Below are positions 1 to 64,000 of a stretch of DNA of 64,000 bases, piece after piece. The translations under genes were made by a program, and so were the position numbers. The notes beneath the pieces were generated by a model, which was not told the origin of the DNA, did not search any database, and was given only the letters and a program-made list of their open reading frames with translations. Position 1 is the stretch's first letter; each line of letters begins with the position of its first letter. Source of the DNA: Lachnospiraceae bacterium (GTDB taxonomy: Bacteria > Bacillota > Clostridia > Lachnospirales > Lachnospiraceae); the NCBI GenBank assembly GCA_021200995.1, contig JAJQFS010000030.1, positions 62,001-126,000 on the forward strand, written 5' to 3'.

Positions 1-476
1 ATCTGTACGGTCACCACCGTGCACTGCAGCGACCTGAAAAGCTTGCCGTTGACAGGCGCTAAAGGCGCTGTCGCGCCGTCATAGGTGATATTGCCTTCAG
101 CAAACATATTGATGACGCGGCCAGCCTTCAGGTTTTTCGTCATTTCACGGATCGTCTGTACGCTGATTTTCCCCTTGGAACAGGGAATGCTGTGAAAAAT
201 CTTCATGGTGGCAAAGGACGCCACTTTCTGGCGCATGAGGTTCGCCCCCGCCACAAAATACAGCGGCTGATCCACACACATGGCGATGATCAGCGGATCA
301 AAATAACAGGTATGATTGCCCACCACAAGACAGGGTTCCTTGGGAAGCCTGATCTCATCCTCTTTATGAATGCCGAAAAGGAAGCGGCAGACCGGCCCGG
401 CCACCTTTTTCAGCGCATGATAAAATCTGTAATATCTTTGCTGTTTTCTGTCGTCGCTTGAAATCCTCTTCTCCAT
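1..476 (-). CDS. 1-acyl-sn-glycerol-3-phosphate acyltransferase-like protein (C-terminus cut by window edge)
   Basis: Likely transfers an acyl chain to lysophosphatidic acid in membrane phospholipid synthesis (PlsC/LPLAT family). The visible 158 residues start MEKRISSDDR and carry the family catalytic block NHTCYFDP (H55, D60; the H-x4-D motif), followed by a substrate-binding block around FAEGN (residues 125-129), the counterpart of FPEGT. A GAGG ribosome site lies just upstream of the ATG at 476. The C-terminal part runs off the left edge. Family membership is clear; the exact acyl acceptor is inferred. Confidence 0.82.
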   Translation of the reverse strand, partial: MEKRISSDDRKQQRYYRFYHALKKVAGPVCRFLFGIHKEDEIRLPKEPCLVVGNHTCYFDPLIIAMCVDQPLYFVAGANLMRQKVASFATMKIFHSIPCSKGKISVQTIREMTKNLKAGRVINMFAEGNITYDGATAPLAPVNGKLFRSLQCTVVTVQ

Positions 477-508
477 CTTACCTCAAAGTCTTCTCTGTCA
501 TAATAAAA

Positions 509-540
509 GGCCCCTCATATTCATGCCGTTTTAAAGGGCC
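509..540 (-). terminator. Rho-independent terminator after the DUF1836 gene
   Basis: Read on the minus strand, GGCCC pairs with GGGCC across a 22-base loop that can add A-T pairs, followed by TTTTATT. It sits between the stop of the DUF1836 gene and the acyltransferase start, so the acyltransferase probably has its own promoter or depends on readthrough. Confidence 0.5.
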
Positions 541-555
541 AGTCAAATCCGTTTC

Positions 556-1113
556 TTATTGCTCTGATACGCCGTCAGTCTCCGCCTGCCTCGCTAATTC
601 GCAGTCTTCCCTGATCACGGCCAGGCATTTTTCCAGATAGATTTTATTGGAAAGGGCAATCACCACGCTGCGCAGCAGGGTCTTTTCCTCATAGGGATCA
701 CTCCCGATCTCGTCCGGCGTTCTGTTTAAGCCAAATACATACGCCAGTGTGCTTTCCATCTCATCGCAAAAATAATCGTACGCCTTCTGAGGGGAATAAG
801 TCTGCTTCTGCAGCTCGATCAGCTGTCTGATATCATCCAGGCTCAGGACGCTTTTGGCGGCCGCGATAAAAATCAGATAGGCGATCTGGTCACGGTCATA
901 CTGTTTTTTGCGCGGATTGGCAATCAGCTTTTTTTTCACATAATTTGATACCATGGAGTTGGTGATGCAGTTCTCCTGGATCGGCGCGAGCATGTCCGAA
1001 ATATAGCGGGTCACCTGCTCCAGATACAGACCTACCGTAGGTATTTCCTGGTAACGCGGCAGCTTAAAGTCGCGCGCACAGGCGGACAATTTCTCTTTGC
1101 TTGTATCGTTCAT
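556..1113 (-). CDS. DUF1836 domain-containing protein, probable regulator
   Basis: A 185-aa protein matching DUF1836, a Firmicute family with a MerR-like winged-helix character. The diagnostic run is PRYQEIPTVGLYLEQV, then ITNSMVSNYVKKKLI and KKQYDRDQIAYLIFI. Those blocks resemble a DNA-binding helix followed by a dimerisation helix. I start it at the ATG at 1113 (MNDTSKEKL), which has an AAGGG site upstream; an in-frame extension to 1206 is possible but its residues look non-native. No target can be read from the context. Confidence 0.8.
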   Translation of the reverse strand: MNDTSKEKLSACARDFKLPRYQEIPTVGLYLEQVTRYISDMLAPIQENCITNSMVSNYVKKKLIANPRKKQYDRDQIAYLIFIAAAKSVLSLDDIRQLIELQKQTYSPQKAYDYFCDEMESTLAYVFGLNRTPDEIGSDPYEEKTLLRSVVIALSNKIYLEKCLAVIREDCELARQAETDGVSEQ

Positions 1114-1237
1114 TATATTTTTTACCCTTCTGTGACCAATATGTGAGGGAATTGTAACCACTCCTATCAGTCTATCACAAGAAAATCTCTGCCGCAACCG
1201 CTTCATTCCTGAAGTCCAAAAACTTTATAAAAATTTT

Positions 1238-2098
1238 CTATCTTTCCCTGGCGGCGTCCAGAAACGCTTTCACACCCTCTAACTGCTTTTCCGCCTCAGA
1301 TCTGCCCATGTCATACAATTTCTGAAGCTTTGCCGGGTCATGTTCCATGCGCCCCACATCCGGCTCTTTGGGCGGTTTGATGACAAAAGCCTCCCCCTTC
1401 CGCTCCAGGTCGGCGATCACATCCAGCGTGTGATTATAATGCTCGCTGCGGTTTTCCATCGTCTTCGCCAGATTCGGATATTTGTGCAAAAGCAGACACG
1501 TTGCTTTCGTGAAGGCGCTGTTTTTTTTGCGATACCCTTCCTGCCTGGTGCGCACGACGATATTTCGTTCATAGCCGATACTGCGCAGCCACTCAATGGG
1601 AATGGAATCGGAGACACCGCCGTCGAGCAGATTCAGGCCATCCACCGAGACAACCTTCGACACAAGCGGCATGGACGCGGACGCCTGCATATAGAGCAGA
1701 TCATGCTCGTCCCCCTTCTCACAAAGATAATAGTACGGCTCCCCCGTATCCACATTGGTGCAGCCCATATAAAACTTTACGGGATTTGAGCGAAAGGTTT
1801 CCGTGTCAAACAGATCATATTCAAAGGGAATATCATGGTAACAGAACTTCGGCTCGTACAAATCCCCGCACTTCAGCCACGAGGTAAAGGTTCCTAAACG
1901 TTTATCATGGCAGAAGCGGAGATTATAGCGGATGGTGCGGCCAATCTGGCGGGATTTGTAATTACAGCCAAAGCAGGCTCCGGCGGATACGCCCACGTAA
2001 CCGTCCACCTCAATCTGATTTTCCATTAAAACATCCAGCACGCCGGCGGTAAACATACCGCGCATGGCGCCGCCCTCCAAAGCCATTCCTGTTTTCAT
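1238..2098 (-). CDS. Patatin-like phospholipase family protein
   Basis: A 286-aa predicted cytosolic acyl hydrolase. All patatin elements are present: the oxyanion-hole block GGAMRG (residues 9-14), the nucleophile elbow GVSAG with Ser38, and the catalytic Asp in DGG (Asp159). This is the Ser-Asp dyad of the RssA/YjjU-like bacterial patatins. No signal peptide is seen. It lies 33 bases downstream of the DegV-type gene, so the two fatty-acid-related proteins may be co-transcribed. The substrate is not deducible. Confidence 0.88.
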   Translation of the reverse strand: MKTGMALEGGAMRGMFTAGVLDVLMENQIEVDGYVGVSAGACFGCNYKSRQIGRTIRYNLRFCHDKRLGTFTSWLKCGDLYEPKFCYHDIPFEYDLFDTETFRSNPVKFYMGCTNVDTGEPYYYLCEKGDEHDLLYMQASASMPLVSKVVSVDGLNLLDGGVSDSIPIEWLRSIGYERNIVVRTRQEGYRKKNSAFTKATCLLLHKYPNLAKTMENRSEHYNHTLDVIADLERKGEAFVIKPPKEPDVGRMEHDPAKLQKLYDMGRSEAEKQLEGVKAFLDAARER

Positions 2099-2131
2099 AG
2101 CCTTTCCTCTTAAGACTGCATCCTGTAAATA

Positions 2132-2992
2132 TCATTCAAACTTCAGATACGCGCCCACTCCAAAAGCGCCCCGCCCGACATGGACACAGACGCTTAACGG
2201 CAGCGGATAATACTCCACCTGATGATTTGGAAACGCCCTCCTGACATCCTGAAGATAGCTCTCCTTTTCCTCAGGCGTAAGTCCTGAACCCGCGGTCGCC
2301 ACCACCGCGTTCTCATCCCCGCCAAAGCGGTTCTCAATGTCCTTTTTGATCGTCTCGATCATGACCGTAAGCCCTTTTTTCATGCTTCTGGCCATAGCAA
2401 AGGAATCCAGCTTGTCTCCCTGAATGGCCAGCACCGGCTTAATCTTTAAGGCTGTGCCGATCGCGGCCACCGCGGGAGTGATGCGTCCTCCTTTTTTCAG
2501 GAAATAAAGAGTGTCCACCGTGATATAAATGCTGGCGTCGTAAGCGGTTTTCTCCAAAACCTCCTTGATCTGCGCAGCGGTTTTGCCGACCCTCTTAAGA
2601 CTTTGCGCATACAGCGCGGATGCCCACTGGGTCACGGAAATGCGGTGATTATCCACCACATATACCTTCCCCTCATATTCCTCCGAGAGCGCAATAGCCG
2701 TGGCACAGGATTCACTTAAACCGCTGGACATGGGAATATATAAAATCTCGTCATACCCCATTTGAAGCACCCGCTCCCATGCCTCCATCACATCTACCGG
2801 AGACGGCTGGGAAGTGGAAACCGTTTTGTCTGAATACAGGGCCTGAAAAAAGCCATCACTGTCGATGTCCCTTCCCTCATAATAGGTTTTTTCATCGATA
2901 ATGATCGGCATCGGTACCACATAAACTCCATAGTGTTCGGCGTCACACTCCATCATACCGCTGTTTGTGTCCGTCATAATAGCTGTCCGCAT
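2132..2992 (-). CDS. DegV family fatty-acid-binding protein
   Basis: DegV proteins bind a fatty acid and, in Firmicutes, present it to the fatty acid kinase FakA. The 286-aa product begins MRTAIMTDTNSGM and has the family signatures TSQPSP near residue 80 and MSSGLSES near residue 110, with a conserved C-terminal HVGRGAFGVG block. I chose the ATG at 2992 because GGGAG lies just upstream; an ATG at 3013 would overlap the upstream stop. No fakA is visible in the window. Confidence 0.9.
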   Translation of the reverse strand: MRTAIMTDTNSGMMECDAEHYGVYVVPMPIIIDEKTYYEGRDIDSDGFFQALYSDKTVSTSQPSPVDVMEAWERVLQMGYDEILYIPMSSGLSESCATAIALSEEYEGKVYVVDNHRISVTQWASALYAQSLKRVGKTAAQIKEVLEKTAYDASIYITVDTLYFLKKGGRITPAVAAIGTALKIKPVLAIQGDKLDSFAMARSMKKGLTVMIETIKKDIENRFGGDENAVVATAGSGLTPEEKESYLQDVRRAFPNHQVEYYPLPLSVCVHVGRGAFGVGAYLKFE

Positions 2993-3009
2993 ATTGAATT
3001 TTTCTCCCC

Positions 3010-3888
3010 TCATTCTTCGTTCCAGCCGATAATCTTTGTCAGGATCACCTCCGGGTAGCCATACAGGCTGGCTGGATAATTTTCCAGATTTGACGTATTG
3101 GAATTGACCAGATAATCGATCACGCTGCCGTCCTCATCGCAGATCATATCCGTAATGAGGACTGCGTGACGCCAGTCCCCTACCGTGCCGAATTGCAGAA
3201 CATCGCCCGCCTCTCCGGTATAATAAGGCGCGTCCACCTGCGCCACCAGGCCATAGCCCTCATTATTCTCCGCATAATAAACGAACTCATCCACACCCGT
3301 CCAGCTGGAGCTGCGTCCACGCTGGGTCGCGTAATTGGACAGGTTCACATCATACCATTTCCAGACTTCGCTCCCTGTCGTATCCATGGGGATGCCGCCC
3401 GCGTAAAGGCACTGCGAGACAAAATTCTGACAGTTGCCGCCTACGTAGGAATAGTCCGCGAAGGAATCCGGATTTCGCGTATAAATATAGGTATAGGAAT
3501 ATGCCAGAGCGCTCTCCCTGTCATAAGGGTGGTCCGCAGTCAGTTTCGTTTCTTCTGCCGCGAGAACGTCTTTCTGGGTTTTCTCATCCGTCTCCTGCGT
3601 CGAGGCCAATAGGACTTCCTCCGGCTTGGCTTCGCCTCTGTTGAGCGCGCGCTCACTGATCAGCGCCGTATATTCCTCCACAATTTCCATGTAGCGTTCC
3701 GGAATCTCTTCCTCCTCCACGCCCTCGCTTTCCAGCACCAGATACAGGCAGTCAGCCTGCTCATGCTGCGTCAGGTACCACTCTCCGTTTTTCATTTTCA
3801 GAGTAAATACGTGCCTGACATTATATTTTTTGGATTCGATCTCCGGCGTCTGGGCAAAGACCTGCGCGCTGCTTTCCTCTGCCGTCAC
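3010..3888 (-). CDS. Amidase-domain protein, C-terminal part of a frameshifted gene
   Basis: Carries an Amidase_6-type domain, a NlpC/P60-like peptidase fold typical of secreted Firmicute proteins: the YDRESALAYSYTY block, then NCQNFVSQCLYAGG with the likely catalytic Cys, and RHAVLITDM with the catalytic His. The apparent start is a GTG at 3888 inside what reads like the middle of a protein. Upstream in the same frame, ALEQEDGTVFVT continues naturally from the preceding gene's frame, which ends 4 bases into this one. There is no signal peptide in this half. It is best read as the 3' part of one gene of about 450 codons. Confidence 0.72.
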   Translation of the reverse strand: MTAEESSAQVFAQTPEIESKKYNVRHVFTLKMKNGEWYLTQHEQADCLYLVLESEGVEEEEIPERYMEIVEEYTALISERALNRGEAKPEEVLLASTQETDEKTQKDVLAAEETKLTADHPYDRESALAYSYTYIYTRNPDSFADYSYVGGNCQNFVSQCLYAGGIPMDTTGSEVWKWYDVNLSNYATQRGRSSSWTGVDEFVYYAENNEGYGLVAQVDAPYYTGEAGDVLQFGTVGDWRHAVLITDMICDEDGSVIDYLVNSNTSNLENYPASLYGYPEVILTKIIGWNEE

Positions 3889-4373
3889 GAAGACCGTGCC
3901 ATCCTCCTGCTCGAGAGCGCCAACACAGTTAAATAGCTGTAAGATAAAAGAGAATAATCGGCGTTCTCCGTCATCTGCCGCAGCGCGATCTGAAAGGTAA
4001 TACTGCTCTCGCTCAGCGCTTCGCCGCCGCGCAAAAACAGATCAGAAAAATCAAGGCACTCCAGGTACGCCAGCGATTCCATATATCTGTTCATGTATTC
4101 TTTGAGAAGTGCTGTCTGCGCTGTCGTCAGGGAAATATTCTCTGTCAGATCCTGCGACTGTATCACCACGCCGAAGGCGTCAACCTCACGAACCTCTGTC
4201 ACCTCCAGCTTCTGTACAGTCTCAAGGAACGCTTCCTCATAAGCTGACTCCTCTTCCGGATCAGACTCCTTCAGCAAAGGCTGAAACACAAAACCCCATG
4301 CGCAGAGCGCCGCGCAAAACAGAAACGGCAGTATTTTATATGCTTTCGTACCTTCAGGAAACCCTGTTTTCAT
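3885..4373 (-). CDS. Membrane-anchored N-terminal part of the frameshifted amidase gene
   Basis: A 162-aa reading frame with a positively charged start and one hydrophobic segment (about residues 13-30), consistent with a signal anchor. The body is an unannotated alpha/beta region ending YSYLTVLAL, after which the frame runs into SSRRMARSS and stops. In the other frame the same DNA reads ALEQEDGTVFVT and continues into the amidase domain. The switch falls in the repeat GCGCTCTCGAG, where two extra bases (or one missing base) would explain it. Sequencing error, true pseudogene and programmed shift cannot be separated here. Confidence 0.6.
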   Translation of the reverse strand: MKTGFPEGTKAYKILPFLFCAALCAWGFVFQPLLKESDPEEESAYEEAFLETVQKLEVTEVREVDAFGVVIQSQDLTENISLTTAQTALLKEYMNRYMESLAYLECLDFSDLFLRGGEALSESSITFQIALRQMTENADYSLLSYSYLTVLALSSRRMARSS

Positions 4374-4400
4374 CCACCCTCATTCCATCCTCGTTACAGA

Positions 4401-4880
4401 TTACGCGCCGAAGCTGTGATTAAGCTTTCCCTTGAAACGACCGGCCAGCGCGTGAAGCGTCTCCCCTGCGGCACAGTATTTGTCCGCCAGACAGACAATC
4501 CAGCTCTCTTTATAAGCCGGCGGCTGAAGCGTTAACGGAAACATATGACGCAGGATAATATCCTCCTCCACCATGTTCAGCGTATAGTCCTCACGCGCGT
4601 TTAAAAGCGCCCGCCTGGGATGCCTGAAGCCGTGCAGCCTGTGACTTACGTCCTTTTCATGCCAGTCATACAGAAAATAATCGTGCAGCAGAGCGCCCCG
4701 AATCAGCGATTCCTCATCCACACGCAGGCTCAGCCTCCTGGAAATGGTCAGGCTCATATCCGCCACACGGACACTATGCTCATAAACTGTCACCGTACCA
4801 TGCTGCAGATAGCGCGTTTCCATGTGAAATCTGCCGTCCCGCTCCAGCCTGGCGATGATATCTTTCAGTTCAGCTCTCAT
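4401..4880 (-). CDS. HD-domain phosphohydrolase family protein
   Basis: A 159-aa protein with an HD-superfamily metal site: H35 in the first helix (YEHSVRVA), then the paired His-Asp in ALLHDYFLYDWH (about residues 64-74), a further His in LHGFRHPRRAL and a late Asp in LADKYCA. HD proteins hydrolyse phosphoesters, often of nucleotides. The start codon directly follows the stop of the DNA glycosylase gene, so the two are probably translated from one message. The substrate is unknown. Confidence 0.82.
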   Translation of the reverse strand: MRAELKDIIARLERDGRFHMETRYLQHGTVTVYEHSVRVADMSLTISRRLSLRVDEESLIRGALLHDYFLYDWHEKDVSHRLHGFRHPRRALLNAREDYTLNMVEEDIILRHMFPLTLQPPAYKESWIVCLADKYCAAGETLHALAGRFKGKLNHSFGA

Positions 4881-5396
4881 TTACTTCCTGTCTCCAATAC
4901 ACAAAAGCGCTCTCCATTCTTCTGTCAGTCTGTCGAGCGAATAAGACGCATTGGCCGGGCTGGTAGAGGGGAGGCGCACACAGTCTCTCCCCACAAGTGG
5001 CAGCAAATATTTCTGATAGAGTTCAAATGCCTTGCCGCCGTTTGTGTAAATCTGCGCAATCTCCGTCTGCTCTAAAAGCCATGGCAGGTCAACAGGCACC
5101 ACAGAGCGAATGGAACTGTCAGAAGAACCGATGATGTCGCACTGCGCGATCACGTCCCATACCGCAATCCGGTTTCGTTTCAGAAAAGCCTTTTTCTCTT
5201 CAATGGTCTCCGGCGTCACTTCATCCGTCACCGCTGCCAGCACCCGCCAGAAACGATTCTGCGGATGTCCGTAATAAAACTGCTGTTCCCTCGACTTCAC
5301 CGACGGGAAGCTGCCAAGAATCAGAATACGGGAGCACTCGTCAAAAACCGGGCCGAATTCATGATTCAGACGCTCATATTTTCCTGTCCTGTTCAT
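4881..5396 (-). CDS. DNA-deoxyinosine (hypoxanthine) glycosylase, uracil-DNA glycosylase superfamily
   Basis: Likely removes deaminated bases from DNA. It resembles the family-6 hypoxanthine-DNA glycosylases: LILGSFPSVKS followed by FYYGHPQNRFW near the N-terminus, and the C-terminal LPSTSPAN motif. With the start at 5396 (MNRTGKYERL) it is 171 aa, typical of the family. That start lies 23 bases inside the small upstream gene and has CAGAGG directly before it. A longer frame to 5483 exists but adds an unconserved stretch coded by the overlapping gene. Confidence 0.82.
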   Translation of the reverse strand: MNRTGKYERLNHEFGPVFDECSRILILGSFPSVKSREQQFYYGHPQNRFWRVLAAVTDEVTPETIEEKKAFLKRNRIAVWDVIAQCDIIGSSDSSIRSVVPVDLPWLLEQTEIAQIYTNGGKAFELYQKYLLPLVGRDCVRLPSTSPANASYSLDRLTEEWRALLCIGDRK

Positions 5397-5547
5397 CCTC
5401 TGACCCGTTTCCAAAGCCCCACTCGTCCTGATAGCTTTTGCCCCAGCTGTCTCCTCTTCCCAGTTTCCAGTCCCTGCCTGCAAAGGCGCGCAGAACCCCG
5501 CAGGCTACCAGAACCACGATACATACGATTAAAATCAATATCTCCAT
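5374..5547 (-). CDS. Small single-pass membrane protein, 57 aa
   Basis: A short frame starts with ATG at 5547 after an AAAGGA ribosome site and ends with TGA at 5374. It encodes one N-terminal hydrophobic helix (ILILIVCIVVLVACGVL, residues 3-19) followed by a polar, Gly/Asp/Glu-rich tail with SWGKSYQDEWGFGNG. Its 3' end overlaps the glycosylase start, a normal arrangement for coupled translation. I do not recognise a family. Support is the good ribosome site, the coherent membrane topology and its position at the head of an operon. Confidence 0.6.
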   Translation of the reverse strand: MEILILIVCIVVLVACGVLRAFAGRDWKLGRGDSWGKSYQDEWGFGNGSEDEQDRKI

Positions 5548-5654
5548 TATTCCTTTTCTTCATCTGTCCGCAGGAAACGCGTTTGCCGCCGTTTATCGTA
5601 ATTCCCGCTTTTTCCTACAGAAGATAATACTATTATCACCAGTTTTTTTCAAGC

Positions 5655-5685
5655 AAAAAGCGACTGTTTCTTTCTAAAACAGCCG
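5655..5685 (-). terminator. Second hairpin terminator downstream of ppdK
   Basis: On the minus strand CGGCTGTTT pairs with AAACAGTCG (one mismatch) across a 7-base loop, followed by CTTTTTG. It backs up the larger hairpin that directly follows ppdK. Confidence 0.6.
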
Positions 5686-5705
5686 CCTGTCGTCTGTTCC
5701 GTACA

Positions 5706-5759
5706 AAAGCCAGACAAAAAGCGTATCACCATTTCTGATGATACGCTTTGTCTGGCTTT
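5706..5759 (-). terminator. Long-stem terminator immediately after ppdK
   Basis: An inverted repeat with arms at 5706-5728 and 5739-5759 (about 21 base pairs with a 2-base bulge) enclosing a 10-base loop, followed on the minus strand by TTTT. It begins 5 bases beyond the ppdK stop. The stem is unusually long for an intrinsic terminator and nearly symmetric, so it could also act on plus-strand transcription. Confidence 0.85.
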
Positions 5760-5763
5760 CTGT

Positions 5764-8391
5764 TTATTGATCTGCAATGGCTGCCTGTGCCGCCGCCAGT
5801 CTGGCAATCGGAACACGGTACGGGGAGCAGCTGACATAATCCAGGCCGATCCGATGGCAGAACTCCACGGAAGACGGGTCGCCGCCATGCTCACCGCAGA
5901 TACCGATATGCAGATCCGGGCGGGTCTGTCTGCCCAGCTTGATAGCCATCTGCATCATCCGGCCCACACCGACCTGGTCGAGCTTCGCGAACGGGTCGTT
6001 CTCCAGGATTTTGGCGTCGTAGTAGGCGTTTAAGAACTTACCGGCGTCATCGCGGGAGTAGCCGTAGACCATCTGTGTCAGGTCGTTGGTACCGAAGCAG
6101 AAGAAGTCCGCTTCCTTCGCGATCTCGTCCGCCGTCAGGCAGGCTCTCGGAATCTCGATCATGGTGCCGACATGATATTTCAAATCTACGCCGGAAGCAG
6201 CGATCTCCGCGTCAGCTGTGGCAACGACAGTCTTTTTCACATAAACGAGTTCCTTGACTTCACCGATTAACGGGATCATGATCTCCGGCACGATGTTCCA
6301 TTCCGGATGTGCCTGCTCCACTGTCAGGGCTGCGCGGATAACGGCTTTGGTCTGCATCACAGCGATCTCCGGATAGGAAACAGCCAGGCGGCAGCCTCTG
6401 TGTCCAAGCATTGGATTGAACTCATGCAGGGAATCACAGATCGCGCGGATTTCCTCCACAGTCTTGCCCTTCGCGGCAGCCAGCTTCTCAATGTCCGCGT
6501 CCTCGGTGGGCACGAACTCATGGAGCGGCGGATCCAGGAAACGGATGGCAACCGGATTTCCTTCCATCGCCTCATAAAGCTGTTCAAAATCCTCCTGCTG
6601 CAGCGGCAGGATCTTCTCCAACGCGGCCTCGCGCTCCTCCACTGTATCGGAGCAGATCATCTCACGGAAGGTCGCGATTCTGTCCTCCGCAAAGAACATG
6701 TGCTCGGTACGGCACAGGCCGATGCCCTGCGCGCCCAGCTCGCGGGCCTTTCTCGCGTCTGCCGGGGTGTCGGCGTTGGTGCGGACCTCCAGCTTGCGGA
6801 ACTCATCCGCCCATGCCATGATGCGGCCGAACTCGCCTTCCACTTTCGCTTCCACGGTGGGAATAGCTCCCTCATAGACGCAGCCGCTGGTGCCGTCGAA
6901 GGAAATAACGTCGCCCTCGCGATACTCTTTGCCGTTTAAGGTAAATTTCTTATTCGCTTCATCCATGATGATGTCGCCGCAGCCGGATACACAGCAGGCG
7001 CCCATGCCTCTGGCAACCACAGCCGCGTGGCTGGTCATGCCGCCGCGGACGGTCAAGATACCTTCAGGGGCTTTCATCCCCGTGATGTCCTCCGGAGAGG
7101 TCTCCAGACGGACTAAAACCACCTTCTCACCCTTCGCGGCCCATTCTACAGCGTCCTCGGCGGTAAATACAATCTTACCGCAGGCAGCACCGGGCGCAGC
7201 GCCCAGACCTCTGGTGATGGGTTTTTCCTTTTTGAGCGCTTCCTGATCAAAGGTCGGATGCAGGAGCGTATCCAGGTTTCTCGGGTCGATCATCGCCACT
7301 GCTTCCTCAGGCGTGCGCACGCCCTCATCAACCAGGTCACAGGCGATCTTCAACGCGGCCTGCGCGGTGCGCTTGCCGTTGCGGGTCTGCAGCATATACA
7401 GCTTGCCATGCTCCACGGTGAACTCCATATCCTGCATGTCTCTGTAATGATCCTCCAGGATTCTGCAAACCTCAGTAAACTGCGCGAACGCCTCCGGGAA
7501 CTTCTCCGCCATCTCATCGATGTGCATCGGGGTACGCACGCCGGCCACCACGTCCTCGCCCTGGGCGTTGGTCAGAAACTCGCCGAAAAGGCCCTTTTTG
7601 CCGGTCGCGGGATCACGGGTGAAGGCGACGCCGGTACCGCAGTCATCGCCCATATTGCCGAAGGCCATGGACTGTACGTTGACGGTGGTGCCCCAGGAAT
7701 AGGGGATATCATTGTCACGGCGGTAAACATTGGCGCGGGGATTGTCCCAGGAGCGGAACGCCGCCTTGATGGCGCCCATCAGCTGCTCCTTCGGATCGTC
7801 CGGGAAGTCTGTGCCGATCTTGGACTTATACTCAGCCTTAAACTGCTCAGCAAGCTCTTTTAAATCATCCGCGTTCAGCTCCACGTCCTGTTTGACGCCG
7901 CGGTTCTTCTTCATTTCATCGATCAGGGTCTCAAAATATTTTTTGCCGACCTCCATGACGACGTCGGAATACATCTGGATAAATCTGCGGTAGCAGTCCC
8001 AGGCCCAGCGCGGGTTGCCGGACTTTCTGGTGATCGCTTCCACGACCTTTTCATTGAGTCCCAGGTTTAAAATCGTGTCCATCATGCCCGGCATGGAAGC
8101 CCGCGCGCCGGAACGAACGGAAACAAGGAGAGGGTTCTCCTCATCTCCAAATTTCTTGCCGGTCTCCTCCTCCAGCCACGCCACATACTCTTCGATCTGC
8201 GCTCTGATCTCTTCATTGATCTCACGGTTGTCCTCGTAATACTGTGTGCATGCTTCCGTGGTGATGGTGAAGCCCTGCGGAACCGGCAGCCCGACGTTGG
8301 TCATCTCAGCGAGGTTCGCACCCTTGCCGCCGAGGAGATTGCGCATATCGGCGCTGCCTTCCCGAAATTTGTAGATCCATTTTTTTCCCAT
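5764..8391 (-). CDS. ppdK: Pyruvate, phosphate dikinase
   Basis: Interconverts pyruvate + ATP + phosphate with PEP + AMP + pyrophosphate. In anaerobic clostridia it links glycolysis and gluconeogenesis using pyrophosphate energy. The 875-aa length is normal. The N-terminal ATP-grasp domain begins with GGKGANLAEM; the swivelling phosphohistidine domain has GGMTSHAAVVARGMG with the catalytic His near residue 455; the C-terminal TIM barrel ends with GICGEHGGDPSS containing the catalytic Cys. Monocistronic: it has its own leader and two strong terminators. Confidence 0.98.
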   Translation of the reverse strand: MGKKWIYKFREGSADMRNLLGGKGANLAEMTNVGLPVPQGFTITTEACTQYYEDNREINEEIRAQIEEYVAWLEEETGKKFGDEENPLLVSVRSGARASMPGMMDTILNLGLNEKVVEAITRKSGNPRWAWDCYRRFIQMYSDVVMEVGKKYFETLIDEMKKNRGVKQDVELNADDLKELAEQFKAEYKSKIGTDFPDDPKEQLMGAIKAAFRSWDNPRANVYRRDNDIPYSWGTTVNVQSMAFGNMGDDCGTGVAFTRDPATGKKGLFGEFLTNAQGEDVVAGVRTPMHIDEMAEKFPEAFAQFTEVCRILEDHYRDMQDMEFTVEHGKLYMLQTRNGKRTAQAALKIACDLVDEGVRTPEEAVAMIDPRNLDTLLHPTFDQEALKKEKPITRGLGAAPGAACGKIVFTAEDAVEWAAKGEKVVLVRLETSPEDITGMKAPEGILTVRGGMTSHAAVVARGMGACCVSGCGDIIMDEANKKFTLNGKEYREGDVISFDGTSGCVYEGAIPTVEAKVEGEFGRIMAWADEFRKLEVRTNADTPADARKARELGAQGIGLCRTEHMFFAEDRIATFREMICSDTVEEREAALEKILPLQQEDFEQLYEAMEGNPVAIRFLDPPLHEFVPTEDADIEKLAAAKGKTVEEIRAICDSLHEFNPMLGHRGCRLAVSYPEIAVMQTKAVIRAALTVEQAHPEWNIVPEIMIPLIGEVKELVYVKKTVVATADAEIAASGVDLKYHVGTMIEIPRACLTADEIAKEADFFCFGTNDLTQMVYGYSRDDAGKFLNAYYDAKILENDPFAKLDQVGVGRMMQMAIKLGRQTRPDLHIGICGEHGGDPSSVEFCHRIGLDYVSCSPYRVPIARLAAAQAAIADQ

Positions 8392-8540
8392 TGTAATATG
8401 TCCTCCCTTATGAACATAATGAGCCGCCCTGTTTCAGGCGGCTAATCGGACTCAAATATATAGTCCGTGACAGGAACTGATCAGTGCTCCTGCCCTTGAG
8501 TGTGTCAAGTATAACAGATAAATTGTGAAAAATCCATAAA
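8392..8540 (-). promoter_or_regulatory. ppdK promoter and structured 5' leader
   Basis: On the minus strand a TATACT -10 box (8508-8513) lies 17 bases after a weak TGGATT. The implied leader of about 105 bases contains two hairpins, GAGCCGCC/GGCGGCT (about 8423-8447) and a stem around the palindrome ACTGATCAGT (about 8471-8492), before the GGGAGGA ribosome site. No known riboswitch class was recognised. The rest of the intergenic stretch up to 8740 is AT-rich with nothing else identifiable. Confidence 0.4.
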
Positions 8541-8740
8541 CAATATGTACAATTTAGTTAAAATATTTCCGTCGGGCTGCCATATTGAAACGACAGAGCG
8601 ATTGTGTTATCATAATTATGATTTCGGTTTCCCTGTTTTTTTCAATCAAGTGATTTTAGAAACAAGAACCTACTTTCGCAATCGTCATGATATCTATTGC
8701 ACTTTTAATCTGTAAATAACTGCACCTTAGATACCGTTTT

Positions 8741-9760
8741 ATGAGTGAAAAAATGTCTGTCACCAAAGAGAAAACATGCAGTGTCGCGAACGGCGAGCAG
8801 GATCAGAATCGCGCACTTTGCGATTACTATATCATCATCAACCCCGCGTCCCACTCCGGCAAAACCCGCAGAACCTGGACTACATTAAAAGCCGCCTTAA
8901 AAGAACGCGGCCTGACCTGGAAAGCGTACCTTTCTTCCGGTCCGGGCGACGTCACGAGCCTGACGCAGAAAATTGTCTCCCGCTTCGGCGTTTCTTACGA
9001 CGATCCCGCTCACATCATTCTCTTAGGCGGCGACGGTACCTTAAATGAACTGATCAACGGAATTCCCGATTTTTCAAAGGTGATCCTAAGCTATATCCCC
9101 ACCGGTTCCGGCAACGACTTCGCCAGAGCGCGGAAATTTACCACAGACCCCGTGCGCGAGCTGGACCGGATTCTGAAAAGCCGTCCGGTTCCGCTGGATA
9201 TCGGAGAAACCACGTTTACAGACTCCGCAGGAATCTCTCACAGCAAACGATTCCTCATCAGCAGCGGCTTCGGCTTCGACGCCATGGTCTGTGATCAGGT
9301 CAACCACTCCCGCATCAAGCCTTTCTTAAATAAAATCGGCCTGGGACAGACAGTCTATCTGGTTATCGCTCTGAAGTGCCTTTTCTTCGGCAAATACCCG
9401 GACTGCAGGCTGACAATCGCGGACGGGCAGTCCTTTTCCCTGAAACGAATGATGTTCTCTGCGGCCATGCTGGAACCATATGAGGGCGGCGGCTTCAAAT
9501 TCGCGCCAAAGGCCTCGCCTGACGACGGCCTGCTGGACGTCTGCACCGTCAATGGCCTGCCGCGCCTCTTCGTTCTCTGCGCCCTGCCCGCCGCTCTCTT
9601 CGGCTGGCACCTGATTTTCCCCGGCATCCACCTGCACCGCACGCAGGAGGTACATATCCACGCGGACGCTCCGCAATACATTCACACGGACGGAGAGACC
9701 GGGTATTTCAGCAAAGATGTGACTATCCGCTGCCTGAAAGGGCTTCTTCGCTTTCAGTAA
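8741..9760 (+). CDS. Diacylglycerol kinase family lipid kinase (YegS/DgkB-like)
   Basis: Phosphorylates a lipid alcohol such as diacylglycerol, recycling it to phosphatidate. The 339-aa protein has the nucleotide-binding motif GGDGTLNE (about residues 94-101), preceded by IIINPASHSGK and followed by IPTGSGNDFAR, the three catalytic-domain signatures. The C-terminal domain contains the usual SPDDGLLDV block. It is a single gene closed by a strong terminator. Lipid specificity cannot be deduced. Confidence 0.92.
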   Translation: MSEKMSVTKEKTCSVANGEQDQNRALCDYYIIINPASHSGKTRRTWTTLKAALKERGLTWKAYLSSGPGDVTSLTQKIVSRFGVSYDDPAHIILLGGDGTLNELINGIPDFSKVILSYIPTGSGNDFARARKFTTDPVRELDRILKSRPVPLDIGETTFTDSAGISHSKRFLISSGFGFDAMVCDQVNHSRIKPFLNKIGLGQTVYLVIALKCLFFGKYPDCRLTIADGQSFSLKRMMFSAAMLEPYEGGGFKFAPKASPDDGLLDVCTVNGLPRLFVLCALPAALFGWHLIFPGIHLHRTQEVHIHADAPQYIHTDGETGYFSKDVTIRCLKGLLRFQ

Positions 9761-9779
9761 TATTCCAACTTCACCCATT

Positions 9780-9812
9780 AAAAAAGGTGCGCTGCCCTGG
9801 CGCACCTTTTTT
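9780..9812. terminator. Bidirectional terminator between the lipid kinase and ydcF-like genes
   Basis: GGTGCGC (9786-9792) pairs with GCGCACC (9800-9806), flanked by six A on the left and six T on the right, so it can stop transcription from both convergent genes. Confidence 0.92.
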
Positions 9813-9834
9813 CCATTCAGACAATCATCTGAGA

Positions 9835-10581
9835 TTACAAGTTCCCGCACACAAAATCCTTCATCACACCGAAAAACTCCCGCAGCATGTTGCTCGGCAG
9901 ATACAGGGGCACCGCAGAAGCCGCGATACCGCATACAGACTGAATTCCCTGCTTTCTCGCGATGTGAACGCCGCGGAACACATGAAAATTACTGGTAACG
10001 ATTCCAACGCGCGCGGTTTCTTTTTCAAAGTACGCGCTGCTGTTTGTGATATTCTCCACCGTATTCAACGACTGGTCTTCCATAATGATCCGGTCTGCGG
10101 AGATTCCCTTTTCCACCAGATATTCATACATGCCCTGCGCTTCGGTGTACGGCTCATTGCTGCCCTGCCCGCCAGACACGATGCAGATGGTATTCTCATT
10201 GTCCATGAGATAGGTGTAAGCCGTGTTCAGGCGGTTTTTTAATACGGTGCTGGGACCATCCTCGCGCACCTGGGCGCCGAGCACGATAATATAATCCAGA
10301 TCATCCTCCCCTTTTGCCCCAAAGCCGCTTAAGATACACCCCTCCACTGCTATAAAGAGCAAAAGCCCAGCGGCCACGATCACAGTAATCGTGCGCCGCA
10401 GCCACAGCGGGAGCAGGATCCATATATGGAAATGCAGTACCAATGCGCAGCATATAAAAAAGATGCCCAGCACAGCCCAGAGCATAAACGTGGAGGTTCC
10501 CGAATGCACTCTGTATACCACCACACTATATCCGAAACATAATAACGCCAGTATTCCGGCGGCGATTTCTTTTATGTTCAA
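9835..10581 (-). CDS. YdcF family (DUF218) membrane protein
   Basis: DUF218 proteins of the YdcF/SanA type act in envelope metabolism with unclear chemistry. Several hydrophobic helices fill the first ~95 residues, then the DUF218 domain starts at DYIIVLGAQVREDGPS and includes CIVSGGQGSNE and RIIMEDQSLNTVEN. I start it at a TTG at 10581 (LNIKEIAAG), because AGAGGAG lies 7 bases upstream; a longer frame to 10788 would read through a tRNA terminator and a tRNA fragment. That gives 248 aa. Confidence 0.82.
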   Translation of the reverse strand: MNIKEIAAGILALLCFGYSVVVYRVHSGTSTFMLWAVLGIFFICCALVLHFHIWILLPLWLRRTITVIVAAGLLLFIAVEGCILSGFGAKGEDDLDYIIVLGAQVREDGPSTVLKNRLNTAYTYLMDNENTICIVSGGQGSNEPYTEAQGMYEYLVEKGISADRIIMEDQSLNTVENITNSSAYFEKETARVGIVTSNFHVFRGVHIARKQGIQSVCGIAASAVPLYLPSNMLREFFGVMKDFVCGNL

Positions 10582-10611
10582 TCCACTGCTCCTCTTTTGA
10601 ATTTTAAATAT

Positions 10612-10651
10612 AAAAATGCTCAGGAATCTCATAAGTAAAAATATCCTGAGC
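10612..10651 (-). terminator. Orphan terminator belonging to the tRNA-Gly 3' remnant
   Basis: On the minus strand GCTCAGGA pairs with TCCTGAGC, followed by ATTTTT. It lies directly beyond the displaced tRNA-Gly 3' end, just as a similar GCTCAG hairpin follows the intact tRNA-Gly at 12.36 kb. It probably was the original terminator of that tRNA. Confidence 0.7.
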
Positions 10652-10659
10652 AAATGAAA

Positions 10660-10682
10660 GAGCGCGAAACGGGGATCGAACC
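10660..10682 (-). repeat. Displaced 3' end of tRNA-Gly (attachment-site-like repeat)
   Basis: Twenty-two of 23 bases match the 3' end (T-arm and acceptor strand) of the intact tRNA-Gly at 12401-12423, in the same orientation, and similarity stops abruptly beyond. This is the classical footprint of integration into a tRNA 3' end: intact tRNA on one side, a copy of its 3' end on the other. No integrase remains between the copies. Confidence 0.72.
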
Positions 10683-10792
10683 TGAATTTAGTCCCGAAAA
10701 GCCTTGAAAATCCATGTTTGATGGCGTTCGCTGCCGGCCAGTCATGGTTATAATATAAACTCAGATTGCCTGATGTGTCAAGACACAATTTT

Positions 10793-10826
10793 TCAGAATG
10801 GCAGACTCAACTCAGAATGGCAGACT
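10793..10826. repeat. Two direct copies of a 15-base motif, possible insertion-sequence end
   Basis: TCAGAATGGCAGACT occurs at 10793-10807 and again at 10812-10826, a 19-base period, preceded by TGTGTCAAGACACAA. Repeated blocks of this kind occur at the ends of IS21-family elements, but no transposase gene is present. The identity as an IS relic is a suggestion only. Confidence 0.4.
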
Positions 10827-10843
10827 TTTCATTCGGCATAGGA

Positions 10844-10865
10844 AAAGCCCCATAATCGGGGCTTT
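10844..10865. terminator. Terminator downstream of the LysM protein gene
   Basis: AAAGCCCC (10844-10851) pairs with GGGGCTTT (10858-10865) across a 6-base loop; on the minus strand it is followed by TTCC, on the plus strand by CCTTTTTG. It lies 50 bases beyond the LysM gene stop. Confidence 0.75.
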
Positions 10866-10915
10866 CCTTTTTGTCCTGTGTAAACAGGGCATAATATTCA
10901 GTCTTAATATGAAAA

Positions 10916-11854
10916 TTACAGATTGATTACCTGTCCGGGAAAGATCAGATTGATGTTCGTGATCTGCGGATTCTTCGCTGCCAACTCAGCAAGACTCATA
11001 TCATGCTCCGCTGCGATCAGGGAGAGAGTATCACCGCTGACTACTGTGTAGGTACTGCCACTCGTGGTAGTAGTTGTTGTAGTACCCTGTCCATAGTGAG
11101 CATACAACCACATCGGTCCATACCACTGAATGTTCTCGTCAACAACCGCTTTTCCGGCGGGAATGGTGAGGGTGTACTCGGTGCCGCTATAGATGAAAGT
11201 CATTTCAAGGGCGACATTGTACTCTTCGAGAGCCTTCATCACGTCGATAGATAAACTGGTCAGATTTGTGATCTTCGCTACCCCGGTACCGTCAACCGAA
11301 GCAATGGCAATCTTAGAGATCACATCTTCGATATACTCATTCGGATCAGCAGGCTCTTCTTCAACTGTCTCTGTTGTCTCGGTGGTTGCGGTAGTTGTTG
11401 TCGTGGTTGTGTCAGTTGCGGCATCTGTCTCCGTGCTGGTGGAAGTGGGCTGCACTTCTAATTTAAAAGTTGATGCCGGAATTTCATCCTGATTGAGCCA
11501 TACATAAGTTACACCGGATTGTACTCCTGAATACATGCTTAATACAGAATCAGTTAACACGTTATCTGCGATACACTCATACCCGGTTGTGATAATTGTA
11601 TTAGCATAATCTTCAGTTATTACTGCTGCCATACCCCAACCATCTATCCACTCCAGTGTAAATGCTTCTTCTGCGGACACGGTTATAGAATCCACTGCCT
11701 GTGATGTAGTGGTATCATAAATAACGATTTCAACATTTCCAGAATCATCAACCAGTACATCTCCATTCTGTGTTGCCGCCAGTGCAGTGGAACTCATCCC
11801 CACTACCATCAGGGCCGCCATTACTGCCGCCACTACGTTTCTGAACTTCTTCAT
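10916..11854 (-). CDS. Secreted LysM-domain protein
   Basis: A 312-aa exported protein predicted to bind peptidoglycan. It has a classical signal peptide ([20 protein letters not shown], cleavage after ALA), a beta-rich body of about 120 residues with no recognised family, a Thr-rich linker near residues 142-163, a second globular segment ending AHYGQG, a Thr run, and a single C-terminal LysM module ([13 protein letters not shown] to FPGQVINL). Start is supported by AAGGAGG. It is the cargo gene of the small tRNA-Gly-associated segment and is divergent from the regulator gene. Confidence 0.85.
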
Positions 11855-12022
11855 TGAAAGTCCTCCTTATCAAATTTTTATCAACGCAACCATGTCTTTT
11901 GTAGTCAGGTCACTGATTTTATATATTTTAGCATTATGCACTACAAAATGCAAGACGTTTGCAATGCTTATTTATCATTCTTTTCGCACTACAATCATGT
12001 GTAAAAAGGAGGTTCGATCAAC
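11855..12022. promoter_or_regulatory. Divergent promoter region with repeated ACTACAA operator-like motif
   Basis: For the LysM gene a minus-strand promoter is visible: TTGCAT (11948-11953), 17-base spacer, TAAAAT (11925-11930). For the regulator gene a TACAAT -10 box lies at 11990-11995, with a weak -35. The motif GCACTACAA occurs at 11938-11946 and 11986-11994, and its inverse TTTTGTAGT at 11897-11905. One copy falls in the LysM promoter spacer and one overlaps the regulator's -10 box, as expected for autoregulation by the ribbon-helix-helix protein. Confidence 0.55.
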
Positions 12023-12214
12023 ATGTCATTTCAAATCAAACCTGATAAAAGAGAAACAGAAAACAAAACGATTCGCTTTCCAGTACCTTTGATCAATGAA
12101 ATTGAAGCTGCCTTAGAGGGGACACACACGTCTTTCTCCGGTTTTGTGATTCAAGCCTGCGAATATGCTTTACAGCACATGGTTTCATCAACCGACGATA
12201 ATCCTGAAAACTGA
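12023..12214 (+). CDS. Small ribbon-helix-helix type DNA-binding protein
   Basis: A 63-aa protein. The segment KTIRFPVPLINEIEAAL has the alternating strand-then-helix pattern of Arc/CopG-type dimers, followed by a second helix (SFSGFVIQACEYALQHM). AAGGAGG lies about 10 bases before the ATG. Its short length, divergent orientation from the LysM gene and the repeated motif between them suggest a local repressor. The family is assigned by pattern only; a partner toxin is not seen. Confidence 0.65.
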   Translation: MSFQIKPDKRETENKTIRFPVPLINEIEAALEGTHTSFSGFVIQACEYALQHMVSSTDDNPEN

Positions 12215-12352
12215 CACTTAGGTGCCGATTTTTTTCTTTCATTCACTTGATTAAAGTAATCCATATACGGAAACAGAAACATGCAAACGGATTGTGAAGG
12301 CGCTGTAGAAATTTTTGGCTGTCTACAGCTGTCTACAGATTTTGTGGACACG

Positions 12353-12391
12353 AAAAATGCTCAGACTCCTTTAAACAAAGGAAATCTGAGC
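12353..12391 (-). terminator. Terminator of tRNA-Gly(GCC)
   Basis: On the minus strand GCTCAGATTTCCTTT pairs with AAAGGAGTCTGAGC (imperfect), followed by ATTTTT. It lies 10 bases beyond the tRNA 3' end. Confidence 0.85.
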
Positions 12392-12401
12392 AAAAAAATA
12401 G

Positions 12402-12473
12402 AGCGCGAGACGGGGATCGAACCCGCGACCCCCACCTTGGCAAGGTGGTGCTCCACCGCTGAGCCACTCGCGC
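12402..12473 (-). tRNA. tRNA-Gly (anticodon GCC)
   Basis: A full cloverleaf on the minus strand: acceptor GCGCGAG pairs with CTCGCGC, the anticodon loop reads TTGCCAA giving anticodon GCC, and the T-arm contains GGTTCGATCC. The discriminator base is U and CCA is not encoded. Its 3' end is duplicated at 10660-10682, marking it as the likely integration target of the small downstream segment. Confidence 0.96.
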
Positions 12474-12574
12474 ATGCGTTCTTTCGAACAATGGATACTA
12501 TACAGGATTTAAAACCGATTGTCAAGAATTTTTTTAATAATCTCAGCAATAATTTTCGGCCTGTAAATTCCAAA

Positions 12575-12645
12575 AGCAGGATACGGGAGTCGGACCCGCC
12601 TCTTCAGCTTGGGAAGCTGACATACTACCGATGTACTAATCCTGC
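12575..12645 (-). tRNA. tRNA-Gly (anticodon CCC)
   Basis: A minus-strand cloverleaf: GCAGGAT pairs with ATCCTGC, the anticodon stem TCAGC/GCTGA encloses TTCCCAA giving CCC, and the T-arm contains GGTCCGACTCC. It lies about 100 bases upstream of tRNA-Gly(GCC), so the two glycine tRNAs probably share a transcript. Confidence 0.93.
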
Positions 12646-12788
12646 ATGCCGCCTGGAATATCATGCCTGCTCGTCAGACCCGTTTCCAAGCAGTACTCAT
12701 TATAATATCAGGAAGCCATGAAGTCAAGAAAAACTTGAAACGCCTCTTCCATTTGAGACCATTAAAAAGCCATTAAAAATCTCCCTTC

Positions 12789-14117
12789 TTACTCAAAATC
12801 CGCCAGCATGTCCGCGTATTTGACGCGGTAAATCCGCAGAAGCGAATCGTTGATGCGCTCTTCCGCGAGCGTCCCCTCTTCCACGGCTTCCACAATGGCA
12901 TCCACTGCCTCAGAGACAGAGGACGGCATCAGGATCATGTCGCAGCCCGCTTTCAGGCAGCTGACCACAGCGTCTCCCAGATCGTAATAATCTGTAATGG
13001 CGTCATAATTCATGGGCTCGGTGATAATCACACCCTCGAAGCCCAGGGTGTCGCGCAGAAGGTCGGTGACCACGCTCTCGCACATGGAAACCGGATCCAG
13101 GCTGCCGGAAAGGTTTGACGCGGTGATATGACTGACCATGACAAAATCAGCGCCCGCGTCAATGGCGGTCTGAAAAGCCACAAACTCATTCTCTTCATAA
13201 CTTGTAAGGTCTCTGTCCGTGCTGACTGCCCCATCCTCGGTGGAAGAAGCCGCGTCACCCGTGCCGGGGAAGCTCTTCAAGGTGGAACTTACGCCCTGGC
13301 TTTCCAGCCCCTGGGACATCTGCGCGGCCAGCGTTCCCACTGTCTGCGCGTCACTTCCATAAGTCCGGTCCGAGATGGCGGCATCCTCAGAAATGGTAAC
13401 CTCCGTCACCGGAGCCAGATCCAGGTTTATGCCAAGCGTGGACAGATAACCGCCAATGGTCGTACCCTGCGTGTAAGCGTCTCCCGACGCGCCGTCCGCC
13501 CCGATTTCCAGGTTCGAAGCCACATCCGAAACCTCAATGGCACTGTTTAAAACGGTACTGACGTCGCCGCCCTCCTCCGTGACCGCGATGAAAAGTGGAT
13601 ATTTGCTGAAGGAAACCGTATTGGCAATCATTTCCGTAAACTGTTCTTCACTCTTAATATTCTGAGAGGAATAGACAATGCCGCCAACTGTATACTCTTC
13701 CAGCGCCGCCTGCGTGCCGCTGCCGCCCTGCGTCGCTATGGACACACCAGTCAGCTGCTCCGGCGTCACAATCAAAAGCCCTGCCGCCTTCTCCTCCAGC
13801 GTCATGTCCGAAATATAGGCTGTGAGATACTCGTCAAACTGCTCTTCAGCGGTGGGACCGGTTTCCACTTCCTCCTCCGGCTCCTCCTCGACGGGTTCCT
13901 CAGGTGTATCATCCACCTCCGCGATCACTTCCTGCTCTTCCTGCGCCTTCTGGTCAGCCAAATAGCGTCTGACGAGAGTGAAAACGCCGAAGCAGGCGCC
14001 CAGGATGATGGCAATCAGCAGCACCAGAAACAGATATGCCAGAATCTGCCCGTGAACCCTGCGTCTGTGCCTGGCGGCGCGCCTCTCATCGTCGTCCATC
14101 CAGTCATTGTCTTTCAT
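12789..14117 (-). CDS. Membrane-anchored GH3-like protein with altered catalytic residues
   Basis: A 442-aa protein: Arg-rich cytoplasmic start, one transmembrane helix (about 26-48), an acidic linker (about 60-87), then a glycoside hydrolase family 3 fold like NagZ (about 105-440). The fold is recognisable from MTLEEK, NLDLAPVTEV and VIITEPMNYDAI. Active NagZ-type enzymes have KHFPGHGD and SDD; here these read KSFPGTGD (281-288) and TEP (366-368), so the nucleophile Asp and the His motif are replaced. It may be a non-enzymatic binding protein. A shorter paralogue lies at 47.6-48.3 kb. Confidence 0.82.
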   Translation of the reverse strand: MKDNDWMDDDERRAARHRRRVHGQILAYLFLVLLIAIILGACFGVFTLVRRYLADQKAQEEQEVIAEVDDTPEEPVEEEPEEEVETGPTAEEQFDEYLTAYISDMTLEEKAAGLLIVTPEQLTGVSIATQGGSGTQAALEEYTVGGIVYSSQNIKSEEQFTEMIANTVSFSKYPLFIAVTEEGGDVSTVLNSAIEVSDVASNLEIGADGASGDAYTQGTTIGGYLSTLGINLDLAPVTEVTISEDAAISDRTYGSDAQTVGTLAAQMSQGLESQGVSSTLKSFPGTGDAASSTEDGAVSTDRDLTSYEENEFVAFQTAIDAGADFVMVSHITASNLSGSLDPVSMCESVVTDLLRDTLGFEGVIITEPMNYDAITDYYDLGDAVVSCLKAGCDMILMPSSVSEAVDAIVEAVEEGTLAEERINDSLLRIYRVKYADMLADFE

Positions 14118-14159
14118 AAAATTCTCCCTTTGTTGCTGTGAATAATAATTAAAATAACA

Positions 14160-15476
14160 TTATTTCGCCTTCACAAAGCCGTTGTAAATCGCTTTGATGG
14201 CCGTTTCAAAGTCCCTGTTCGCCACACCGATGATGATGTTCTGCTCACTGGAACCCTGATCGATCATTTTCACGTTTACGTCCTTTGCCGAAAGCTGTTT
14301 AAAAATGGTAGCCGCGGTGCCCTTCTGCGACTTCATGCCGCGCCCCACGACTGCGATTAAAGCCAGATCTGCCTCGATATCGATGGTATCCGGCCGCGCC
14401 AGCCTGTGAATGGTGGAAACGACGTTCTGCTCCTTGTCCACAAATTCGTCCTGATGCACGTATGCCGTCAGGGTATCGATGCCGGTTGGCATATGCTCAA
14501 AGGAAATGCCGCAGTCCTCAAAAGCCTGTAAAACCTTACGGCCGAAACCGATCTCAGAGTTCATCATATCCTTTTCCACGTTCACGGAGCAGAACCCTTT
14601 CTTGCCCGCAATGCCGGTAATGATGTATTTGGACTTCTGGCAGGTGCTGCCCACAATCCAGGTGCCGGGGTCGTCTGGCGCGTTGGTGTTGCGGATATTG
14701 ATGGGAATGTTTTCCTGGCGAACCGGGAAAATCGCGTCCTCGTGCAGGACAGTCGCGCCCATATAGGCTAACTCCCGCAGTTCCTTATAAGTAACATACT
14801 CTATCGGCTTCGGATTGTCAACAATCCGCGGGTCCGCTACCAGCATACCGGATACATCAGTCCAGTTTTCATAAACGTCGGCACGCACCGCTTTCGCCAC
14901 GATGGAACCTGTAATATCGGAGCCGCCCCTGGAAAAGGTTTTGACACGGCCATCCTGATAAGCGCCATAGAAACCGGGAATGACCGCGTTATTATATTTG
15001 CCGAGCCTTCTGCTCATGATCTCCTGCGTTGTGTCCGAGTCAAATTCTCCGCTTTCCGTAAAGCGGATCACCTCCGCCGCGTCCACAAAGGTATAGCCAA
15101 GATATGCCGCCATCACTTTACCGCTTAAATATTCGCCTCTGCTGGCGGCATAATCGGGGCCCGCTTTTTTCAGGAAATTCTCCGTAATGACCTGAAACTC
15201 CTCATCCAGGGAAAGATCCAGGGAAAGTCCGTTTATGATCTCGTCATATCTGGCCTTTACTGCCTGCAGCTTTTCCGTGAAATCCTCGTCCGCGACCGCC
15301 GCCGCGTAACAGTCATAAAGCATATCCGTCACTTTGGTATCGCCGTCAAAGCGCTTGCCGGGCGCGCTGGGTACCACGTACGCCCTGTGCAGATCCCCTC
15401 TGATAATGGCTCCAACCTTCTCAAACTGCGCGGCGCTGGCTAAGGAGCTGCCGCCGAATTTCACTACGATTTTCAT
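14160..15476 (-). CDS. lysC: Aspartate kinase
   Basis: Phosphorylates aspartate, the first step to lysine, threonine and methionine. The 438-aa monofunctional enzyme starts MKIVVKFGGSSLAS (nucleotide-binding) and has FSRGGSDITG in the kinase domain; two ACT regulatory domains fill the C-terminal ~150 residues (GKKGFCSVNVEKD, LIAVVGRGM). It follows hom after a 126-base gap in the same direction. Which amino acid feeds back on it cannot be told from sequence. Confidence 0.95.
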   Translation of the reverse strand: MKIVVKFGGSSLASAAQFEKVGAIIRGDLHRAYVVPSAPGKRFDGDTKVTDMLYDCYAAAVADEDFTEKLQAVKARYDEIINGLSLDLSLDEEFQVITENFLKKAGPDYAASRGEYLSGKVMAAYLGYTFVDAAEVIRFTESGEFDSDTTQEIMSRRLGKYNNAVIPGFYGAYQDGRVKTFSRGGSDITGSIVAKAVRADVYENWTDVSGMLVADPRIVDNPKPIEYVTYKELRELAYMGATVLHEDAIFPVRQENIPINIRNTNAPDDPGTWIVGSTCQKSKYIITGIAGKKGFCSVNVEKDMMNSEIGFGRKVLQAFEDCGISFEHMPTGIDTLTAYVHQDEFVDKEQNVVSTIHRLARPDTIDIEADLALIAVVGRGMKSQKGTAATIFKQLSAKDVNVKMIDQGSSEQNIIIGVANRDFETAIKAIYNGFVKAK

Positions 15477-15602
15477 AATTGATATGTGATCTCCCTCATC
15501 TTCTGTTATAGGATGCTTTTATAGTCCGCGGGCATGGAACGGATCCATCTGCGTTTCAGCAAAAGCGTTCGCGGACATTGCAATTCAACTTCCTGACTGC
15601 CT

Positions 15603-16820
15603 TCACGCGTCCATGCGGACGAAACCGATTCTGTGTGCGAGCACCTCGTACTGTTCCCTGAACTGACATTCCTTCAGTCTTCCGGTTACAAAGCCGCATT
15701 CTTCCCCGCTCTGTGGAAGCGTGATGAACTTCTCCACACCGAAGACTGCTTTCGCCTGCGCCTGATCCTGCACACCGATCCGCACGAAAAAGGCGTTCTC
15801 CATCTCCTCAAACGGGAGAAGGTCCGCTTCCTCTTCCTCCCATGGGCATGCCGCGGTGCTGCCTTCATAAAGTCCCGCGGTAATCACATCGGAGACAACC
15901 GCGCTGGCCGTCGGTCTGCGCCCGGCCCCCGCGCCGTAAAACATCGTGTCGCCCAGCATATTGCCGTGCAGGACAATCCCGTTGAACACATCGTCCACCA
16001 TATATAACGGCTGTCCCGCCTTCACCATAAAGGGCGCGACAATGGCCGAGACTCTTGACGCGCGTTCACTGGCCTTTCCCAAAAGCTTAATGCTGCAGCC
16101 AAGCTTTTTCGCGTAAGCCATATCCATGGCGGTCAGCGCGGATATGCCTTCCACATGAATTTTATCATACTTTACTGTTTTGCCAAAGACTAAGGAGGCC
16201 AGGATCGCGATTTTTCTGCCGCTGTCGTGTCCCTCCACATCGGCCTCGGGATTTCTCTCCGCGTAGCCAAGGCGCTGGGCTTCCTTTAAAACCGTGTCAT
16301 AGTCCGCGCCCTCATTGGCCATCCTGGTCAGCATATAGTTGGTCGTGCCGTTTAAAATCCCCTGCACGCTCCCGATCTCGTCCTGCGTCAGACAGTTCGC
16401 AATATTGTGAATGATTGGAATGCCGCCGCCCACGCTCGCCTCGAAGAGGTAGCTGCAGTTGTGCGCGGAAGCGACTTTTAAAAGCTCGGGGCCATAGGCC
16501 TCCACCAGCTCCTTATTGGAGGTGCAAACACTTTTGCCGGCCTCCAGCGCCCTTTTTGAAAACGCATAGGCGGGATTTTTGCCGCCCATGGTCTCACAGC
16601 AGACCGTTACCTCCGGATCCTCTAAAATGACATCTATGTCATGTACGACCTTGTGCTCATTTGAATCGCCTGGGAAATCGCGCAGATCCAGAATATATTT
16701 TACTTCCAGATCAAGGCCGGTTTTTCTCAGGATGGAATCGTGGTTGACGTCGATGACCTGCGCCACGCCCCCGCCGACAGTGCCATATCCTAAAACAGCG
16801 ACTTTTACAGATTTCAGCAT
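15603..16820 (-). CDS. hom: Homoserine dehydrogenase
   Basis: Reduces aspartate semialdehyde to homoserine using NAD(P)H. The 405-aa protein has an N-terminal Rossmann motif (VAVLGYGTVGGGVAQV), the catalytic domain signatures LNGTTNYMLTRM and AERNPEADVEGHDSGRK, and a short C-terminal region without an obvious full ACT domain. The separate ACT-domain gene ends 13 bases upstream, so the regulatory function may be supplied in trans. Probable operon: ACT gene, hom, lysC. Confidence 0.95.
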   Translation of the reverse strand: MLKSVKVAVLGYGTVGGGVAQVIDVNHDSILRKTGLDLEVKYILDLRDFPGDSNEHKVVHDIDVILEDPEVTVCCETMGGKNPAYAFSKRALEAGKSVCTSNKELVEAYGPELLKVASAHNCSYLFEASVGGGIPIIHNIANCLTQDEIGSVQGILNGTTNYMLTRMANEGADYDTVLKEAQRLGYAERNPEADVEGHDSGRKIAILASLVFGKTVKYDKIHVEGISALTAMDMAYAKKLGCSIKLLGKASERASRVSAIVAPFMVKAGQPLYMVDDVFNGIVLHGNMLGDTMFYGAGAGRRPTASAVVSDVITAGLYEGSTAACPWEEEEADLLPFEEMENAFFVRIGVQDQAQAKAVFGVEKFITLPQSGEECGFVTGRLKECQFREQYEVLAHRIGFVRMDA

Positions 16821-16833
16821 AACTCATTTTCCT

Positions 16834-17274
16834 CTATTCTTTCCCGATAATTTCCACGCTGCCCACGCCTTCGAGCGCTTCCAGCGCCTGCACCATGGCC
16901 GATGTATCGCCCGAGGCCATCAGCACCTGCACGCTGATCGACAGGCTCGCGACGCCGTTAATGGGAATACTCTGATGAATCGTCAGAATATTCACATTGC
17001 TCTGGGCAATAATCTGCAGGACCTGGCTTAACAGCCCCGGTACATCATTGATCTGTAAAGACAGCGTAATGGTCTTGCCCTGCGCATTGTCATGGAATGG
17101 AATAATATCATCCCTGTATTTATAGAAGGAACTGCGGCTGATTCCTAAACGGTCTACCGCTTCCTGCACACTGGAGACCTGTCCGCTTTTCACCATGCGG
17201 TTGGCTTCCACCACCTTTAACAGCACATCCGGAACCGCTCTTCGCCGGATGACATAATATTCGGTCTGTTCCAT
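16834..17274 (-). CDS. ACT domain-containing protein, UPF0735/PheB type
   Basis: A 146-aa protein with a helix-turn-helix-like N-terminal half (VSSVQEAVDRLGISRSSFYK) and an ACT domain (KTITLSLQINDVPGLLSQVL onward) that would bind an amino acid. PheB-type proteins commonly accompany hom in Firmicutes. Being first in the hom-lysC operon, it is likely a regulator of aspartate-pathway flux, either transcriptional or through binding a pathway enzyme. Confidence 0.88.
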   Translation of the reverse strand: MEQTEYYVIRRRAVPDVLLKVVEANRMVKSGQVSSVQEAVDRLGISRSSFYKYRDDIIPFHDNAQGKTITLSLQINDVPGLLSQVLQIIAQSNVNILTIHQSIPINGVASLSISVQVLMASGDTSAMVQALEALEGVGSVEIIGKE

Positions 17275-17348
17275 TTATGTTTCTTCCCGCTCCTCTTTTC
17301 AGCAGAATTTGTTGCCGACACAAAGACATTTGTGCGTGACCGGTGGAT

Positions 17349-17377
17349 ATGTTACCACATAATCAGACAAAAAGCAA
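17349..17377 (-). promoter_or_regulatory. Promoter of the ACT-hom-lysC operon
   Basis: On the minus strand TTGCTT (17372-17377) and TAACAT (17349-17354) are separated by exactly 17 bases, about 75 bases before the ACT gene start. No attenuator was recognised in the leader. Confidence 0.55.
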
Positions 17378-17392
17378 GGGGTGTTGCGCATT

Positions 17393-18511
17393 TTATAAAA
17401 TGTACTTTCTGTATTTCGCGTAGGCTGAGGGAATCGGATATGTTTCACGGGTATCCGCCGCGTCAACAAAAAGCCAGCCCTGCGGCGGCGTATAAGCGGT
17501 CAGCTCATCCACCCTGATCAGGTAGGCCTTCATATGCCACTCCTTATGTGTAAAAATATGGACCGCGTCCTCCAGCGGCTGTATGCGCACCGCCCGGATG
17601 CCCTTATCCTCCAAATCCATCAGCACTTCCTGTTTGGTGGCGTATCCTTCCATCACGGGAAATTCATACATGCCCGCGAGCAGGCCCCTGACAGGACGTT
17701 TCACAATCGCGGTCCTCTTCTCATCCCGCAGAATCAGGACTGTGCGGTTCTCGATCACGCGCGGTTTTTTGGGCGTTTTGTAAGGATACCTGTCCCACGT
17801 GTCGTTTGCATGTGCTTCACAAAAAGAAGATAACGGACAGCTTTCACACTTTGGCTGTCCGTTCGGCACACAGACCATGGCTCCGACTTCCATCATGGCC
17901 TGATTAAATTCCCCCGGCTGCTCCCTGCTCATGGAGGCTTTCAGCAATTCCTCATAATCCCTTTTCACCTGAGGCAGGCTGATATCTCGTCCATCCGCGA
18001 AGACGCGGCTCAATACCCGCAGCACATTGCCGTCCACCGCGGGAATGACCTCCCCGAAGGAAATGGAGGCGATCGCGCCGGCTGTATAGGAACCGATCCC
18101 GGGGAGTTTTATAAGCTCCGCGCCGGTTTGCGGCATGCTGCCGCCATATTCCTCCACAATGACGTGCGCCGCTTTCTGAAGGTTTCTGGCCCTGCTGTAA
18201 TAGCCAAGGCCCTCCCAGAGCTTCAAAAGCCGCTCTTCCCCGACATTCGCTAAAGCTTCCACATCCGGCAGTGCCTCCAGAAAGCGCATGTAATAAGATT
18301 TCACTGCCTCCACTCTGGTCTGCTGGAGCATGATTTCCGAGACCCAGACATGGTAAGGATTTGTGTCCTCCCGCCAGGGAAGCGATCGTTTCTTTTCCTT
18401 ATAATAATGTAGTAAATTTTCAGTAAAATTTCTTACTACGGCAGCACGTCTCTCAAACTCATTCTTTTCATCAGCGGATCCACACCTCGCTTCATAGTGC
18501 CGTCCGCTCAT
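17393..18511 (-). CDS. mutY: A/G-specific adenine glycosylase
   Basis: Removes adenine mispaired with 8-oxoguanine. The 372-aa length fits. The catalytic Glu is in WVSEIMLQQTRV, the helix-hairpin-helix and catalytic Asp in LPGIGSYTAGAIASI to VDGNVLRV, and the [4Fe-4S] cysteines in CVPNGQPKCESCPLSSFC (spacing C-x6-C-x2-C-x5-C). A C-terminal NUDIX-like domain with an FTHKEWHMKAY motif follows. The start at 18511 overlaps the DUF1653 gene stop by 4 bases (ATGA), although residues before VRNFTENLLHYY look unconserved. Confidence 0.95.
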   Translation of the reverse strand: MSGRHYEARCGSADEKNEFERRAAVVRNFTENLLHYYKEKKRSLPWREDTNPYHVWVSEIMLQQTRVEAVKSYYMRFLEALPDVEALANVGEERLLKLWEGLGYYSRARNLQKAAHVIVEEYGGSMPQTGAELIKLPGIGSYTAGAIASISFGEVIPAVDGNVLRVLSRVFADGRDISLPQVKRDYEELLKASMSREQPGEFNQAMMEVGAMVCVPNGQPKCESCPLSSFCEAHANDTWDRYPYKTPKKPRVIENRTVLILRDEKRTAIVKRPVRGLLAGMYEFPVMEGYATKQEVLMDLEDKGIRAVRIQPLEDAVHIFTHKEWHMKAYLIRVDELTAYTPPQGWLFVDAADTRETYPIPSAYAKYRKYIL

Positions 18512-18966
18512 CGCTCCACCTCAAAGCGGGCCTGCGTACTTAAAAACCTCTTCAGGCTGTCTGCCCGTTCCTCCAGGTCGCCCTGCGGCACCTCCGTATC
18601 CAGGGAAACCGCCATGGTATTGATCATATCGTCAGTGAGCCGGTGTTCCACACTGACAAAGATGCGCAGCTTCTGCGCGTAGGTGTCCGCGTCCAGAAAC
18701 TGCATGAGCGCCGGATCGACCCTGACGACCTTCGGCCTGTTCGTCCGCTCAAACTGAAATTCCTGGTCACAGTTCGGATATTTGATCTTATTCACCGGCG
18801 CGAGGAAGTTCTCTAATTGCCTGACATAAACCTTCTCCTCATCAAAAAAATCCCGGTAGACCACCATCTGGTCTCCCGTCTGCGCATTTTCCGCCGCCGC
18901 CACGATCTCAAACACGGACCCTCTGACATCGCGGTAAAACTGACCTTTCATCGGCACATCCCTCAT
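18508..18966 (-). CDS. DUF1653 domain-containing protein
   Basis: A 152-aa protein. The N-terminal ~65 residues match DUF1653 (GQFYRDVRGSVFEIVAAA, MVVYRDFFDEEKVYVRQLENF), a small beta fold of unknown function. The C-terminal half (LMQFLDADTYAQKLRIFVS onward) is helical and unrecognised. It overlaps mutY by 4 bases, so the two are translationally coupled. AGGAGG lies 9 bases before the ATG. Confidence 0.78.
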   Translation of the reverse strand: MRDVPMKGQFYRDVRGSVFEIVAAAENAQTGDQMVVYRDFFDEEKVYVRQLENFLAPVNKIKYPNCDQEFQFERTNRPKVVRVDPALMQFLDADTYAQKLRIFVSVEHRLTDDMINTMAVSLDTEVPQGDLEERADSLKRFLSTQARFEVER

Positions 18967-18991
18967 GCTGCTGTCCTCCTGATTTGAAGTT

Positions 18992-19053
18992 ATTCACAGC
19001 CACTGTGAATTTTAAATTTTTCTCTTGCATTTTGACAATCTTTTTGGTATACT
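18992..19053. promoter_or_regulatory. Overlapping divergent promoters of DUF1653-mutY and tRNA-Trp, with palindrome
   Basis: Minus strand: TTGTCA (19033-19038), 18-base spacer, TAAAAT (19009-19014). Plus strand: TTGCAT (19025-19030), 17-base spacer, TATACT (19048-19053). The two promoters interleave. ATTCACAG (18992-18999) and CTGTGAAT (19003-19010) form a perfect palindrome right at the minus-strand start site, as an operator or an mRNA 5' hairpin would. Confidence 0.6.
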
Positions 19054-19066
19054 ATCCTGGTCGCGG

Positions 19067-19137
19067 AGGGGAATCCTCCAGCGGCAGGATGGCAGTCTCC
19101 AAAACTGCTCACGGGGGTTCGAATCCCTCTTCCCCTG
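19067..19137 (+). tRNA. tRNA-Trp (anticodon CCA)
   Basis: Acceptor AGGGGAA pairs with TTCCCCT with discriminator G; the anticodon arm GCAGT-CTCCAAA-ACTGC gives anticodon CCA; the T-arm contains GGTTCGAATCC with one G-U pair. CCA is not encoded. A promoter directly upstream and a terminator 3 bases downstream make it a monocistronic tRNA gene. Confidence 0.95.
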
Positions 19138-19140
19138 GTG

Positions 19141-19172
19141 AAGCTCCGTACCGGAAGGTGCGGAGCTTTTTG
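19141..19172 (+). terminator. tRNA-Trp terminator
   Basis: AAGCTCCG (19141-19148) pairs with CGGAGCTT (19161-19168), followed by TTT. Confidence 0.92.
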
Positions 19173-19410
19173 CTTTTCTGTACCACATGATTTCCATTCG
19201 CATACACAGGAAAGTCTCGCCCATAAACAATCAAAGTATAACCAAAAAAAAGCTTCCGCGCAACAGGAAAGCCGAAAAAATACAGTTCTTTCATAAACAG
19301 AGTCCTGATGACCACAATAGCCGGAAATCTCTGCAAAAAACAGAATTCCCTGTCATATTTTTCCACTTTCTCCGTCTTATAAGATAGAAACACAAAAATG
19401 GATAATTTCA

Positions 19411-19439
19411 TTGTGTTCCAAAACAAATTTGTGTATACT
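19411..19439 (+). promoter_or_regulatory. Promoter of the DUF4349 lipoprotein gene
   Basis: TTGTGT (19411-19416), 17-base spacer, TATACT (19434-19439). Because it lies inside the longest open frame, it rules out the early ATG at 19398 as the start. Confidence 0.65.
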
Positions 19440-19463
19440 TCAAAGAGAGGGAGGATGAAACGG

Positions 19464-20525
19464 ATGAAAAAGAAAAGAGTATGGACCCTGTGTACGGCGC
19501 TTGCCTTATCGGCCCTGCTGTTGATCGGCTGCGGAGCGAGTTCCTTAAATAATTCAAGCGGTTACAGTACCGCGACTGTCTCCTATGACAGTGCCGAAGC
19601 GGAAACGGCTGCCAACGAGTATGGATACACGACGGAAGCCGCAGAAGAAATCACCGAATATGAATACGACACAGACTATGACGGAGACTACGAATATACC
19701 GATGTTACAGAGGAATCCACCTCGGAGCGGAAGCTGATCCGGACTGTGGACATGAGTGTGGAGAGCACCTCCTATGACAGCACTCTGACAGCCATCAAAA
19801 GCCAGGTCAGCGCCAGCGGCGGCTACGTGGAATACATATACAGCTATAACGGCAGCTCCTACAGCTCCTACAGGTCGACCAGAAGCTCCGACCTGACGCT
19901 GCGCATCCCCGCGGAAAATCTGGACACCTTTTTAAGCGCGGTCTCCGACATCTGCAACGTGATTTCCAGCAATGAATCCGTGACGGATGTGACACTGACC
20001 TATGTGGACTTGGAAAGCCGCATCAAAATCCTGGAAACTGAGCAGGAACGCCTGATTGAGCTTTTGGAGGAGGCGGAAAGCGTAGAGGATATCCTTATAA
20101 TCGAGGAACGCCTTTCCGAAGTACAGTACGAACTGGAGAGCAAAGAGAGCACAAAGCGTACTTATGGCAATCAGATCAATTACAGCACCGTGACCCTCTA
20201 TCTGAAGGAAGTACAGGAGCTGACGCCGACTGTGGAACTGACCGTTTGGGAGCGCATCAGCCAGGGCTTTATGGACAGTGTGGAAGGTCTGGCGGAGGAT
20301 GTGAGTGAGGCCGCGATCTGGATTATCATTCACCTGCCATACCTGGTCGCATGGGGGATTGTGCTCTTTATTGTGATACTGATTGTCAGAAGGCATCGCA
20401 GAAGGCGTGGTGAGACATCCGGCAAGCGTGCAAAAAAGGATAAAAAAGAGGACGGAAAAACTGAAAGTAGCAGAGGAGATGCAGGAAAAACTGCAGATAG
20501 TGGAAAGAAGGAGGATACCACATGA
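19464..20525 (+). CDS. DUF4349 domain-containing lipoprotein
   Basis: A 353-aa membrane lipoprotein. The signal peptide ends in the lipobox LIGC (Cys23), followed by an acidic, Tyr-rich linker, then DUF4349 (KLIRTVDMSVESTSYDSTL onward) with a long coiled coil near YVDLESRIKILETEQERLIELL. A C-terminal transmembrane helix and a Lys-rich tail follow. The start at 19464 is set by GGGAGG 9 bases upstream. It overlaps the following hydrolase gene by 4 bases. Function is unknown; members are envelope proteins. Confidence 0.85.
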   Translation: MKKKRVWTLCTALALSALLLIGCGASSLNNSSGYSTATVSYDSAEAETAANEYGYTTEAAEEITEYEYDTDYDGDYEYTDVTEESTSERKLIRTVDMSVESTSYDSTLTAIKSQVSASGGYVEYIYSYNGSSYSSYRSTRSSDLTLRIPAENLDTFLSAVSDICNVISSNESVTDVTLTYVDLESRIKILETEQERLIELLEEAESVEDILIIEERLSEVQYELESKESTKRTYGNQINYSTVTLYLKEVQELTPTVELTVWERISQGFMDSVEGLAEDVSEAAIWIIIHLPYLVAWGIVLFIVILIVRRHRRRRGETSGKRAKKDKKEDGKTESSRGDAGKTADSGKKEDTT

Positions 20526-21055
20526 AATATCTGATCATCGTAGACATGCAGAATGATTTTATCACCGGCAGTCTGGGGACAAAAGAAGCGCAGGCAATCC
20601 TGCCCGCCGTCATCCGCAAGGCACAGTGTTTTGAAGGGGAAATCATTTTTACAAGGGACACGCACACAGCGGATTACCTGAACACGCAGGAAGGTAAAAA
20701 TCTGCCGGTGGAGCACTGCATCGAAGGCACCTGGGGCTGGCAGATCGCGGACGGATTAAAGGAACTGGCAGAGGAAAAAGCCTGCCGCACCTTTGACAAG
20801 CCCACCTTCGGGAGTGTCTCACTGGCACAGGCTCTCGCTTCAGAAAATGAAAAGAACCCGATTGCCGAAATCGAGCTCTGCGGTTTATGTACGGATATCT
20901 GTGTCATCTCCAACGCCTTTTTAATCAAGGCCTGGATGCCCGAAGTGCCGGTCTGTGTGGACGCGTCCTGCTGCGCGGGCGTGACGCCGGAAAGCCACGT
21001 AAGCGCGCTGGCGGCGATGAAGATGTGCCAGGTGGCCGTCAAAAATGAAGGATAG
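20522..21055 (+). CDS. Isochorismatase-fold cysteine hydrolase (nicotinamidase-like)
   Basis: A 177-aa cysteine hydrolase. The catalytic triad is visible: Asp in IVDMQNDF, a Lys in the FDKPTFGS region, and Cys in CGLCTDICV (nucleophile near residue 126). The DTHTADYL stretch matches the nicotinamidase metal-site region. It is translationally coupled to the lipoprotein gene by an ATGA overlap. It may be a nicotinamidase, but other amide substrates are possible. Confidence 0.85.
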   Translation: MKYLIIVDMQNDFITGSLGTKEAQAILPAVIRKAQCFEGEIIFTRDTHTADYLNTQEGKNLPVEHCIEGTWGWQIADGLKELAEEKACRTFDKPTFGSVSLAQALASENEKNPIAEIELCGLCTDICVISNAFLIKAWMPEVPVCVDASCCAGVTPESHVSALAAMKMCQVAVKNEG

Positions 21056-21135
21056 ATCTCAAGGTCATTCCATCAATGCCATGCCGGTGAAAAAGCGGCT
21101 GCTTTTCATCCGCAGCGACAAAATGCATATTTCTC

Positions 21136-21240
21136 TTGACATAAGTATTAAAAAAGAATAAAGTTATTTCCGGATACAGATACGATATGGCAGCTTTAAA
21201 GGAGCAGCCGTCCATAACGTAAAAGTATCCGGAAATTTTT
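21136..21240 (+). ncRNA. Promoter and large hairpin upstream of the TPP riboswitch, possible structured RNA
   Basis: A near-consensus promoter (TTGACA 21136-21141, 17 bases, TAAAGT 21159-21164) is followed at once by an inverted repeat: ATTTCCGGATAC (21166-21177) pairs with GTATCCGGAAAT (21225-21236), then TTTT. Inside, ACG-TATGG and CCATA-CGT can form a second stem with symmetric single-base mismatches. The conserved-looking layered fold is not a riboswitch class I recognise. It may be a terminator-like 5' element or a small RNA. Confidence 0.5.
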
Positions 21241-21242
21241 GC

Positions 21243-21337
21243 TGGGGGAGCGTTTCGCTGAGAATGGGCTTTCGTGTTTTCACATCCGCCCTGACCCTTA
21301 TCACTTGAACCGGGTAATGCCGGCGTAAGGAAGCAAC
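21243..21337 (+). ncRNA. TPP (thiamine pyrophosphate) riboswitch
   Basis: Matches the THI-box consensus: GGGGAGC, then CGCTGAGAATGGGC, CCCTGACCCTTATCACTTGA and CCGGGTAATGCCGGCGTAAG in the right order, with a variable P3 stem between. It precedes the thiamine transporter gene thiT, which is the expected regulon member. Binding of TPP should reduce thiT expression. Confidence 0.95.
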
Positions 21338-21428
21338 CATATGGGTATCCGCGAGGCGCTTTTCATCCTGTCAGTTTTATCGCAGTCAGAGCAAAGCATA
21401 AAATCTCCCCACGATACCGCTAGCTGCT

Positions 21429-21458
21429 TCCTCCATATAAACAAAGGAGGATTTTTTT
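21429..21458 (+). promoter_or_regulatory. thiT expression platform: hairpin that hides the ribosome site
   Basis: TCCTCC (21429-21434) can pair with GGAGGA (21446-21451), which is the thiT Shine-Dalgarno sequence, and seven T follow up to the ATG. The same hairpin could stop transcription or block translation. It is the likely output stage of the TPP riboswitch. Confidence 0.65.
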
Positions 21459-22118
21459 ATGCAAATTGTCAATTCAGACCTCGGTCTCACCACATTCGGC
21501 TATGTCCTGTTCGGAATTATCGCCGTCGTACTGATTCTTGGTGCGGTATTTCTCTATTCTAAGAGCAATCACAAAAAGCTTTCCACCAGGCAGCTCGTCT
21601 TCTGCGCCGTCGCCATGGCGCTGGCCTTTGTGACTTCCTACATCAAGCTTTTCGCCCTGCCCTACGGCGGCTCCGTGACGCTCTGCAGCATGCTTTTTGT
21701 CTGCCTGATCGGCACCTGGTACGGCCCCGGCGTGGGCATCATGACGGGGCTGGCCTACGGCATTTTACAGTTTCTGCAGGAGCCTTACGTGCTGGCGCCC
21801 TTCCAGGTCTGCTGTGATTACATCTTCGCCTTCGCAGGGTTAGGCCTGTCCGGCCTCTTCTACAAGAGCAAAAAGAACGCGCTCTTAAAAGGCTATCTGC
21901 TGGGCATTCTCGTACGCGGTGCCTTCCACGCGCTGGGCGGCTATTTATACTGGATGGACTACATGCCGGAGAACTTCCCGACCGCTCTGACCGCCCTCTA
22001 CCCGATTATTTATAATTATTCCTTCATCCTCGCGGAGGGCATCATAACAGTTATCATCATCAAGCTGCCGCCGGTTGAGAAAGCGCTTGCGCAGGTCAAG
22101 AAACTGGCGTTACAGTAA
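21459..22118 (+). CDS. thiT: Energy-coupled thiamine transporter substrate-binding subunit ThiT
   Basis: The S component of an ECF transporter that captures thiamine at the membrane; the ECF energising subunits are encoded elsewhere. The 219-aa protein has about seven hydrophobic segments, with an extra N-terminal helix (GYVLFGIIAVVLILGAVFL) before the core. Family signatures: LPYGGSVTLCSMLFVCLIG, YGILQF and the aromatic-rich FHALGGYLYW block. The TPP riboswitch upstream supports the assignment strongly. Confidence 0.95.
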   Translation: MQIVNSDLGLTTFGYVLFGIIAVVLILGAVFLYSKSNHKKLSTRQLVFCAVAMALAFVTSYIKLFALPYGGSVTLCSMLFVCLIGTWYGPGVGIMTGLAYGILQFLQEPYVLAPFQVCCDYIFAFAGLGLSGLFYKSKKNALLKGYLLGILVRGAFHALGGYLYWMDYMPENFPTALTALYPIIYNYSFILAEGIITVIIIKLPPVEKALAQVKKLALQ

Positions 22119-22151
22119 AATGCCTGTTTCCACCAGAGGCAGGTGCGGCAG

Positions 22152-22183
22152 AAAAGGCGATACATCATCACTGACATATCGCC
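22152..22183 (-). terminator. addAB terminator
   Basis: GGCGATA (22156-22162) pairs with TATCGCC (22177-22183); on the minus strand the stem is followed by TTTT. It lies directly beyond the addA stop. Confidence 0.75.
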
Positions 22184-22189
22184 CCTCGT

Positions 22190-25100
22190 TTAAAGACGCG
22201 TAATTGCGACCGGCACCTCTTCTTCCAGATAAAAGGAATATAATATAATTTCCTTCACCTTTTTTGCCAGGGCCTGTTCGATGGCCCTGGTATAATATTG
22301 CATCTGGGTGTGATATTTATCCACCAGCTCCTGTCCGGCCGCGACGCGATCCGTCTTATAATCCAGAAGAACTATTCCATTCTCTTCCTCAAAGAACACG
22401 TCGATAATTCCCTGAATCAGGACAAGTTCATCCCGCAGGCTCTTTTCAACCGTCTGAGCATTTCCGGTTACCTGACTTTCCTGTCTGACCTGACCTGACA
22501 TGATACTGTCTGAGTTCGGACTTATGCTGCCGTTTTCTTCACTCTTACTACTCCCCACCACTGTCTCAGAACACGTTTTCCCGACTTCACTCACCGGCAC
22601 GCCCAGGAAAAATGCCTGCTCCTTGCGCAGTGTCCCCGCTTTCGCGGCCTCCGACATACGTCCCGCTGCTTCGCTTCGCCCAAACTGAGACAGCTTCCGC
22701 GGTGAGACACAGTCCCGCTGCTTTTCAGCAAGACGGCCTTTCGCCGTCATCTCCTCCAGGAAGCGTTCCCACTCTGTCTCGCTCATTGGCAGCGCGGTGA
22801 AGTCCGCCAACTCCAGCACACGATGGTAGGCGGTACCGACATAGGCCCCGCCCAGCCCTTTCGATTCTTTCATAAACTCCGGTACACAGGGCGCAACACG
22901 TTCCGTCTCAAACATTTCCTCCACGCCGCCGAGTTCTTCCTCCATGGCCGCCAGCTTTAACTCGGAAACGCTGGTTTTTCCGTTGATTTCGGTCAGTGTC
23001 TGATACGGGTATTCAAACTCAAGGGCCGGATTTTCTTTCACGATGTCCGCTTTCTCAGTCTCCGGCAGCGCATGAAACCAGGTTTCGAGGTTTTCCTGCC
23101 GCTCTGCGCGGCTCACAGATTCCGTAATTTCTGTCTGTACCAGGTCATTTGCAGAAAAAAGCTCATACACAATCGGTGTGTCTTCCTCATACGAAAGCAG
23201 AAGCAGATCCAGGTATGACCGGACTGACAGAATATCTGACAAAAGGCAGGTGCCGTCCGCGCGGAGGGGTGCCGTCCGGAACAATGCTTCCGCGTTCTTT
23301 CTGTATCCGCAGAGAATCAGCTTTTCCTTTGCCCTGGTCATGGCCACATATAAAATCCGCTCCTCCTCAGCCAGAATGTCCCGCTCCATCTTCAGAGAAA
23401 TGACATTTTTCTGCAGCGTTCTGTTTTTGCTTCGCTGCGCAGGCGAAATATAATCAATTCCCAGCCCCAGGTCATTGTCAATGAGCAGAAGCTGCTGCCG
23501 ATCCTGCATGGAATAGCTATGGCCAATGCCGCCCACGATAACAACAGGAAACTCAAGTCCCTTGCTCTTATGGATGCTCATGACGCGCACCATCCCATGG
23601 TCCCCTGTGACAGAAGCCTCCCCATAATCAATTTCCTGGCGATGCAGCTCACGGATATACTGCACAAAGGCAAACAGGCTGTGCTGACCGCGGGTCGAAA
23701 ACTGCGCCGCACGCTCCAGTAAAAGCTCCACGTTCGTCGCGCGCTTGTCGCCGTCCGGCAGAAGCCGCACCTGTTCCCTGTAATGAAAATCATTTAAAAT
23801 AATGCGCAGGAGCTCTTCCACAGAGCAGTATTCCGCCTGTCTGCGGTATTTTAAAATCGCGCTGCGAAGAGCTGTGATCTTCCCGGACGCAGGATCATGT
23901 GGGCAGGCATCCGCAAAATCCCCGAGTTTTTCCCACAGGCTGACCTGATCGGTTAAGCAACTCTTAGTATTATAAATCTGCACTCTCGCCAGATCCTCCT
24001 CCGTCAGTCCCCCGAAAAGCGAAATGCACACGCCGTACAACGGGATGTCCGACAGCGGATTCTCTACACATTCCAGCAGCTTTACCAGATTCTGCACTTC
24101 CTTCGCGTCAAAATAGCCGCTGCCGCTGACCACCTGAAGCGGAATATGCTCCCTGTCAAAAACTTCACGGTAAGCTTCCTCATAGAGAGAGGGCGAGCGG
24201 AATAACAGTACAATATCATCGTAAGTGACCGGCCGAAGGCCGCTGCGGTCCTCATTCGATACCCTGCCATCGCGCAGAAGCTCTTTGATCTTACGTGCCG
24301 CGGTATATGCCTCCAGGCGTTTCGCGTCAAGCCCCTGGGGAAGCTCCCCGCAGGATATCACGCACTCGCAGGCATATCTGTCATACCCGCGCGTATAACC
24401 CCCATCTTTCTGCTCAGACGAAATATCACCTTCCACGTTTGCGGGAAGTTCTTCATCTACAATCAGATCATCCGCCGGATACGCCGCCCCCGGATAGAGC
24501 GCAGCATGCTCATCATAGGCAATGCCGCCGCTCTCCATCGTCATCACATGAGAAAAGACGCTGTTCACCGCGTCCAGCACCTGCGGACGGCTTCTGAAAT
24601 TCTGTTTTAAGTCAATGCGGACATGCGTTTCATCCTCCGCGGCGTAGGCATGATATTTCTCCATAAAAAGCTCCGGCCGCGCCAGGCGGAACTTGTAAAT
24701 ACTCTGCTTGACGTCGCCCACCATGAAGCGATCATCGTCCCGCGACACGGCGGCCACCAGATATTCCTGCACAAGGTTGGAATCCTGATACTCATCCACC
24801 ATGACTTCCTCAAACCGTGCGCGATAGCTCTCTGCCACTTCCGTCACCGTAAAGCCGCCCTCACCGTCACTGTTCAACAAAATCTGCAGCGCCATGTGCT
24901 CCATATCATGATAGTCAATATATCCTCGTTCCCTCTTTGCCTTCGCCAGTTCCTCCATGTAATCCAGCGTCACCTGAATCAGCATGTCGAGCGCGCGCTT
25001 CGCTCCTGCGTTTTCTATCTCCATGGACTGAGGGCTTTTCCCGAAAAAATCTTTCCCCAGCTTTAGGATATTGGCCTTGATCTCATTGCGGCGCTCCTTC

Positions 25101-25993
25101 ACCTGCTCCCGTTTTACGGGGTCAACTAAGGCGTCCTTCTTCGCGGGCAGCCGTTTAAACTCCATGGCAGGCAGATACTGCCCCAACTGCTTAAGACTGT
25201 CCAGCGCGCAGAGCTTTTCTAAAAATTCCAGCTCCGACTCCAGCGTATCGGAATACATATAAGGGCCGTCCGGTTCCATGGCCATTTGATAAGCAGCCCG
25301 ATAGCTCTCCACATAGGAAGACAGAAGCCCCCTGATATGCGCAAGCAAAAAAGTCCCCGCGGGGCGATTCGTGAACTCATCCAGATTCTGAAAATCATAA
25401 TCCTGCCGCCGCTCCTTCAGCCATTCTTCTGGGAACGGCATGCTCATGGCCCTCTCGTAAAGCTGATCGATGTAGTCCTCCAGCACAGACTCCCTGCCGG
25501 TATGACAGAGATATTCCACCATATACTGAAAGTCAGGATCCTCTTTGGCGAAATAACGCTCCAGCAGATTATCCTTTACATCCTTGCTCAGAAGTTTGAT
25601 CGTGGCTTCCTCCGCCACCGTAAAATCCGGCTCCAGGCCGATGGCCTCAAAATGGTTGCGCACCAAGTAGAGGCAAAAGCTGTGAACGGTAGTAATCAGA
25701 GCCTGGTGCACCAGCACCGCCTGCCGCTGCAGATGCGCGTCGTTCGGATAGAGGGCAAGCTCGCGCTCGATCGCCTGTCCGATGCGCTCCCGCATGCCGG
25801 CCGCCGCGCTGTTGGTAAAGGTAACGACCAGCAGGCGGTCGATGTCCAGCGGGTTTTCCCTGTCCGTGATCCGCCGGATAATGCGCTCCACCAAGACCGC
25901 CGTCTTGCCGCTGCCGGCCGCCGCGGACACCAGAATATTTTTCTTTTTTGTATCGATCACACGCTGTTGATCGGGAGTATATACGACGCTCAT
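22190..25993 (-). CDS. addA: Helicase-exonuclease AddAB subunit AddA
   Basis: The motor and 3' nuclease subunit of AddAB, which resects double-strand breaks for RecA-dependent repair. The 1267-aa length fits. Walker A is AAAGSGKT (residues 24-31), the UvrD-type helicase motifs include MVDEYQDSN and VMSIHKSKGLEFPVV, and the RecB-family nuclease motif LLDYKTDR lies near the C-terminus. Between about residues 1150 and 1195 is a Ser/Gln-rich insertion that looks unstructured. The start overlaps the addB stop by 4 bases. Confidence 0.97.
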   Translation of the reverse strand: MSVVYTPDQQRVIDTKKKNILVSAAAGSGKTAVLVERIIRRITDRENPLDIDRLLVVTFTNSAAAGMRERIGQAIERELALYPNDAHLQRQAVLVHQALITTVHSFCLYLVRNHFEAIGLEPDFTVAEEATIKLLSKDVKDNLLERYFAKEDPDFQYMVEYLCHTGRESVLEDYIDQLYERAMSMPFPEEWLKERRQDYDFQNLDEFTNRPAGTFLLAHIRGLLSSYVESYRAAYQMAMEPDGPYMYSDTLESELEFLEKLCALDSLKQLGQYLPAMEFKRLPAKKDALVDPVKREQVKERRNEIKANILKLGKDFFGKSPQSMEIENAGAKRALDMLIQVTLDYMEELAKAKRERGYIDYHDMEHMALQILLNSDGEGGFTVTEVAESYRARFEEVMVDEYQDSNLVQEYLVAAVSRDDDRFMVGDVKQSIYKFRLARPELFMEKYHAYAAEDETHVRIDLKQNFRSRPQVLDAVNSVFSHVMTMESGGIAYDEHAALYPGAAYPADDLIVDEELPANVEGDISSEQKDGGYTRGYDRYACECVISCGELPQGLDAKRLEAYTAARKIKELLRDGRVSNEDRSGLRPVTYDDIVLLFRSPSLYEEAYREVFDREHIPLQVVSGSGYFDAKEVQNLVKLLECVENPLSDIPLYGVCISLFGGLTEEDLARVQIYNTKSCLTDQVSLWEKLGDFADACPHDPASGKITALRSAILKYRRQAEYCSVEELLRIILNDFHYREQVRLLPDGDKRATNVELLLERAAQFSTRGQHSLFAFVQYIRELHRQEIDYGEASVTGDHGMVRVMSIHKSKGLEFPVVIVGGIGHSYSMQDRQQLLLIDNDLGLGIDYISPAQRSKNRTLQKNVISLKMERDILAEEERILYVAMTRAKEKLILCGYRKNAEALFRTAPLRADGTCLLSDILSVRSYLDLLLLSYEEDTPIVYELFSANDLVQTEITESVSRAERQENLETWFHALPETEKADIVKENPALEFEYPYQTLTEINGKTSVSELKLAAMEEELGGVEEMFETERVAPCVPEFMKESKGLGGAYVGTAYHRVLELADFTALPMSETEWERFLEEMTAKGRLAEKQRDCVSPRKLSQFGRSEAAGRMSEAAKAGTLRKEQAFFLGVPVSEVGKTCSETVVGSSKSEENGSISPNSDSIMSGQVRQESQVTGNAQTVEKSLRDELVLIQGIIDVFFEEENGIVLLDYKTDRVAAGQELVDKYHTQMQYYTRAIEQALAKKVKEIILYSFYLEEEVPVAITRL

Positions 25994-28900
25994 ACCTTCT
26001 CCTGCAGGATTTCCTTCATTTTATCCAGGGCTTCTGCCTGTTCCATGACAGGAATCCTTCTTTTCTGATAGCCCGGCAGCTTCTCATCATAGCTGCAGCA
26101 GCCCTTGTACGGACAGTAAGTACAGCCCTCCTCATTTCCATGCTCGTAGGGACTGGCCTCGATGTGCCCTTCCCGGATCTGCCGTCCCAGCTCATCCGCC
26201 TTATATTCGGAAAACCGTTCCATCAGTAAAAGATCTTCCTCCGCGCAGACCTTCGACCCACGAGCCGCCTGTCCATCCTTATTGTAAGAAAACGGAATGA
26301 CGTCGGACTGCTTTTCAAAAGTGTGATCCAACAGCCGCACGACCGTATCGTCTTCATTTAAGATACCGCGGGAACGCTGCTCCCGCAGTCGGAGCGTTGG
26401 CAGATCGTCCAGATTCTCCGCTCCCTCCATGTCCACCACCGGATCAGCCACACGATAATAAAACATGGCGGCCGGCCGGATTTTTTTATCCGGATTATGC
26501 TCGGCCAGCTGTTTTGACGCCATATCCAGATAGACTGTCAGCTGCAGTGAAAGGCCGGCATATAAGCTGTCCACGGAAAACTGTTTATTCCCGGACTTAT
26601 AATCGATCACCTTCACGAACACATCCTGATCCTGCCTGGCTACATCCACCCTGTCAATGCGTCCCTCCAGCCGCATGAAAAGCTCTCTGGACGCGTTCCA
26701 TTCGCAGTCCACCGAGAATGGCAGCTCCAGTCCGTAGGTTTCAAACGCGCCGGCCTGCATATGTCTCTGTAATACCTCAACCGTACGCCGCAGAATTCTT
26801 CCCGCGCGGGTCAGGGCATAACCGTTTCTGGCCTTGTCTGTCAAGAGCTCATCCCCATACTGCTCCCTGACCTGCTCCAGCCTGTCGTTTAATTTCTCCT
26901 CGGCAAAGTCAGGCGGGAAGGTACGCCAGTCATACCCCGCATCCTTAAGATCTCTGCCAAAGGCGGACAAAACGTCGTGGAAAATATTTCCCAGATCCAC
27001 ACTCTCCAGAATGTACTCCTTCGGCTCCCGCAAACGCAGTCCGTATTTCAGGAAATGGGCATAGGGACAGGAAGCGAAATTTTCCAGCCGGCTGATGCTG
27101 CCGTAAAGGACACTGCCATAGAGCTTCCTGGCAACCTCAGGCGCAATATGCTCTTTGCCGCCTTCCAAGAATGCCCTTTCAAGATAGCTTTCGACTACTT
27201 CCTCCCCATAATATTCCTTCATCAGAGTTAACAGCTTCAATAAAGAAGCTGTCTCAGACTCATTCAGTCCGTCGCGGACATATTTCTGCAGGTATACCGC
27301 TGTTCGCCCCGGCAGCTCACTCGCATGCTCCGGCTGCTCAAATCCCATCTGTTTGATCCGCAGTTCAGGGAAAAGAGTCTGCACAGTATGTATAAAATAA
27401 GAGGGCCGTATTTCCTGAAGCGCGTTGTCCACCAGGGAGTATGACAGATATAACTGCTCCGACGGCTTCGTCAGCTGCTGATACAGGTAAAAGCGCTGGC
27501 GAAACTGCAGCTGTCTGCGGCTGGGCGCAAGCTCCACGCCCTGTTCCATCAGATATTCTCTCTCCAGGTCAGAGAGCATGCCGCCCCTTACGTTATTGCC
27601 TGGAATATTCACATCATTCACGCCCAACACCAGCAGAATCTTCACCTGGGGCAGTCTGGTTCGCTCCAGATCTCCCACCAGCACCTGGTCAAGTCTGGCC
27701 GGAATAGAGCCGACCCGCAGCTCTTCAAAGCCGGCCCGCAGGATTTTCACAGTCTCCATAAAGGGGAGCAGTTCCTCTCCCATCAGCGCCGCCATCTGGT
27801 CAAACAGAGCCATCAGTTTGCCGAATGCCTGCCGGTATTCCCTGGCACGAACCAGATCATTTTCTTCCTCAAAAGCTGTCTCCATTGCGGCCAGCTTTTT
27901 TTCCGCTTCTGTCCGCGTTAAAAAGTCATACAGAGCTGTCAGCAGCTCTTTCACAGTCGTCTGATGATCCTCCGCGTGACCCTCGTCAGCGATGGAAAGA
28001 ACCGGCTGAAGCTCTGCCATCAGTCTCTCCCTGAGTTCGTTAATTTTGATCAGATCAAAACGGCTGCCCAGACGGATAAAGGGCCGCTCCCACGCCCGCC
28101 TTCCCCGGATGCCGGCCTGATTGAGATATAATTCCAGCAGATCGGACTCCTCACGGGCAATCCCTGACAGGCCGCTTCTTAAATACGTCAGCACCGCCTG
28201 AAAGGAAAAATCCTTTTCCACGAGGTCAAAAAGGCCATTCATAAAAATCAGCAGCGGATTGGAGGACAACCCCGCCGTGGCGTCGACAAAGCAGGGAATA
28301 TCAAGCTGCGCGAAAGCTTCCTCCAGATGATGTCTGTAGGAATCCAGCCCCGCGCAGATAACCGCGATGTCCCGGTATTTCAGTCCCTGCTCCCGCACCA
28401 GGCGGCGCAGGAGGATGGCCGCCTGACGGCTCTCCTGCGCCGGATTTTGCGCATAAGCGATATGAATGTTCTGACACGGGCCGTCATAGGAAGTGTTGTC
28501 ATAGTGGAAAAGATGCCGTTCCAGAAAAGCCAGCTCAGGGGAAGTGAACCGCTTCCCGCTTTTACAGAAGGCATACCGCTCCACCTTTACCTTTGCTGCC
28601 TGCGCCAGTCTCTCCAGCTCCCGGATTGTCTTCGCCGAGGTATAAAAAAGCTGCTGCTCCTGCGTCACCACTGCCGGATCGCAGTCAATGGTCAGAGCCA
28701 CATAGCACCTGGCCGACAAAGACATAATCTGACGAACCAGAGGCAGCTGCACCGGCGTAAAACCGGTAAAGCCGTCCAGCACCACAACACTGTCCCGGAT
28801 GATTTTTGATTCCGACAGCAGGCCTGTGAGCTCCGGATACATGCTCTCCCCGGTGCGGTACTGATGCTCCAATTCACGCAAAAAGGCGGCGTACAGCTTC

Positions 28901-29379
28901 TGAATATCTGTCAGCCTCGCCTGCAGTCCCCGCCTTAAGGCCGCGACTTCGATCAGTTGATTCATCCCATCCGGGGAGATACCATACTGCATAAACTCAG
29001 AAATCAACCCCTTGATCTCTGTCACATAGCCCTGCCTCTCCATCAGTCCGCCGATGGCGGGCAGTTCCTGCGCCATGGAGGCCGCCAGCTTCCTTAAAAT
29101 CAGGTTTTTGCCGGTATCGTCCAGCGCCACCTTCTCCCCGCCGCCCAGTTCTTCCTTCACCTTATAATACAGGCGGCCAAAGCTCAACACGTCCACATTA
29201 AAAAGGGCATGCCCCGGATGCAGCTGCACCATCTGGCGCTGAATCTGCATGGTATACTGATCCGGCACCAGTAATACATATTGCTGCTGCGGATTTTCCC
29301 GTGCTTTTGATATGATATACTGATAGAGGGCAGCGCTCTTGCCACTGCCGCTGCCCCCAAGAATAAACTGCAGACTCAT
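25990..29379 (-). CDS. addB: ATP-dependent nuclease subunit AddB
   Basis: The partner of AddA, a helicase-like protein with a second nuclease domain. The 1129-aa product has an N-terminal Walker A GGSGSGKS (8-15), a nuclease motif VIDYKSGNK, and four cysteines that would hold a [4Fe-4S] cluster: one in ASCPYAHFL and three in CTYCPYKGCC. It heads the addBA operon, divergent from the vitamin B6 kinase gene. Confidence 0.97.
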   Translation of the reverse strand: MSLQFILGGSGSGKSAALYQYIISKARENPQQQYVLLVPDQYTMQIQRQMVQLHPGHALFNVDVLSFGRLYYKVKEELGGGEKVALDDTGKNLILRKLAASMAQELPAIGGLMERQGYVTEIKGLISEFMQYGISPDGMNQLIEVAALRRGLQARLTDIQKLYAAFLRELEHQYRTGESMYPELTGLLSESKIIRDSVVVLDGFTGFTPVQLPLVRQIMSLSARCYVALTIDCDPAVVTQEQQLFYTSAKTIRELERLAQAAKVKVERYAFCKSGKRFTSPELAFLERHLFHYDNTSYDGPCQNIHIAYAQNPAQESRQAAILLRRLVREQGLKYRDIAVICAGLDSYRHHLEEAFAQLDIPCFVDATAGLSSNPLLIFMNGLFDLVEKDFSFQAVLTYLRSGLSGIAREESDLLELYLNQAGIRGRRAWERPFIRLGSRFDLIKINELRERLMAELQPVLSIADEGHAEDHQTTVKELLTALYDFLTRTEAEKKLAAMETAFEEENDLVRAREYRQAFGKLMALFDQMAALMGEELLPFMETVKILRAGFEELRVGSIPARLDQVLVGDLERTRLPQVKILLVLGVNDVNIPGNNVRGGMLSDLEREYLMEQGVELAPSRRQLQFRQRFYLYQQLTKPSEQLYLSYSLVDNALQEIRPSYFIHTVQTLFPELRIKQMGFEQPEHASELPGRTAVYLQKYVRDGLNESETASLLKLLTLMKEYYGEEVVESYLERAFLEGGKEHIAPEVARKLYGSVLYGSISRLENFASCPYAHFLKYGLRLREPKEYILESVDLGNIFHDVLSAFGRDLKDAGYDWRTFPPDFAEEKLNDRLEQVREQYGDELLTDKARNGYALTRAGRILRRTVEVLQRHMQAGAFETYGLELPFSVDCEWNASRELFMRLEGRIDRVDVARQDQDVFVKVIDYKSGNKQFSVDSLYAGLSLQLTVYLDMASKQLAEHNPDKKIRPAAMFYYRVADPVVDMEGAENLDDLPTLRLREQRSRGILNEDDTVVRLLDHTFEKQSDVIPFSYNKDGQAARGSKVCAEEDLLLMERFSEYKADELGRQIREGHIEASPYEHGNEEGCTYCPYKGCCSYDEKLPGYQKRRIPVMEQAEALDKMKEILQEKV

Positions 29380-29665
29380 AAAACCTGAACCTCACTGAGC
29401 GGATGCTTTCCTGATACTGACGAATAAAAATGCCTCTGATACCCGCAGGCCGTGCTTCCCCTTCATCTTATCAATTGTGCTCTCTGTCACGCTCTTTTAT
29501 CTCTTTCATGATTTCCTTGCAATCCAGTATAGCATAAATCCTGAAATTGGGCTATACTGTTTCTGTCATAAATACGAATGTACACCTGAAGGACGTACCT
29601 CGCGTAAGCATTCGATTTCTGACCTTTTGTCCCTTGTGCCATATTATGGAAGCAGGTTGAATCAC

Positions 29666-30604
29666 ATGCCAGTCAAAAATAACACAAAACTCTCAAATAC
29701 ACCTCCGCCCAAAAAGCTCGCCCTCGTCAACGACCTGGCGGGATACGGACGTTGCTCCCTGACAGTGGCCATGCCCATCGTCTCGCAGCTGGGCGTGCAG
29801 TGCTGTCCGGTGCCGACCGCTGTTTTTTCCAACCACACAGGATATCCGGTCTGGCATATGACAGATTACACGAAAGAACTGCCGGATTACCTCGCCGCAT
29901 GGAAGCAGCTTGACTTTTCTTTTGACGGGATTCTGACCGGCTTTCTCGGAAATCAGGCGCAGGCCAACATCATCCGGCAGTTTTTGCGGGATTTTAAAAA
30001 GACAAATACCCTGTATATCCTGGACCCTGCCATGGGCGATCATGGCAAAGCCTACGCCACCTGCGGAAAGGAAATTCAGGAAAGCATGCGCTCCCTGGTG
30101 GCCCTGGCAGACGTCGTCACACCGAACGTGACGGAAGCCTGCCTTTTGACCGACACCCCGTATCGCCCTGATTTTACGAAAAAGGAACTGATACAGATGG
30201 CGGAGAAACTTTTAAAAATGGGGTCAAAACAGGTTGTCATCACCGGTATTCCCTGTAAAGGTTATATCGGTAATCTATGTATGACAGATATGAATGTTCC
30301 GTCTGGCGGAAAGCCTTTGCCTGAAAATGCGCACCGGCAGGAAAAGGAAGCAGCCACCCTCCTGCGCAGCAGAAAGGTCACGCAGTCACGCCATGGCACC
30401 GGCGATATCTTCTCAGCCATCCTGGCCGCGGAACTTTTGAAAGAGACTTCAGACGAAGGGCTTGCTTTCCGGCAGGAAACGCTCACTGCCGCAGTCCGGA
30501 AAGCCGCCGCTTTCGTAAGAAAATGCCTGCTTGTCTCCGACGCCGCGAATGTTCCGGAAACGGAGGGCGTATGTTTCGAGAAGATTTTATATCAGCTGAA
30601 ATGA
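29666..30604 (+). CDS. Pyridoxamine/pyridoxal kinase family protein
   Basis: Phosphorylates a B6 vitamer (ribokinase-like PfkB family, PdxK/PdxY group). Starting at the ATG at 29666 it is 312 aa. Signatures: NDLAGYGRCSLTVAMP for substrate binding, DPAMGDHGKAY in the active-site region, TPNVTEACLL, and the anion-hole block HGTGDIFSAI with the catalytic Asp. The frame is open for a further 63 codons upstream, but those residues are unconserved. The ribosome site is weak. Confidence 0.88.
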   Translation: MPVKNNTKLSNTPPPKKLALVNDLAGYGRCSLTVAMPIVSQLGVQCCPVPTAVFSNHTGYPVWHMTDYTKELPDYLAAWKQLDFSFDGILTGFLGNQAQANIIRQFLRDFKKTNTLYILDPAMGDHGKAYATCGKEIQESMRSLVALADVVTPNVTEACLLTDTPYRPDFTKKELIQMAEKLLKMGSKQVVITGIPCKGYIGNLCMTDMNVPSGGKPLPENAHRQEKEAATLLRSRKVTQSRHGTGDIFSAILAAELLKETSDEGLAFRQETLTAAVRKAAAFVRKCLLVSDAANVPETEGVCFEKILYQLK

Positions 30605-30692
30605 ACGGCGTTTCAGGATTGCCTTCAGGCTCAAAAGTATGTATAATAGCCACAGAGATTTTTAAAAACATTCAGAAAAGAGGTATTTCAAT

Positions 30693-31064
30693 ATGAAAAG
30701 AATTTCCACCACAAACGCACCGGCCGCCATCGGCCCCTACTCCCAGGCTTACATCACCGGCGGTCTGTTATTCACTTCCGGCCAGGTGCCGCTTGATCCC
30801 GAAACCGGAGCCGTAGTCGGCACTACCATCGAGGAGCAGGCCGGGCAGGTCATGAAAAATCTGGGCGCGCTTCTTGAAGCCGCCGGCAGCTCCTATGAGA
30901 AAACTGTCAAGACCACCTGTTTTCTGGCTGACATGGGCGATTTCGCAGCCTTCAATGAAGTTTACGCCGGATACTTTACCGAGAAACCGGCACGCTCCTG
31001 CGTCGCGGTGAAAACTTTACCGAAAAATGTGCTCTGCGAAGTGGAGCTGATCGCGGAGGTATAA
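30693..31064 (+). CDS. ridA: RidA family protein (reactive intermediate imine deaminase)
   Basis: A 123-aa protein of the YjgF/RidA family, which hydrolyses the enamine/imine intermediates released by PLP-dependent dehydratases. The family blocks are NAPAAIGPYSQAY, FTSGQVPLDP and ARSCVAVKTLPKNVLCEVELIA, with the key Arg and Glu present. An AGAGG ribosome site lies upstream. It ends in a bidirectional terminator shared with tex. Confidence 0.94.
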   Translation: MKRISTTNAPAAIGPYSQAYITGGLLFTSGQVPLDPETGAVVGTTIEEQAGQVMKNLGALLEAAGSSYEKTVKTTCFLADMGDFAAFNEVYAGYFTEKPARSCVAVKTLPKNVLCEVELIAEV

Positions 31065-31080
31065 TTTCCAGCCAACTATA

Positions 31081-31124
31081 AAAAGAACCGGTTGATTTCC
31101 CTGCGTGGATTAACCGGTTCTTTT
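31081..31124. terminator. Bidirectional terminator between ridA and tex
   Basis: AAAAGAACCGGTT (31081-31093) is the perfect inverse of AACCGGTTCTTTT (31112-31124), so both strands show a stem followed by T. Confidence 0.92.
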
Positions 31125-31129
31125 ACAGC

Positions 31130-33274
31130 TTACAGCTTCATGGTCAGGCTGATCCGCTTTTTCTGCAGGTCAACGCTCAGCACCTTCACATCCACGACAT
31201 CGCCCACGCTTACTACCTCCAGCGGGTGCTTCACAAACTTTTTGTCCGTGAGCTGGGAAATATGGACCAAGCCGTCCTGGTGCACCCCGATATCCACAAA
31301 CACACCGAAATCGATGACATTGCGGACCGTTCCCTTTAAAATCATGCCCTCTTTTAAATCCTTCATCTCCAGGACGTCGGTACGAAGAATCGGCTTCGGC
31401 AGATCCTCTCGCGGGTCGCGGCCCGGGCTGCACAGCTCTTTGACGATGTCGCGCAGTGTAGGCTCTCCGACTCCGAGTTTTAGTGCCATCTGTTTGTAAT
31501 CCTTAATCAGTATCGACCTTGCGTCCTGCGCGACAAAGTCATTTTTGGTCATGCCCAGAGTCTGCAAAAGCTTTCCCGCCGCCTCATAGCTCTCCGGATG
31601 AATCCCGGTCGCATCGAGCGGTTCCGTGCCGCCGGTAATGCGCATGAAGCCTGCGCACTGCTCAAACGCCTTCGGCCCAAGCTTCGATACCTTTAAAAGC
31701 TCCCTGCGGTTTTGAAAGCGGCCATGCTCCTCCCGGCAGGTGACAATATTCGTGGCAATCGTCTTCGTGATGCCGGAGATATGCTCCATCAGCGGCGCGG
31801 AGGCTGTGTTTAAGTCAACACCGACCCGGTTGACGCAGTCCTCCACCACGCCGTCCAGGGCTTCTCCCAGCTTTTTCTGATTCATATCGTGCTGGTACTG
31901 TCCGACACCGATGGACTTCGGATCAATTTTGACTAACTCCGCCAACGGGTCCTGCACACGGCGGGCAATGGAGGCAGCGCTGCGCTGTCCCACGTCAAAC
32001 TGTGGAAACTCTTCCGTCGCCAGAGCACTCGCAGAATACACCGAGGCACCCGCCTCATTGGTGATCACATAAGACACCTTCTGCGGGATTTCCTTTAATA
32101 TTTCCACAATGATCTGCTCAGACTCCCTGGACGCCGTCCCGTTTCCCACGGAAATCAGGGTGACGCCGTATTTTGCAATCAGCTTTTTCACCGTGTCTTT
32201 CGCCGCGCGGATTTTACTCTCGTTGGTCGGCGCGGTCGGATAAACGACAGCTGTGTCAAGTACCTTGCCCGTCGCATCCACCACTGCCAGCTTGCATCCT
32301 GTACGGAAAGCCGGATCCCAGCCTAAAACCACCTGCCCCGCAATCGGCGGCTGCATCAGAAGCTGCTCCAGATTTTTGCCAAAGACGGAAATAGCGCCGT
32401 CCTCCGCTTTCTCCGTCAGGGCAGATCTGATTTCCCGCTCTATCGCCGGTTTGATCAGACGATTGTACGCGTCCTGTACGGTTGCCTTCAGCACTGGCGT
32501 TGTGTACGGATTCTCCCGCACAATCACCCGTCTTTCCAGATATTGCAGAATTCTCTCTTCAGGAGCCTCAATGCTGACCGATAAAAACTTTTCCTTTTCT
32601 CCGCGGTTTAAGGCAAGAATCCGATGTCCCGCCACCTTTGAAACCGGTTCCGTGAAGTGATAATACATCTCATAGACAGACTGCGCCTTCTCATCCTTCG
32701 CCTCACTGACAATCAGCCCCTCTCGCATGGTCAAATCCCGGATGCGCGTGCGATAATCCGCCTCATCCGAAATCATCTCTGCCAGGATATCGCCGGCTCC
32801 GGCAATAGCCTCCTCCACAGTCAGTACGCCTTTTTCCTCAGAAAGAAAAGCCTTCGCCTCCGCTTCCAGAGGCCGGTTCAGCATCTGCAGCAAAACCAGA
32901 TTGGCGAGCGGCTCCAGGCCCTTCTCCTTTGCAATAGTCGCGCGGGTGCGGCGCTTCGGACGATACGGCCGGTACAGATCCTCGACCGCCACTAAGGTCT
33001 GCGCTTCCTCAATCTGCTTTTTTAACTCCGGCGTCAGCTTCCCCTGCTCCTCAATCGTGGAAAGCACCTGCTGCTTTTTCTCTTCCAGATTGCGCAGATA
33101 ATTCAGCCGCTCTGACAATTTGCGCAGCACCTCATCATTCAAAGAACCCGTCGCTTCCTTGCGGTATCTGGCGATGAAGGGGATGGTATTGCCCTCATCG
33201 ATCAGTTTGACCGCGGCCTCGGCCTGCGATGCGCGAATTTCCAGTTCCTGTGCGAGTGTTTTTATAATGTCCAT
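31130..33274 (-). CDS. tex: Tex family transcription accessory RNA-binding protein
   Basis: Tex binds nucleic acid and influences transcription and stress responses. Starting at 33274 (MDIIKTLAQEL) it is 714 aa. It has the N-terminal helical domain, a YqgF-like RNase H fold (VLGWDPAFRTGCKLAVVD), a helix-hairpin-helix region (VGVDLNTAS, LLKVSKLGPKAFEQ), and a C-terminal S1 RNA-binding domain (GTVRNVIDFGVFVDIG). An ATG at 33307 is an alternative start. Confidence 0.96.
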   Translation of the reverse strand: MDIIKTLAQELEIRASQAEAAVKLIDEGNTIPFIARYRKEATGSLNDEVLRKLSERLNYLRNLEEKKQQVLSTIEEQGKLTPELKKQIEEAQTLVAVEDLYRPYRPKRRTRATIAKEKGLEPLANLVLLQMLNRPLEAEAKAFLSEEKGVLTVEEAIAGAGDILAEMISDEADYRTRIRDLTMREGLIVSEAKDEKAQSVYEMYYHFTEPVSKVAGHRILALNRGEKEKFLSVSIEAPEERILQYLERRVIVRENPYTTPVLKATVQDAYNRLIKPAIEREIRSALTEKAEDGAISVFGKNLEQLLMQPPIAGQVVLGWDPAFRTGCKLAVVDATGKVLDTAVVYPTAPTNESKIRAAKDTVKKLIAKYGVTLISVGNGTASRESEQIIVEILKEIPQKVSYVITNEAGASVYSASALATEEFPQFDVGQRSAASIARRVQDPLAELVKIDPKSIGVGQYQHDMNQKKLGEALDGVVEDCVNRVGVDLNTASAPLMEHISGITKTIATNIVTCREEHGRFQNRRELLKVSKLGPKAFEQCAGFMRITGGTEPLDATGIHPESYEAAGKLLQTLGMTKNDFVAQDARSILIKDYKQMALKLGVGEPTLRDIVKELCSPGRDPREDLPKPILRTDVLEMKDLKEGMILKGTVRNVIDFGVFVDIGVHQDGLVHISQLTDKKFVKHPLEVVSVGDVVDVKVLSVDLQKKRISLTMKL

Positions 33275-33373
33275 TCCTGTAAGTTCCTGTCTCCATTTTG
33301 CTGTCATTCCGTTCTGAAATGGCTTTATTCATGATTAAGGCGCCAAAGGGACACGACCCCATTTGAAAACCAC

Positions 33374-34111
33374 TCAGGCCCCAATGCGTCGATTAACCTC
33401 CAGCTTGTCTAAGATACCATTGGCCGTGACCCCTGGATGCGTGACGTAAATCCTGCAGATTTCATCCACAAAGGAAGGCTCCAGGTTCAGTTCGCCCGCA
33501 ATCCGCGGGATGCTCTTTCCTCTCTTCATGCCACGGAGGATTCTCTCAATCAGACGCAGGAGCTCTCCGGAGGATAATTCTAGCGGGTCAAGCATACTCT
33601 CCGCCGCTATATTCGCCGGAGTTTCTTTTCCTGTTTCCGCGGACTGTCCTACTGGTTCTTCCAGCGCAATTTTTTCCACCCGCCAGGATTTTCCCTCAAT
33701 ATATAAGACTGCCATGGTCAGCTCCAGGCGAAATCGTCTGTGCCCGCAGCCGCCCGGATTTAAGAAAAGCCTGCCATCCACTGTCTCCGCCTGGAACCTG
33801 TGCGTGTGTCCGGAAATCACAATGTCACAGTCCTCCGGGATCACAGCCTTTTTCCTGTCGTGCACCACAAAAAAACGAACCTGCTCAAGCTCCAATTCCA
33901 ACGTTTCCGGGATCTCCTTTGCCCAGTCACCGTCCGCGTTGCCCCGCACCAGATATAATCCTGCATCCCTGCACAGATTTTCCCTGATCTGCTCCACGAT
34001 TCTGAGGCTGCTGACATCACCGGCATGAAGCACCGTGTCCGCCATACGAATCTGTTTAAGGACTTCCTCCCGCAGCACATCATGTGTATCCGAAATCACC
34101 GCGATACGCAT
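33374..34111 (-). CDS. YfcE/MJ0936 family metallophosphodiesterase with C-terminal extension
   Basis: A calcineurin-like phosphoesterase. The metal ligands are all visible: ISDTHD (7-12), LHAGDV, RGNAD, VVHD and SGHTHR. The core (about residues 1-150) matches YfcE. An added C-terminal segment of about 75 residues (from about 170) has a helix-turn-helix look: RGMKRGKSIPRIAGELNLEP then SFVDEICRIY. Typical members lack this part. It lies 4 bases downstream of nrdG. Confidence 0.88.
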   Translation of the reverse strand: MRIAVISDTHDVLREEVLKQIRMADTVLHAGDVSSLRIVEQIRENLCRDAGLYLVRGNADGDWAKEIPETLELELEQVRFFVVHDRKKAVIPEDCDIVISGHTHRFQAETVDGRLFLNPGGCGHRRFRLELTMAVLYIEGKSWRVEKIALEEPVGQSAETGKETPANIAAESMLDPLELSSGELLRLIERILRGMKRGKSIPRIAGELNLEPSFVDEICRIYVTHPGVTANGILDKLEVNRRIGA

Positions 34112-34114
34112 ATC

Positions 34115-34645
34115 CTATTCTCCCCACAGCACAACGCTTCCCTGATCCAGCGTCTTCTTTATATCGATCAGCCGCTGATTCTCCGAGCCTCGGAACAGCA
34201 GGGAGATATTTTTCCGCTCCTGTTTGAATTCCCCGTCCACCAATACGTCGATCAGGGAAAGCATCTCATCCGTAATCTCGCACCGCGCGCGCCCGGTGCC
34301 CTCAGCCCAGCCTGCCAGCTCCTCCAGCTCGTAGCCGCTGTAAGCCCAGATTGTCTTCCCCGGAATCGTCTCCCGCACCTTCCGCAGGAAAGGCAGAAGC
34401 GCCCGCTGGTTGCCCGGCTCAAAGGGCTCGCCGCCGAGCAAAGTCAGACCCGCAATATAATCCGGCGTAAGTGCCTCCAATAACTCCCGCTCCGTATCCG
34501 ATGTATACGACTTCCCATAGTCAAAATTCCAGGTCTCCGGCTGAAAACAGCCCGGACAGTGGTGGGTGCAGCCGGACACAAAGAGTGAAACCCGCACACC
34601 AGGGCCGTCGGCGATATCTGTTTTTTTGATGTTGCAATAATTCAT
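34115..34645 (-). CDS. nrdG: Anaerobic ribonucleoside-triphosphate reductase activating protein
   Basis: A radical-SAM enzyme that installs the glycyl radical in NrdD for oxygen-free deoxynucleotide synthesis. The 176-aa protein has the CTHHCPGC cluster motif (C-x3-C-x2-C) and LLGGEPFEP, the SAM-binding block. An AAAGG site precedes the ATG. The usual nrdD partner is not adjacent; the next genes upstream belong to an AT-richer cassette, which may have separated the pair. Confidence 0.94.
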   Translation of the reverse strand: MNYCNIKKTDIADGPGVRVSLFVSGCTHHCPGCFQPETWNFDYGKSYTSDTERELLEALTPDYIAGLTLLGGEPFEPGNQRALLPFLRKVRETIPGKTIWAYSGYELEELAGWAEGTGRARCEITDEMLSLIDVLVDGEFKQERKNISLLFRGSENQRLIDIKKTLDQGSVVLWGE

Positions 34646-34681
34646 AATTTCAGCCTTTCTCCCATCATTTCATATATGTAC

Positions 34682-34960
34682 TCATTCCCCATAGAAGCCA
34701 TTGTCACTTACAACAGACCATCTGCTGAGCATTTCCAAATAATGGATTTTTATAAATTTTCTTATCTCATTTATCTCGTGATCCGTTAGTACACCTCTGT
34801 TTTCAACGGTTGTTTCCCCGTCAGCCTTAACAAAAAATTTGGCAGATCCCTGTTGCGTCAGTTTTTTATCACTTGCATGAACGTGCATAGCCTCAATTAT
34901 GCAAGCCGTAGTAAAATACAGATAATATCCACATGCTTTATACTGATAATATTTCGGCAC
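34682..34960 (-). CDS. DUF4160 domain-containing protein
   Basis: A 92-aa protein starting with GTG at 34960 (VPKYYQYKACGYYLYF), with GGAGG 6 bases upstream. It resembles DUF4160: an aromatic N-terminal strand, AMHVHASDK in place of the usual PHVHV block, AKFFVKADG, and a final helix pair LSRW. The start lies inside the upstream gene. These proteins often sit in two- or three-gene cassettes resembling toxin-antitoxin modules; a function is not established. Confidence 0.68.
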   Translation of the reverse strand: MPKYYQYKACGYYLYFTTACIIEAMHVHASDKKLTQQGSAKFFVKADGETTVENRGVLTDHEINEIRKFIKIHYLEMLSRWSVVSDNGFYGE

Positions 34961-35183
34961 CCTGCACCTCCATAAATTCACGATTTTCAACATAGTATCT
35001 GGTTACGATTGTTAATTCTATGTCTGGCATACTTGCCTCTAGGACTTCTCCATCTATAGCCAATACTGCCGCCCTGCTGGGATTATTTAGATTCAGGACG
35101 CGGATTTTATCACCAGCCCTGGTAAATGCGTAGCCTGAAATAATCATGTCAGCTTCATCCGCCACTTTTTGAATATCATTCAT
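34938..35183 (-). CDS. Small uncharacterised protein, middle gene of the DUF4160 cassette
   Basis: An 81-aa protein with a helical start (MNDIQKVADEADMIISGYAF) and a beta-rich remainder (IRVLNLNNPSRAAVLAIDG, IELTIVTRYYVENREF). Not recognised by me. It overlaps the upstream gene by 8 bases and the downstream DUF4160 gene by 23 bases, so all three are almost certainly one translational unit. Codon use is visibly AT-richer than in surrounding genes. Confidence 0.65.
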   Translation of the reverse strand: MNDIQKVADEADMIISGYAFTRAGDKIRVLNLNNPSRAAVLAIDGEVLEASMPDIELTIVTRYYVENREFMEVQGAEILSV

Positions 35184-35448
35184 ATTGAACCTTCACTTTC
35201 TGAATCGGTGCTAAAAACTCATCCACATTAATATACAGATCCTTCAATATCGGAATCAAGTCAATATAATCTTCCATTTCCGGAACAGTTTCATACTTTG
35301 CCATTACAACAATATAACCCGCATCCCATTCCAAAATCTCTGTGTATCGCTCCAAATGGTGAGAAGTTCTGAAACGTATTGTCTGATCCCGAAATGAAAA
35401 ATAAGTATATTTCCTATCACTACTTAATATGGCATAATCCATTTCCAT
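35176..35448 (-). CDS. Small uncharacterised protein, first gene of the DUF4160 cassette
   Basis: A 90-aa protein, acidic and beta-rich (YFSFRDQTIRFRTSHHLERY, GYIVVMAKYETVPEMEDYIDL), with no membrane segment or signal peptide. An AGGAGG site lies 7 bases before the ATG. Not recognised. It is first of three overlapping genes ending with DUF4160, and 69 bases downstream of the TetR gene in the same direction. Confidence 0.65.
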   Translation of the reverse strand: MEMDYAILSSDRKYTYFSFRDQTIRFRTSHHLERYTEILEWDAGYIVVMAKYETVPEMEDYIDLIPILKDLYINVDEFLAPIQKVKVQYE

Positions 35449-35517
35449 TCACCTCCTGCTGTTCAAACGAACTATCCCTTCCGCCACTCATTCTTGAATA
35501 TTATACCTTGCATTTTC

Positions 35518-36129
35518 TTAAACCGCAATGTTTTTAATATGTTCCTCCATAGGTTTCCCGATAGAACCATCCACCACAAACACCATCTGCGGCCAATACC
35601 AGTCAGCAAACAGCTTTTGGATAATATCCAACATGTCTTCGTCTGTCAGAATATCCGGACTTTGTATGTGGCTTGCTATTGAAGAAAAAACGCTGGAAAA
35701 GAACATATCTGTTACAGCCTCTTTCTTGGGTGTGTCTGCAATCTTTGTATTCATATTGTCAATTGTTTTTTCTCTCATTCTTCTGATAAAATGGGAAAGG
35801 TTTTGTTCTGACATCAGCACGGATATACGCATAGGGTCTTCATTGAAACACTTGAGGAAGATTTCAAAAAACCGCCTGTCATATACACCATTACTTGCTT
35901 CATGTTCTGCTAATGCCGCTCTTGTTTTTTCAAAAAAACTATCCTCTGCATATTCTATCAGAGCAAAGACATCCTTGAAGTACCGATAAAAAGTTGCCCA
36001 GCTGTACCCGGCTAAATTTATAATCTCGCGGACAGTGATTTGAGTGATATTATTTTTCTGTGCAAGCTGGAAAAATGCGTTGATAAGGGCTTCTCTTGTT
36101 GCATCTGTGATTTCAGGCTGTTTATTCAT
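35518..36129 (-). CDS. TetR/AcrR family transcriptional regulator
   Basis: Starting at the ATG at 36129 (MNKQPEITD), with CAGGAG upstream, it is 203 aa. The N-terminal helix-turn-helix is typical: ITQITVREIINLAGYSWATFYRYFKD (in part). The C-terminal ligand domain matches the TetR_C group with MFFSSVFSSIASHI. It is divergent from the nitroreductase gene, which makes that gene its most likely target. An inverted repeat suited to a dimer lies at 36406-36428. Confidence 0.9.
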   Translation of the reverse strand: MNKQPEITDATREALINAFFQLAQKNNITQITVREIINLAGYSWATFYRYFKDVFALIEYAEDSFFEKTRAALAEHEASNGVYDRRFFEIFLKCFNEDPMRISVLMSEQNLSHFIRRMREKTIDNMNTKIADTPKKEAVTDMFFSSVFSSIASHIQSPDILTDEDMLDIIQKLFADWYWPQMVFVVDGSIGKPMEEHIKNIAV

Positions 36130-36269
36130 ACTGTTCTCCTGTAACATACACCATAAAGTTAAAGAGCAGCTGCCCCATTTTGCTATAGGTAAGCTCTATC
36201 ATTTTACAGCAGATGGACATGAAAAACAAGAGACACCTGTCTATCGTAAGACACTTGTCTTGAATTGTC

Positions 36270-36400
36270 ACTTGATGAATGACCAGCGGAGCGATATAAT
36301 GAGCGTAGGCGAGCCCGAGGGAGTGTGCTCACTCGCGGCGGCGCTAGACGTCCGGGGGACGTCTGTTCAGTGCGGACCGTAGTGAAACGAAGAGCGGCGA
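36270..36400. other. GC-rich non-coding block in the TetR-nitroreductase interval
   Basis: Within an otherwise AT-rich 390-base gap lies a GC-rich stretch with clustered short motifs (GCGGAGCG, GAGCGTAGGCGAGC, GTAGTGAAACGAAG) and a perfect hairpin AGACGTCC-GGG-GGACGTCT near 36347-36365. No convincing gene is present. Its composition is unlike both flanks, so it may be a fragment of a mobile element or an RNA. Confidence 0.4.
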
Positions 36401-36405
36401 ATTGG

Positions 36406-36433
36406 ATCGTGACGTATTTTGTCACGATATAAT
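36406..36433 (+). promoter_or_regulatory. Operator-like inverted repeat next to a -10 box upstream of the nitroreductase
   Basis: ATCGTGAC (36406-36413) and GTCACGAT (36421-36428) are a perfect 8-base inverted repeat with a 7-base spacer. TATAAT follows at 36428-36433. A dimeric repressor bound here would block the promoter. The neighbouring TetR protein is the obvious candidate. Confidence 0.5.
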
Positions 36434-36538
36434 ATTATTGCGCAAGTGTAGCTATGCAATCAATTCAGATTTAAATGTGAAATCCATAAGAGGTTAAATA
36501 TAAGCCCCTGGAGCATTAAATCGGATAAGGAGGTCATT

Positions 36539-37207
36539 ATGACATTACAGGAAGCGATGAGCGAACGGCATAAGGTGAGCAAATACAAGGATAAACCATT
36601 GTCAGCTGATGTTATCCGGCAGCTCAATGACAGGATCAAAGCGCAGAATCAGAAATATGGTCTGAATATGCGGCTTGTCACGGAAAGCAAGGATGCGATG
36701 CCGGGAATCATAGCGGCGCTGATGTCGAAGGGCGTTAAAAACTATATCATCCTGGCGGGGCCTGACACTCCGGGCATTGACGAGAAGCTGGGATACAGCA
36801 GCGCCGATTTGATGCTTTATGCGCAGACGCTCGGTTTAAACACCTGGTGGATCGGCGGCATGTACAGCCGTAAAAACGCAAAAAAGAACGCCAATGCCGG
36901 AGAAAACACTAAAATTATCGGAATCGTCGTGGTCGGCTATGGTGAGAACCAGGGAGTTGCGCACAAGTCCAAAGCGGCATCAGAGATTTCGTCCTATGAA
37001 GGCACTGCTCCGGAGTGGTTCAAAGCAGGTGTTGCAGCGGCTCTGCTAGCTCCTACGGCGATGAACAAGCAGGCATTTACCATCAAAGGCAAAGGCAACA
37101 AGGTGAGCATGACCTGCGACAACGGCTCCTATTCAGGTGCGGATTTGGGAATCGGCAAATATCATTTTGAGCTTGGTGCTGGTAAAGAAAATTTTGAGTG
37201 GATGTAA
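36539..37207 (+). CDS. Nitroreductase-like flavoprotein (TM1586 type)
   Basis: A 222-aa protein of the putative TM1586 nitroreductase group, in which two half-domains form one FMN-binding unit. Visible features: ERHKVSKYKDKPLSADVI at the N-terminus, LGYSSADLMLYAQTLGLNTWWIGG in the middle and LLAPTAMNKQAFTI in the second half. AAGGAGG precedes the ATG. It probably reduces an electrophilic or quinone-like compound sensed by the divergent TetR regulator; the substrate is unknown. Confidence 0.85.
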   Translation: MTLQEAMSERHKVSKYKDKPLSADVIRQLNDRIKAQNQKYGLNMRLVTESKDAMPGIIAALMSKGVKNYIILAGPDTPGIDEKLGYSSADLMLYAQTLGLNTWWIGGMYSRKNAKKNANAGENTKIIGIVVVGYGENQGVAHKSKAASEISSYEGTAPEWFKAGVAAALLAPTAMNKQAFTIKGKGNKVSMTCDNGSYSGADLGIGKYHFELGAGKENFEWM

Positions 37208-37214
37208 GCGACCT

Positions 37215-39584
37215 TCAGCAATTCTCCATCACCATTCTCTCCCCTTCCCCATCGAAAGCTCTGATCTGAAAGGAACAGTCCGATAAATCCGCCGTCAGAA
37301 CCGCCTTACATCCCCGCAGCTCCCAGCTGATGGTGAGCAGGTTCTGGCTGCTTGAGCCGATTGACGCCTCCATCCCGGCATCAAAGCCAAAGGCCGGAAA
37401 GGTATTGCGGAAGCGCAGCATTTCAAGCTGTTTTGTCACCACGGGCTGCTGCATTTTCTCCCTGATCTGCTCCGCAGTAAGGTTAGTGCGGTTGATCTCC
37501 TTGTGCCCGCCCGCGCCGGCCCGCTCTACCGCGGCGTGGTCATTTCTGCCGGCAAAAATGTCCAGATACCAGACCTGCGGTTTTCCCGGCGTGAACAGCT
37601 GCAGGGCTCTGGCCAGCAGCATTCTGTCATCGTCCTCACCCAGGGCGCTGTAATAAGTGGCGTTGACCTGGTAATAGACGTTTTTCTGGCCATGGAGATT
37701 TTTCACATAACCGCCGCGGCCTACCACGGTTTGAATCAGAGCCTGAATCCGCTCTTCCGGGAGGAGTCCTTTCAAATCCAGCAGTGGGATTCCGTCATGG
37801 CAGCCCAGCATATTGACTGTCTGAATTTTTTGAGAATAAATCTCTCTCGCCCAGCGAAGCAACGTTTCCCCGTTGCGTGTTTCCAGCGCGTCCAGAATCA
37901 GCCCCGGCAGGAAAAAGTCATAGGTCATATATCCCTTATCCGCCAGCACCTGGTAAATTTTTTCATCATAGCCCGCGTGAATCTCGGGAAGCAGCGTAAG
38001 CCCGTACTTATCCGCAATCTTCTGTACGCGCGTCAGAACATCCCAGGTGCCTGGTTCATTCAGAAAGTTTTTCGCTCCGGGACGCTTGTCCGCGTAGGCA
38101 AAAGCGTCCAGACGGACAATCTTTGCGCCGTATCCGGCCAGCGTCTTTAATGTATCCTCATAAAACGTCCACACCAGCGGAGAGTGAGTATTTAAATCCA
38201 TCTGACCTAAGAAACTGCCGTCCGGCCTGATCTCCTGATAAAAGGTATTCCAGTAAGGAACCTTCCTGCCGTCCGGGAATGGCACCATCAGAAGCGGAAG
38301 TCCCGGTTTTCTGAAAAACATGTCTTTTATCAGCTCATTGCGCGGGTAAATATATCCCTCCGGTGTCAGTTCTCCACAACCATCCCAGAATTGGTTCCAG
38401 TCAATAAAAAAGTCCCTGTACTGAGATTTTTCTCCGTTCCGCAGCAGGTCCTGAAACTGAGGCGAATTCACAGACGCGTGATTTAAAATAAAATCCAGTT
38501 TCAGACCGATTCCCAGACGATTCAACTCCTCCAGATCCTGCCGCCCGGCATATTCCTCATTCAGACCATAATCAATGACCGAGAAACCGCGGTCTAAGTC
38601 CGAATGATAGAGACTCGGCAATATGTAAAAGGATTGAAAGGCGCCCGGCCACTCCGGCGTTTTGAAAAGTCCCGTGATATCAGACAGTTTTCCGCCCAGA
38701 CTATCCGGATAAGCGTTCAGCATGGGACCGTTGTCCACCAGCTCGGAAAAAACGAAATCCACTGTCTTTGCCTGGTTTTTAAGCTGCTCCTGCTCAATTT
38801 CCAGCACCATGGCCGTAAAGGGGCTGTCCACACCACTGTCGCGGTTTCGCGCCATGCGGCGCGCCAGCGTTTCCTGCGGCGTACTGTCGAGATAAATGGA
38901 TAAATCTACGCCCTGGAAACAGCCACTGTTCGCATGCGTCCACTCAAGCAAAAGGACAGAAACGCCACGAAAGTCCGTTTTCTCATACCAGACCTCCGTC
39001 TCTTCACGACCCATTTTCCTTAGCCAGATCGTATCCTCTCCTGCGTGGAAGCTGGCCAGGACAGACTCCACCTTCTGAAAGTCCAGCTCCCTGGGCGAGC
39101 CCAGATACGCAGCCAGTCCTTTTCTTCCCACATCCAGATAATGCCAGAACCAGAGGTTCTCCCCTGCGTGCGCAAAGTCCGCGTCCTCACCCTTTTGCTG
39201 CCACTGCTGTATCCTGGCAAAACGTTCCGGCGTATAAACACCACCGTCCACCATACCGCGCAGACCATATTCCCTGTAAATACGCAGCCGCTCTGCGTCA
39301 TTATATTTCGGAAGTCTGTGCGGATAGTCATCCCCCGCCAGCACATAACAGCCCAGCCCATCCGCTTCCAGTTTTTCTTTTAACAGCGCCGCGATGCTCG
39401 TCTTGCCTGAACCCGAACCGCCGCTGATGCCGACGACAACCCTGCGGTGCGGGTTTCTGGCCAGCTTCTCCGCAAGCGAGCTCCGTATCTGCGTGTATAC
39501 ATAGAGTGCTTTCTGCGTTACAATATGATTCACATTTTGCAAATTATTCTCCGGCATTTCCATGCTCTCCTTTAAATTTTCCAT
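37215..39584 (-). CDS. Fusion of P-loop sugar kinase and GH13 sucrose (6'-phosphate) phosphorylase
   Basis: A 789-aa two-domain protein. Residues about 45-300 form a uridine-kinase-like P-loop domain: Walker A GISGGSGSGKTS (52-63), GDDYPHR (84-90) and WTHANSG (215-221), like the sucrose-kinase part of R. gnavus AgaSK. Residues about 310-789 are a GH13 sucrose phosphorylase: nucleophile D493 (RLDAFAY), acid/base E534 (LPEIHAGY) and D597 (CHDGIP), all present. Last gene of the raffinose-type operon. Plausibly makes sucrose-6'-phosphate, then glucose-1-phosphate and fructose-6-phosphate. The order of steps is inferred. Confidence 0.9.
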   Translation of the reverse strand: MENLKESMEMPENNLQNVNHIVTQKALYVYTQIRSSLAEKLARNPHRRVVVGISGGSGSGKTSIAALLKEKLEADGLGCYVLAGDDYPHRLPKYNDAERLRIYREYGLRGMVDGGVYTPERFARIQQWQQKGEDADFAHAGENLWFWHYLDVGRKGLAAYLGSPRELDFQKVESVLASFHAGEDTIWLRKMGREETEVWYEKTDFRGVSVLLLEWTHANSGCFQGVDLSIYLDSTPQETLARRMARNRDSGVDSPFTAMVLEIEQEQLKNQAKTVDFVFSELVDNGPMLNAYPDSLGGKLSDITGLFKTPEWPGAFQSFYILPSLYHSDLDRGFSVIDYGLNEEYAGRQDLEELNRLGIGLKLDFILNHASVNSPQFQDLLRNGEKSQYRDFFIDWNQFWDGCGELTPEGYIYPRNELIKDMFFRKPGLPLLMVPFPDGRKVPYWNTFYQEIRPDGSFLGQMDLNTHSPLVWTFYEDTLKTLAGYGAKIVRLDAFAYADKRPGAKNFLNEPGTWDVLTRVQKIADKYGLTLLPEIHAGYDEKIYQVLADKGYMTYDFFLPGLILDALETRNGETLLRWAREIYSQKIQTVNMLGCHDGIPLLDLKGLLPEERIQALIQTVVGRGGYVKNLHGQKNVYYQVNATYYSALGEDDDRMLLARALQLFTPGKPQVWYLDIFAGRNDHAAVERAGAGGHKEINRTNLTAEQIREKMQQPVVTKQLEMLRFRNTFPAFGFDAGMEASIGSSSQNLLTISWELRGCKAVLTADLSDCSFQIRAFDGEGERMVMENC

Positions 39585-39654
39585 ACTTAATGTTCATGCG
39601 ACAGTCTCTAATTGCATACTCAAAAGACATTTCACGCGACCCTTTCGCAATGTC

Positions 39655-41832
39655 TTACTTCCTCCGAAACTCCATCATAAAACTCTGATACTCCCCCATC
39701 TGAAGCGGCAGCGCAATCCCCGCCTCCATCAACGCGGATCCAGCATACACCTTGCCATCCGCCGTATTCTCATACATTTCTTCCGGAAAAAGTCCTTTCA
39801 GCCGGACATACGAAACCGGCATATTTCCATGCTTTTTCAGCATGACCACACTCAGAAGCGCCCTGTCCTTCTCTTTTGACACAAACGCCCAGGCCGCGAA
39901 CGCCTCCTCATACGGATCGCTCAGGCGATAATAATCCCCATTTCTGACCAGGACTTCCACCCTTTTAAACGTCTGAACCTGCTCCTTCACTTCCTCTTTC
40001 TCTGCGTCTGTCAGCTTCGCAGGATTCAGTTCAAAGCCGTAGGTCCCCGCCATGGCCGCGACGCCGCGGGTAAAAAGGCTCACCTCGCGCCCCGTCTGGT
40101 GGTTCGGCACAGCCGAAACGTGCGCGCCCATTGTGCAGGCCGGATAAAAGAAGGATGTCCCGTACTGGATGAAAACCCGGTCCGCAGCGTCCGTATTGTC
40201 GCTGCACCAGATCTGCGGCGTATAGTAAAGCATCCCCGCGTCAAACCGTCCGCCGCCACCGCTGCAGCCCTCGATCAGCAGATCCGGATACCGGGCCGAA
40301 AGTTTTTCCAGAAAATCATAAAGTCCCAGGACATAATCATATGTAACCTTTCCCGGCACACGCTGCGCGGAAGCGATGTCCGCAAGAGAGCGGTTAAAAT
40401 CCCACTTCAGATATTCAATATTCCCGGAATCCAGAACCTGGCATACCTGGGCAAAGACCGCCTCCCTGACATCCTCCCGGGAGAAATCCAGCACCAGCTG
40501 ATTGCGCCCTCTGACCGGCGCTCTTCCCGGAAAGCACAACGCCCAGTCCGGGTGCGCCCGGTACAGGTCACTGTCCTCGGAAACCATCTCCGGCTCCATC
40601 CAGATTCCGAAGCGAACGCCCTCATTATTGACTCTCTTTACCAGCTCGCCTAAGGACATCTGAAGCTTTTCCTCGTTCGCCCGCCAGTCGCCCAGACCGC
40701 TGTTGTCATCCTCCCGCTTTCCAAACCAGCCGTCATCCATGACCACCATGTCAATGTCCAGTGCCTTCGCCTCCCTGGCCAGATTCACAATCGTCTCCCC
40801 TGTAAAGTGAAAATAGGCGCCCTCCCAGCTGTTTAACAAAAGTGGCCGGGCCTCCTTCGCATATTTGCCGCGGCAGATGTGGTTGCGGATACAGTCATGA
40901 TAATGACGGGACAGCTCTCCCAGCCCCTGATCGGAATAGCACATAATCGTCTCCGGCACCGTAAAGCTCTCTCCCGGCTGTAACGGATAGCGCAGGAAAT
41001 CCGTCCCCAGTCCCATCAGCACTCTAGTCTGATCAAACTGGTCCTTCTCCGCCTCACAGCTGAAATTGCCGCTGTACGCAAACAGAAGACCGTAACAGCC
41101 GCCCTGTTCCTCCGTGGTATGCTTTCCGGCCAGAATTACTCCTGGGTTATACTGGTGAGAAGAGGTCCCCCTCCTGCTGCCGATGGAAAAACTGCCATGC
41201 CCCACCGGATTGCGCTGCACACTTCTTTCCATGGCATGCCTGCCGTAAAAGCTGATCAGATCATACTCCCCGTAAAGAAAATCCAGGCAGGCGGACGCCG
41301 CTTTCTGTATCGTCACGACGTCCTTTCCCGCGTTGGTGATCACTGCCGCGCGGGTAATCACATCCTCCCCCTCAATCACGCCGTACAACAGTTCCACGCT
41401 GACACCGCTCACAGAATCCTGTAACAGAACGGAAAGCGTCTGCGCCTCCTCCTCATTTGCAAACGCCGCGGGAAGACCCTGAAGCGCATACTTGCCGTTT
41501 CTGATTTCATGCGAGCAGTACCGCAGATCCGCGCAGACTGTGCCGTCACCGTTTTCTAAAACAAGCGCCGGACTTCTGTAGTCTCCCACCCCCAGCGTCG
41601 GATATTCTAAGGGAAGCGTATCCATGGAATAGGTGCGGTCCCTGCCCACATCCGCGGGATTTCCGGAAAAACCTCTGTCATAAAAGGTCAACAGATAATC
41701 CAGATTCCCCGCCGTCTTCTGTCCATAATATAAATGAAGCAGTGCGCCGTGCTCATCCGCCTTCATCTGGTAAGTCGTATGTAAAGTCTGTAATGTAAAA
41801 ATCCGTTCTTTTTCCTGATAGGTGATTGCCAT
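39655..41832 (-). CDS. Alpha-galactosidase, glycoside hydrolase family 36
   Basis: Removes terminal alpha-1,6-galactose from raffinose, stachyose or melibiose. The 725-aa length fits. Catalytic residues are visible: nucleophile Asp in YLKWDFNRSL, acid/base Asp in WCSDNTDAADR, with the family block EGCSGGGGRFD between them and MVVMDDGWFGKR in the substrate-binding region. No signal peptide, so it works on imported sugar. Unlike AgaSK of R. gnavus, the galactosidase here has no kinase domain; the kinase is fused to the next gene's phosphorylase. Confidence 0.95.
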   Translation of the reverse strand: MAITYQEKERIFTLQTLHTTYQMKADEHGALLHLYYGQKTAGNLDYLLTFYDRGFSGNPADVGRDRTYSMDTLPLEYPTLGVGDYRSPALVLENGDGTVCADLRYCSHEIRNGKYALQGLPAAFANEEEAQTLSVLLQDSVSGVSVELLYGVIEGEDVITRAAVITNAGKDVVTIQKAASACLDFLYGEYDLISFYGRHAMERSVQRNPVGHGSFSIGSRRGTSSHQYNPGVILAGKHTTEEQGGCYGLLFAYSGNFSCEAEKDQFDQTRVLMGLGTDFLRYPLQPGESFTVPETIMCYSDQGLGELSRHYHDCIRNHICRGKYAKEARPLLLNSWEGAYFHFTGETIVNLAREAKALDIDMVVMDDGWFGKREDDNSGLGDWRANEEKLQMSLGELVKRVNNEGVRFGIWMEPEMVSEDSDLYRAHPDWALCFPGRAPVRGRNQLVLDFSREDVREAVFAQVCQVLDSGNIEYLKWDFNRSLADIASAQRVPGKVTYDYVLGLYDFLEKLSARYPDLLIEGCSGGGGRFDAGMLYYTPQIWCSDNTDAADRVFIQYGTSFFYPACTMGAHVSAVPNHQTGREVSLFTRGVAAMAGTYGFELNPAKLTDAEKEEVKEQVQTFKRVEVLVRNGDYYRLSDPYEEAFAAWAFVSKEKDRALLSVVMLKKHGNMPVSYVRLKGLFPEEMYENTADGKVYAGSALMEAGIALPLQMGEYQSFMMEFRRK

Positions 41833-41855
41833 GTTATTTCCAATTCCTTTTTTAT

Positions 41856-42692
41856 TTATTTCACCGCTCCGTTGACTACCCCGTTCAGAATCTGCTTCTG
41901 GCAGATCACATAGAAGATCAGAATCGGGATCAGCGCCAGCAGATAGGAAGCGAAAGCCAGATTATAGTTCGTCCCGAACTGCGACTGGAAATTCAACTGC
42001 GCCAGCGGCAGCGTATTCTCATCCGAACCGGCCATGATCACCAGCGGCGTCATCACGTCATTCCAGACTGACAGGGCTGTCAGAACCGCCACGGTGGCAT
42101 GCATGGGCCGCATAATCGGGAAAATAATCGTCCAGTATGTTCTCCAGGTGGAAGCCCCGTCGACCCTGGCCGCCTCCTCCAGCGCGATCGGGATGTTCAC
42201 CAGATAACCCGAATAAAGCATGATATTCATGGGCATGTAGAACACTACATACAATAGCACGACGCCGAACCAGTTGTCCAGCCCCATTTCCGCCGTCTGT
42301 TTTGCCAGTGACATCATCAGAATGGCGAAGGGAACAAACATGCCGCTGACGATGAAAAGATAGACAAAGTTATAGAATTTGCTGCTCTTTTTATTCCTGC
42401 CCAGGGCGTAGCCCATCAGGGAGTGCAGCACCACCGCCAACACCACCGTGGAAACCGTGATTTTCAGGCTGTTGAAAAGAGAATGCCAGAAATCCGTGAT
42501 TTCCATCGCCTCCTTAAAATTCTGCAGACTCCAGGAGGCGGGCAGGGACAGAATCCCGCTGATCGAATTTGTCATTTCCGACGGCTGTTTGAAAGCGATC
42601 ACCACTGTCAAATACAGTGGGAAAATAATGGTCGAGAGGCCCAGTATCAGAACCGCCATGGCGCCCCAGTTGCTTTTATGCCTGATTTTCAT
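41856..42692 (-). CDS. Carbohydrate ABC transporter permease (MsmG-like)
   Basis: A 278-aa inner-membrane permease with six predicted helices and the EAA loop EEAARVDGASTWRTYWTIIFP that contacts the ATPase. It pairs with the upstream permease, whose stop overlaps its start (TAATG). It imports the operon's oligosaccharide, by context raffinose-family sugars. No ATPase gene is in the cluster, so a shared MsmK-type ATPase elsewhere is likely. Confidence 0.94.
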   Translation of the reverse strand: MKIRHKSNWGAMAVLILGLSTIIFPLYLTVVIAFKQPSEMTNSISGILSLPASWSLQNFKEAMEITDFWHSLFNSLKITVSTVVLAVVLHSLMGYALGRNKKSSKFYNFVYLFIVSGMFVPFAILMMSLAKQTAEMGLDNWFGVVLLYVVFYMPMNIMLYSGYLVNIPIALEEAARVDGASTWRTYWTIIFPIMRPMHATVAVLTALSVWNDVMTPLVIMAGSDENTLPLAQLNFQSQFGTNYNLAFASYLLALIPILIFYVICQKQILNGVVNGAVK

Positions 42693-43558
42693 TATAACTG
42701 CTCCTCCTTACCTGATGTAATCCGCATCTGGGTCACGGAAATGACCACGATGACAATGAAGAAGACCACCGCGTTGGCGCTCTGGAAACCAAACTGGCCG
42801 CCCGACATACCGTTATTATAGATCAGATACGAAATGGACTCTGTGCTCTGCGCCGGCCCGCCCTGGGTCAATGCCACAATCTGGTCGAAGACCATCAGGA
42901 AGTTTTTCACACACAGCACCATGTTGATGGGGAAGAACGGAATGATGAGTGGGAAGGTCAGGTAGCGGAACTGCTTCCACCCGGTCGCGCCGTCTAAACC
43001 GCCCGCCTCATAGACGTCCTCCGGCACGGTCTGCAGACCGGAAATATAAATGATGGTATTCATGGCAATGGACTGCCACGCGCAGACGATGCTGATGCCG
43101 ATCCAGGCCGTCCCTGTCCGGGATAAAATGCTCGTGCTGAGCGCCTCGCTCCCGATCATATTGCCGAAGGCTGGAAGAATATAGGTGAAGAAATAATTGA
43201 AAATATAGCCGACGACCAGGGAGCCTAAGACATTCGGCAGAAAATACGCGCCCCTGAAAAAGCTCTTTGCCCTTATTTTACTGTTTAAGCACAGTGCCAG
43301 CAGAAGGCTTATCACGTTGACCACAATGGTCGTGACAATCGCCAGCTTAAAAGTAAAGAGATAGGACTTTCCGACTCTCTCATCTGAAAACAGATCGATA
43401 TAATTGCGCAGCCCCACCCAGTCATAGCTGCCGTATCCTCTGAAATTGGTAAAGCTGTAAATCACGCCGCGAATCAGCGGAACGGTATTAAAGCAGACAA
43501 ACAGCGCCAGTATCGGAATGGTAATCAATAAAAAGGTTACTTTTCTGTCGTTTTTCAT
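42692..43558 (-). CDS. Sugar ABC transporter permease (MsmF-like)
   Basis: About 288 aa from the ATG at 43558 (MKNDRKVTF), six hydrophobic segments, and the EAA loop YEAGGLDGATGWKQFRYLTFP. AAGGAG lies 12-13 bases upstream; a longer frame to 43603 overlaps the binding-protein gene. It forms the heterodimeric channel with the next permease. Confidence 0.93.
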   Translation of the reverse strand: MKNDRKVTFLLITIPILALFVCFNTVPLIRGVIYSFTNFRGYGSYDWVGLRNYIDLFSDERVGKSYLFTFKLAIVTTIVVNVISLLLALCLNSKIRAKSFFRGAYFLPNVLGSLVVGYIFNYFFTYILPAFGNMIGSEALSTSILSRTGTAWIGISIVCAWQSIAMNTIIYISGLQTVPEDVYEAGGLDGATGWKQFRYLTFPLIIPFFPINMVLCVKNFLMVFDQIVALTQGGPAQSTESISYLIYNNGMSGGQFGFQSANAVVFFIVIVVISVTQMRITSGKEEQL

Positions 43559-43583
43559 AATTGTTTCATCGCTCCTTTCCAGC

Positions 43584-44879
43584 TCACTCCTGTGAAGCTT
43601 CATAGTCCTGCACCATGCGGATGATGTCCCGATTATACCGCTGCCAGTCGGTATTAAAATCCTTAAGGAACGCGTCCACGTCCTGCTCGATTAAAAAGGT
43701 CTGCAGCATGGCGTCCACGGACATTTCCGAGGGATAATAGTGATCCTGGAAGTCAGTCATATTGCCGGACTCGATATAATCCGCCATACCGTCCAGAATA
43801 GGCGATAAGGTAAAGTCGCCGTTCTTGCAGGGGATGGCTGTCTGATCGTCTATGTATTTCTGAATGTTTTCATCTTCCAGAAGGAAATCCAGTACCTCAT
43901 AGGCTGCTTCCTTGTTTTCACAGGCCTCCGTCATGCAGAACATCAGATCAATGCCGGAATTGAGCGTGTTGGCGTCCGCGTCATCATTGGCCGGAAGAAC
44001 GAAGGAGCCCAGGTTCATATCCGGATTGACGGACAAAATCTGCGGCGCCGCATAGCTGCCGATCATGTACATGGCGGATTCTCCTCTGGCAAAGGCCGTG
44101 CAGGCGTCATTGTAACCATAGGCGAAGGGGCCGCTCTCACCATACTGTAAAAGCTCCAGATATTTTTCCGCGGTCTCGCGATATTCCTCCGCAAAGGTCG
44201 TCTCGCCGCGGTTCACCTGTTTGGTCACATCCGCATCGCACAGGCTCACCGCGATAGCATTCCAGGGTGCCAGACAGGTCCAGGTATCCTTGTAGCCGAA
44301 ATAAAACGGTAAAATTCCTTCACTGGAGATTTCTTCGCACAAAGCAATCAACTCATCCCATGTAGTCGGAATTTCCCAGCCGTACTCCTCGAACAGGTCA
44401 ACGTTGTACAGGATACCGGCCGCGTTAGCCACATAGGGGACGCCGTAGGTTCCGTCTACCGGCACAAATTCCAGATTTTCCAGAATTTCCAGATACCCCT
44501 CATTGACATCCGCAAGACCCTCATAGTCAAAGACATCCGCCAGAATATCGGCATCCACATAATAGGAATAGTTGATATCACCGCCAATCCCGATGATATC
44601 CGGATAATCTTCCCGGATGAAACGGGTTTTTAAGATCGTGCTGGCGTCGTTGGGCGAGCTGATTTTTAACTCAATATCATCATGCGTTGCGTTAAACTCA
44701 TCCTCGAGCGCCTCAAAATAGTCCGCCGCCTCGGGCTTGTACTGCACGATCTCAATTACGGTCTTTTCACTCTCCGTACTGCTGCCGCCGCAGCCGGTGA
44801 GTGAAAATCCAGCCAGGACAACTCCCGCGGCCGCAAGCCCCAGGGATCGCCTCACGCGTTTACCCCTCTCTGCTTTCAT
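43584..44879 (-). CDS. Extracellular sugar-binding lipoprotein (MsmE-like)
   Basis: A 431-aa family-1 solute-binding lipoprotein. The signal peptide ends in LTGC (Cys30). The mature part begins TVIEIVQYKPEAADYFEALE, and the fold signatures ESAMYMIGSYA and AAYEVLDFLL follow. It captures the oligosaccharide for the two permeases. It is first in the operon, divergent from the AraC regulator. Confidence 0.94.
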   Translation of the reverse strand: MKAERGKRVRRSLGLAAAGVVLAGFSLTGCGGSSTESEKTVIEIVQYKPEAADYFEALEDEFNATHDDIELKISSPNDASTILKTRFIREDYPDIIGIGGDINYSYYVDADILADVFDYEGLADVNEGYLEILENLEFVPVDGTYGVPYVANAAGILYNVDLFEEYGWEIPTTWDELIALCEEISSEGILPFYFGYKDTWTCLAPWNAIAVSLCDADVTKQVNRGETTFAEEYRETAEKYLELLQYGESGPFAYGYNDACTAFARGESAMYMIGSYAAPQILSVNPDMNLGSFVLPANDDADANTLNSGIDLMFCMTEACENKEAAYEVLDFLLEDENIQKYIDDQTAIPCKNGDFTLSPILDGMADYIESGNMTDFQDHYYPSEMSVDAMLQTFLIEQDVDAFLKDFNTDWQRYNRDIIRMVQDYEASQE

Positions 44880-45014
44880 AGCATTTCTCCTTTAATTTTT
44901 GATTTCCCGGGATTCAACTTTGTTGATAAGCGTATTGTAACATGTCATTATGCTTGCAATGAATGGCTGGATATCGGTTGTTTTATGGATTTTTGCCGCT
45001 TTTCATTTCTATGC

Positions 45015-45094
45015 TTGAAGTCATGACGCATTTTGGTATATAATATCCGGACAAGGCAGAGGATTCTGCTGAGTTGACATAGCTCAAGCAGAAT
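45015..45094 (+). promoter_or_regulatory. Promoter and 5' hairpin of the AraC regulator gene
   Basis: TTGAAG (45015-45020), 18-base spacer, TATAAT (45039-45044). The short leader contains ATTCTGCTGAG (45063-45073) pairing with CTC-A-AGCAGAAT (45083-45094), a stem of 11 pairs with one bulged A, just before the AGGAGG site. The other half of the 235-base gap holds the divergent binding-protein promoter region, with no clear repeat. Confidence 0.5.
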
Positions 45095-45114
45095 TATTTC
45101 CCAGGAGGTGTTAA

Positions 45115-45960
45115 ATGAGCAACGTCATTTTTTCCGTCTTCCCCAGTGAAAACTTCGTGGATCTGGGCCTGTACCAGTTCGGCAGGGAGCAGTGCGACCC
45201 CTCCCATTCCTTCGGCCCGGCTGCCAGAAATCACTATCTTTTCCATTACTGCCTCTCCGGCACAGGTACCCTCTATGCCGACAACAGCAAGGGCGAGACC
45301 ATCACCTACCAGGTCAGGAGCGGCCAGGGCTTTATGCTTTTCCCGGGCCAGATCACAACCTACATCGCTGACCGCAATCTCCCCTGGGAATATGCGTGGC
45401 TGGAGTTTGACGGCCTGCGCGCCAAGGAATGCGTGGAGTTGGCCGGCTTAAGTCCGGACAATCCCGTCTTCAAAGCATGCAACAAAGATATTGCCGAAGC
45501 AATGAAAAATGAGATGCTTTACATCGTTGACCACAGGGAGGAATCCCCCTTTCACCTGATCGGCCACCTGTATCTGTTCATCGACTTTTTCATGCGTGCC
45601 TCCGGCACCATGCGCTTAAACAAGGGCAGTTCGCTCAGAGACTTCTATGTCAAGGAAGCCCTCACCTACATCGAGCAGAATTTTCAGAATGCGATTACTG
45701 TGGAAGAGATCGCCGCGGTCTGCGGCCTGAACCGGAGTTATTTCGGAAAGATATTTCATGAAGCCACGGGAAAGTCCCCGCAGCAGTTTCTCATCTCCTA
45801 CCGCATGACGAAGGCAGCGGAGCTTTTAAAACTGACAGACATGTCAGTGGCAGATACAGGAAATGCAGTCGGCTATCCAAACCAACTGCATTTTTCCAGA
45901 GCTTTTAAATCTGTGTATGGGGTTTCACCCAGAGAGTGGAGGAATGAAAATCGCACATGA
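45115..45960 (+). CDS. AraC family transcriptional regulator of the oligosaccharide operon
   Basis: A 281-aa regulator with an N-terminal cupin sensor domain (HYLFHYCLSGTGTLY, GFMLFPGQITTYIAD) and a C-terminal AraC double helix-turn-helix (TVEEIAAVCGLNRSYFGKIF, ADTGNAVGYPNQLHFSRAFK). Divergent orientation from the binding-protein gene suggests it activates the operon in response to alpha-galactosides. It resembles MsmR/RafR regulators in layout. Confidence 0.93.
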   Translation: MSNVIFSVFPSENFVDLGLYQFGREQCDPSHSFGPAARNHYLFHYCLSGTGTLYADNSKGETITYQVRSGQGFMLFPGQITTYIADRNLPWEYAWLEFDGLRAKECVELAGLSPDNPVFKACNKDIAEAMKNEMLYIVDHREESPFHLIGHLYLFIDFFMRASGTMRLNKGSSLRDFYVKEALTYIEQNFQNAITVEEIAAVCGLNRSYFGKIFHEATGKSPQQFLISYRMTKAAELLKLTDMSVADTGNAVGYPNQLHFSRAFKSVYGVSPREWRNENRT

Positions 45961-46000
45961 TTTCCTGATATTCCGCAAAATTCACCCTGACCAGTTCTCT

Positions 46001-47470
46001 CTATGACGCTGCATAAACCTCAAAATCTCCGACGCTCCCGACAAGGTTCAATTCTTTCTTAAGCGCGTTGACCGCTTCGCGCGGGTACTGCCACTCACTG
46101 CGCTCACTGTTTGGAATCAGAAAAAGAACATCCCCCTCACAGACCTCTTCCAGCAACTCCCCGGGCGACGTAGTGCCCAGATTGCCCAGAAGAAACATGT
46201 CATAATATTTATGATATTCATGAAGCGGCAGGAAATAAGAAGTGGCTCTGTTATCCAGGATATAAACCGTCATCCCGTCTGCCTCCTGCTCACGCACATA
46301 GGTGGTCACTGTCAGGATATCCTCCTCCATCGAAGCGCCGATAAAAATTCCTTCAAACTGATCCAGCGTGGTACAAAGATGATGGTCGTCCAGCGTATCG
46401 TACGGTATGCAGAAAACCAGATAACATCCAAGCGCCGCCACCGCCGCGCCGCCCACCAGAGACAGAAGCTTTTTCTTCCACAAGGCGGACGGTAAAAGGG
46501 CCGGGATCAGTAAAAGAAACGGAATCACCGTGACAGAAAAATGATAGGCATTGGCCATGGGATACATATTAATCAGGCCGCCAAGCCCGTAAAAACAGAT
46601 CAGAAGAAGTGTCTGCCCATAAAGCGTCTTCCTTTTGTACAGCCCGATGATCAGTGAAATGACAATCAAAAGCGGCGCGCCGATACAGGCGATCAGGTAT
46701 CCCTCTTTCTCACGGGCCAGTGTAATATAAGAATATTTGCTGGAAAAGGTGGAAGTGCCCGCCACCGCCATGTCCCAGAAATCAGCGAATGTCCCTGTGA
46801 GAAACAGATATGTCAGGAAAATCAGGCAGGGGCAGAGAATCCCCGCCGCGCGGGCAGTCAGATAAACGCAGGTTTCCTTTTTTTCTTTTTTCAGGCAGCG
46901 GGAAACATACAGGCAGCAAAGCCATGAGGCGCCGGCAACAAAAAGCCCGTAGGTCTGTTTACATAAAATCGTAAGTCCCGCGGTCACACCCAGAAAAAAC
47001 TGACCGGCAGGTCGTGTAAAAGCCCTGTTTTCTTCGCGCAGAGCTGCCAGATCCTCCCTCAGAAGGACAAGCTGCAAAAACAAAATCAGGCAGCTGTATT
47101 CAAAGAATACATTATAACAAAACAGCATGAGGAACACCTGCGGAAGAATCATCGAAGTGACTTTAGACGCGCCCAGCGTACGGCAAAGCTGATAAAGCAG
47201 CATACAGATACAGGTAAAGAGAACGGCTCCCAGAATATTGATCACCAGCATGTGGTGGCCGAACAGGGAAAGAAAAATCGCGTTGATTGAACAGGAAAGC
47301 GGCGTCTGCAGGAGGTTGAAATCTCTGTACGGCAGAAGGCCGGAGGCGATATTCTCGGCAAAGACATAATTCCAGAGCCTGTCGGTGTTGTCCAGCGTCT
47401 GAAAAAAGGCCAGAACCAGCGACTCCGCAAAAAAAAGAATAAAAACTGCATGTTTTTTGATGTACCGCAC
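46001..47470 (-). CDS. Polytopic membrane protein, GT-C-type glycosyltransferase-like
   Basis: A 489-aa protein with about ten hydrophobic segments and a soluble C-terminal domain of about 130 residues. The first extracytoplasmic loop (TDRLWNYVFAENIASGLLPY, then RDF) matches the acidic catalytic loop of GT-C (ArnT/PMT-like) transferases that use polyprenyl-phosphate sugars. The acceptor is unknown. It lies next to the truncated GH3-like gene, in the same direction, and converges with the AraC gene. Confidence 0.7.
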   Translation of the reverse strand: MRYIKKHAVFILFFAESLVLAFFQTLDNTDRLWNYVFAENIASGLLPYRDFNLLQTPLSCSINAIFLSLFGHHMLVINILGAVLFTCICMLLYQLCRTLGASKVTSMILPQVFLMLFCYNVFFEYSCLILFLQLVLLREDLAALREENRAFTRPAGQFFLGVTAGLTILCKQTYGLFVAGASWLCCLYVSRCLKKEKKETCVYLTARAAGILCPCLIFLTYLFLTGTFADFWDMAVAGTSTFSSKYSYITLAREKEGYLIACIGAPLLIVISLIIGLYKRKTLYGQTLLLICFYGLGGLINMYPMANAYHFSVTVIPFLLLIPALLPSALWKKKLLSLVGGAAVAALGCYLVFCIPYDTLDDHHLCTTLDQFEGIFIGASMEEDILTVTTYVREQEADGMTVYILDNRATSYFLPLHEYHKYYDMFLLGNLGTTSPGELLEEVCEGDVLFLIPNSERSEWQYPREAVNALKKELNLVGSVGDFEVYAAS

Positions 47471-47601
47471 AGGACTCTACTCTCCTTATGATATCGCTTT
47501 TGTAAAGCAGATAAATCTGCCTGTCAAAGCGGACATGACTGCGCCTTTTTCATCATACATCAGTATATTTTGACCTTCAATACGAAAAATTCTTAAATTT
47601 T

Positions 47602-47619
47602 CTTCATAAATTTATGAAG
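47602..47619. repeat. Perfect 18-base palindrome
   Basis: CTTCATAAATTTATGAAG is fully self-complementary and sits just past the truncated GH3-like gene. It could be a weak terminator or a regulator site for the GT-C gene. Confidence 0.45.
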
Positions 47620-47637
47620 CTTTATTTCACAAAGATT

Positions 47638-48285
47638 TCATAACCTCAAAATATACCTTCCGATCACCGGGTTATCCGGATTGGAATCCACGTCCGCCAC
47701 AGGCGCAAAATCCAGGTTGAAGCCCAGTTCACGAATCTCGCTGCCGATGGTGTATCCCACGTCATAAGCATTCTGCGCATCGCCGGTATCACCGATGGTC
47801 TTCATGTTCGGAAAGGAAGTCGTCCCCATGGCACTGTTATTGCCAATTCTGGCCACCGTTCCGCCCTCCTCATCCACCGCGATAAACAGGCCAATCTTCG
47901 AGTAAGACTGACTGTTTGATATCATGGTACTGCACTGGTCTCTGGTCGCAATATTCGCCGCGAAATATACGATTCCTCCCACTGGATAAGTTTCAAGAGC
48001 CTGTCTGGTCGTCTCACCCGCCTGCGTCGCCACGCTCACGCCCGTCAGAAGCTCCGGCGTTACGATAAAGAGCTGGCAGACCTGCTCCCACAGCGTCATA
48101 TCAGCTAAAATCTCCTGTGCACGCTCTGTGGCGGAATCTGTTGTCTGCCCGGACGAATCGGCCTCGCCTTTCATAAGCAGGACAAAAATTTCCACACCCA
48201 GAATGATTATCAAAGCCGCTACGAAAAAGCCGGCAATCATACTGCCCCGCTTTTTTGCTCTTTTCTTTTTTCTTCTGTTTCCCAT
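47638..48285 (-). pseudogene. Truncated membrane-anchored GH3-like gene
   Basis: Reads MGNRRKKKRAKKRG, one transmembrane helix, then the N-terminal half of a GH3 (NagZ-like) domain: MTLWEQVCQLFIVTPELLTG, VDEEGGTVARI and NLDFAPVADVDSNPDNPVIG. The frame then ends in RYILRL and a stop, where intact relatives continue with DRSFGSD and KHFPGHGD. The rest of the domain is not found downstream, so a deletion is likely. The EEGG block is more canonical than in the paralogue at 12.8 kb. Start at 48285 is 3 bases past the hemW stop. Confidence 0.72.
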
Positions 48286-48290
48286 GATCA

Positions 48291-49478
48291 CTACTCCAGA
48301 AAACGTACAAACACCATGTTGCTGACATCAATGCCTCTGGGCGTCAGAAACAGCCTGTTTCCGTCCGCCGACCGTTCCATGAGCCCGTCCGCGATACTCG
48401 ATTCTATCGCTTCCCTGAACTGTCCCTCTGCGTCTTCCCCAAACTGTGCGCGAAAAGCGCTCTGTGACACACCACGCATGCAGCGCAGGCCAAGGAAATA
48501 AAATTCCTCCATTTCTTCCCGCGGGGTGAGGGCCTGCCTTTCCTCAAAGCTTCCTTTGAGCGGTTCTTCACAGTTGGATTGTTCACAGTTTTCCGTGCGC
48601 TTCTCATAATCTGCTTTGTTCCTTTCTGTCAGATATTTCGTCAGATCCGACTGATTTCGGTACCTTGTATGCTCATAAAAAGACGATGCCCCCAGGCCAA
48701 GCCCCAGATATGCGCCCCGCTCCCAGTACACCAGATTGTGGCGGCACTCCCTGCCAGGCAGGGCATAGTTGGATATCTCATAACGCTCATATCCATGTTC
48801 CCGCAGCGTCTCTCCGGTGCGCTGATACATCAGGCGGTCCAGATCCTCATCCGGCAAGTCCAGGTTCATCTCATAAAAGGGTGTTCCCTCCTCCACGATC
48901 AGACTGTACGCGGAAATATGCTCCGGCCTTAAAGCCAGGACCTTTGACAGCGTGTCTTCATATTGCGCTAAAGTCTGCCCCGGAAGAGCGCTCATCAGAT
49001 CTATATTGATATTCTCAAAGCCTGCCTCTCTGGCCCACCGATATGTCTCCAGAAACTGCTCATAGGTGTGGATGCGTCCCAGTGTCTTTAACAGCCCGTC
49101 ATCTGCGGACTGTAAGCCGACAGACAAACGATTAAAGCCTGCCTTACGATAAAGCCGCAACGCTTCCGGTGATGCTGTGCCCGGATTGCATTCCAGGGAA
49201 ATCTCCGCGTCCGGATCTACTCTGAAATTACGATATATCGTCTCCAGCACACTGCATAAGCTCTCCGCAGGCACCGCGGTCGGCGTACCGCCGCCAAAAA
49301 AGATTGTACGCACCTGATATTCCGAAAACGCTGTCGCTTTTGCCGTAATCTCCCGGCACAGCGCATGCAAATACTGCTCCTGAATCGCTACGGACGCGGG
49401 AGCAGAGAGAAAATCACAGTATAAACATTTTTTCACACAGAAGGGAATATGGACGTAGATGCTTAAATCTCTGCTCAC
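48291..49478 (-). CDS. hemW: Radical SAM family heme chaperone HemW
   Basis: A 395-aa member of the HemN/HemW group, now viewed as a heme chaperone rather than an oxidase. The radical-SAM cluster motif is CVKKCLYC (C-x3-C-x2-C), followed by FFGGGTPTAV and LSVGLQSADD. It retains a C-terminal winged-helix-like domain. A charged, Cys-containing insertion of about 25 residues (near NCEQSNCEEP) interrupts the usual sequence before the C-terminal domain. The lepA-hemW neighbourhood is conserved in Firmicutes. Confidence 0.92.
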   Translation of the reverse strand: MSRDLSIYVHIPFCVKKCLYCDFLSAPASVAIQEQYLHALCREITAKATAFSEYQVRTIFFGGGTPTAVPAESLCSVLETIYRNFRVDPDAEISLECNPGTASPEALRLYRKAGFNRLSVGLQSADDGLLKTLGRIHTYEQFLETYRWAREAGFENINIDLMSALPGQTLAQYEDTLSKVLALRPEHISAYSLIVEEGTPFYEMNLDLPDEDLDRLMYQRTGETLREHGYERYEISNYALPGRECRHNLVYWERGAYLGLGLGASSFYEHTRYRNQSDLTKYLTERNKADYEKRTENCEQSNCEEPLKGSFEERQALTPREEMEEFYFLGLRCMRGVSQSAFRAQFGEDAEGQFREAIESSIADGLMERSADGNRLFLTPRGIDVSNMVFVRFLE

Positions 49479-49604
49479 AGGCTTCCTCCTTACTCAGGCA
49501 GCACAGCGGCAGACTCCAAAGCCTGTCCGCCTGTGCAATCTCTCTCAGCCTGATATACGACCACAGCAATAAAACTTGTCCGCCGGCATGCATACTTTCC
49601 AGGT

Positions 49605-51416
49605 CTACTCATCCAGCTTCAGCACACTCATGAAAGCCTTCTGTGGAATCTCCACATTGCCGATCTGGCGCATCCGCTTTTTGCCCTCCTTCTGTTTTTC
49701 CAGAAGCTTTTTCTTACGGGAAATATCGCCGCCGTAGCACTTGGCCAGGACATCCTTGCGCATGGCCTTCACGGTTTCGCGCGCGATAATCTTGCCTCCC
49801 ACGGCCGCCTGAATGGGGATCTCAAACAGGTGGCGGGGAATTTCTTCCTTTAGCTTCTCACACATTTTGCGGCCCCGCTCGTAGGCGCTGTCCGCGTGAA
49901 CAATAAAGGAAAGAGCGTCCACCTCCTCGCGGTTGACCAGAATGTCCAGCTTCACCAGAGAGGACGTCTCATAGCCCTTGAGCTCATAGTCGAAGCTCGC
50001 GTAGCCGCGCGACCGGCTTTTCAAGGCGTCAAAAAAGTCATAAATAATCTCATTTAAAGGCAATTCATATTTCAGCAGAACACGGGTGGTCTCAATGTAC
50101 TCCGTGCTGATGTAGCGGCCTCTCCTCTCCTGGCACAGCTGCATGATGGGGCCGATATACTCCGTGGTGACCATGATTTCCGCACTGACGATCGGTTCCT
50201 CCATGTGCTCGATCTGGGAGGGGTCCGGCAGATTGGAGGGATTGGTCAGCTCAATGACGGTTCCGTCCGTTTTGAAAACCTTGTAAACGACGCCGGGAGC
50301 GGTTGTCACCAGATCCAGATTGTACTCACGCTCCAGGCGCTCCTGGATAATTTCCAGATGCAGAAGTCCCAGAAAGCCGCAGCGGAAGCCAAAGCCTAAG
50401 GCAATCGAAGTCTCCGGTTCATAATTTAAACTGGCATCATTTAACTGCAGCTTTTCCAGCGCGTCCCGCAGGTCCGGATATTTCGCTCCGTCAGCAGGGT
50501 ACATGCCGCAGTAAACCATGGACTGCACCTTTTTATAACCGGCGAGCGGCTCGGCGCAGGGATTGTCATCATCCGTGATGGTATCGCCTACCGCGGTGTC
50601 GCGGACATTTTTGATCGAGGCGGTGATGTAGCCCACCATGCCGGCGGACAGCTCCTCGCAGGGGATAAAGCGGCCCGCGCCGAAATATCCCACCTCCACG
50701 ACCTCCTCAACCGCGCCGGTGGCCATCATACGGATGCGCGTGCCCTTGCGGACCGAACCGTCCATCAGGCGCACAAAGGCGATGACACCCTTATACGAAT
50801 CATATAAGGAATCAAAGATCAGAGCCTTCAGCGGCGCGTTTTCGTCTCCTGAAGGAGCAGGAATCTTCGCTACCACCTGCTCTAAAACCTCGTCAATGTT
50901 AATCCCGTTTTTGGCGGAGATTAAGGGCGCGTCCATCGCCTCCAGGCCGATGACGTCCTCAATCTCCGCCTTCACCCGCTCCGGCTCCGCGCTCGGCAGG
51001 TCAATTTTGTTGATCACAGGGAATACTTCCAGGTCGTGATCCAGCGCCAGATAGACGTTCGCCAGCGTCTGGGCCTCGATCCCCTGCGCCGCGTCCACGA
51101 CCAGAATCGCGCCGTCGCAGGCCGCGAGAGAGCGGCTGACTTCGTAATTAAAATCCACATGGCCGGGAGTATCAATCAGGTTGAAAATATATTCCTCCCC
51201 GTCCTTCGCCTTATAAATCGTGCGCACCGCCTGGGCCTTGATGGTGATACCCCGCTCGCGCTCTAAGTCCATATTGTCCAGCACCTGCGCCTGCATTTCA
51301 CGCTGCGTTAACAGACCGGTCATCTCAATAATGCGGTCCGCCAGGGTGGATTTGCCATGGTCGATGTGGGCGATGATGCAGAAATTTCTGATTTTACTCT
51401 GATCGGTATGTGACAT
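49605..51416 (-). CDS. lepA: Elongation factor 4 (LepA), ribosome back-translocase GTPase
   Basis: A translational GTPase that acts on stalled or mispositioned ribosomes. From the ATG at 51416 ([12 protein letters not shown]) it is 603 aa, the usual length. G1 is AHIDHGKST (16-24), G3 DTPGH, G4 NKID; the C-terminal LepA-specific domain ends with [19 protein letters not shown] lies upstream of the start; a frame to 51506 adds an unconserved stretch. Standard order gpr-spoIIP-lepA-hemW. Confidence 0.97.
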
Positions 51417-51557
51417 ACTGCTCTCCGTATTCTTTTCGTTTCTCGGGTCATAAATCTGCAGGGACGCCTGCGAAGAAGTTCTCATCCTTCCTGCTTCTTC
51501 GGGCATCCTCTTTCGTCAACGCGTATTTTAACACATTTTCTCAACGCTGTCCACACG

Positions 51558-52829
51558 CTAGTCGCTTTCCCCGCTCAGCACCTGGTCCAGCACAAACGCC
51601 AGAATCTCGCAGGTATTCATCGCTTCCTCCACCGTGTTGGTCTGCGCGCCCAGCTCGATCAGCATATATTTCGGCATCAGATGCATGTTATACCGCCAGG
51701 CTTTCAGATAAATGCCCCTTGTGACGCCCGGAAAATAGCTCTCCGCAATGACCTCGGCCTGGAAAGAAAAGGCCAGATTGGCCGACAGGTTCTCATTATA
51801 AAGGTAGTCGATCGGGCCGGAGGCGGTACGGCTGATGCCGTTAAAAAACATAAAACGGGCATAGTCCTTCCCATCGTAGGTATACACTAACCTTGTACCC
51901 TCCGCGACCGCGTCCCTGTGCAGGTCGATCACCACCTCAATACTGGGATACTCCTCCAAAAGCGCCTCAATCGCCGGCAGCGCCTTACTGTAAGCGTCGT
52001 CCCTGCTCGGCACGTCATATGTTCCTTCATGGTGCAGGACCGAATATCCGTAACTCTCCAGAAGTTCCGACAGATACCCGCCCACTCCCACAATCGTGGT
52101 GGAAGGGTCATTTTCATCCGAATTGATATAAGTCTCCTGTGAATGGCTGTGATAAATCAGAATCTGCGGCGCCTCATCCTCCTTACTGATGGTGCAGTCA
52201 TAAGAGGTCAGACTGTCCAGATTAATCAGGGAAGCCGTCGCCCGCGTGGAGGAATCCACCACATAAAACTCCTCAATCAGCGCCTCCAGACTATCAAAGT
52301 CCGCGAGGTTAAAGCTCCGTTGTTTGACCGGAGAAAGGCTCTCCGCCGCATTCTGTCCCGTAATTTCATCAAAAACAGTCAGATTTGAAGTCGCATTGCC
52401 GGAACTTTGCGTTAAAGACTCAGTCTCCGTCTCCGTTTCTCCATAGATATTTTCCTGCAATAATTCTGTCTGATATTCCGTTCCCACCGACAACTGCAGA
52501 GATGTATCCGCACCATCAGAGGCGTCATATACGGCGTCACCCGAAGTCTCCGTAATCGTTCCATTCCGAGCCGCTGTCTGAAAACTATAGCGCATCAGCT
52601 GCGGAGACAACAGCCGCTCCAGGAGGCTCATGCGCGGTGTCTCCATATGTATCACATATTTTACAACGGAAGGCTGACTTCTGCCAAGCATCCATACAGA
52701 CAGCGCCCGCAGCCCGTTTGCCGGGATGACAGGCAAAAGGACAGCCGAGCAGACCAGGACAGCCAGAATAAAGCCGCCCGGAAGCAGTCCGGACTTTAAT
52801 TTTCTTTTTCGCCTGAAGACACGCTGCAT
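51558..52829 (-). CDS. spoIIP: Stage II sporulation protein P
   Basis: SpoIIP is a peptidoglycan amidase/endopeptidase required for engulfment in sporulation. About 423 aa from the ATG at 52829, with a membrane anchor near the N-terminus (GFILAVLVCSAVLLPVI) and the C-terminal catalytic domain: ILIYHSHSQETY holding the metal-binding His, and VVIDLHRDA. GGGGG lies 8 bases before this ATG; upstream in-frame ATGs exist. Supports a spore-forming host. Confidence 0.94.
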   Translation of the reverse strand: MQRVFRRKRKLKSGLLPGGFILAVLVCSAVLLPVIPANGLRALSVWMLGRSQPSVVKYVIHMETPRMSLLERLLSPQLMRYSFQTAARNGTITETSGDAVYDASDGADTSLQLSVGTEYQTELLQENIYGETETETESLTQSSGNATSNLTVFDEITGQNAAESLSPVKQRSFNLADFDSLEALIEEFYVVDSSTRATASLINLDSLTSYDCTISKEDEAPQILIYHSHSQETYINSDENDPSTTIVGVGGYLSELLESYGYSVLHHEGTYDVPSRDDAYSKALPAIEALLEEYPSIEVVIDLHRDAVAEGTRLVYTYDGKDYARFMFFNGISRTASGPIDYLYNENLSANLAFSFQAEVIAESYFPGVTRGIYLKAWRYNMHLMPKYMLIELGAQTNTVEEAMNTCEILAFVLDQVLSGESD

Positions 52830-52938
52830 ATCCATGACCCCCATCTTCATTGTATGTCCGAAAAATCCTGATATGCTTCCCAAAATAACGCTTCAGGACT
52901 GATCAGAATGGTATCCGGTATCATCCGTTTCGTCAGAC

Positions 52939-53847
52939 TCAACCCGCCAGCATGTTGATTGCTTCCGACAGCGTAAAGCTCAGCCGTTCAGTCATCTCAT
53001 CAATCTCCTTGGTGGTCACATACATATTCTGAAATTTCTGCAGTGCGAAATCACCTCTGTTAAGCTCCTCCCCGCCGCGCCGCCCCGCGCCGCGGAACGC
53101 GTCCCGCACAATGGTGGCCGCGTCCACGACCATGGGAATTCCCACTGCAATCACCGGCACGCCAAGCGTTTCCTGATTGATGGCGTTCCTGTGGTTTCCG
53201 ACGCCGCTGCCCGGCGCGATGCCGGTGTTGCTGATCTGAATCGTCCTGTAAAGCCGGTTGACGCTGCCGGCCGCCAGAGAATCCAGCACCAGAACCGCGT
53301 CCGGCTTCAGCCGCGCGGTGATGCTCGCCACGACTTCTGCAGTCTCAATCCCTGTCTTTGCCATGACGCCCGGCTCAATCGCGCAGAGCACCGTGAAGCC
53401 ATCCTCCTTTACCCCTTCGCCAAACAAAGACAGAAGGTGGCGGTTGACAGCCAGATGGTCGATAGTCCTCGGTCCCAGCGCGTCCGCCGTCACCGCGTGG
53501 TTTCCCAGTCCCACCACCAAAAGCTCCTCCCGATCCCGCCGCTTTGGCAGAAGCTCCCTGATCTGGCGGCTTAAAAGGCCGCTGACCTCTCTATGATATC
53601 CTTTATCCTCACCGGCAAGATCCGGCGCCTCGATCGTAATGTAGACGCCCATCGGCTTTCCCATGCGCCGCGCCGCCTCCCTACTTTCCACATAAGCCCT
53701 GGTGACCTCCGCGCCCGCCTGCCCTGCATGGAGTGTTTCCACCCGAAGGCCTTTTGGCACAGCATTTTCATTCTGCAGGCGCTCACCGGCCTCCAGAGCC
53801 AGGTCCGTGCGGTTTTCACCGCGCAGAAGGTCTTCTTTTTCATCCAT
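52939..53847 (-). CDS. gpr: Germination protease (GPR, spore protease)
   Basis: Degrades small acid-soluble spore proteins during germination. The 302-aa length fits, with an N-terminal propeptide (MDEKEDLLRGENRTDLALEA) and the aspartic-type catalytic core around LLVVGLGNHAVTADALGP and the DAVLVLDSLAAG block. It heads the gpr-spoIIP-lepA-hemW run, which is widely conserved in spore formers, and is divergent from rpsT. Confidence 0.96.
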   Translation of the reverse strand: MDEKEDLLRGENRTDLALEAGERLQNENAVPKGLRVETLHAGQAGAEVTRAYVESREAARRMGKPMGVYITIEAPDLAGEDKGYHREVSGLLSRQIRELLPKRRDREELLVVGLGNHAVTADALGPRTIDHLAVNRHLLSLFGEGVKEDGFTVLCAIEPGVMAKTGIETAEVVASITARLKPDAVLVLDSLAAGSVNRLYRTIQISNTGIAPGSGVGNHRNAINQETLGVPVIAVGIPMVVDAATIVRDAFRGAGRRGGEELNRGDFALQKFQNMYVTTKEIDEMTERLSFTLSEAINMLAG

Positions 53848-54022
53848 ACTTTGCTTTCCTTTTCCGCTTTCTTAACTGTTCCAGCCTGTTTTAAAACAGG
53901 GAAAATGCGCCGCTGACATCCATATGAACCAATGCAGCCGGTATCTGGTTAGCCGTTTGGCGCAGACATCCCCTGTTAAGCCTTATTCTGAAACTTTTTT
54001 GGGGCAATTATGCAAAAATCTA

Positions 54023-54051
54023 TTGACAAAAGATAAGGGAAAAATTACAAT
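54023..54051 (+). promoter_or_regulatory. rpsT promoter
   Basis: TTGACA (54023-54028), 17-base spacer, TACAAT (54046-54051). The leader to the TTG start is about 85 bases and could hold S20 autoregulatory structure, which I could not confirm. Confidence 0.82.
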
Positions 54052-54141
54052 AAACAAAGTGTGTTCGCCGCATTCCGTGTCTGATGCCGCGGATACGTTT
54101 GCAAGAAGCGAAATGTATCTTATATATGGGAGGTGTACATC

Positions 54142-54405
54142 TTGGCAAATATCAAATCTGCAAAGAAGCGTATCTTAGTCAATAACAGAAAGTACGAGAA
54201 AAATAAAGCCATCAAATCCCGCGTGAAGACTGAGACCAAGAAAGTCTACGCTGCTGTGGAATCCGGCGACAAGGCTGCGGCTACTGCAGCTTTAGCTGAA
54301 GCGACTTCTGTGATTGAGAAGGCTGCCAGCAAGGGTGTTTTTCATAAAAATACCGCTGCGCGCAAGGTTTCCGCGATCGCAAAAGCTGTCAATACAATGG
54401 CTTAA
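54142..54405 (+). CDS. rpsT: 30S ribosomal protein S20
   Basis: An 87-aa ribosomal protein starting at a TTG (MANIKSAKKRI when initiated), which sits 8 bases after GGGAGG. The body shows typical S20 helices: KNKAIKSRVKTETKKVYAAV and a C-terminal GVFHKNTAARKVSAIAKAV block. A rare start codon is known for rpsT in several bacteria. It is monocistronic, with its own promoter and terminator. Confidence 0.97.
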   Translation: MANIKSAKKRILVNNRKYEKNKAIKSRVKTETKKVYAAVESGDKAAATAALAEATSVIEKAASKGVFHKNTAARKVSAIAKAVNTMA

Positions 54406-54488
54406 TCTCTGATATCCGTTCCGGTGAAAACGGTTTGATTTAAACCCTCAAACTCAGACCGCTTCCCGACGAATAAAAGATCATCATC

Positions 54489-54515
54489 GGGTCCGCCTTA
54501 AAGGCGGACCCTTCT
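54489..54515 (+). terminator. rpsT terminator
   Basis: GGGTCCGCC (54489-54497) pairs with GGCGGACCC (54503-54511), a 9-base stem, followed by TTCTTTG. Confidence 0.9.
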
Positions 54516-54525
54516 TTGTTCCCAT

Positions 54526-54987
54526 TCAATTCCACTCATCCTGCAGCTTTCTGCGGATCCGGTACAGCTTGTCACTGATGCTTTTATTACTCATATGCAG
54601 ATCCTCCGCCAGCTCCGGTATGGTCGCCCCTCCCAGGAAATACGCCCGGGCCAGCTTCTCTGAACGCGAACGGTACAGACTGTGCAGCAGATCCTCCATC
54701 ACGACCATATCATAGGCCGGATCCTCCGCCGCAATACTGTCCTCATACAGCTTCTCCGTGCGTGTATAAACGCGCCTGTAATACCTGCGGCAGATATGCT
54801 TCGCTGTCAGCAAAAGCCATCCACAGGGGTTGGGATGCTCCCGCAGCATATCCCACTGCTCCAGCGCTTCCGCGTATGTCTCCTGCACCATGTCCTCCAC
54901 CTCGTGGGCGTCCGCCATCCGCGCGAGGAGGTATTGGCTTACCATCTGGCTGGTGCGCTTATAAAAGCTCTCGAAATCCTCTTCCAT
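54526..54987 (-). CDS. Sigma-70 family (ECF-like) RNA polymerase sigma factor
   Basis: A 153-aa protein with a region-2 segment (HEVEDMVQETYAEALEQWD) and a region-4 helix-turn-helix (TIPELAEDLHMSNKSISDKL). It is short and lacks region 1 and 3, as in ECF sigma factors. Its ATG overlaps the stop of the HTH gene by one base. Because it lies just beyond the pilus genes in the same direction, it may control pilus expression, but no anti-sigma gene is visible. Confidence 0.82.
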   Translation of the reverse strand: MEEDFESFYKRTSQMVSQYLLARMADAHEVEDMVQETYAEALEQWDMLREHPNPCGWLLLTAKHICRRYYRRVYTRTEKLYEDSIAAEDPAYDMVVMEDLLHSLYRSRSEKLARAYFLGGATIPELAEDLHMSNKSISDKLYRIRRKLQDEWN

Positions 54988-55292
54988 CAGTTGGAAAAAT
55001 ATCTCTTTTTGAAAAATTCATCCAGCGATATCTGCAGTCCGTTGCAGATCCGCCAGATCGTCACAATCCCCGGATTGTGACTTCTGCCGTAAAGGATGCT
55101 CTTGAGTGTGGATGGGTGAACACCGGAGAGATGGGAAAGATCCGTGACGGTGCTTCTTATAGCTCTGCACTCTAGTAAATTCCTGCGGATAAGCTGTTCG
55201 ACAAGCCGCTTTTCGTCCGCCTTGATCCGGTCGGTCCGGCAGCTTTTCTTTGGTAAGAGATTATCTTCTGTAAAAGAATGCGGGTTATCCAT
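54987..55292 (-). CDS. Helix-turn-helix (XRE-type) DNA-binding protein
   Basis: From the ATG at 55292 (MDNPHSFTEDN), with AAGGAG upstream, it is 101 aa. The helix-turn-helix is TVTDLSHLSGVHPSTLKSIL, followed by a typical XRE recognition-end block, WRICNGLQISLDEFF. The final TGATG overlaps the sigma factor start, so the pair is translationally coupled. The gap of 139 bases to the sortase gene upstream may hold a separate promoter. Confidence 0.82.
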   Translation of the reverse strand: MDNPHSFTEDNLLPKKSCRTDRIKADEKRLVEQLIRRNLLECRAIRSTVTDLSHLSGVHPSTLKSILYGRSHNPGIVTIWRICNGLQISLDEFFKKRYFSN

Positions 55293-55431
55293 ATAATCTC
55301 CTTCCCCGGAAGTATCCCCGTTTCGACAAAATACTCCCGTAAAGGACATTATACACGATAACCCGCAAAAAGGTAGACGATATGTCGTCACTTTAGCTTT
55401 GCAAAACTTTTTTCACAGAAATTTCCGGACT

Positions 55432-56028
55432 TTACTCCGTCCTGACGCAGCGAATCGCTCGCCGCGCCCTTCCCCCTGTCGTGCATGTAAAAAGTGTCAG
55501 ATCCCAGTCATCGTCCCCCGTAAGTCCTTCCATCTCATCGATCTGATCCGGCTCCAGCGTATCAAGCCGTATCACCTCATAATAATAAGAATTGCCGTCC
55601 ATGTCGGTAAAAATGACGATCGTCCCGACCAGAACCGTTTTCAGCGCGGAAAAATGCTGTCGGTAATTGTGACCCGCAATCACCAGATCGTTCGTGCAGA
55701 CACTGCCATAATAGCGCCCAGGCGCGATTTCCAGCCCCTCATAGCTCCACTCTGCCATGACCGGCAGCTCCAGCCCCAGCGCGGGCACCGAGAGATAGCC
55801 GATATAGTCCCACCCGTCGATTTCCACCACAGTCATCCCGATGCTGTTGTCCGTTTCGGAGCTGATTTCTTCTTGCGTGACAACCGCGGATTTCACCTGT
55901 ACCAGAGCTTCCGATACGGCCTCACCGGCCTTCATCTCCTCCCACAACTGAAACAGAGTAAGGGACAGTGCGGTCAAAAGCAGCACTGTCCCTGTTATCA
56001 TCAGACCGATCCCGATCCTACGCTTCAT
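55432..56028 (-). CDS. Sortase family protein (third sortase of the pilus locus)
   Basis: A 198-aa membrane-anchored transpeptidase with an N-terminal hydrophobic helix (IGLMITGTVLLLTALSLTLF). The catalytic residues are visible: His in VIAGHNY, Cys in TLFTCTTGG and Arg in the following GRARRAIRC. It is smaller than the two class C sortases and lacks a C-terminal membrane helix, so it may attach finished pili to the wall rather than polymerise them. Its start lies 11 bases inside the minor pilin gene. Confidence 0.85.
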   Translation of the reverse strand: MKRRIGIGLMITGTVLLLTALSLTLFQLWEEMKAGEAVSEALVQVKSAVVTQEEISSETDNSIGMTVVEIDGWDYIGYLSVPALGLELPVMAEWSYEGLEIAPGRYYGSVCTNDLVIAGHNYRQHFSALKTVLVGTIVIFTDMDGNSYYYEVIRLDTLEPDQIDEMEGLTGDDDWDLTLFTCTTGGRARRAIRCVRTE

Positions 56029-56785
56029 CTTTGCCGCTCCTCTTTAATCCGCCGCCAAAAGCCAGAAGCCAGCCGGTCAGAAATACCGCCATACCAATCC
56101 CAGCGATCAGGAAAATCGGCCAGAGAACCGCGCCGGTCTGCGGCAGAATAAGACTCGTATCCGTTTGCGCATCCGTCGTGCTTCCCGTTGTTTTCTTCGG
56201 CGTCTTTGGAGTCTCTTCGGAAGGCTGATTCAGCGTTTCCACCTTTGGCGAGGCGTCTACATCATAGATCAGCGTTCCGTTCACCGACAACGGAACCGTG
56301 ACGACAAAAGGACTTACCTGATAATACCCCTCCGCGGCCTCTGTCTGCACCACCAGGTACACGCCCACCGGCAGGTTTGAGAAAGTCACGGCTCCGTTTG
56401 CTCCGACCTGCGCTGTCTGAGAAGCGTTCAACTGCCAGTAGTCTGCATATGTGGCCAGCGTCGCTGCCAGCGCGGAATCATTGGGGGAAATATCGTCAAG
56501 GTCCACACCGCTGTTTGAAAAATCAGATGTCAGAACATACGAATTCTGTCCGACAGCGTCCACGTACACATATGCCACGCGGTAAAGTGCCAGCTTTCCG
56601 CCGCCCACGGTTTCCCCGACCGAGTTGCGCATGGTGATTGTGACAGACCCGCTTTTGTCCGGATCGATTACTTCCGCTGTCTGCGACGCCAGCACATTCA
56701 CGCGCATTCCCAGAAACACCAGCGCTGCAGTCAATACAGCCATACACAGCCTCAGCCCTTTTTTCAGATTTTGTTTCAGCTCCAT
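56018..56785 (-). CDS. LPXTG-anchored minor pilin
   Basis: From the ATG at 56785, with GGAGG upstream, it is 255 aa. It has a signal peptide ending near VLASQ, a Cna-B/SpaA-like domain (SGSVTITMRNSVGETVGGGK, GVYLVVQTEAAEGYY), a Pro/Thr-rich neck (EETPKTPKKTTGS) and a sorting signal with LPQTG, a hydrophobic helix and a basic tail. The size suggests the base or anchor pilin. A longer frame to 56992 overlaps the upstream gene. Confidence 0.86.
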   Translation of the reverse strand: MELKQNLKKGLRLCMAVLTAALVFLGMRVNVLASQTAEVIDPDKSGSVTITMRNSVGETVGGGKLALYRVAYVYVDAVGQNSYVLTSDFSNSGVDLDDISPNDSALAATLATYADYWQLNASQTAQVGANGAVTFSNLPVGVYLVVQTEAAEGYYQVSPFVVTVPLSVNGTLIYDVDASPKVETLNQPSEETPKTPKKTTGSTTDAQTDTSLILPQTGAVLWPIFLIAGIGMAVFLTGWLLAFGGGLKRSGKDEA

Positions 56786-57324
56786 TCTGTTTTTCCTCCA
56801 TCCGGAGACGAAACGGTCTCCTTTTTCCTTTCTCCCAGAGCGATCAGCAAAAGTCCCAGGAGAAAAATCCCGCCGATACACAGCGCGCCGCCCACCGTCG
56901 ATATCGCCGACATCAGCGGCCCCAGCGCTGGGATAATCGCCACCACGCGTCCCATCACCCGCGCGCAAGAAACAGTTTCTCCGTTTCCCCATCCGTCCGT
57001 GACATACATGCTTTGCGCCTGTTCATCATTCTCTCCCACCAGACGCAGCGCCACACCGCCGCCGTCCGCGCTGTAATACGTCACCATATCGCCAACAGCC
57101 AGATCCCCTCCCACAGCCTGCTCCACGTAAATCAGGCTACCCTCCGCCACTTCGGGACCATAATTAAAATCAATGGCGGCATAGATCTGCAGCCCCATGG
57201 CGCGGGGAACTGTCAGAGGCACACAGAGCAACAATATGCATACCAACAGGCAAATGCCCGCCGTCTCCAGAACAGTGCCTGCTCCGGTTTTTCTCATAGT
57301 CTCCCGTTTTGTCCCTTTTCTCAT
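56776..57324 (-). CDS. Signal-peptidase-I-like protein of the pilus locus (catalytic residues missing)
   Basis: A 182-aa protein with N- and C-terminal transmembrane helices around a SipW-like domain. The alignment is clear at GSLIYVEQ and VGDMVTYY. Where active enzymes have SGSMEP, this reads IDFNYGP (51-57), with Asn54 in place of the Ser nucleophile. Where they have HRV, it reads LRLV (93-96), lacking the His. This matches S. pyogenes SipA, a non-proteolytic pilus assembly factor. It overlaps the minor pilin start by 10 bases. Confidence 0.82.
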   Translation of the reverse strand: MRKGTKRETMRKTGAGTVLETAGICLLVCILLLCVPLTVPRAMGLQIYAAIDFNYGPEVAEGSLIYVEQAVGGDLAVGDMVTYYSADGGGVALRLVGENDEQAQSMYVTDGWGNGETVSCARVMGRVVAIIPALGPLMSAISTVGGALCIGGIFLLGLLLIALGERKKETVSSPDGGKTEWS

Positions 57325-57397
57325 GATTGTCCGTTCCGGTCTTTTGCATACTGGTTCGCTTCATCCTTATTTCATGTTTGCCCAGGTCGTCCACGCT

Positions 57398-58306
57398 TCA
57401 GGATTGCCCGCATCGCTCCCGTCTGGACAGCACCGCTCTCACCACCAGAATCTCCAGTGCTGTCAGAGCCAGTCCCATCAAAAGATAAAGCATGTAATAA
57501 TCCCGTATGGCTTGCAGAACCGCCGTCATCGCAGGATTGCTTACCGTTTCTTCCACATATTCGATCCGGTGTCCGCGCACCAGCAGGCGGTGCGTGTTCA
57601 CCCCGTAAGGCGTACAGGTATACAGCGTCACATAATCCTCGCCCTCCACTGGGCTAAGTGCAGCAAGAAGGGTGTCATAATCGTCCTCGTCGACCATCGG
57701 CAGGATCTGATCCACCTCATAGGCCAGAACCTCATCCAGAATATACAGATAAAAACAATCCCCGATTTCCAGCTGATCCAGGTCGGTGAACAGGCGCGCG
57801 CTGGGAAGCCCTCTGTGTCCCGCCAGTACGACGTGCGTTCCCTCCTCGCCGACCGGAAGCGAGGAGCCTTCCAGATGTCCCACGCCGGTCTCAAGGCTTT
57901 CTTCGTCCGTCCCGTGATAAATGGCCAGACGAATGTTAATTTTCGGGATGGAAATATAGCCCATCACGCCGTCCCCTGAGAGATTCAGCAGATTCCAATA
58001 CTCAGAATCTTCCTCCTCAACGCTCTCAGTATCAAACGCGTCCAGATATTCCGACAGCTCCATAATACCCTCATTATAGGCCGCGGCAGCTGCCCATTCT
58101 CCTGACAGATCTTCCGCTTCCGTCTCTGTCACAGCGGACTGATAGGAAGTGATCAGTCTGCTCTGCCTGAATGTATTCCACTGATTGGAAACCGCAGGAT
58201 AAATCAGGATTGCAAAACCAGTCAGAAACAGCAGGGCGAAAGCCATACCCGTCAGTCTCACCTTAAGCGGCTGTTTCTCATTCCTCCCCGCTTTCTTTCC
58301 TTTCAT
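57398..58306 (-). CDS. Class C sortase (pilin polymerase)
   Basis: A 302-aa class C sortase with two membrane helices (TGMAFALLFLTGFAILIY and one near the C-terminus). The catalytic His is in LAGHRGLP, the Cys in TLYTCTPYGVNTHRL and the Arg follows in LVRGHR. Class C enzymes join pilin subunits by lysine isopeptide bonds. The start lies 29 bases inside the upstream sortase gene, so the two are coupled. Confidence 0.95.
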   Translation of the reverse strand: MKGKKAGRNEKQPLKVRLTGMAFALLFLTGFAILIYPAVSNQWNTFRQSRLITSYQSAVTETEAEDLSGEWAAAAAYNEGIMELSEYLDAFDTESVEEEDSEYWNLLNLSGDGVMGYISIPKINIRLAIYHGTDEESLETGVGHLEGSSLPVGEEGTHVVLAGHRGLPSARLFTDLDQLEIGDCFYLYILDEVLAYEVDQILPMVDEDDYDTLLAALSPVEGEDYVTLYTCTPYGVNTHRLLVRGHRIEYVEETVSNPAMTAVLQAIRDYYMLYLLMGLALTALEILVVRAVLSRRERCGQS

Positions 58307-59198
58307 GCTTTTTGTCCCGGCCTCCCGATTTTTTCAGAAACAGATACAGCAGCGCAGTCAGCAGAGCCGTTACCGTAAGCCCTCCCAGCGCCCAGAGCAG
58401 ATAATGGGTATGAGTCGTCACCACAGAAACTGTCTGAGTCTCTTCCTCCACAGTCTCCTCTTCGTACTCCACACGATGACCCTGCACCAGCAGACGCTCG
58501 GTGTTCACCCCATAAGGCGTACAGCTCAGCAGCGTCACCAGATCCTGTCCTTCCACCACGGACAACGCCTCCGTATCCGTGGGCTCCACCACCAGAATCT
58601 GATCGACCTCATAGCAGAGCGTTGAATCCAGCACATAAATCAGGAAAACATCTCCCTCTTCCAGCAGATCCAGATTCGCGAACAGCTCCTGATTGGGAAG
58701 GCCTCTGTGTCCCGCAAGCACGGCATGCGTGCTTTCCCCGCCGACCGGCAGGGAACTGCCCTCCAGGTGCCCGACACCCTCCTGCAGCACCTCATCGGAT
58801 GTTGTGTGATAAATCGGCAGCTTCAGATCCAGGCTGGGAATAGAAACATAACCCATGATCCCGTCTCCTGCCAGATTGAGGCAGGCCATATACTCCTCGT
58901 CCGGTTCTTCCTGCGCTCCTGTAATCGTAAAGGAATCCGACAGTGTGGCGGTATGCAGCGTTTCATTATAAGCGTAAGCCCGTGCCCATTCCGCGCTGAA
59001 GTCCTCTCCCTGTGTTTCCAGCTCCGTGAGCGAAGAAGTATAGTCGCTCACCAACTGCTCCTGACGCCATTTATTCCATTGATTCGACGCCGCGGGGTAA
59101 AGCAGAATGCCCAGGCCAAGGAGAAAAAGAACGATACAGACAATCATCAGACCGGTATCCTTTTCTCTTTTCTCCTTTTTCGGCTTTCCTTTTTTCAC
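58278..59198 (-). CDS. Class C sortase (second pilin polymerase)
   Basis: A 306-aa paralogue of the next gene, sharing the same layout: N-terminal helix, SAEWARAYAYNE region, MGYVSIPSLDLKLPIYH, LAGHRGLPN with His, TLLSCTPYGVNTERL with Cys and Arg, and a C-terminal helix with a basic tail. Two class C sortases suggest separate roles for backbone and accessory pilins. It lies 10 bases downstream of the backbone pilin gene. Confidence 0.95.
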   Translation of the reverse strand: MKKGKPKKEKREKDTGLMIVCIVLFLLGLGILLYPAASNQWNKWRQEQLVSDYTSSLTELETQGEDFSAEWARAYAYNETLHTATLSDSFTITGAQEEPDEEYMACLNLAGDGIMGYVSIPSLDLKLPIYHTTSDEVLQEGVGHLEGSSLPVGGESTHAVLAGHRGLPNQELFANLDLLEEGDVFLIYVLDSTLCYEVDQILVVEPTDTEALSVVEGQDLVTLLSCTPYGVNTERLLVQGHRVEYEEETVEEETQTVSVVTTHTHYLLWALGGLTVTALLTALLYLFLKKSGGRDKKHERKESGEE

Positions 59199-59208
59199 AT
59201 CCGCCCCT

Positions 59209-61053
59209 TTATTGGTTTTTCATCCTGCGGCGATATCCCAGGTAGAGGCCCGCCGCGGTGATCATAATCACACAGCCGAGAATGGTGAACACGATGGTAC
59301 CCATGCCGCCGGTAGAGGGAAGGGAGATGATTTTGGTGTTCAGGATCTTCGTTTCCTCTTTGTCGGATAAAACCTCCAGTACGGTATCCGTCACAACCCC
59401 TTCACTGTCACTGACATATCCCACTTCAAAGGTAGAGGTATTGATGATTGTTCCGCTTTCATCGGAGATCACAATCTTCCAGCTTTGCAAAGTTCCATTC
59501 GTATTGTATGCGGCAGATATCACAATCGTATACATAGTTGTGTTCAATGTGTATCCTGTCGGCGCTTTGGTTTCTTTCAGATAATAAGTGCCTGTTGCCA
59601 GACTATAAATGGAAATTTGTCCGTCGCTGTCAGACTCAACGATGCATCCATCCGGGTATTTATCACTTGTGTATGTTTCATAGGAACCGGTTGCAGCGTT
59701 CTTTGTATACAATGTAAACTGAGCGCCCTCCAACGGATCTCTCACTTCATTACCTGCCCCGTCGTCAGTCGTCGCATTCCCCACTTTCGAGATGACTCTG
59801 GAAGTAGTCACGCCATCAATATCAAATGTATATGTGTATGTTTTATCATCCAGTTCAGCTGACTCTCTCTGCACGGTTGAATCGGTCGTATAATCCAGAA
59901 CCACATGGTTGTCATTACCATTTTCGGCCATCACGGCATTCTCATTTAATTCCGCGCTGTATGTAACAACCAGTTCTTTTCCTTCATAGTCATTCAGCGT
60001 ATAGGTATAAACTGTCTGTGCGCTCACAGTCTCAGTCAGCACAAAGTTTATGATCAGCGTTGTCACACCAGTGCCGGCATCTGCGGAAACGGTCACTTTA
60101 TAATCCGTATTTTCGGTGAGGGTAATGTATCCGTCAGCATCTGCATCCGGATAATTTGTATTTTCTGCGCCGACATACACCCTGACTACAATTCCGGTAT
60201 TTGTCGTATCCCCCGAACTGTTTTTTGTGATCAGAGTCAAGCCCTCAGAGAGGGTATCCGTCAGTTGAAAGACCGGATACTCTCCGCCATAATAGGGGAT
60301 ATTATCAACGGTTACCTGATAGTCGACAGTATCGCCAATATTTTTGGAGGTTGCGCTGTCATTGTCAGAAACATCGCCATTTGTAATTTTCTTATCAAGA
60401 TCCGGCGTGGCTGATTTTACCCAGGAGACGCCGTCTTTGATCATGTCAACGCCATTATCCTGAATCTCATTGCCGGTTCCTTCACTGTTTATTACATAAT
60501 AGTAGGAAACCACTGCCACGTTATAAACAACCGCTTCCGCATCCTTAATGATTGCCAGATAAGAACCAACCGGAACATCCGCTGTATACCCACTGTTTGA
60601 AGTGTCTTCGAGCAACGAATAAGAAGCTGCGGCGTTTGCATTGTTTGTCGCAGTCCTGATTTCATCAGCCGTCACAGCGGAGCCGCCTGCAATCAGATTT
60701 CGTACTGTATCCAACAGTGCTTCTGTCAGTCCATAACTATAAGTCGTATTTCCTGAAGAATCCGTTTCAGTTTTCTCAATATCGTCCAGATCAATGCAGC
60801 TGTAAAGAGATACATATCCCTTAAAATTATCATTGCTGTCATAAGACGCCAGAATAATCGGGTACGCTGTTACAGTCAGGCCGCTCTCTTTGGCTTCATC
60901 CTCAATGCCATAGACGGTGATCGTCCCCGTATCATCGCTGCCGCCGTATACCCTGTCGCTTCCGGCACTTGCCGCCGTCACCGGCAGGCTCATTGTAAGA
61001 ATCAGAACCATTGCCAGCAGCAGTGATCCAAGTTTTTTTGCTTTCTTTTTCAT
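59209..61053 (-). CDS. Isopeptide-forming backbone pilin, LPXTG-anchored
   Basis: A 614-aa shaft pilin. It has a signal peptide (LLLAMVLILTMSLPVTAASA), several immunoglobulin-like domains with Asp/Asn-rich strands, a C-terminal SpaA/Cna-B domain with the E-box YYLKETKAPTGY, and a sorting signal LPSTG with a membrane helix and RRRMKNQ tail. TPDLDKKI around residue 215 may hold the pilin-motif Lys. GGAGG lies before the ATG. First gene after the tip adhesin. Confidence 0.93.
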   Translation of the reverse strand: MKKKAKKLGSLLLAMVLILTMSLPVTAASAGSDRVYGGSDDTGTITVYGIEDEAKESGLTVTAYPIILASYDSNDNFKGYVSLYSCIDLDDIEKTETDSSGNTTYSYGLTEALLDTVRNLIAGGSAVTADEIRTATNNANAAASYSLLEDTSNSGYTADVPVGSYLAIIKDAEAVVYNVAVVSYYYVINSEGTGNEIQDNGVDMIKDGVSWVKSATPDLDKKITNGDVSDNDSATSKNIGDTVDYQVTVDNIPYYGGEYPVFQLTDTLSEGLTLITKNSSGDTTNTGIVVRVYVGAENTNYPDADADGYITLTENTDYKVTVSADAGTGVTTLIINFVLTETVSAQTVYTYTLNDYEGKELVVTYSAELNENAVMAENGNDNHVVLDYTTDSTVQRESAELDDKTYTYTFDIDGVTTSRVISKVGNATTDDGAGNEVRDPLEGAQFTLYTKNAATGSYETYTSDKYPDGCIVESDSDGQISIYSLATGTYYLKETKAPTGYTLNTTMYTIVISAAYNTNGTLQSWKIVISDESGTIINTSTFEVGYVSDSEGVVTDTVLEVLSDKEETKILNTKIISLPSTGGMGTIVFTILGCVIMITAAGLYLGYRRRMKNQ

Positions 61054-61157
61054 CTCGCCATCTCCTCCATTGTATGAGATTCACCTGAGATAGTTTGCAT
61101 CCTTCGGTCCAACAGGTTCCAGTTTATATCATTTCGGTTCATACCTTTTCCGCCGAT

Positions 61158-61186
61158 AGCGGGAGACCGTTTTTCAGGTCCCCGCT
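61158..61186. other. Hairpin straddling the tip adhesin stop codon
   Basis: AGCGGGAGACC (61158-61168) pairs with GGTCCCCGCT (61177-61186), ten pairs with one bulged base. In the direction of the pilin genes there is no T-run, so it is not a normal terminator; on the plus strand it is followed by seven T. It may reduce readthrough, protect mRNA ends or terminate antisense transcription. Confidence 0.55.
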
Positions 61187-64000
61187 TTTTTTCGCTTTCT
61201 GCACATCCACAGTCCCGCCGCTGTAAAGATCAGCACACAGCCAAAGAGTGTGATCCACAGCATCGGTACACTGTATCCGCCGGTGGACGGCAGGGTGTAC
61301 TGCGTGTAGTTCGGAATGTAATACTTCGTATTGCCGTCCGCATCCGTTGTGGAATAGGAAATTCCACTTGTCAGTGTGAAGGTCTGCGTTTTTGTATCCA
61401 CTTCCACTAACCAGTAATTTCTGGCCAGCAGGGTGTAGCCGCCCGGCGCTTTTGTTTCTACCAGATAATATGTTCCGCTTTCGAGAAGTTCGTAATTGAA
61501 GCTTCCATCATCAAGATTCACCGTGTAGAATATCACTTCTCCGCTGCTGTTGCTGATTGCGGTATAAAGTGCATCATCGCTGTCCACCTGTATTTTCCCT
61601 GTTGAGGTGAAGCTTACATCATACGGATCATACAGCTGGAATACCGCGCCGGAAAGCAGCTGGTCAGCTGTCAGACTGTCAAAGTCTGTGTCCGCGCCAA
61701 TCCCTACTCCGTCAATCTTGGTCAGGGAAATGGTCATCTTATTATAATTGGTCACAGTCACATGATCGGTGGTCTGCGTGTTGGTGGACGTCGGGTTTAC
61801 CTCACTTGTTTTCGCATCCGAAGGAATGTTCAGAATCCAGGCTGCGTAAGTTACAGTGTTGCCGTCTCCGTCTGTTCCGGTATAGGTATTTGTGGCGTCC
61901 GTCACATTGGTACTGTCCGCGTCCGCGGAAGCCAGGTCATACTGCTCATCCGTAGAAACTTCCACGATGATATATTCCTGGAAATATAACAGGTCTTCCA
62001 GGCTTGCCTTGCCGCCAGAATCAGTCGTCAGGGTCGCAATCAGTTTACTTTCATCCAGCGTTTCCACAGTATCAGCCGTACCTGCCGCATAGGGTCCGTA
62101 TACTTTGAAGATCGTCCCTTTCACTGGCGCGCCGTCCGAATCCTGCTTGGTGATTTCCAGATCGCGGTACAGCACCAGGCCGATATCCTTGGAGAGATCA
62201 TAAATCCCGTCGCTGGTGGCGTAGAGGAAGAATTTCTCCGAGGTAACCGTTGTGGAAGTTCCATCGATTATACTCGTGCCGGTTACATTGCTGTCCGCCA
62301 GCACACTGCCCATATATGCCGCAAAGCTGCTGCCCGATGTATCATAGAGACTGGACGGGTTGATTGAGTAAATAGAATTTACCGCAGTGCCGTCGCTCGT
62401 CTGCGCCCGCGTGGTCGTCACACTATACTTCACGCCGCTTACGCCGCCAATGGCCGCTACCAGCTGGTAATACGTGGCGCTGGAGACGCCGGCCAGCTTG
62501 CTGTAAATAATTCCGCTTTCATCATAGGCGTCCGCCTCATCTGTCATATTGGAACTGAGGCTGGCGGCGTCCAGACCGGTAAAGTGGAAACGCCACATGC
62601 TCGTCCCTGATACAGCTGCGGTCAGGGTCTCTCCCAGCTGCAGACCGGTATAGGTACGCAGGGAGACAGATGCCGTGTTCAGAAGAGCTGATACGATTGC
62701 ATAGTCTGCATAATAGTTGGTACGGCTGTTATAATAATCCGAATAAGCCAGAATATCGCTTGCCGAGCCGCTGCTGCCGCCGCTGTATTCTCCGCTCAAT
62801 GTCACATCTTCCGCATCCTGAATGCCGTCGCCGTCAGCGTCAATCCAGAACATGCCGCCTACATCAACAGGTTCCGAAGAAAGCACGGCATAGACGCGGT
62901 TGCTCGCCTGGCTCTGCGTTGCTGTAGAGCTTCCCTTCGTATAACAGAATGTGTAGCAGTTATATGTCGCCTGATGAATGGCGGCTTCCAGATCATCATC
63001 CGACATTTCCGGAACCGTGGTCTTATAAGTCACGATCAGCTTCGCGCCGGGCGCCAACGAATAATTGTTGTCTACCACAATAGCAAACGCTGTGATGCTT
63101 CCGTCAGCAGGCTTTGTAGTAGTCCAATTTCCGGCATATGTCTCTTTCGTCTCAAAGGCAGACATCATAGCATTGACATCGCCGCTGTCATCAAGCGCTT
63201 CAGTGTAGTACCAGATGGTATAGTCATCGCCTTCCGTCAGGGGCGTTTCATTTCCGTTTTTATCCCGGATGATCACAGATTCAATTTCACTGTAAACAAG
63301 CGTCCACCTGTTCGTCGAACTTCCGCTGGTATCTGTATGGAAATCCAGGCCGCCCTCCTGTGGGATCACATCCATCACCATCAGATTATGAAGGGAATCC
63401 TGATCATTTCCATTGGTCATCGTCAGGCGGAACTGAACCCATCCCGTTGATTCGCTGTCGGTGACTGATGCTTTTCCACTGCGGGACCATACATCTCCAT
63501 CCTGGTCCCCCTGAATCTCTTTCAGCACACTGACATTGTCAGTCGCGATGTACGAAACTGGCGCGGTCGCCGTCAGATAACCGTAATAGCTGCTCAGATC
63601 CAACATATCCTGCAGAATTTGATCAGCTGACGTGGAACCGAGACCTTCCGCCCAGAGAAGGGTATCCGCGCTCTTAAACACAGACGGAACTGTATTATCC
63701 TTATATTTTGTTCCGCTGTCAGTGCTGGTCACCCAAGCAGTGTTGCTTATATCGGCGCTGCTGGTCAGATAATTGACAATGGTGGTAGTCATGCTGGCCT
63801 CCAGCGTCAGCTGTACCGTCCCGCCCGCAGCGAGGAAACCTGTCGTCGTGATAGCCAACAGGTTATACCCATCCTGCGTCACCAGCTGTACCTCCTCGAT
63901 CTCAAGCCCGCTGTTTTCGGTGATGATCTGCAGATTTCCCGCATATTGAATGCTTTCGCTTGCCGTGCTGATTTCCAGTCCCTGCGGCAGCAGGTCGATG
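61174..64000 (-). CDS. Large tip/adhesin-type pilin, LPXTG-anchored (5' end beyond window)
   Basis: At least 940 residues are visible; the frame stays open to the right edge, so an apparent GTG start at 63882 is internal. It contains beta-rich repeat-like regions, an SdrD-like block (GMFWIDADGDGIQDAEDV), two SpaA/Cna-B domains near the C-terminus (DLEITKQDSDGAPVKGTIFK and LTKIDGVGIG), an E-box YYLVETKAPGGY, and a sorting signal LPSTG followed by a helix and RKRKKAGT. First gene of the visible pilus operon and its likely tip or host-binding subunit. Confidence 0.88.
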   Translation of the reverse strand, partial: IDLLPQGLEISTASESIQYAGNLQIITENSGLEIEEVQLVTQDGYNLLAITTTGFLAAGGTVQLTLEASMTTTIVNYLTSSADISNTAWVTSTDSGTKYKDNTVPSVFKSADTLLWAEGLGSTSADQILQDMLDLSSYYGYLTATAPVSYIATDNVSVLKEIQGDQDGDVWSRSGKASVTDSESTGWVQFRLTMTNGNDQDSLHNLMVMDVIPQEGGLDFHTDTSGSSTNRWTLVYSEIESVIIRDKNGNETPLTEGDDYTIWYYTEALDDSGDVNAMMSAFETKETYAGNWTTTKPADGSITAFAIVVDNNYSLAPGAKLIVTYKTTVPEMSDDDLEAAIHQATYNCYTFCYTKGSSTATQSQASNRVYAVLSSEPVDVGGMFWIDADGDGIQDAEDVTLSGEYSGGSSGSASDILAYSDYYNSRTNYYADYAIVSALLNTASVSLRTYTGLQLGETLTAAVSGTSMWRFHFTGLDAASLSSNMTDEADAYDESGIIYSKLAGVSSATYYQLVAAIGGVSGVKYSVTTTRAQTSDGTAVNSIYSINPSSLYDTSGSSFAAYMGSVLADSNVTGTSIIDGTSTTVTSEKFFLYATSDGIYDLSKDIGLVLYRDLEITKQDSDGAPVKGTIFKVYGPYAAGTADTVETLDESKLIATLTTDSGGKASLEDLLYFQEYIIVEVSTDEQYDLASADADSTNVTDATNTYTGTDGDGNTVTYAAWILNIPSDAKTSEVNPTSTNTQTTDHVTVTNYNKMTISLTKIDGVGIGADTDFDSLTADQLLSGAVFQLYDPYDVSFTSTGKIQVDSDDALYTAISNSSGEVIFYTVNLDDGSFNYELLESGTYYLVETKAPGGYTLLARNYWLVEVDTKTQTFTLTSGISYSTTDADGNTKYYIPNYTQYTLPSTGGYSVPMLWITLFGCVLIFTAAGLWMCRKRKKAGT

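What the first reader, a model, noticed from the sequence alone, without database searches (positions are those of the whole stretch)
56776..57324. Signal peptidase in the pilus locus has lost its catalytic residues
Seen: where SipW/LepB-like enzymes have SGSMEP, this protein has IDFNYGP, so the Ser nucleophile is Asn; where the His/Lys base is expected, the sequence is LRLV. Both transmembrane helices and the surrounding fold persist. Known: S. pyogenes SipA is a similar dead signal peptidase essential for pilus assembly. Inferred: an independent or shared origin of the same chaperone-like role in gut Clostridia.
Basis: partly seen in the sequence, partly recalled or inferred. Interest (0 to 1): 0.56.

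Follow-up and report, generated by a model that had tools for sequence, protein, structure and literature searches.

The report
Dead signal peptidase in pilus locus
A gut bacterium's pilus gene cluster carries a membrane protein that was once a protein-cutting enzyme but has lost its cutting residues and is still conserved, so it probably now helps to build the pilus, as a protein of separate origin does in streptococci.

Summary
Window 56776-57324(-) encodes a homologue of SipW/SEC11-type (Ser-His-Asp) signal peptidases (hhalign 99.9%, E 6.7e-33) in which Ser is Asn54, His is Arg94 (Leu93 ungapped) and Asp is Trp112; its ectodomain has no Lys or His at all. Structural columns persist. It is not a lone decaying gene: G176, another genus of the family, has a syntenic locus whose peptidase is also dead (Asp, Gln, Glu; 41% identity; dN/dS about 0.2, saturated). 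Streptococcal SipA matches the Ser/Lys (LepB) branch instead, so the two are independent pseudoenzymes. In 397 family genomes, 21 loci carry the SrtC2-type sortase: all 18 with BsaA/TasA-like SipW substrates have a live SipW-type peptidase in the genome; the three without substrates have a dead one (2) or none (1). The window locus is a hybrid, its front from SipW-type pilus loci and its back from peptidase-free ones. Best reading: substrate loss freed the peptidase from catalysis and it was kept as a SipA-like assembly factor. The function is inferred. G336 shows that SrtC2 pili can lack any peptidase.

The parts
56776..57324 (-). Dead SipW/SEC11-type signal peptidase homologue, 182 aa; probable start at codon 10 (57297)
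57163..57165 (-). Codon of Asn54, at the place of the catalytic Ser
57043..57048 (-). Codons of Leu93-Arg94, at the place of the catalytic His
56989..56991 (-). Codon of Trp112, at the place of the catalytic Asp
57398..58306 (-). SrtC2, class C sortase (257.7 bits, cut-off 160); orthologue of the second sortase of SipW-type pilus loci
58278..59198 (-). SrtC1, class C sortase (271.3 bits, cut-off 160); groups with the first sortase of SipW-type pilus loci (SH-aLRT 90)
59209..61053 (-). Major pilin, LPSTG, isopeptide D2 and SpaA domains
61174..64000 (-). 3' part of a giant LPSTG surface protein / tip adhesin that runs past the window end (open frame of at least 3268 aa)
56018..56785 (-). Basal/minor pilin, LPQTG; its start overlaps the end of the dead peptidase gene
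55432..56028 (-). Third, short sortase (srt3), TLFTC kept; partner of LPQTG pilins in peptidase-free loci

Best explanation
The gene encodes a pseudo-signal-peptidase of the SipW/SEC11 type. Shown by sequence: its ancestor is the live peptidase of two-sortase pilus loci, where it sits beside BsaA/TasA-like proteins. Inferred: the locus then recombined with the common peptidase-free pilus module (LPQTG basal pilin plus srt3), lost the BsaA-like genes, and cleavage was no longer needed. Shown: the membrane-anchored fold signature stayed under selection in two genera while the catalytic residues were replaced. Inferred: the protein still sits in the membrane beside the translocon and sortases and uses its peptide cleft to hold pilin tails (signal peptide or sorting-signal region) or to organise the sortases, so that SrtC2 and srt3 act in order; that is, it works like streptococcal SipA. 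Pilin signal peptides are presumably cut by the genome's Ser/Lys-type peptidases (L053, L054).
For: Loss of Ser, His and Asp with structural columns kept. A second dead orthologue, in synteny, in another genus, the two forming one clade (100/98) nested among pilus-locus peptidases. dN 0.60, dS 2.85. The longest run identical in the pair is YYSADGGGV (83-91), just before the lost His; 491 of 20000 shuffles reach it. Of 21 SrtC2 loci from 397 genomes, 18 with BsaA-like genes have a live SipW-type peptidase (17 in cis, 1 in trans), while 3 without have a dead one or none. G000 has no match to TIGR04090, PF12389 or TIGR04088. Gene fusion of a live SipW-type peptidase with a class B sortase in another genus, both over curated cut-off, shows that the two can work side by side. 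The SipA precedent: dead, essential for pilus polymerisation (PMC4049620).
Against: No experiment. G336 has a SrtC2 pilus locus without any peptidase, and three other pilus loci of the same genome have none within the stretch read, so pili as such do not need it. The peptidase (39%) is less conserved between the two loci than the sortases (50-62%), though more than the pilins (30-32%). dS is saturated. Only two members of the clade were found. The class B sortase that goes with SipA is absent. The AlphaFold model was unusable, so the peptide cleft was not tested.
Confidence: 0.6

Rival explanations
1. Relic: once the BsaA-like substrates were lost the peptidase lost all function, and the gene persists only because it is overlapped and translationally coupled to the basal pilin gene.
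For: Its substrates are gone and a related locus has lost the gene altogether. The other three pilus loci of the genome do without it. Its 3' end overlaps the pilin start by ten bases.
Against: Intact, frame-conserved gene in two genera at 41% identity with dN/dS about 0.2 and all structural Gly/Pro columns kept. A neutral gene would have gathered stops at such divergence.
Confidence: 0.22
2. Regulator or substrate guard: the dead protein binds signal peptides or pilin precursors and delays their cleavage by the Ser/Lys peptidase, so that pilins wait in the membrane for the sortases.
For: Membrane topology and the core of the peptidase fold are kept while catalysis is lost. Two Ser/Lys-type peptidases exist in the genome.
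Against: No direct evidence; hard to tell apart from the scaffold model in silico.
Confidence: 0.12
3. It is still an active peptidase that uses other residues.
For: The fold signature is kept.
Against: No Lys and no His in the ectodomain of the window protein. The residue at the Ser site differs between the two orthologues (Asn, Asp), as do those at the His and Asp sites.
Confidence: 0.03

Closest known systems
SipA/LepA of Streptococcus pyogenes FCT-2/3/4 pili (PDB 4n31, 4k8w)
   Same: Membrane signal peptidase homologue in a sortase pilus operon; nucleophile and base replaced (Asp48, Gly85 in SipA)
   Different: SipA is on the Ser/Lys (LepB) branch and goes with a class B polymerising sortase; this protein is on the SipW/SEC11 Ser-His-Asp branch and goes with two class C sortases and srt3
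SipW (Bacillus subtilis tapA-sipW-tasA; Clostridium perfringens sipW-bsaA) and the live SipW-type peptidases of Lachnospiraceae pilus loci
   Same: Same family and, for the pilus loci, the same gene neighbourhood
   Different: They keep Ser, His and Asp and sit beside TasA/BsaA-like substrates; here all three residues and the substrates are missing
Dead SipW-type homologues of genus g396 (G483, G545; a third homologue in G566)
   Same: Ser replaced (Ala, Asp) and His replaced by Ser; beside a small pilin-like protein; no BsaA-like gene seen
   Different: Asp and Arg kept; placed elsewhere in the tree, though one origin is not rejected (p-AU 0.25); no sortase in the stretch read

Membership tests
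SipW/ER-type signal peptidase I (TIGR02228, NF046067) | Homologous fold and sequence | tested here: met
   hhalign 99.9%, E 6.7e-33; NCBIfam E 8.6e-7 and 2e-6 but under the curated cut-offs
SipW/ER-type signal peptidase I (TIGR02228, NF046067) | Catalytic Ser, His and Asp | tested here: not met
   Asn54, Arg94 (or Leu93), Trp112; the three are at 100% in 83 live rows
SipW/ER-type signal peptidase I (TIGR02228, NF046067) | TasA/BsaA-type substrates in the genome | tested here: not met
   No match in G000 for TIGR04090, PF12389 or TIGR04088
Streptococcal SipA/LepA | Signal peptidase homologue in a pilus operon without its catalytic residues | tested here: met
Streptococcal SipA/LepA | Descent from the Ser/Lys (LepB) branch | tested here: not met
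   SipA hit by the Ser/Lys profile at 1.4e-20, not by the SipW profile; the window pair matches the Ser/Lys profile over 33 columns at 48.9% only
Streptococcal SipA/LepA | Partner class B polymerising sortase | tested here: not met
   Two class C sortases over cut-off, plus a short sortase below all class cut-offs
Streptococcal SipA/LepA | Needed for pilus polymerisation | not testable with these tools
   Needs a deletion mutant

The most novel reading that the evidence does not exclude
Signal peptidases of sortase pilus loci have been turned into non-catalytic pilus assembly factors more than once, on both branches of the superfamily (SipA on the Ser/Lys branch; this clade, and perhaps genus g396, on the SipW/SEC11 branch), each SipW-branch case following the loss of dedicated substrates.
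Probability: 0.42. Interest if true: 0.66.

Novelty: new variant of a known kind. Interest (0 to 1): 0.52.

Why it matters
How SipA helps a sortase polymerise pilins is unsolved, and binding tests with SipA failed (PMC4049620). An independent dead peptidase in pilus loci of commensal Clostridia, with live sister enzymes in near-identical loci, offers a natural comparison: what is conserved in both dead clades and lost from the live ones should mark the non-catalytic function. It also suggests a rule for annotation: the substrate genes beside a SipW-type peptidase predict whether it is alive.

Tried and rejected
Pfam gave no signal peptidase match for the window protein, and phmmer and a two-row profile against the PDB gave only chance matches. 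The AlphaFold model from two sequences had pLDDT 47 and was not searched. Two viral-contig scans and the plasmid search found no relative; the genome-contig scan found only the G176 record, L063, a Lachnospiraceae MAG. Considered: sequencing error or pseudogene; rejected because a second dead orthologue exists in synteny. Considered: the third sortase as tied to the dead peptidase; rejected because srt3 is found in 58 of 397 genomes and, in the 20 stretches read, every peptidase seen shows a Ser motif (its other residues were not checked). Considered: SrtC2 as needing a peptidase; weakened by G336. One origin of all four pilus-type dead rows (window, G176, G483, G545) is not rejected (p-AU 0.25), so repeated loss inside the pilus clade is not proven. 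In the 95-row set the link between dead state and missing BsaA-like genes (11 of 12 dead without; 12 of 83 live without) is inflated by kinship: only 3 independent pairs exist, and the sign test cannot reach 0.05. Some rows lack BsaA-like genes only because the contig ends near by; with those set aside it is 7 of 8 dead and 5 of 76 live. Six rows were dropped before these counts, all LepB-type: four Ser/Lys and two altered copies. L157 was counted as dead but keeps Ser and His. Literature searches for a dead SipW-type peptidase in pili found none in the open-access library.

Full report
What is there. The ORF at 56776-57324 on the minus strand (182 aa; probable start at codon 10, where the G176 homologue starts) lies in a run of same-strand pilus genes: giant LPSTG surface protein (61174 to beyond the window), major pilin (59209-61053), two class C sortases (58278-59198, 57398-58306), this gene, an LPQTG pilin (56018-56785, start overlapping this gene's end) and a short third sortase (55432-56028).

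Is it a dead signal peptidase? NCBIfam finds only weak similarity to SipW (8.6e-7) and to the archaeal-type signal peptidase I (2e-6), far under the cut-offs, and Pfam none. A profile of it and its closest relative matches live SipW-type peptidases with 99.9% probability over 156 columns. That match fixes the register: SGSMEP against DFNYGP and THR against LRL. In 83 live rows from the 101 mapped peptidase-like rows, Ser, Met, His, Arg, Gly, Asp and Asn of the active-site motifs never vary; the window has Asn54, Tyr55, Arg94 (Leu93 without a gap), Leu95 and Trp112 at the Ser, Met, His, Arg and Asp positions, and keeps that Gly and Asn. The structural columns P40, G44, P57, G62, S63, Y66, D79, G125, P132, G135 and G146 are kept. 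The ectodomain (44-138) has no Lys or His, so no relocated dyad is possible.

Is it conserved? No other species sampled from its genus has a match (none of G001-G008 at E 1e-3). In 397 family genomes the best match is G176 (another genus; E 3.4e-34; next best 2.3e-23). G176's protein is 41% identical and dead too (Asp, Gln and Glu at the three sites), in a locus with the same six genes in the same order. Identities between the loci: major pilin 30%, SrtC1 56%, SrtC2 62%, peptidase 39%, LPQTG pilin 32%, srt3 50%; peptidase dN 0.60, dS 2.85, saturated (blastp, hence 39 rather than the 41). Window and G176 form one clade (100/98) inside the group of pilus-locus peptidases (97/83) in a tree of 95 rows whose bootstrap had not settled. 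This favours selection on a non-catalytic role over decay.

What do the living relatives do? Of 76 distinct peptidase-like domains first collected, 64 keep Ser-His-Asp. In live pilus loci the peptidase lies downstream of major pilin, SrtC1 and SrtC2, with BsaA-like proteins in between; two of these in L126 match TIGR04090, 'BsaA family SipW-dependent biofilm matrix protein' (below its cut-off). Three of those read (L062, L099, L126) have an A-YF site like that of TasA, whose Phe at P2' hinders LepB, so that SipW is used (PMC10269814, abstract start in the listing). In C. perfringens a sipW mutant does not export BsaA (PMC7395162, passages).

The least biased test. sought SrtC2 orthologues in 397 family genomes without regard to peptidases. 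Scores split cleanly: 21 loci at 411 bits or more, the rest at 339 or less. Of the 21, 17 have a live SipW-type peptidase in the same cluster (in G199 about 15 kb away, fused to a class B sortase) and BsaA-like genes; one (G034:C83) has BsaA-like genes with the live peptidase on another contig; two (window, G176) have a dead peptidase and no BsaA-like gene nearby; one (G336) has neither. So 18 of 18 loci with substrates have a live enzyme in the genome, and 0 of 3 without substrates have one in the locus. The two dead loci are one evolutionary event, so this is a pattern and not a proof. G000 as a whole has no match for TIGR04090, PF12389 or TIGR04088; G176 has one TIGR04090 match and a live SipW-type peptidase (L066), each on another contig.

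How the locus arose. The short sortase srt3 is found in 58 of 397 genomes. Most of the 20 stretches read hold a module of adhesin, major pilin, one SrtC, LPQTG pilin and srt3; any peptidase there shows a Ser motif, and three such loci are in the window's own genome, with no peptidase in the stretch read. In the sortase tree the window's SrtC2 falls with SrtC2 of SipW-type loci (20 rows, SH-aLRT 99) and its SrtC1 with their SrtC1 (SH-aLRT 90), while the other SrtCs of this genome fall elsewhere (quick tree). The window locus is therefore best read as a hybrid: front end of a SipW-type locus, back end of a peptidase-free locus, the dead peptidase at the junction.

SipA compared. A Ser/Lys-type profile finds SipA (4n31, 1.4e-20) and LepA (4k8w, 3.9e-18) in the PDB, while the SipW-type profile finds only SEC11 chains. 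The window pair matches the Ser/Lys profile over 33 columns only, at 48.9%. The two dead proteins thus have separate origins. Both sit in pilus operons without catalytic residues; SipA is essential for polymerisation and its cleft is conserved (PMC4049620: abstract, section 8 and section 12 part 1 read). SipA goes with a class B sortase; here the sortases are class C.

Mechanism. Shown: loss of catalysis by sequence, conservation, operon context, descent from a live pilus-locus peptidase, absence of its substrates. Inferred: binding of pilin tails or sortases. Against a general need: G336 and the three sister loci. I therefore hold the assembly role at 0.6 and a relic at 0.22.

Other dead cases in the survey. 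Genus g396 has a SipW-type homologue with Ser to Ala or Asp and His to Ser, beside a small pilin-like gene, seen in G483 and G545; G566 has a 60% identical homologue whose active site I did not read. One origin with the window clade is not rejected (p-AU 0.25). Seven rows of about 320-445 aa in other genomes are a separate dead family (100/99), with no sortase in the stretches read.

Noticed in passing
L119:6183-7433 (G199) and the 406-442 aa rows of genus g188: A live SipW-type signal peptidase fused to a class B sortase in one protein, both domains over NCBIfam cut-offs in the copy tested; the other g188 rows have similar length but their second halves were not tested.
   Followed up: partly
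L101, L102, L103, L152, L170, L171, L172: Family of about 320-445 aa proteins with an N-terminal SipW-like domain lacking catalytic residues and a long charged tail, not near sortases.
   Followed up: partly
L098:1258-1767 and L160:3015-3521 (genus g396): A second SipW-type homologue with Ser and His replaced but Asp kept, directly downstream of a small pilin-like protein.
   Followed up: partly
L099:6652-7230 (G500) and L100:7458-8075 (G522): LepB-type peptidase copies next to a live SipW-type one in pilus loci, with Lys replaced by Arg and, in G500, Ser by Thr: possibly another case of lost catalysis, on the Ser/Lys branch.
   Followed up: no
window 61174-64000 and beyond (L057:9175-18981): Giant LPSTG surface protein, open frame of at least 3268 aa, upstream of the major pilin.
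   Followed up: no
G000 contigs C64, C83, C82 (L211, L212, L213): Three further pilus loci in the same genome (LPxTG protein, major pilin, one SrtC, LPQTG pilin, srt3), with no signal peptidase in the stretch read.
   Followed up: partly
window 54526-55391: A sigma-factor-like ORF and a small helix-turn-helix-like ORF directly downstream of the third sortase, possible regulators of the pilus operon (named by eye only).
   Followed up: no
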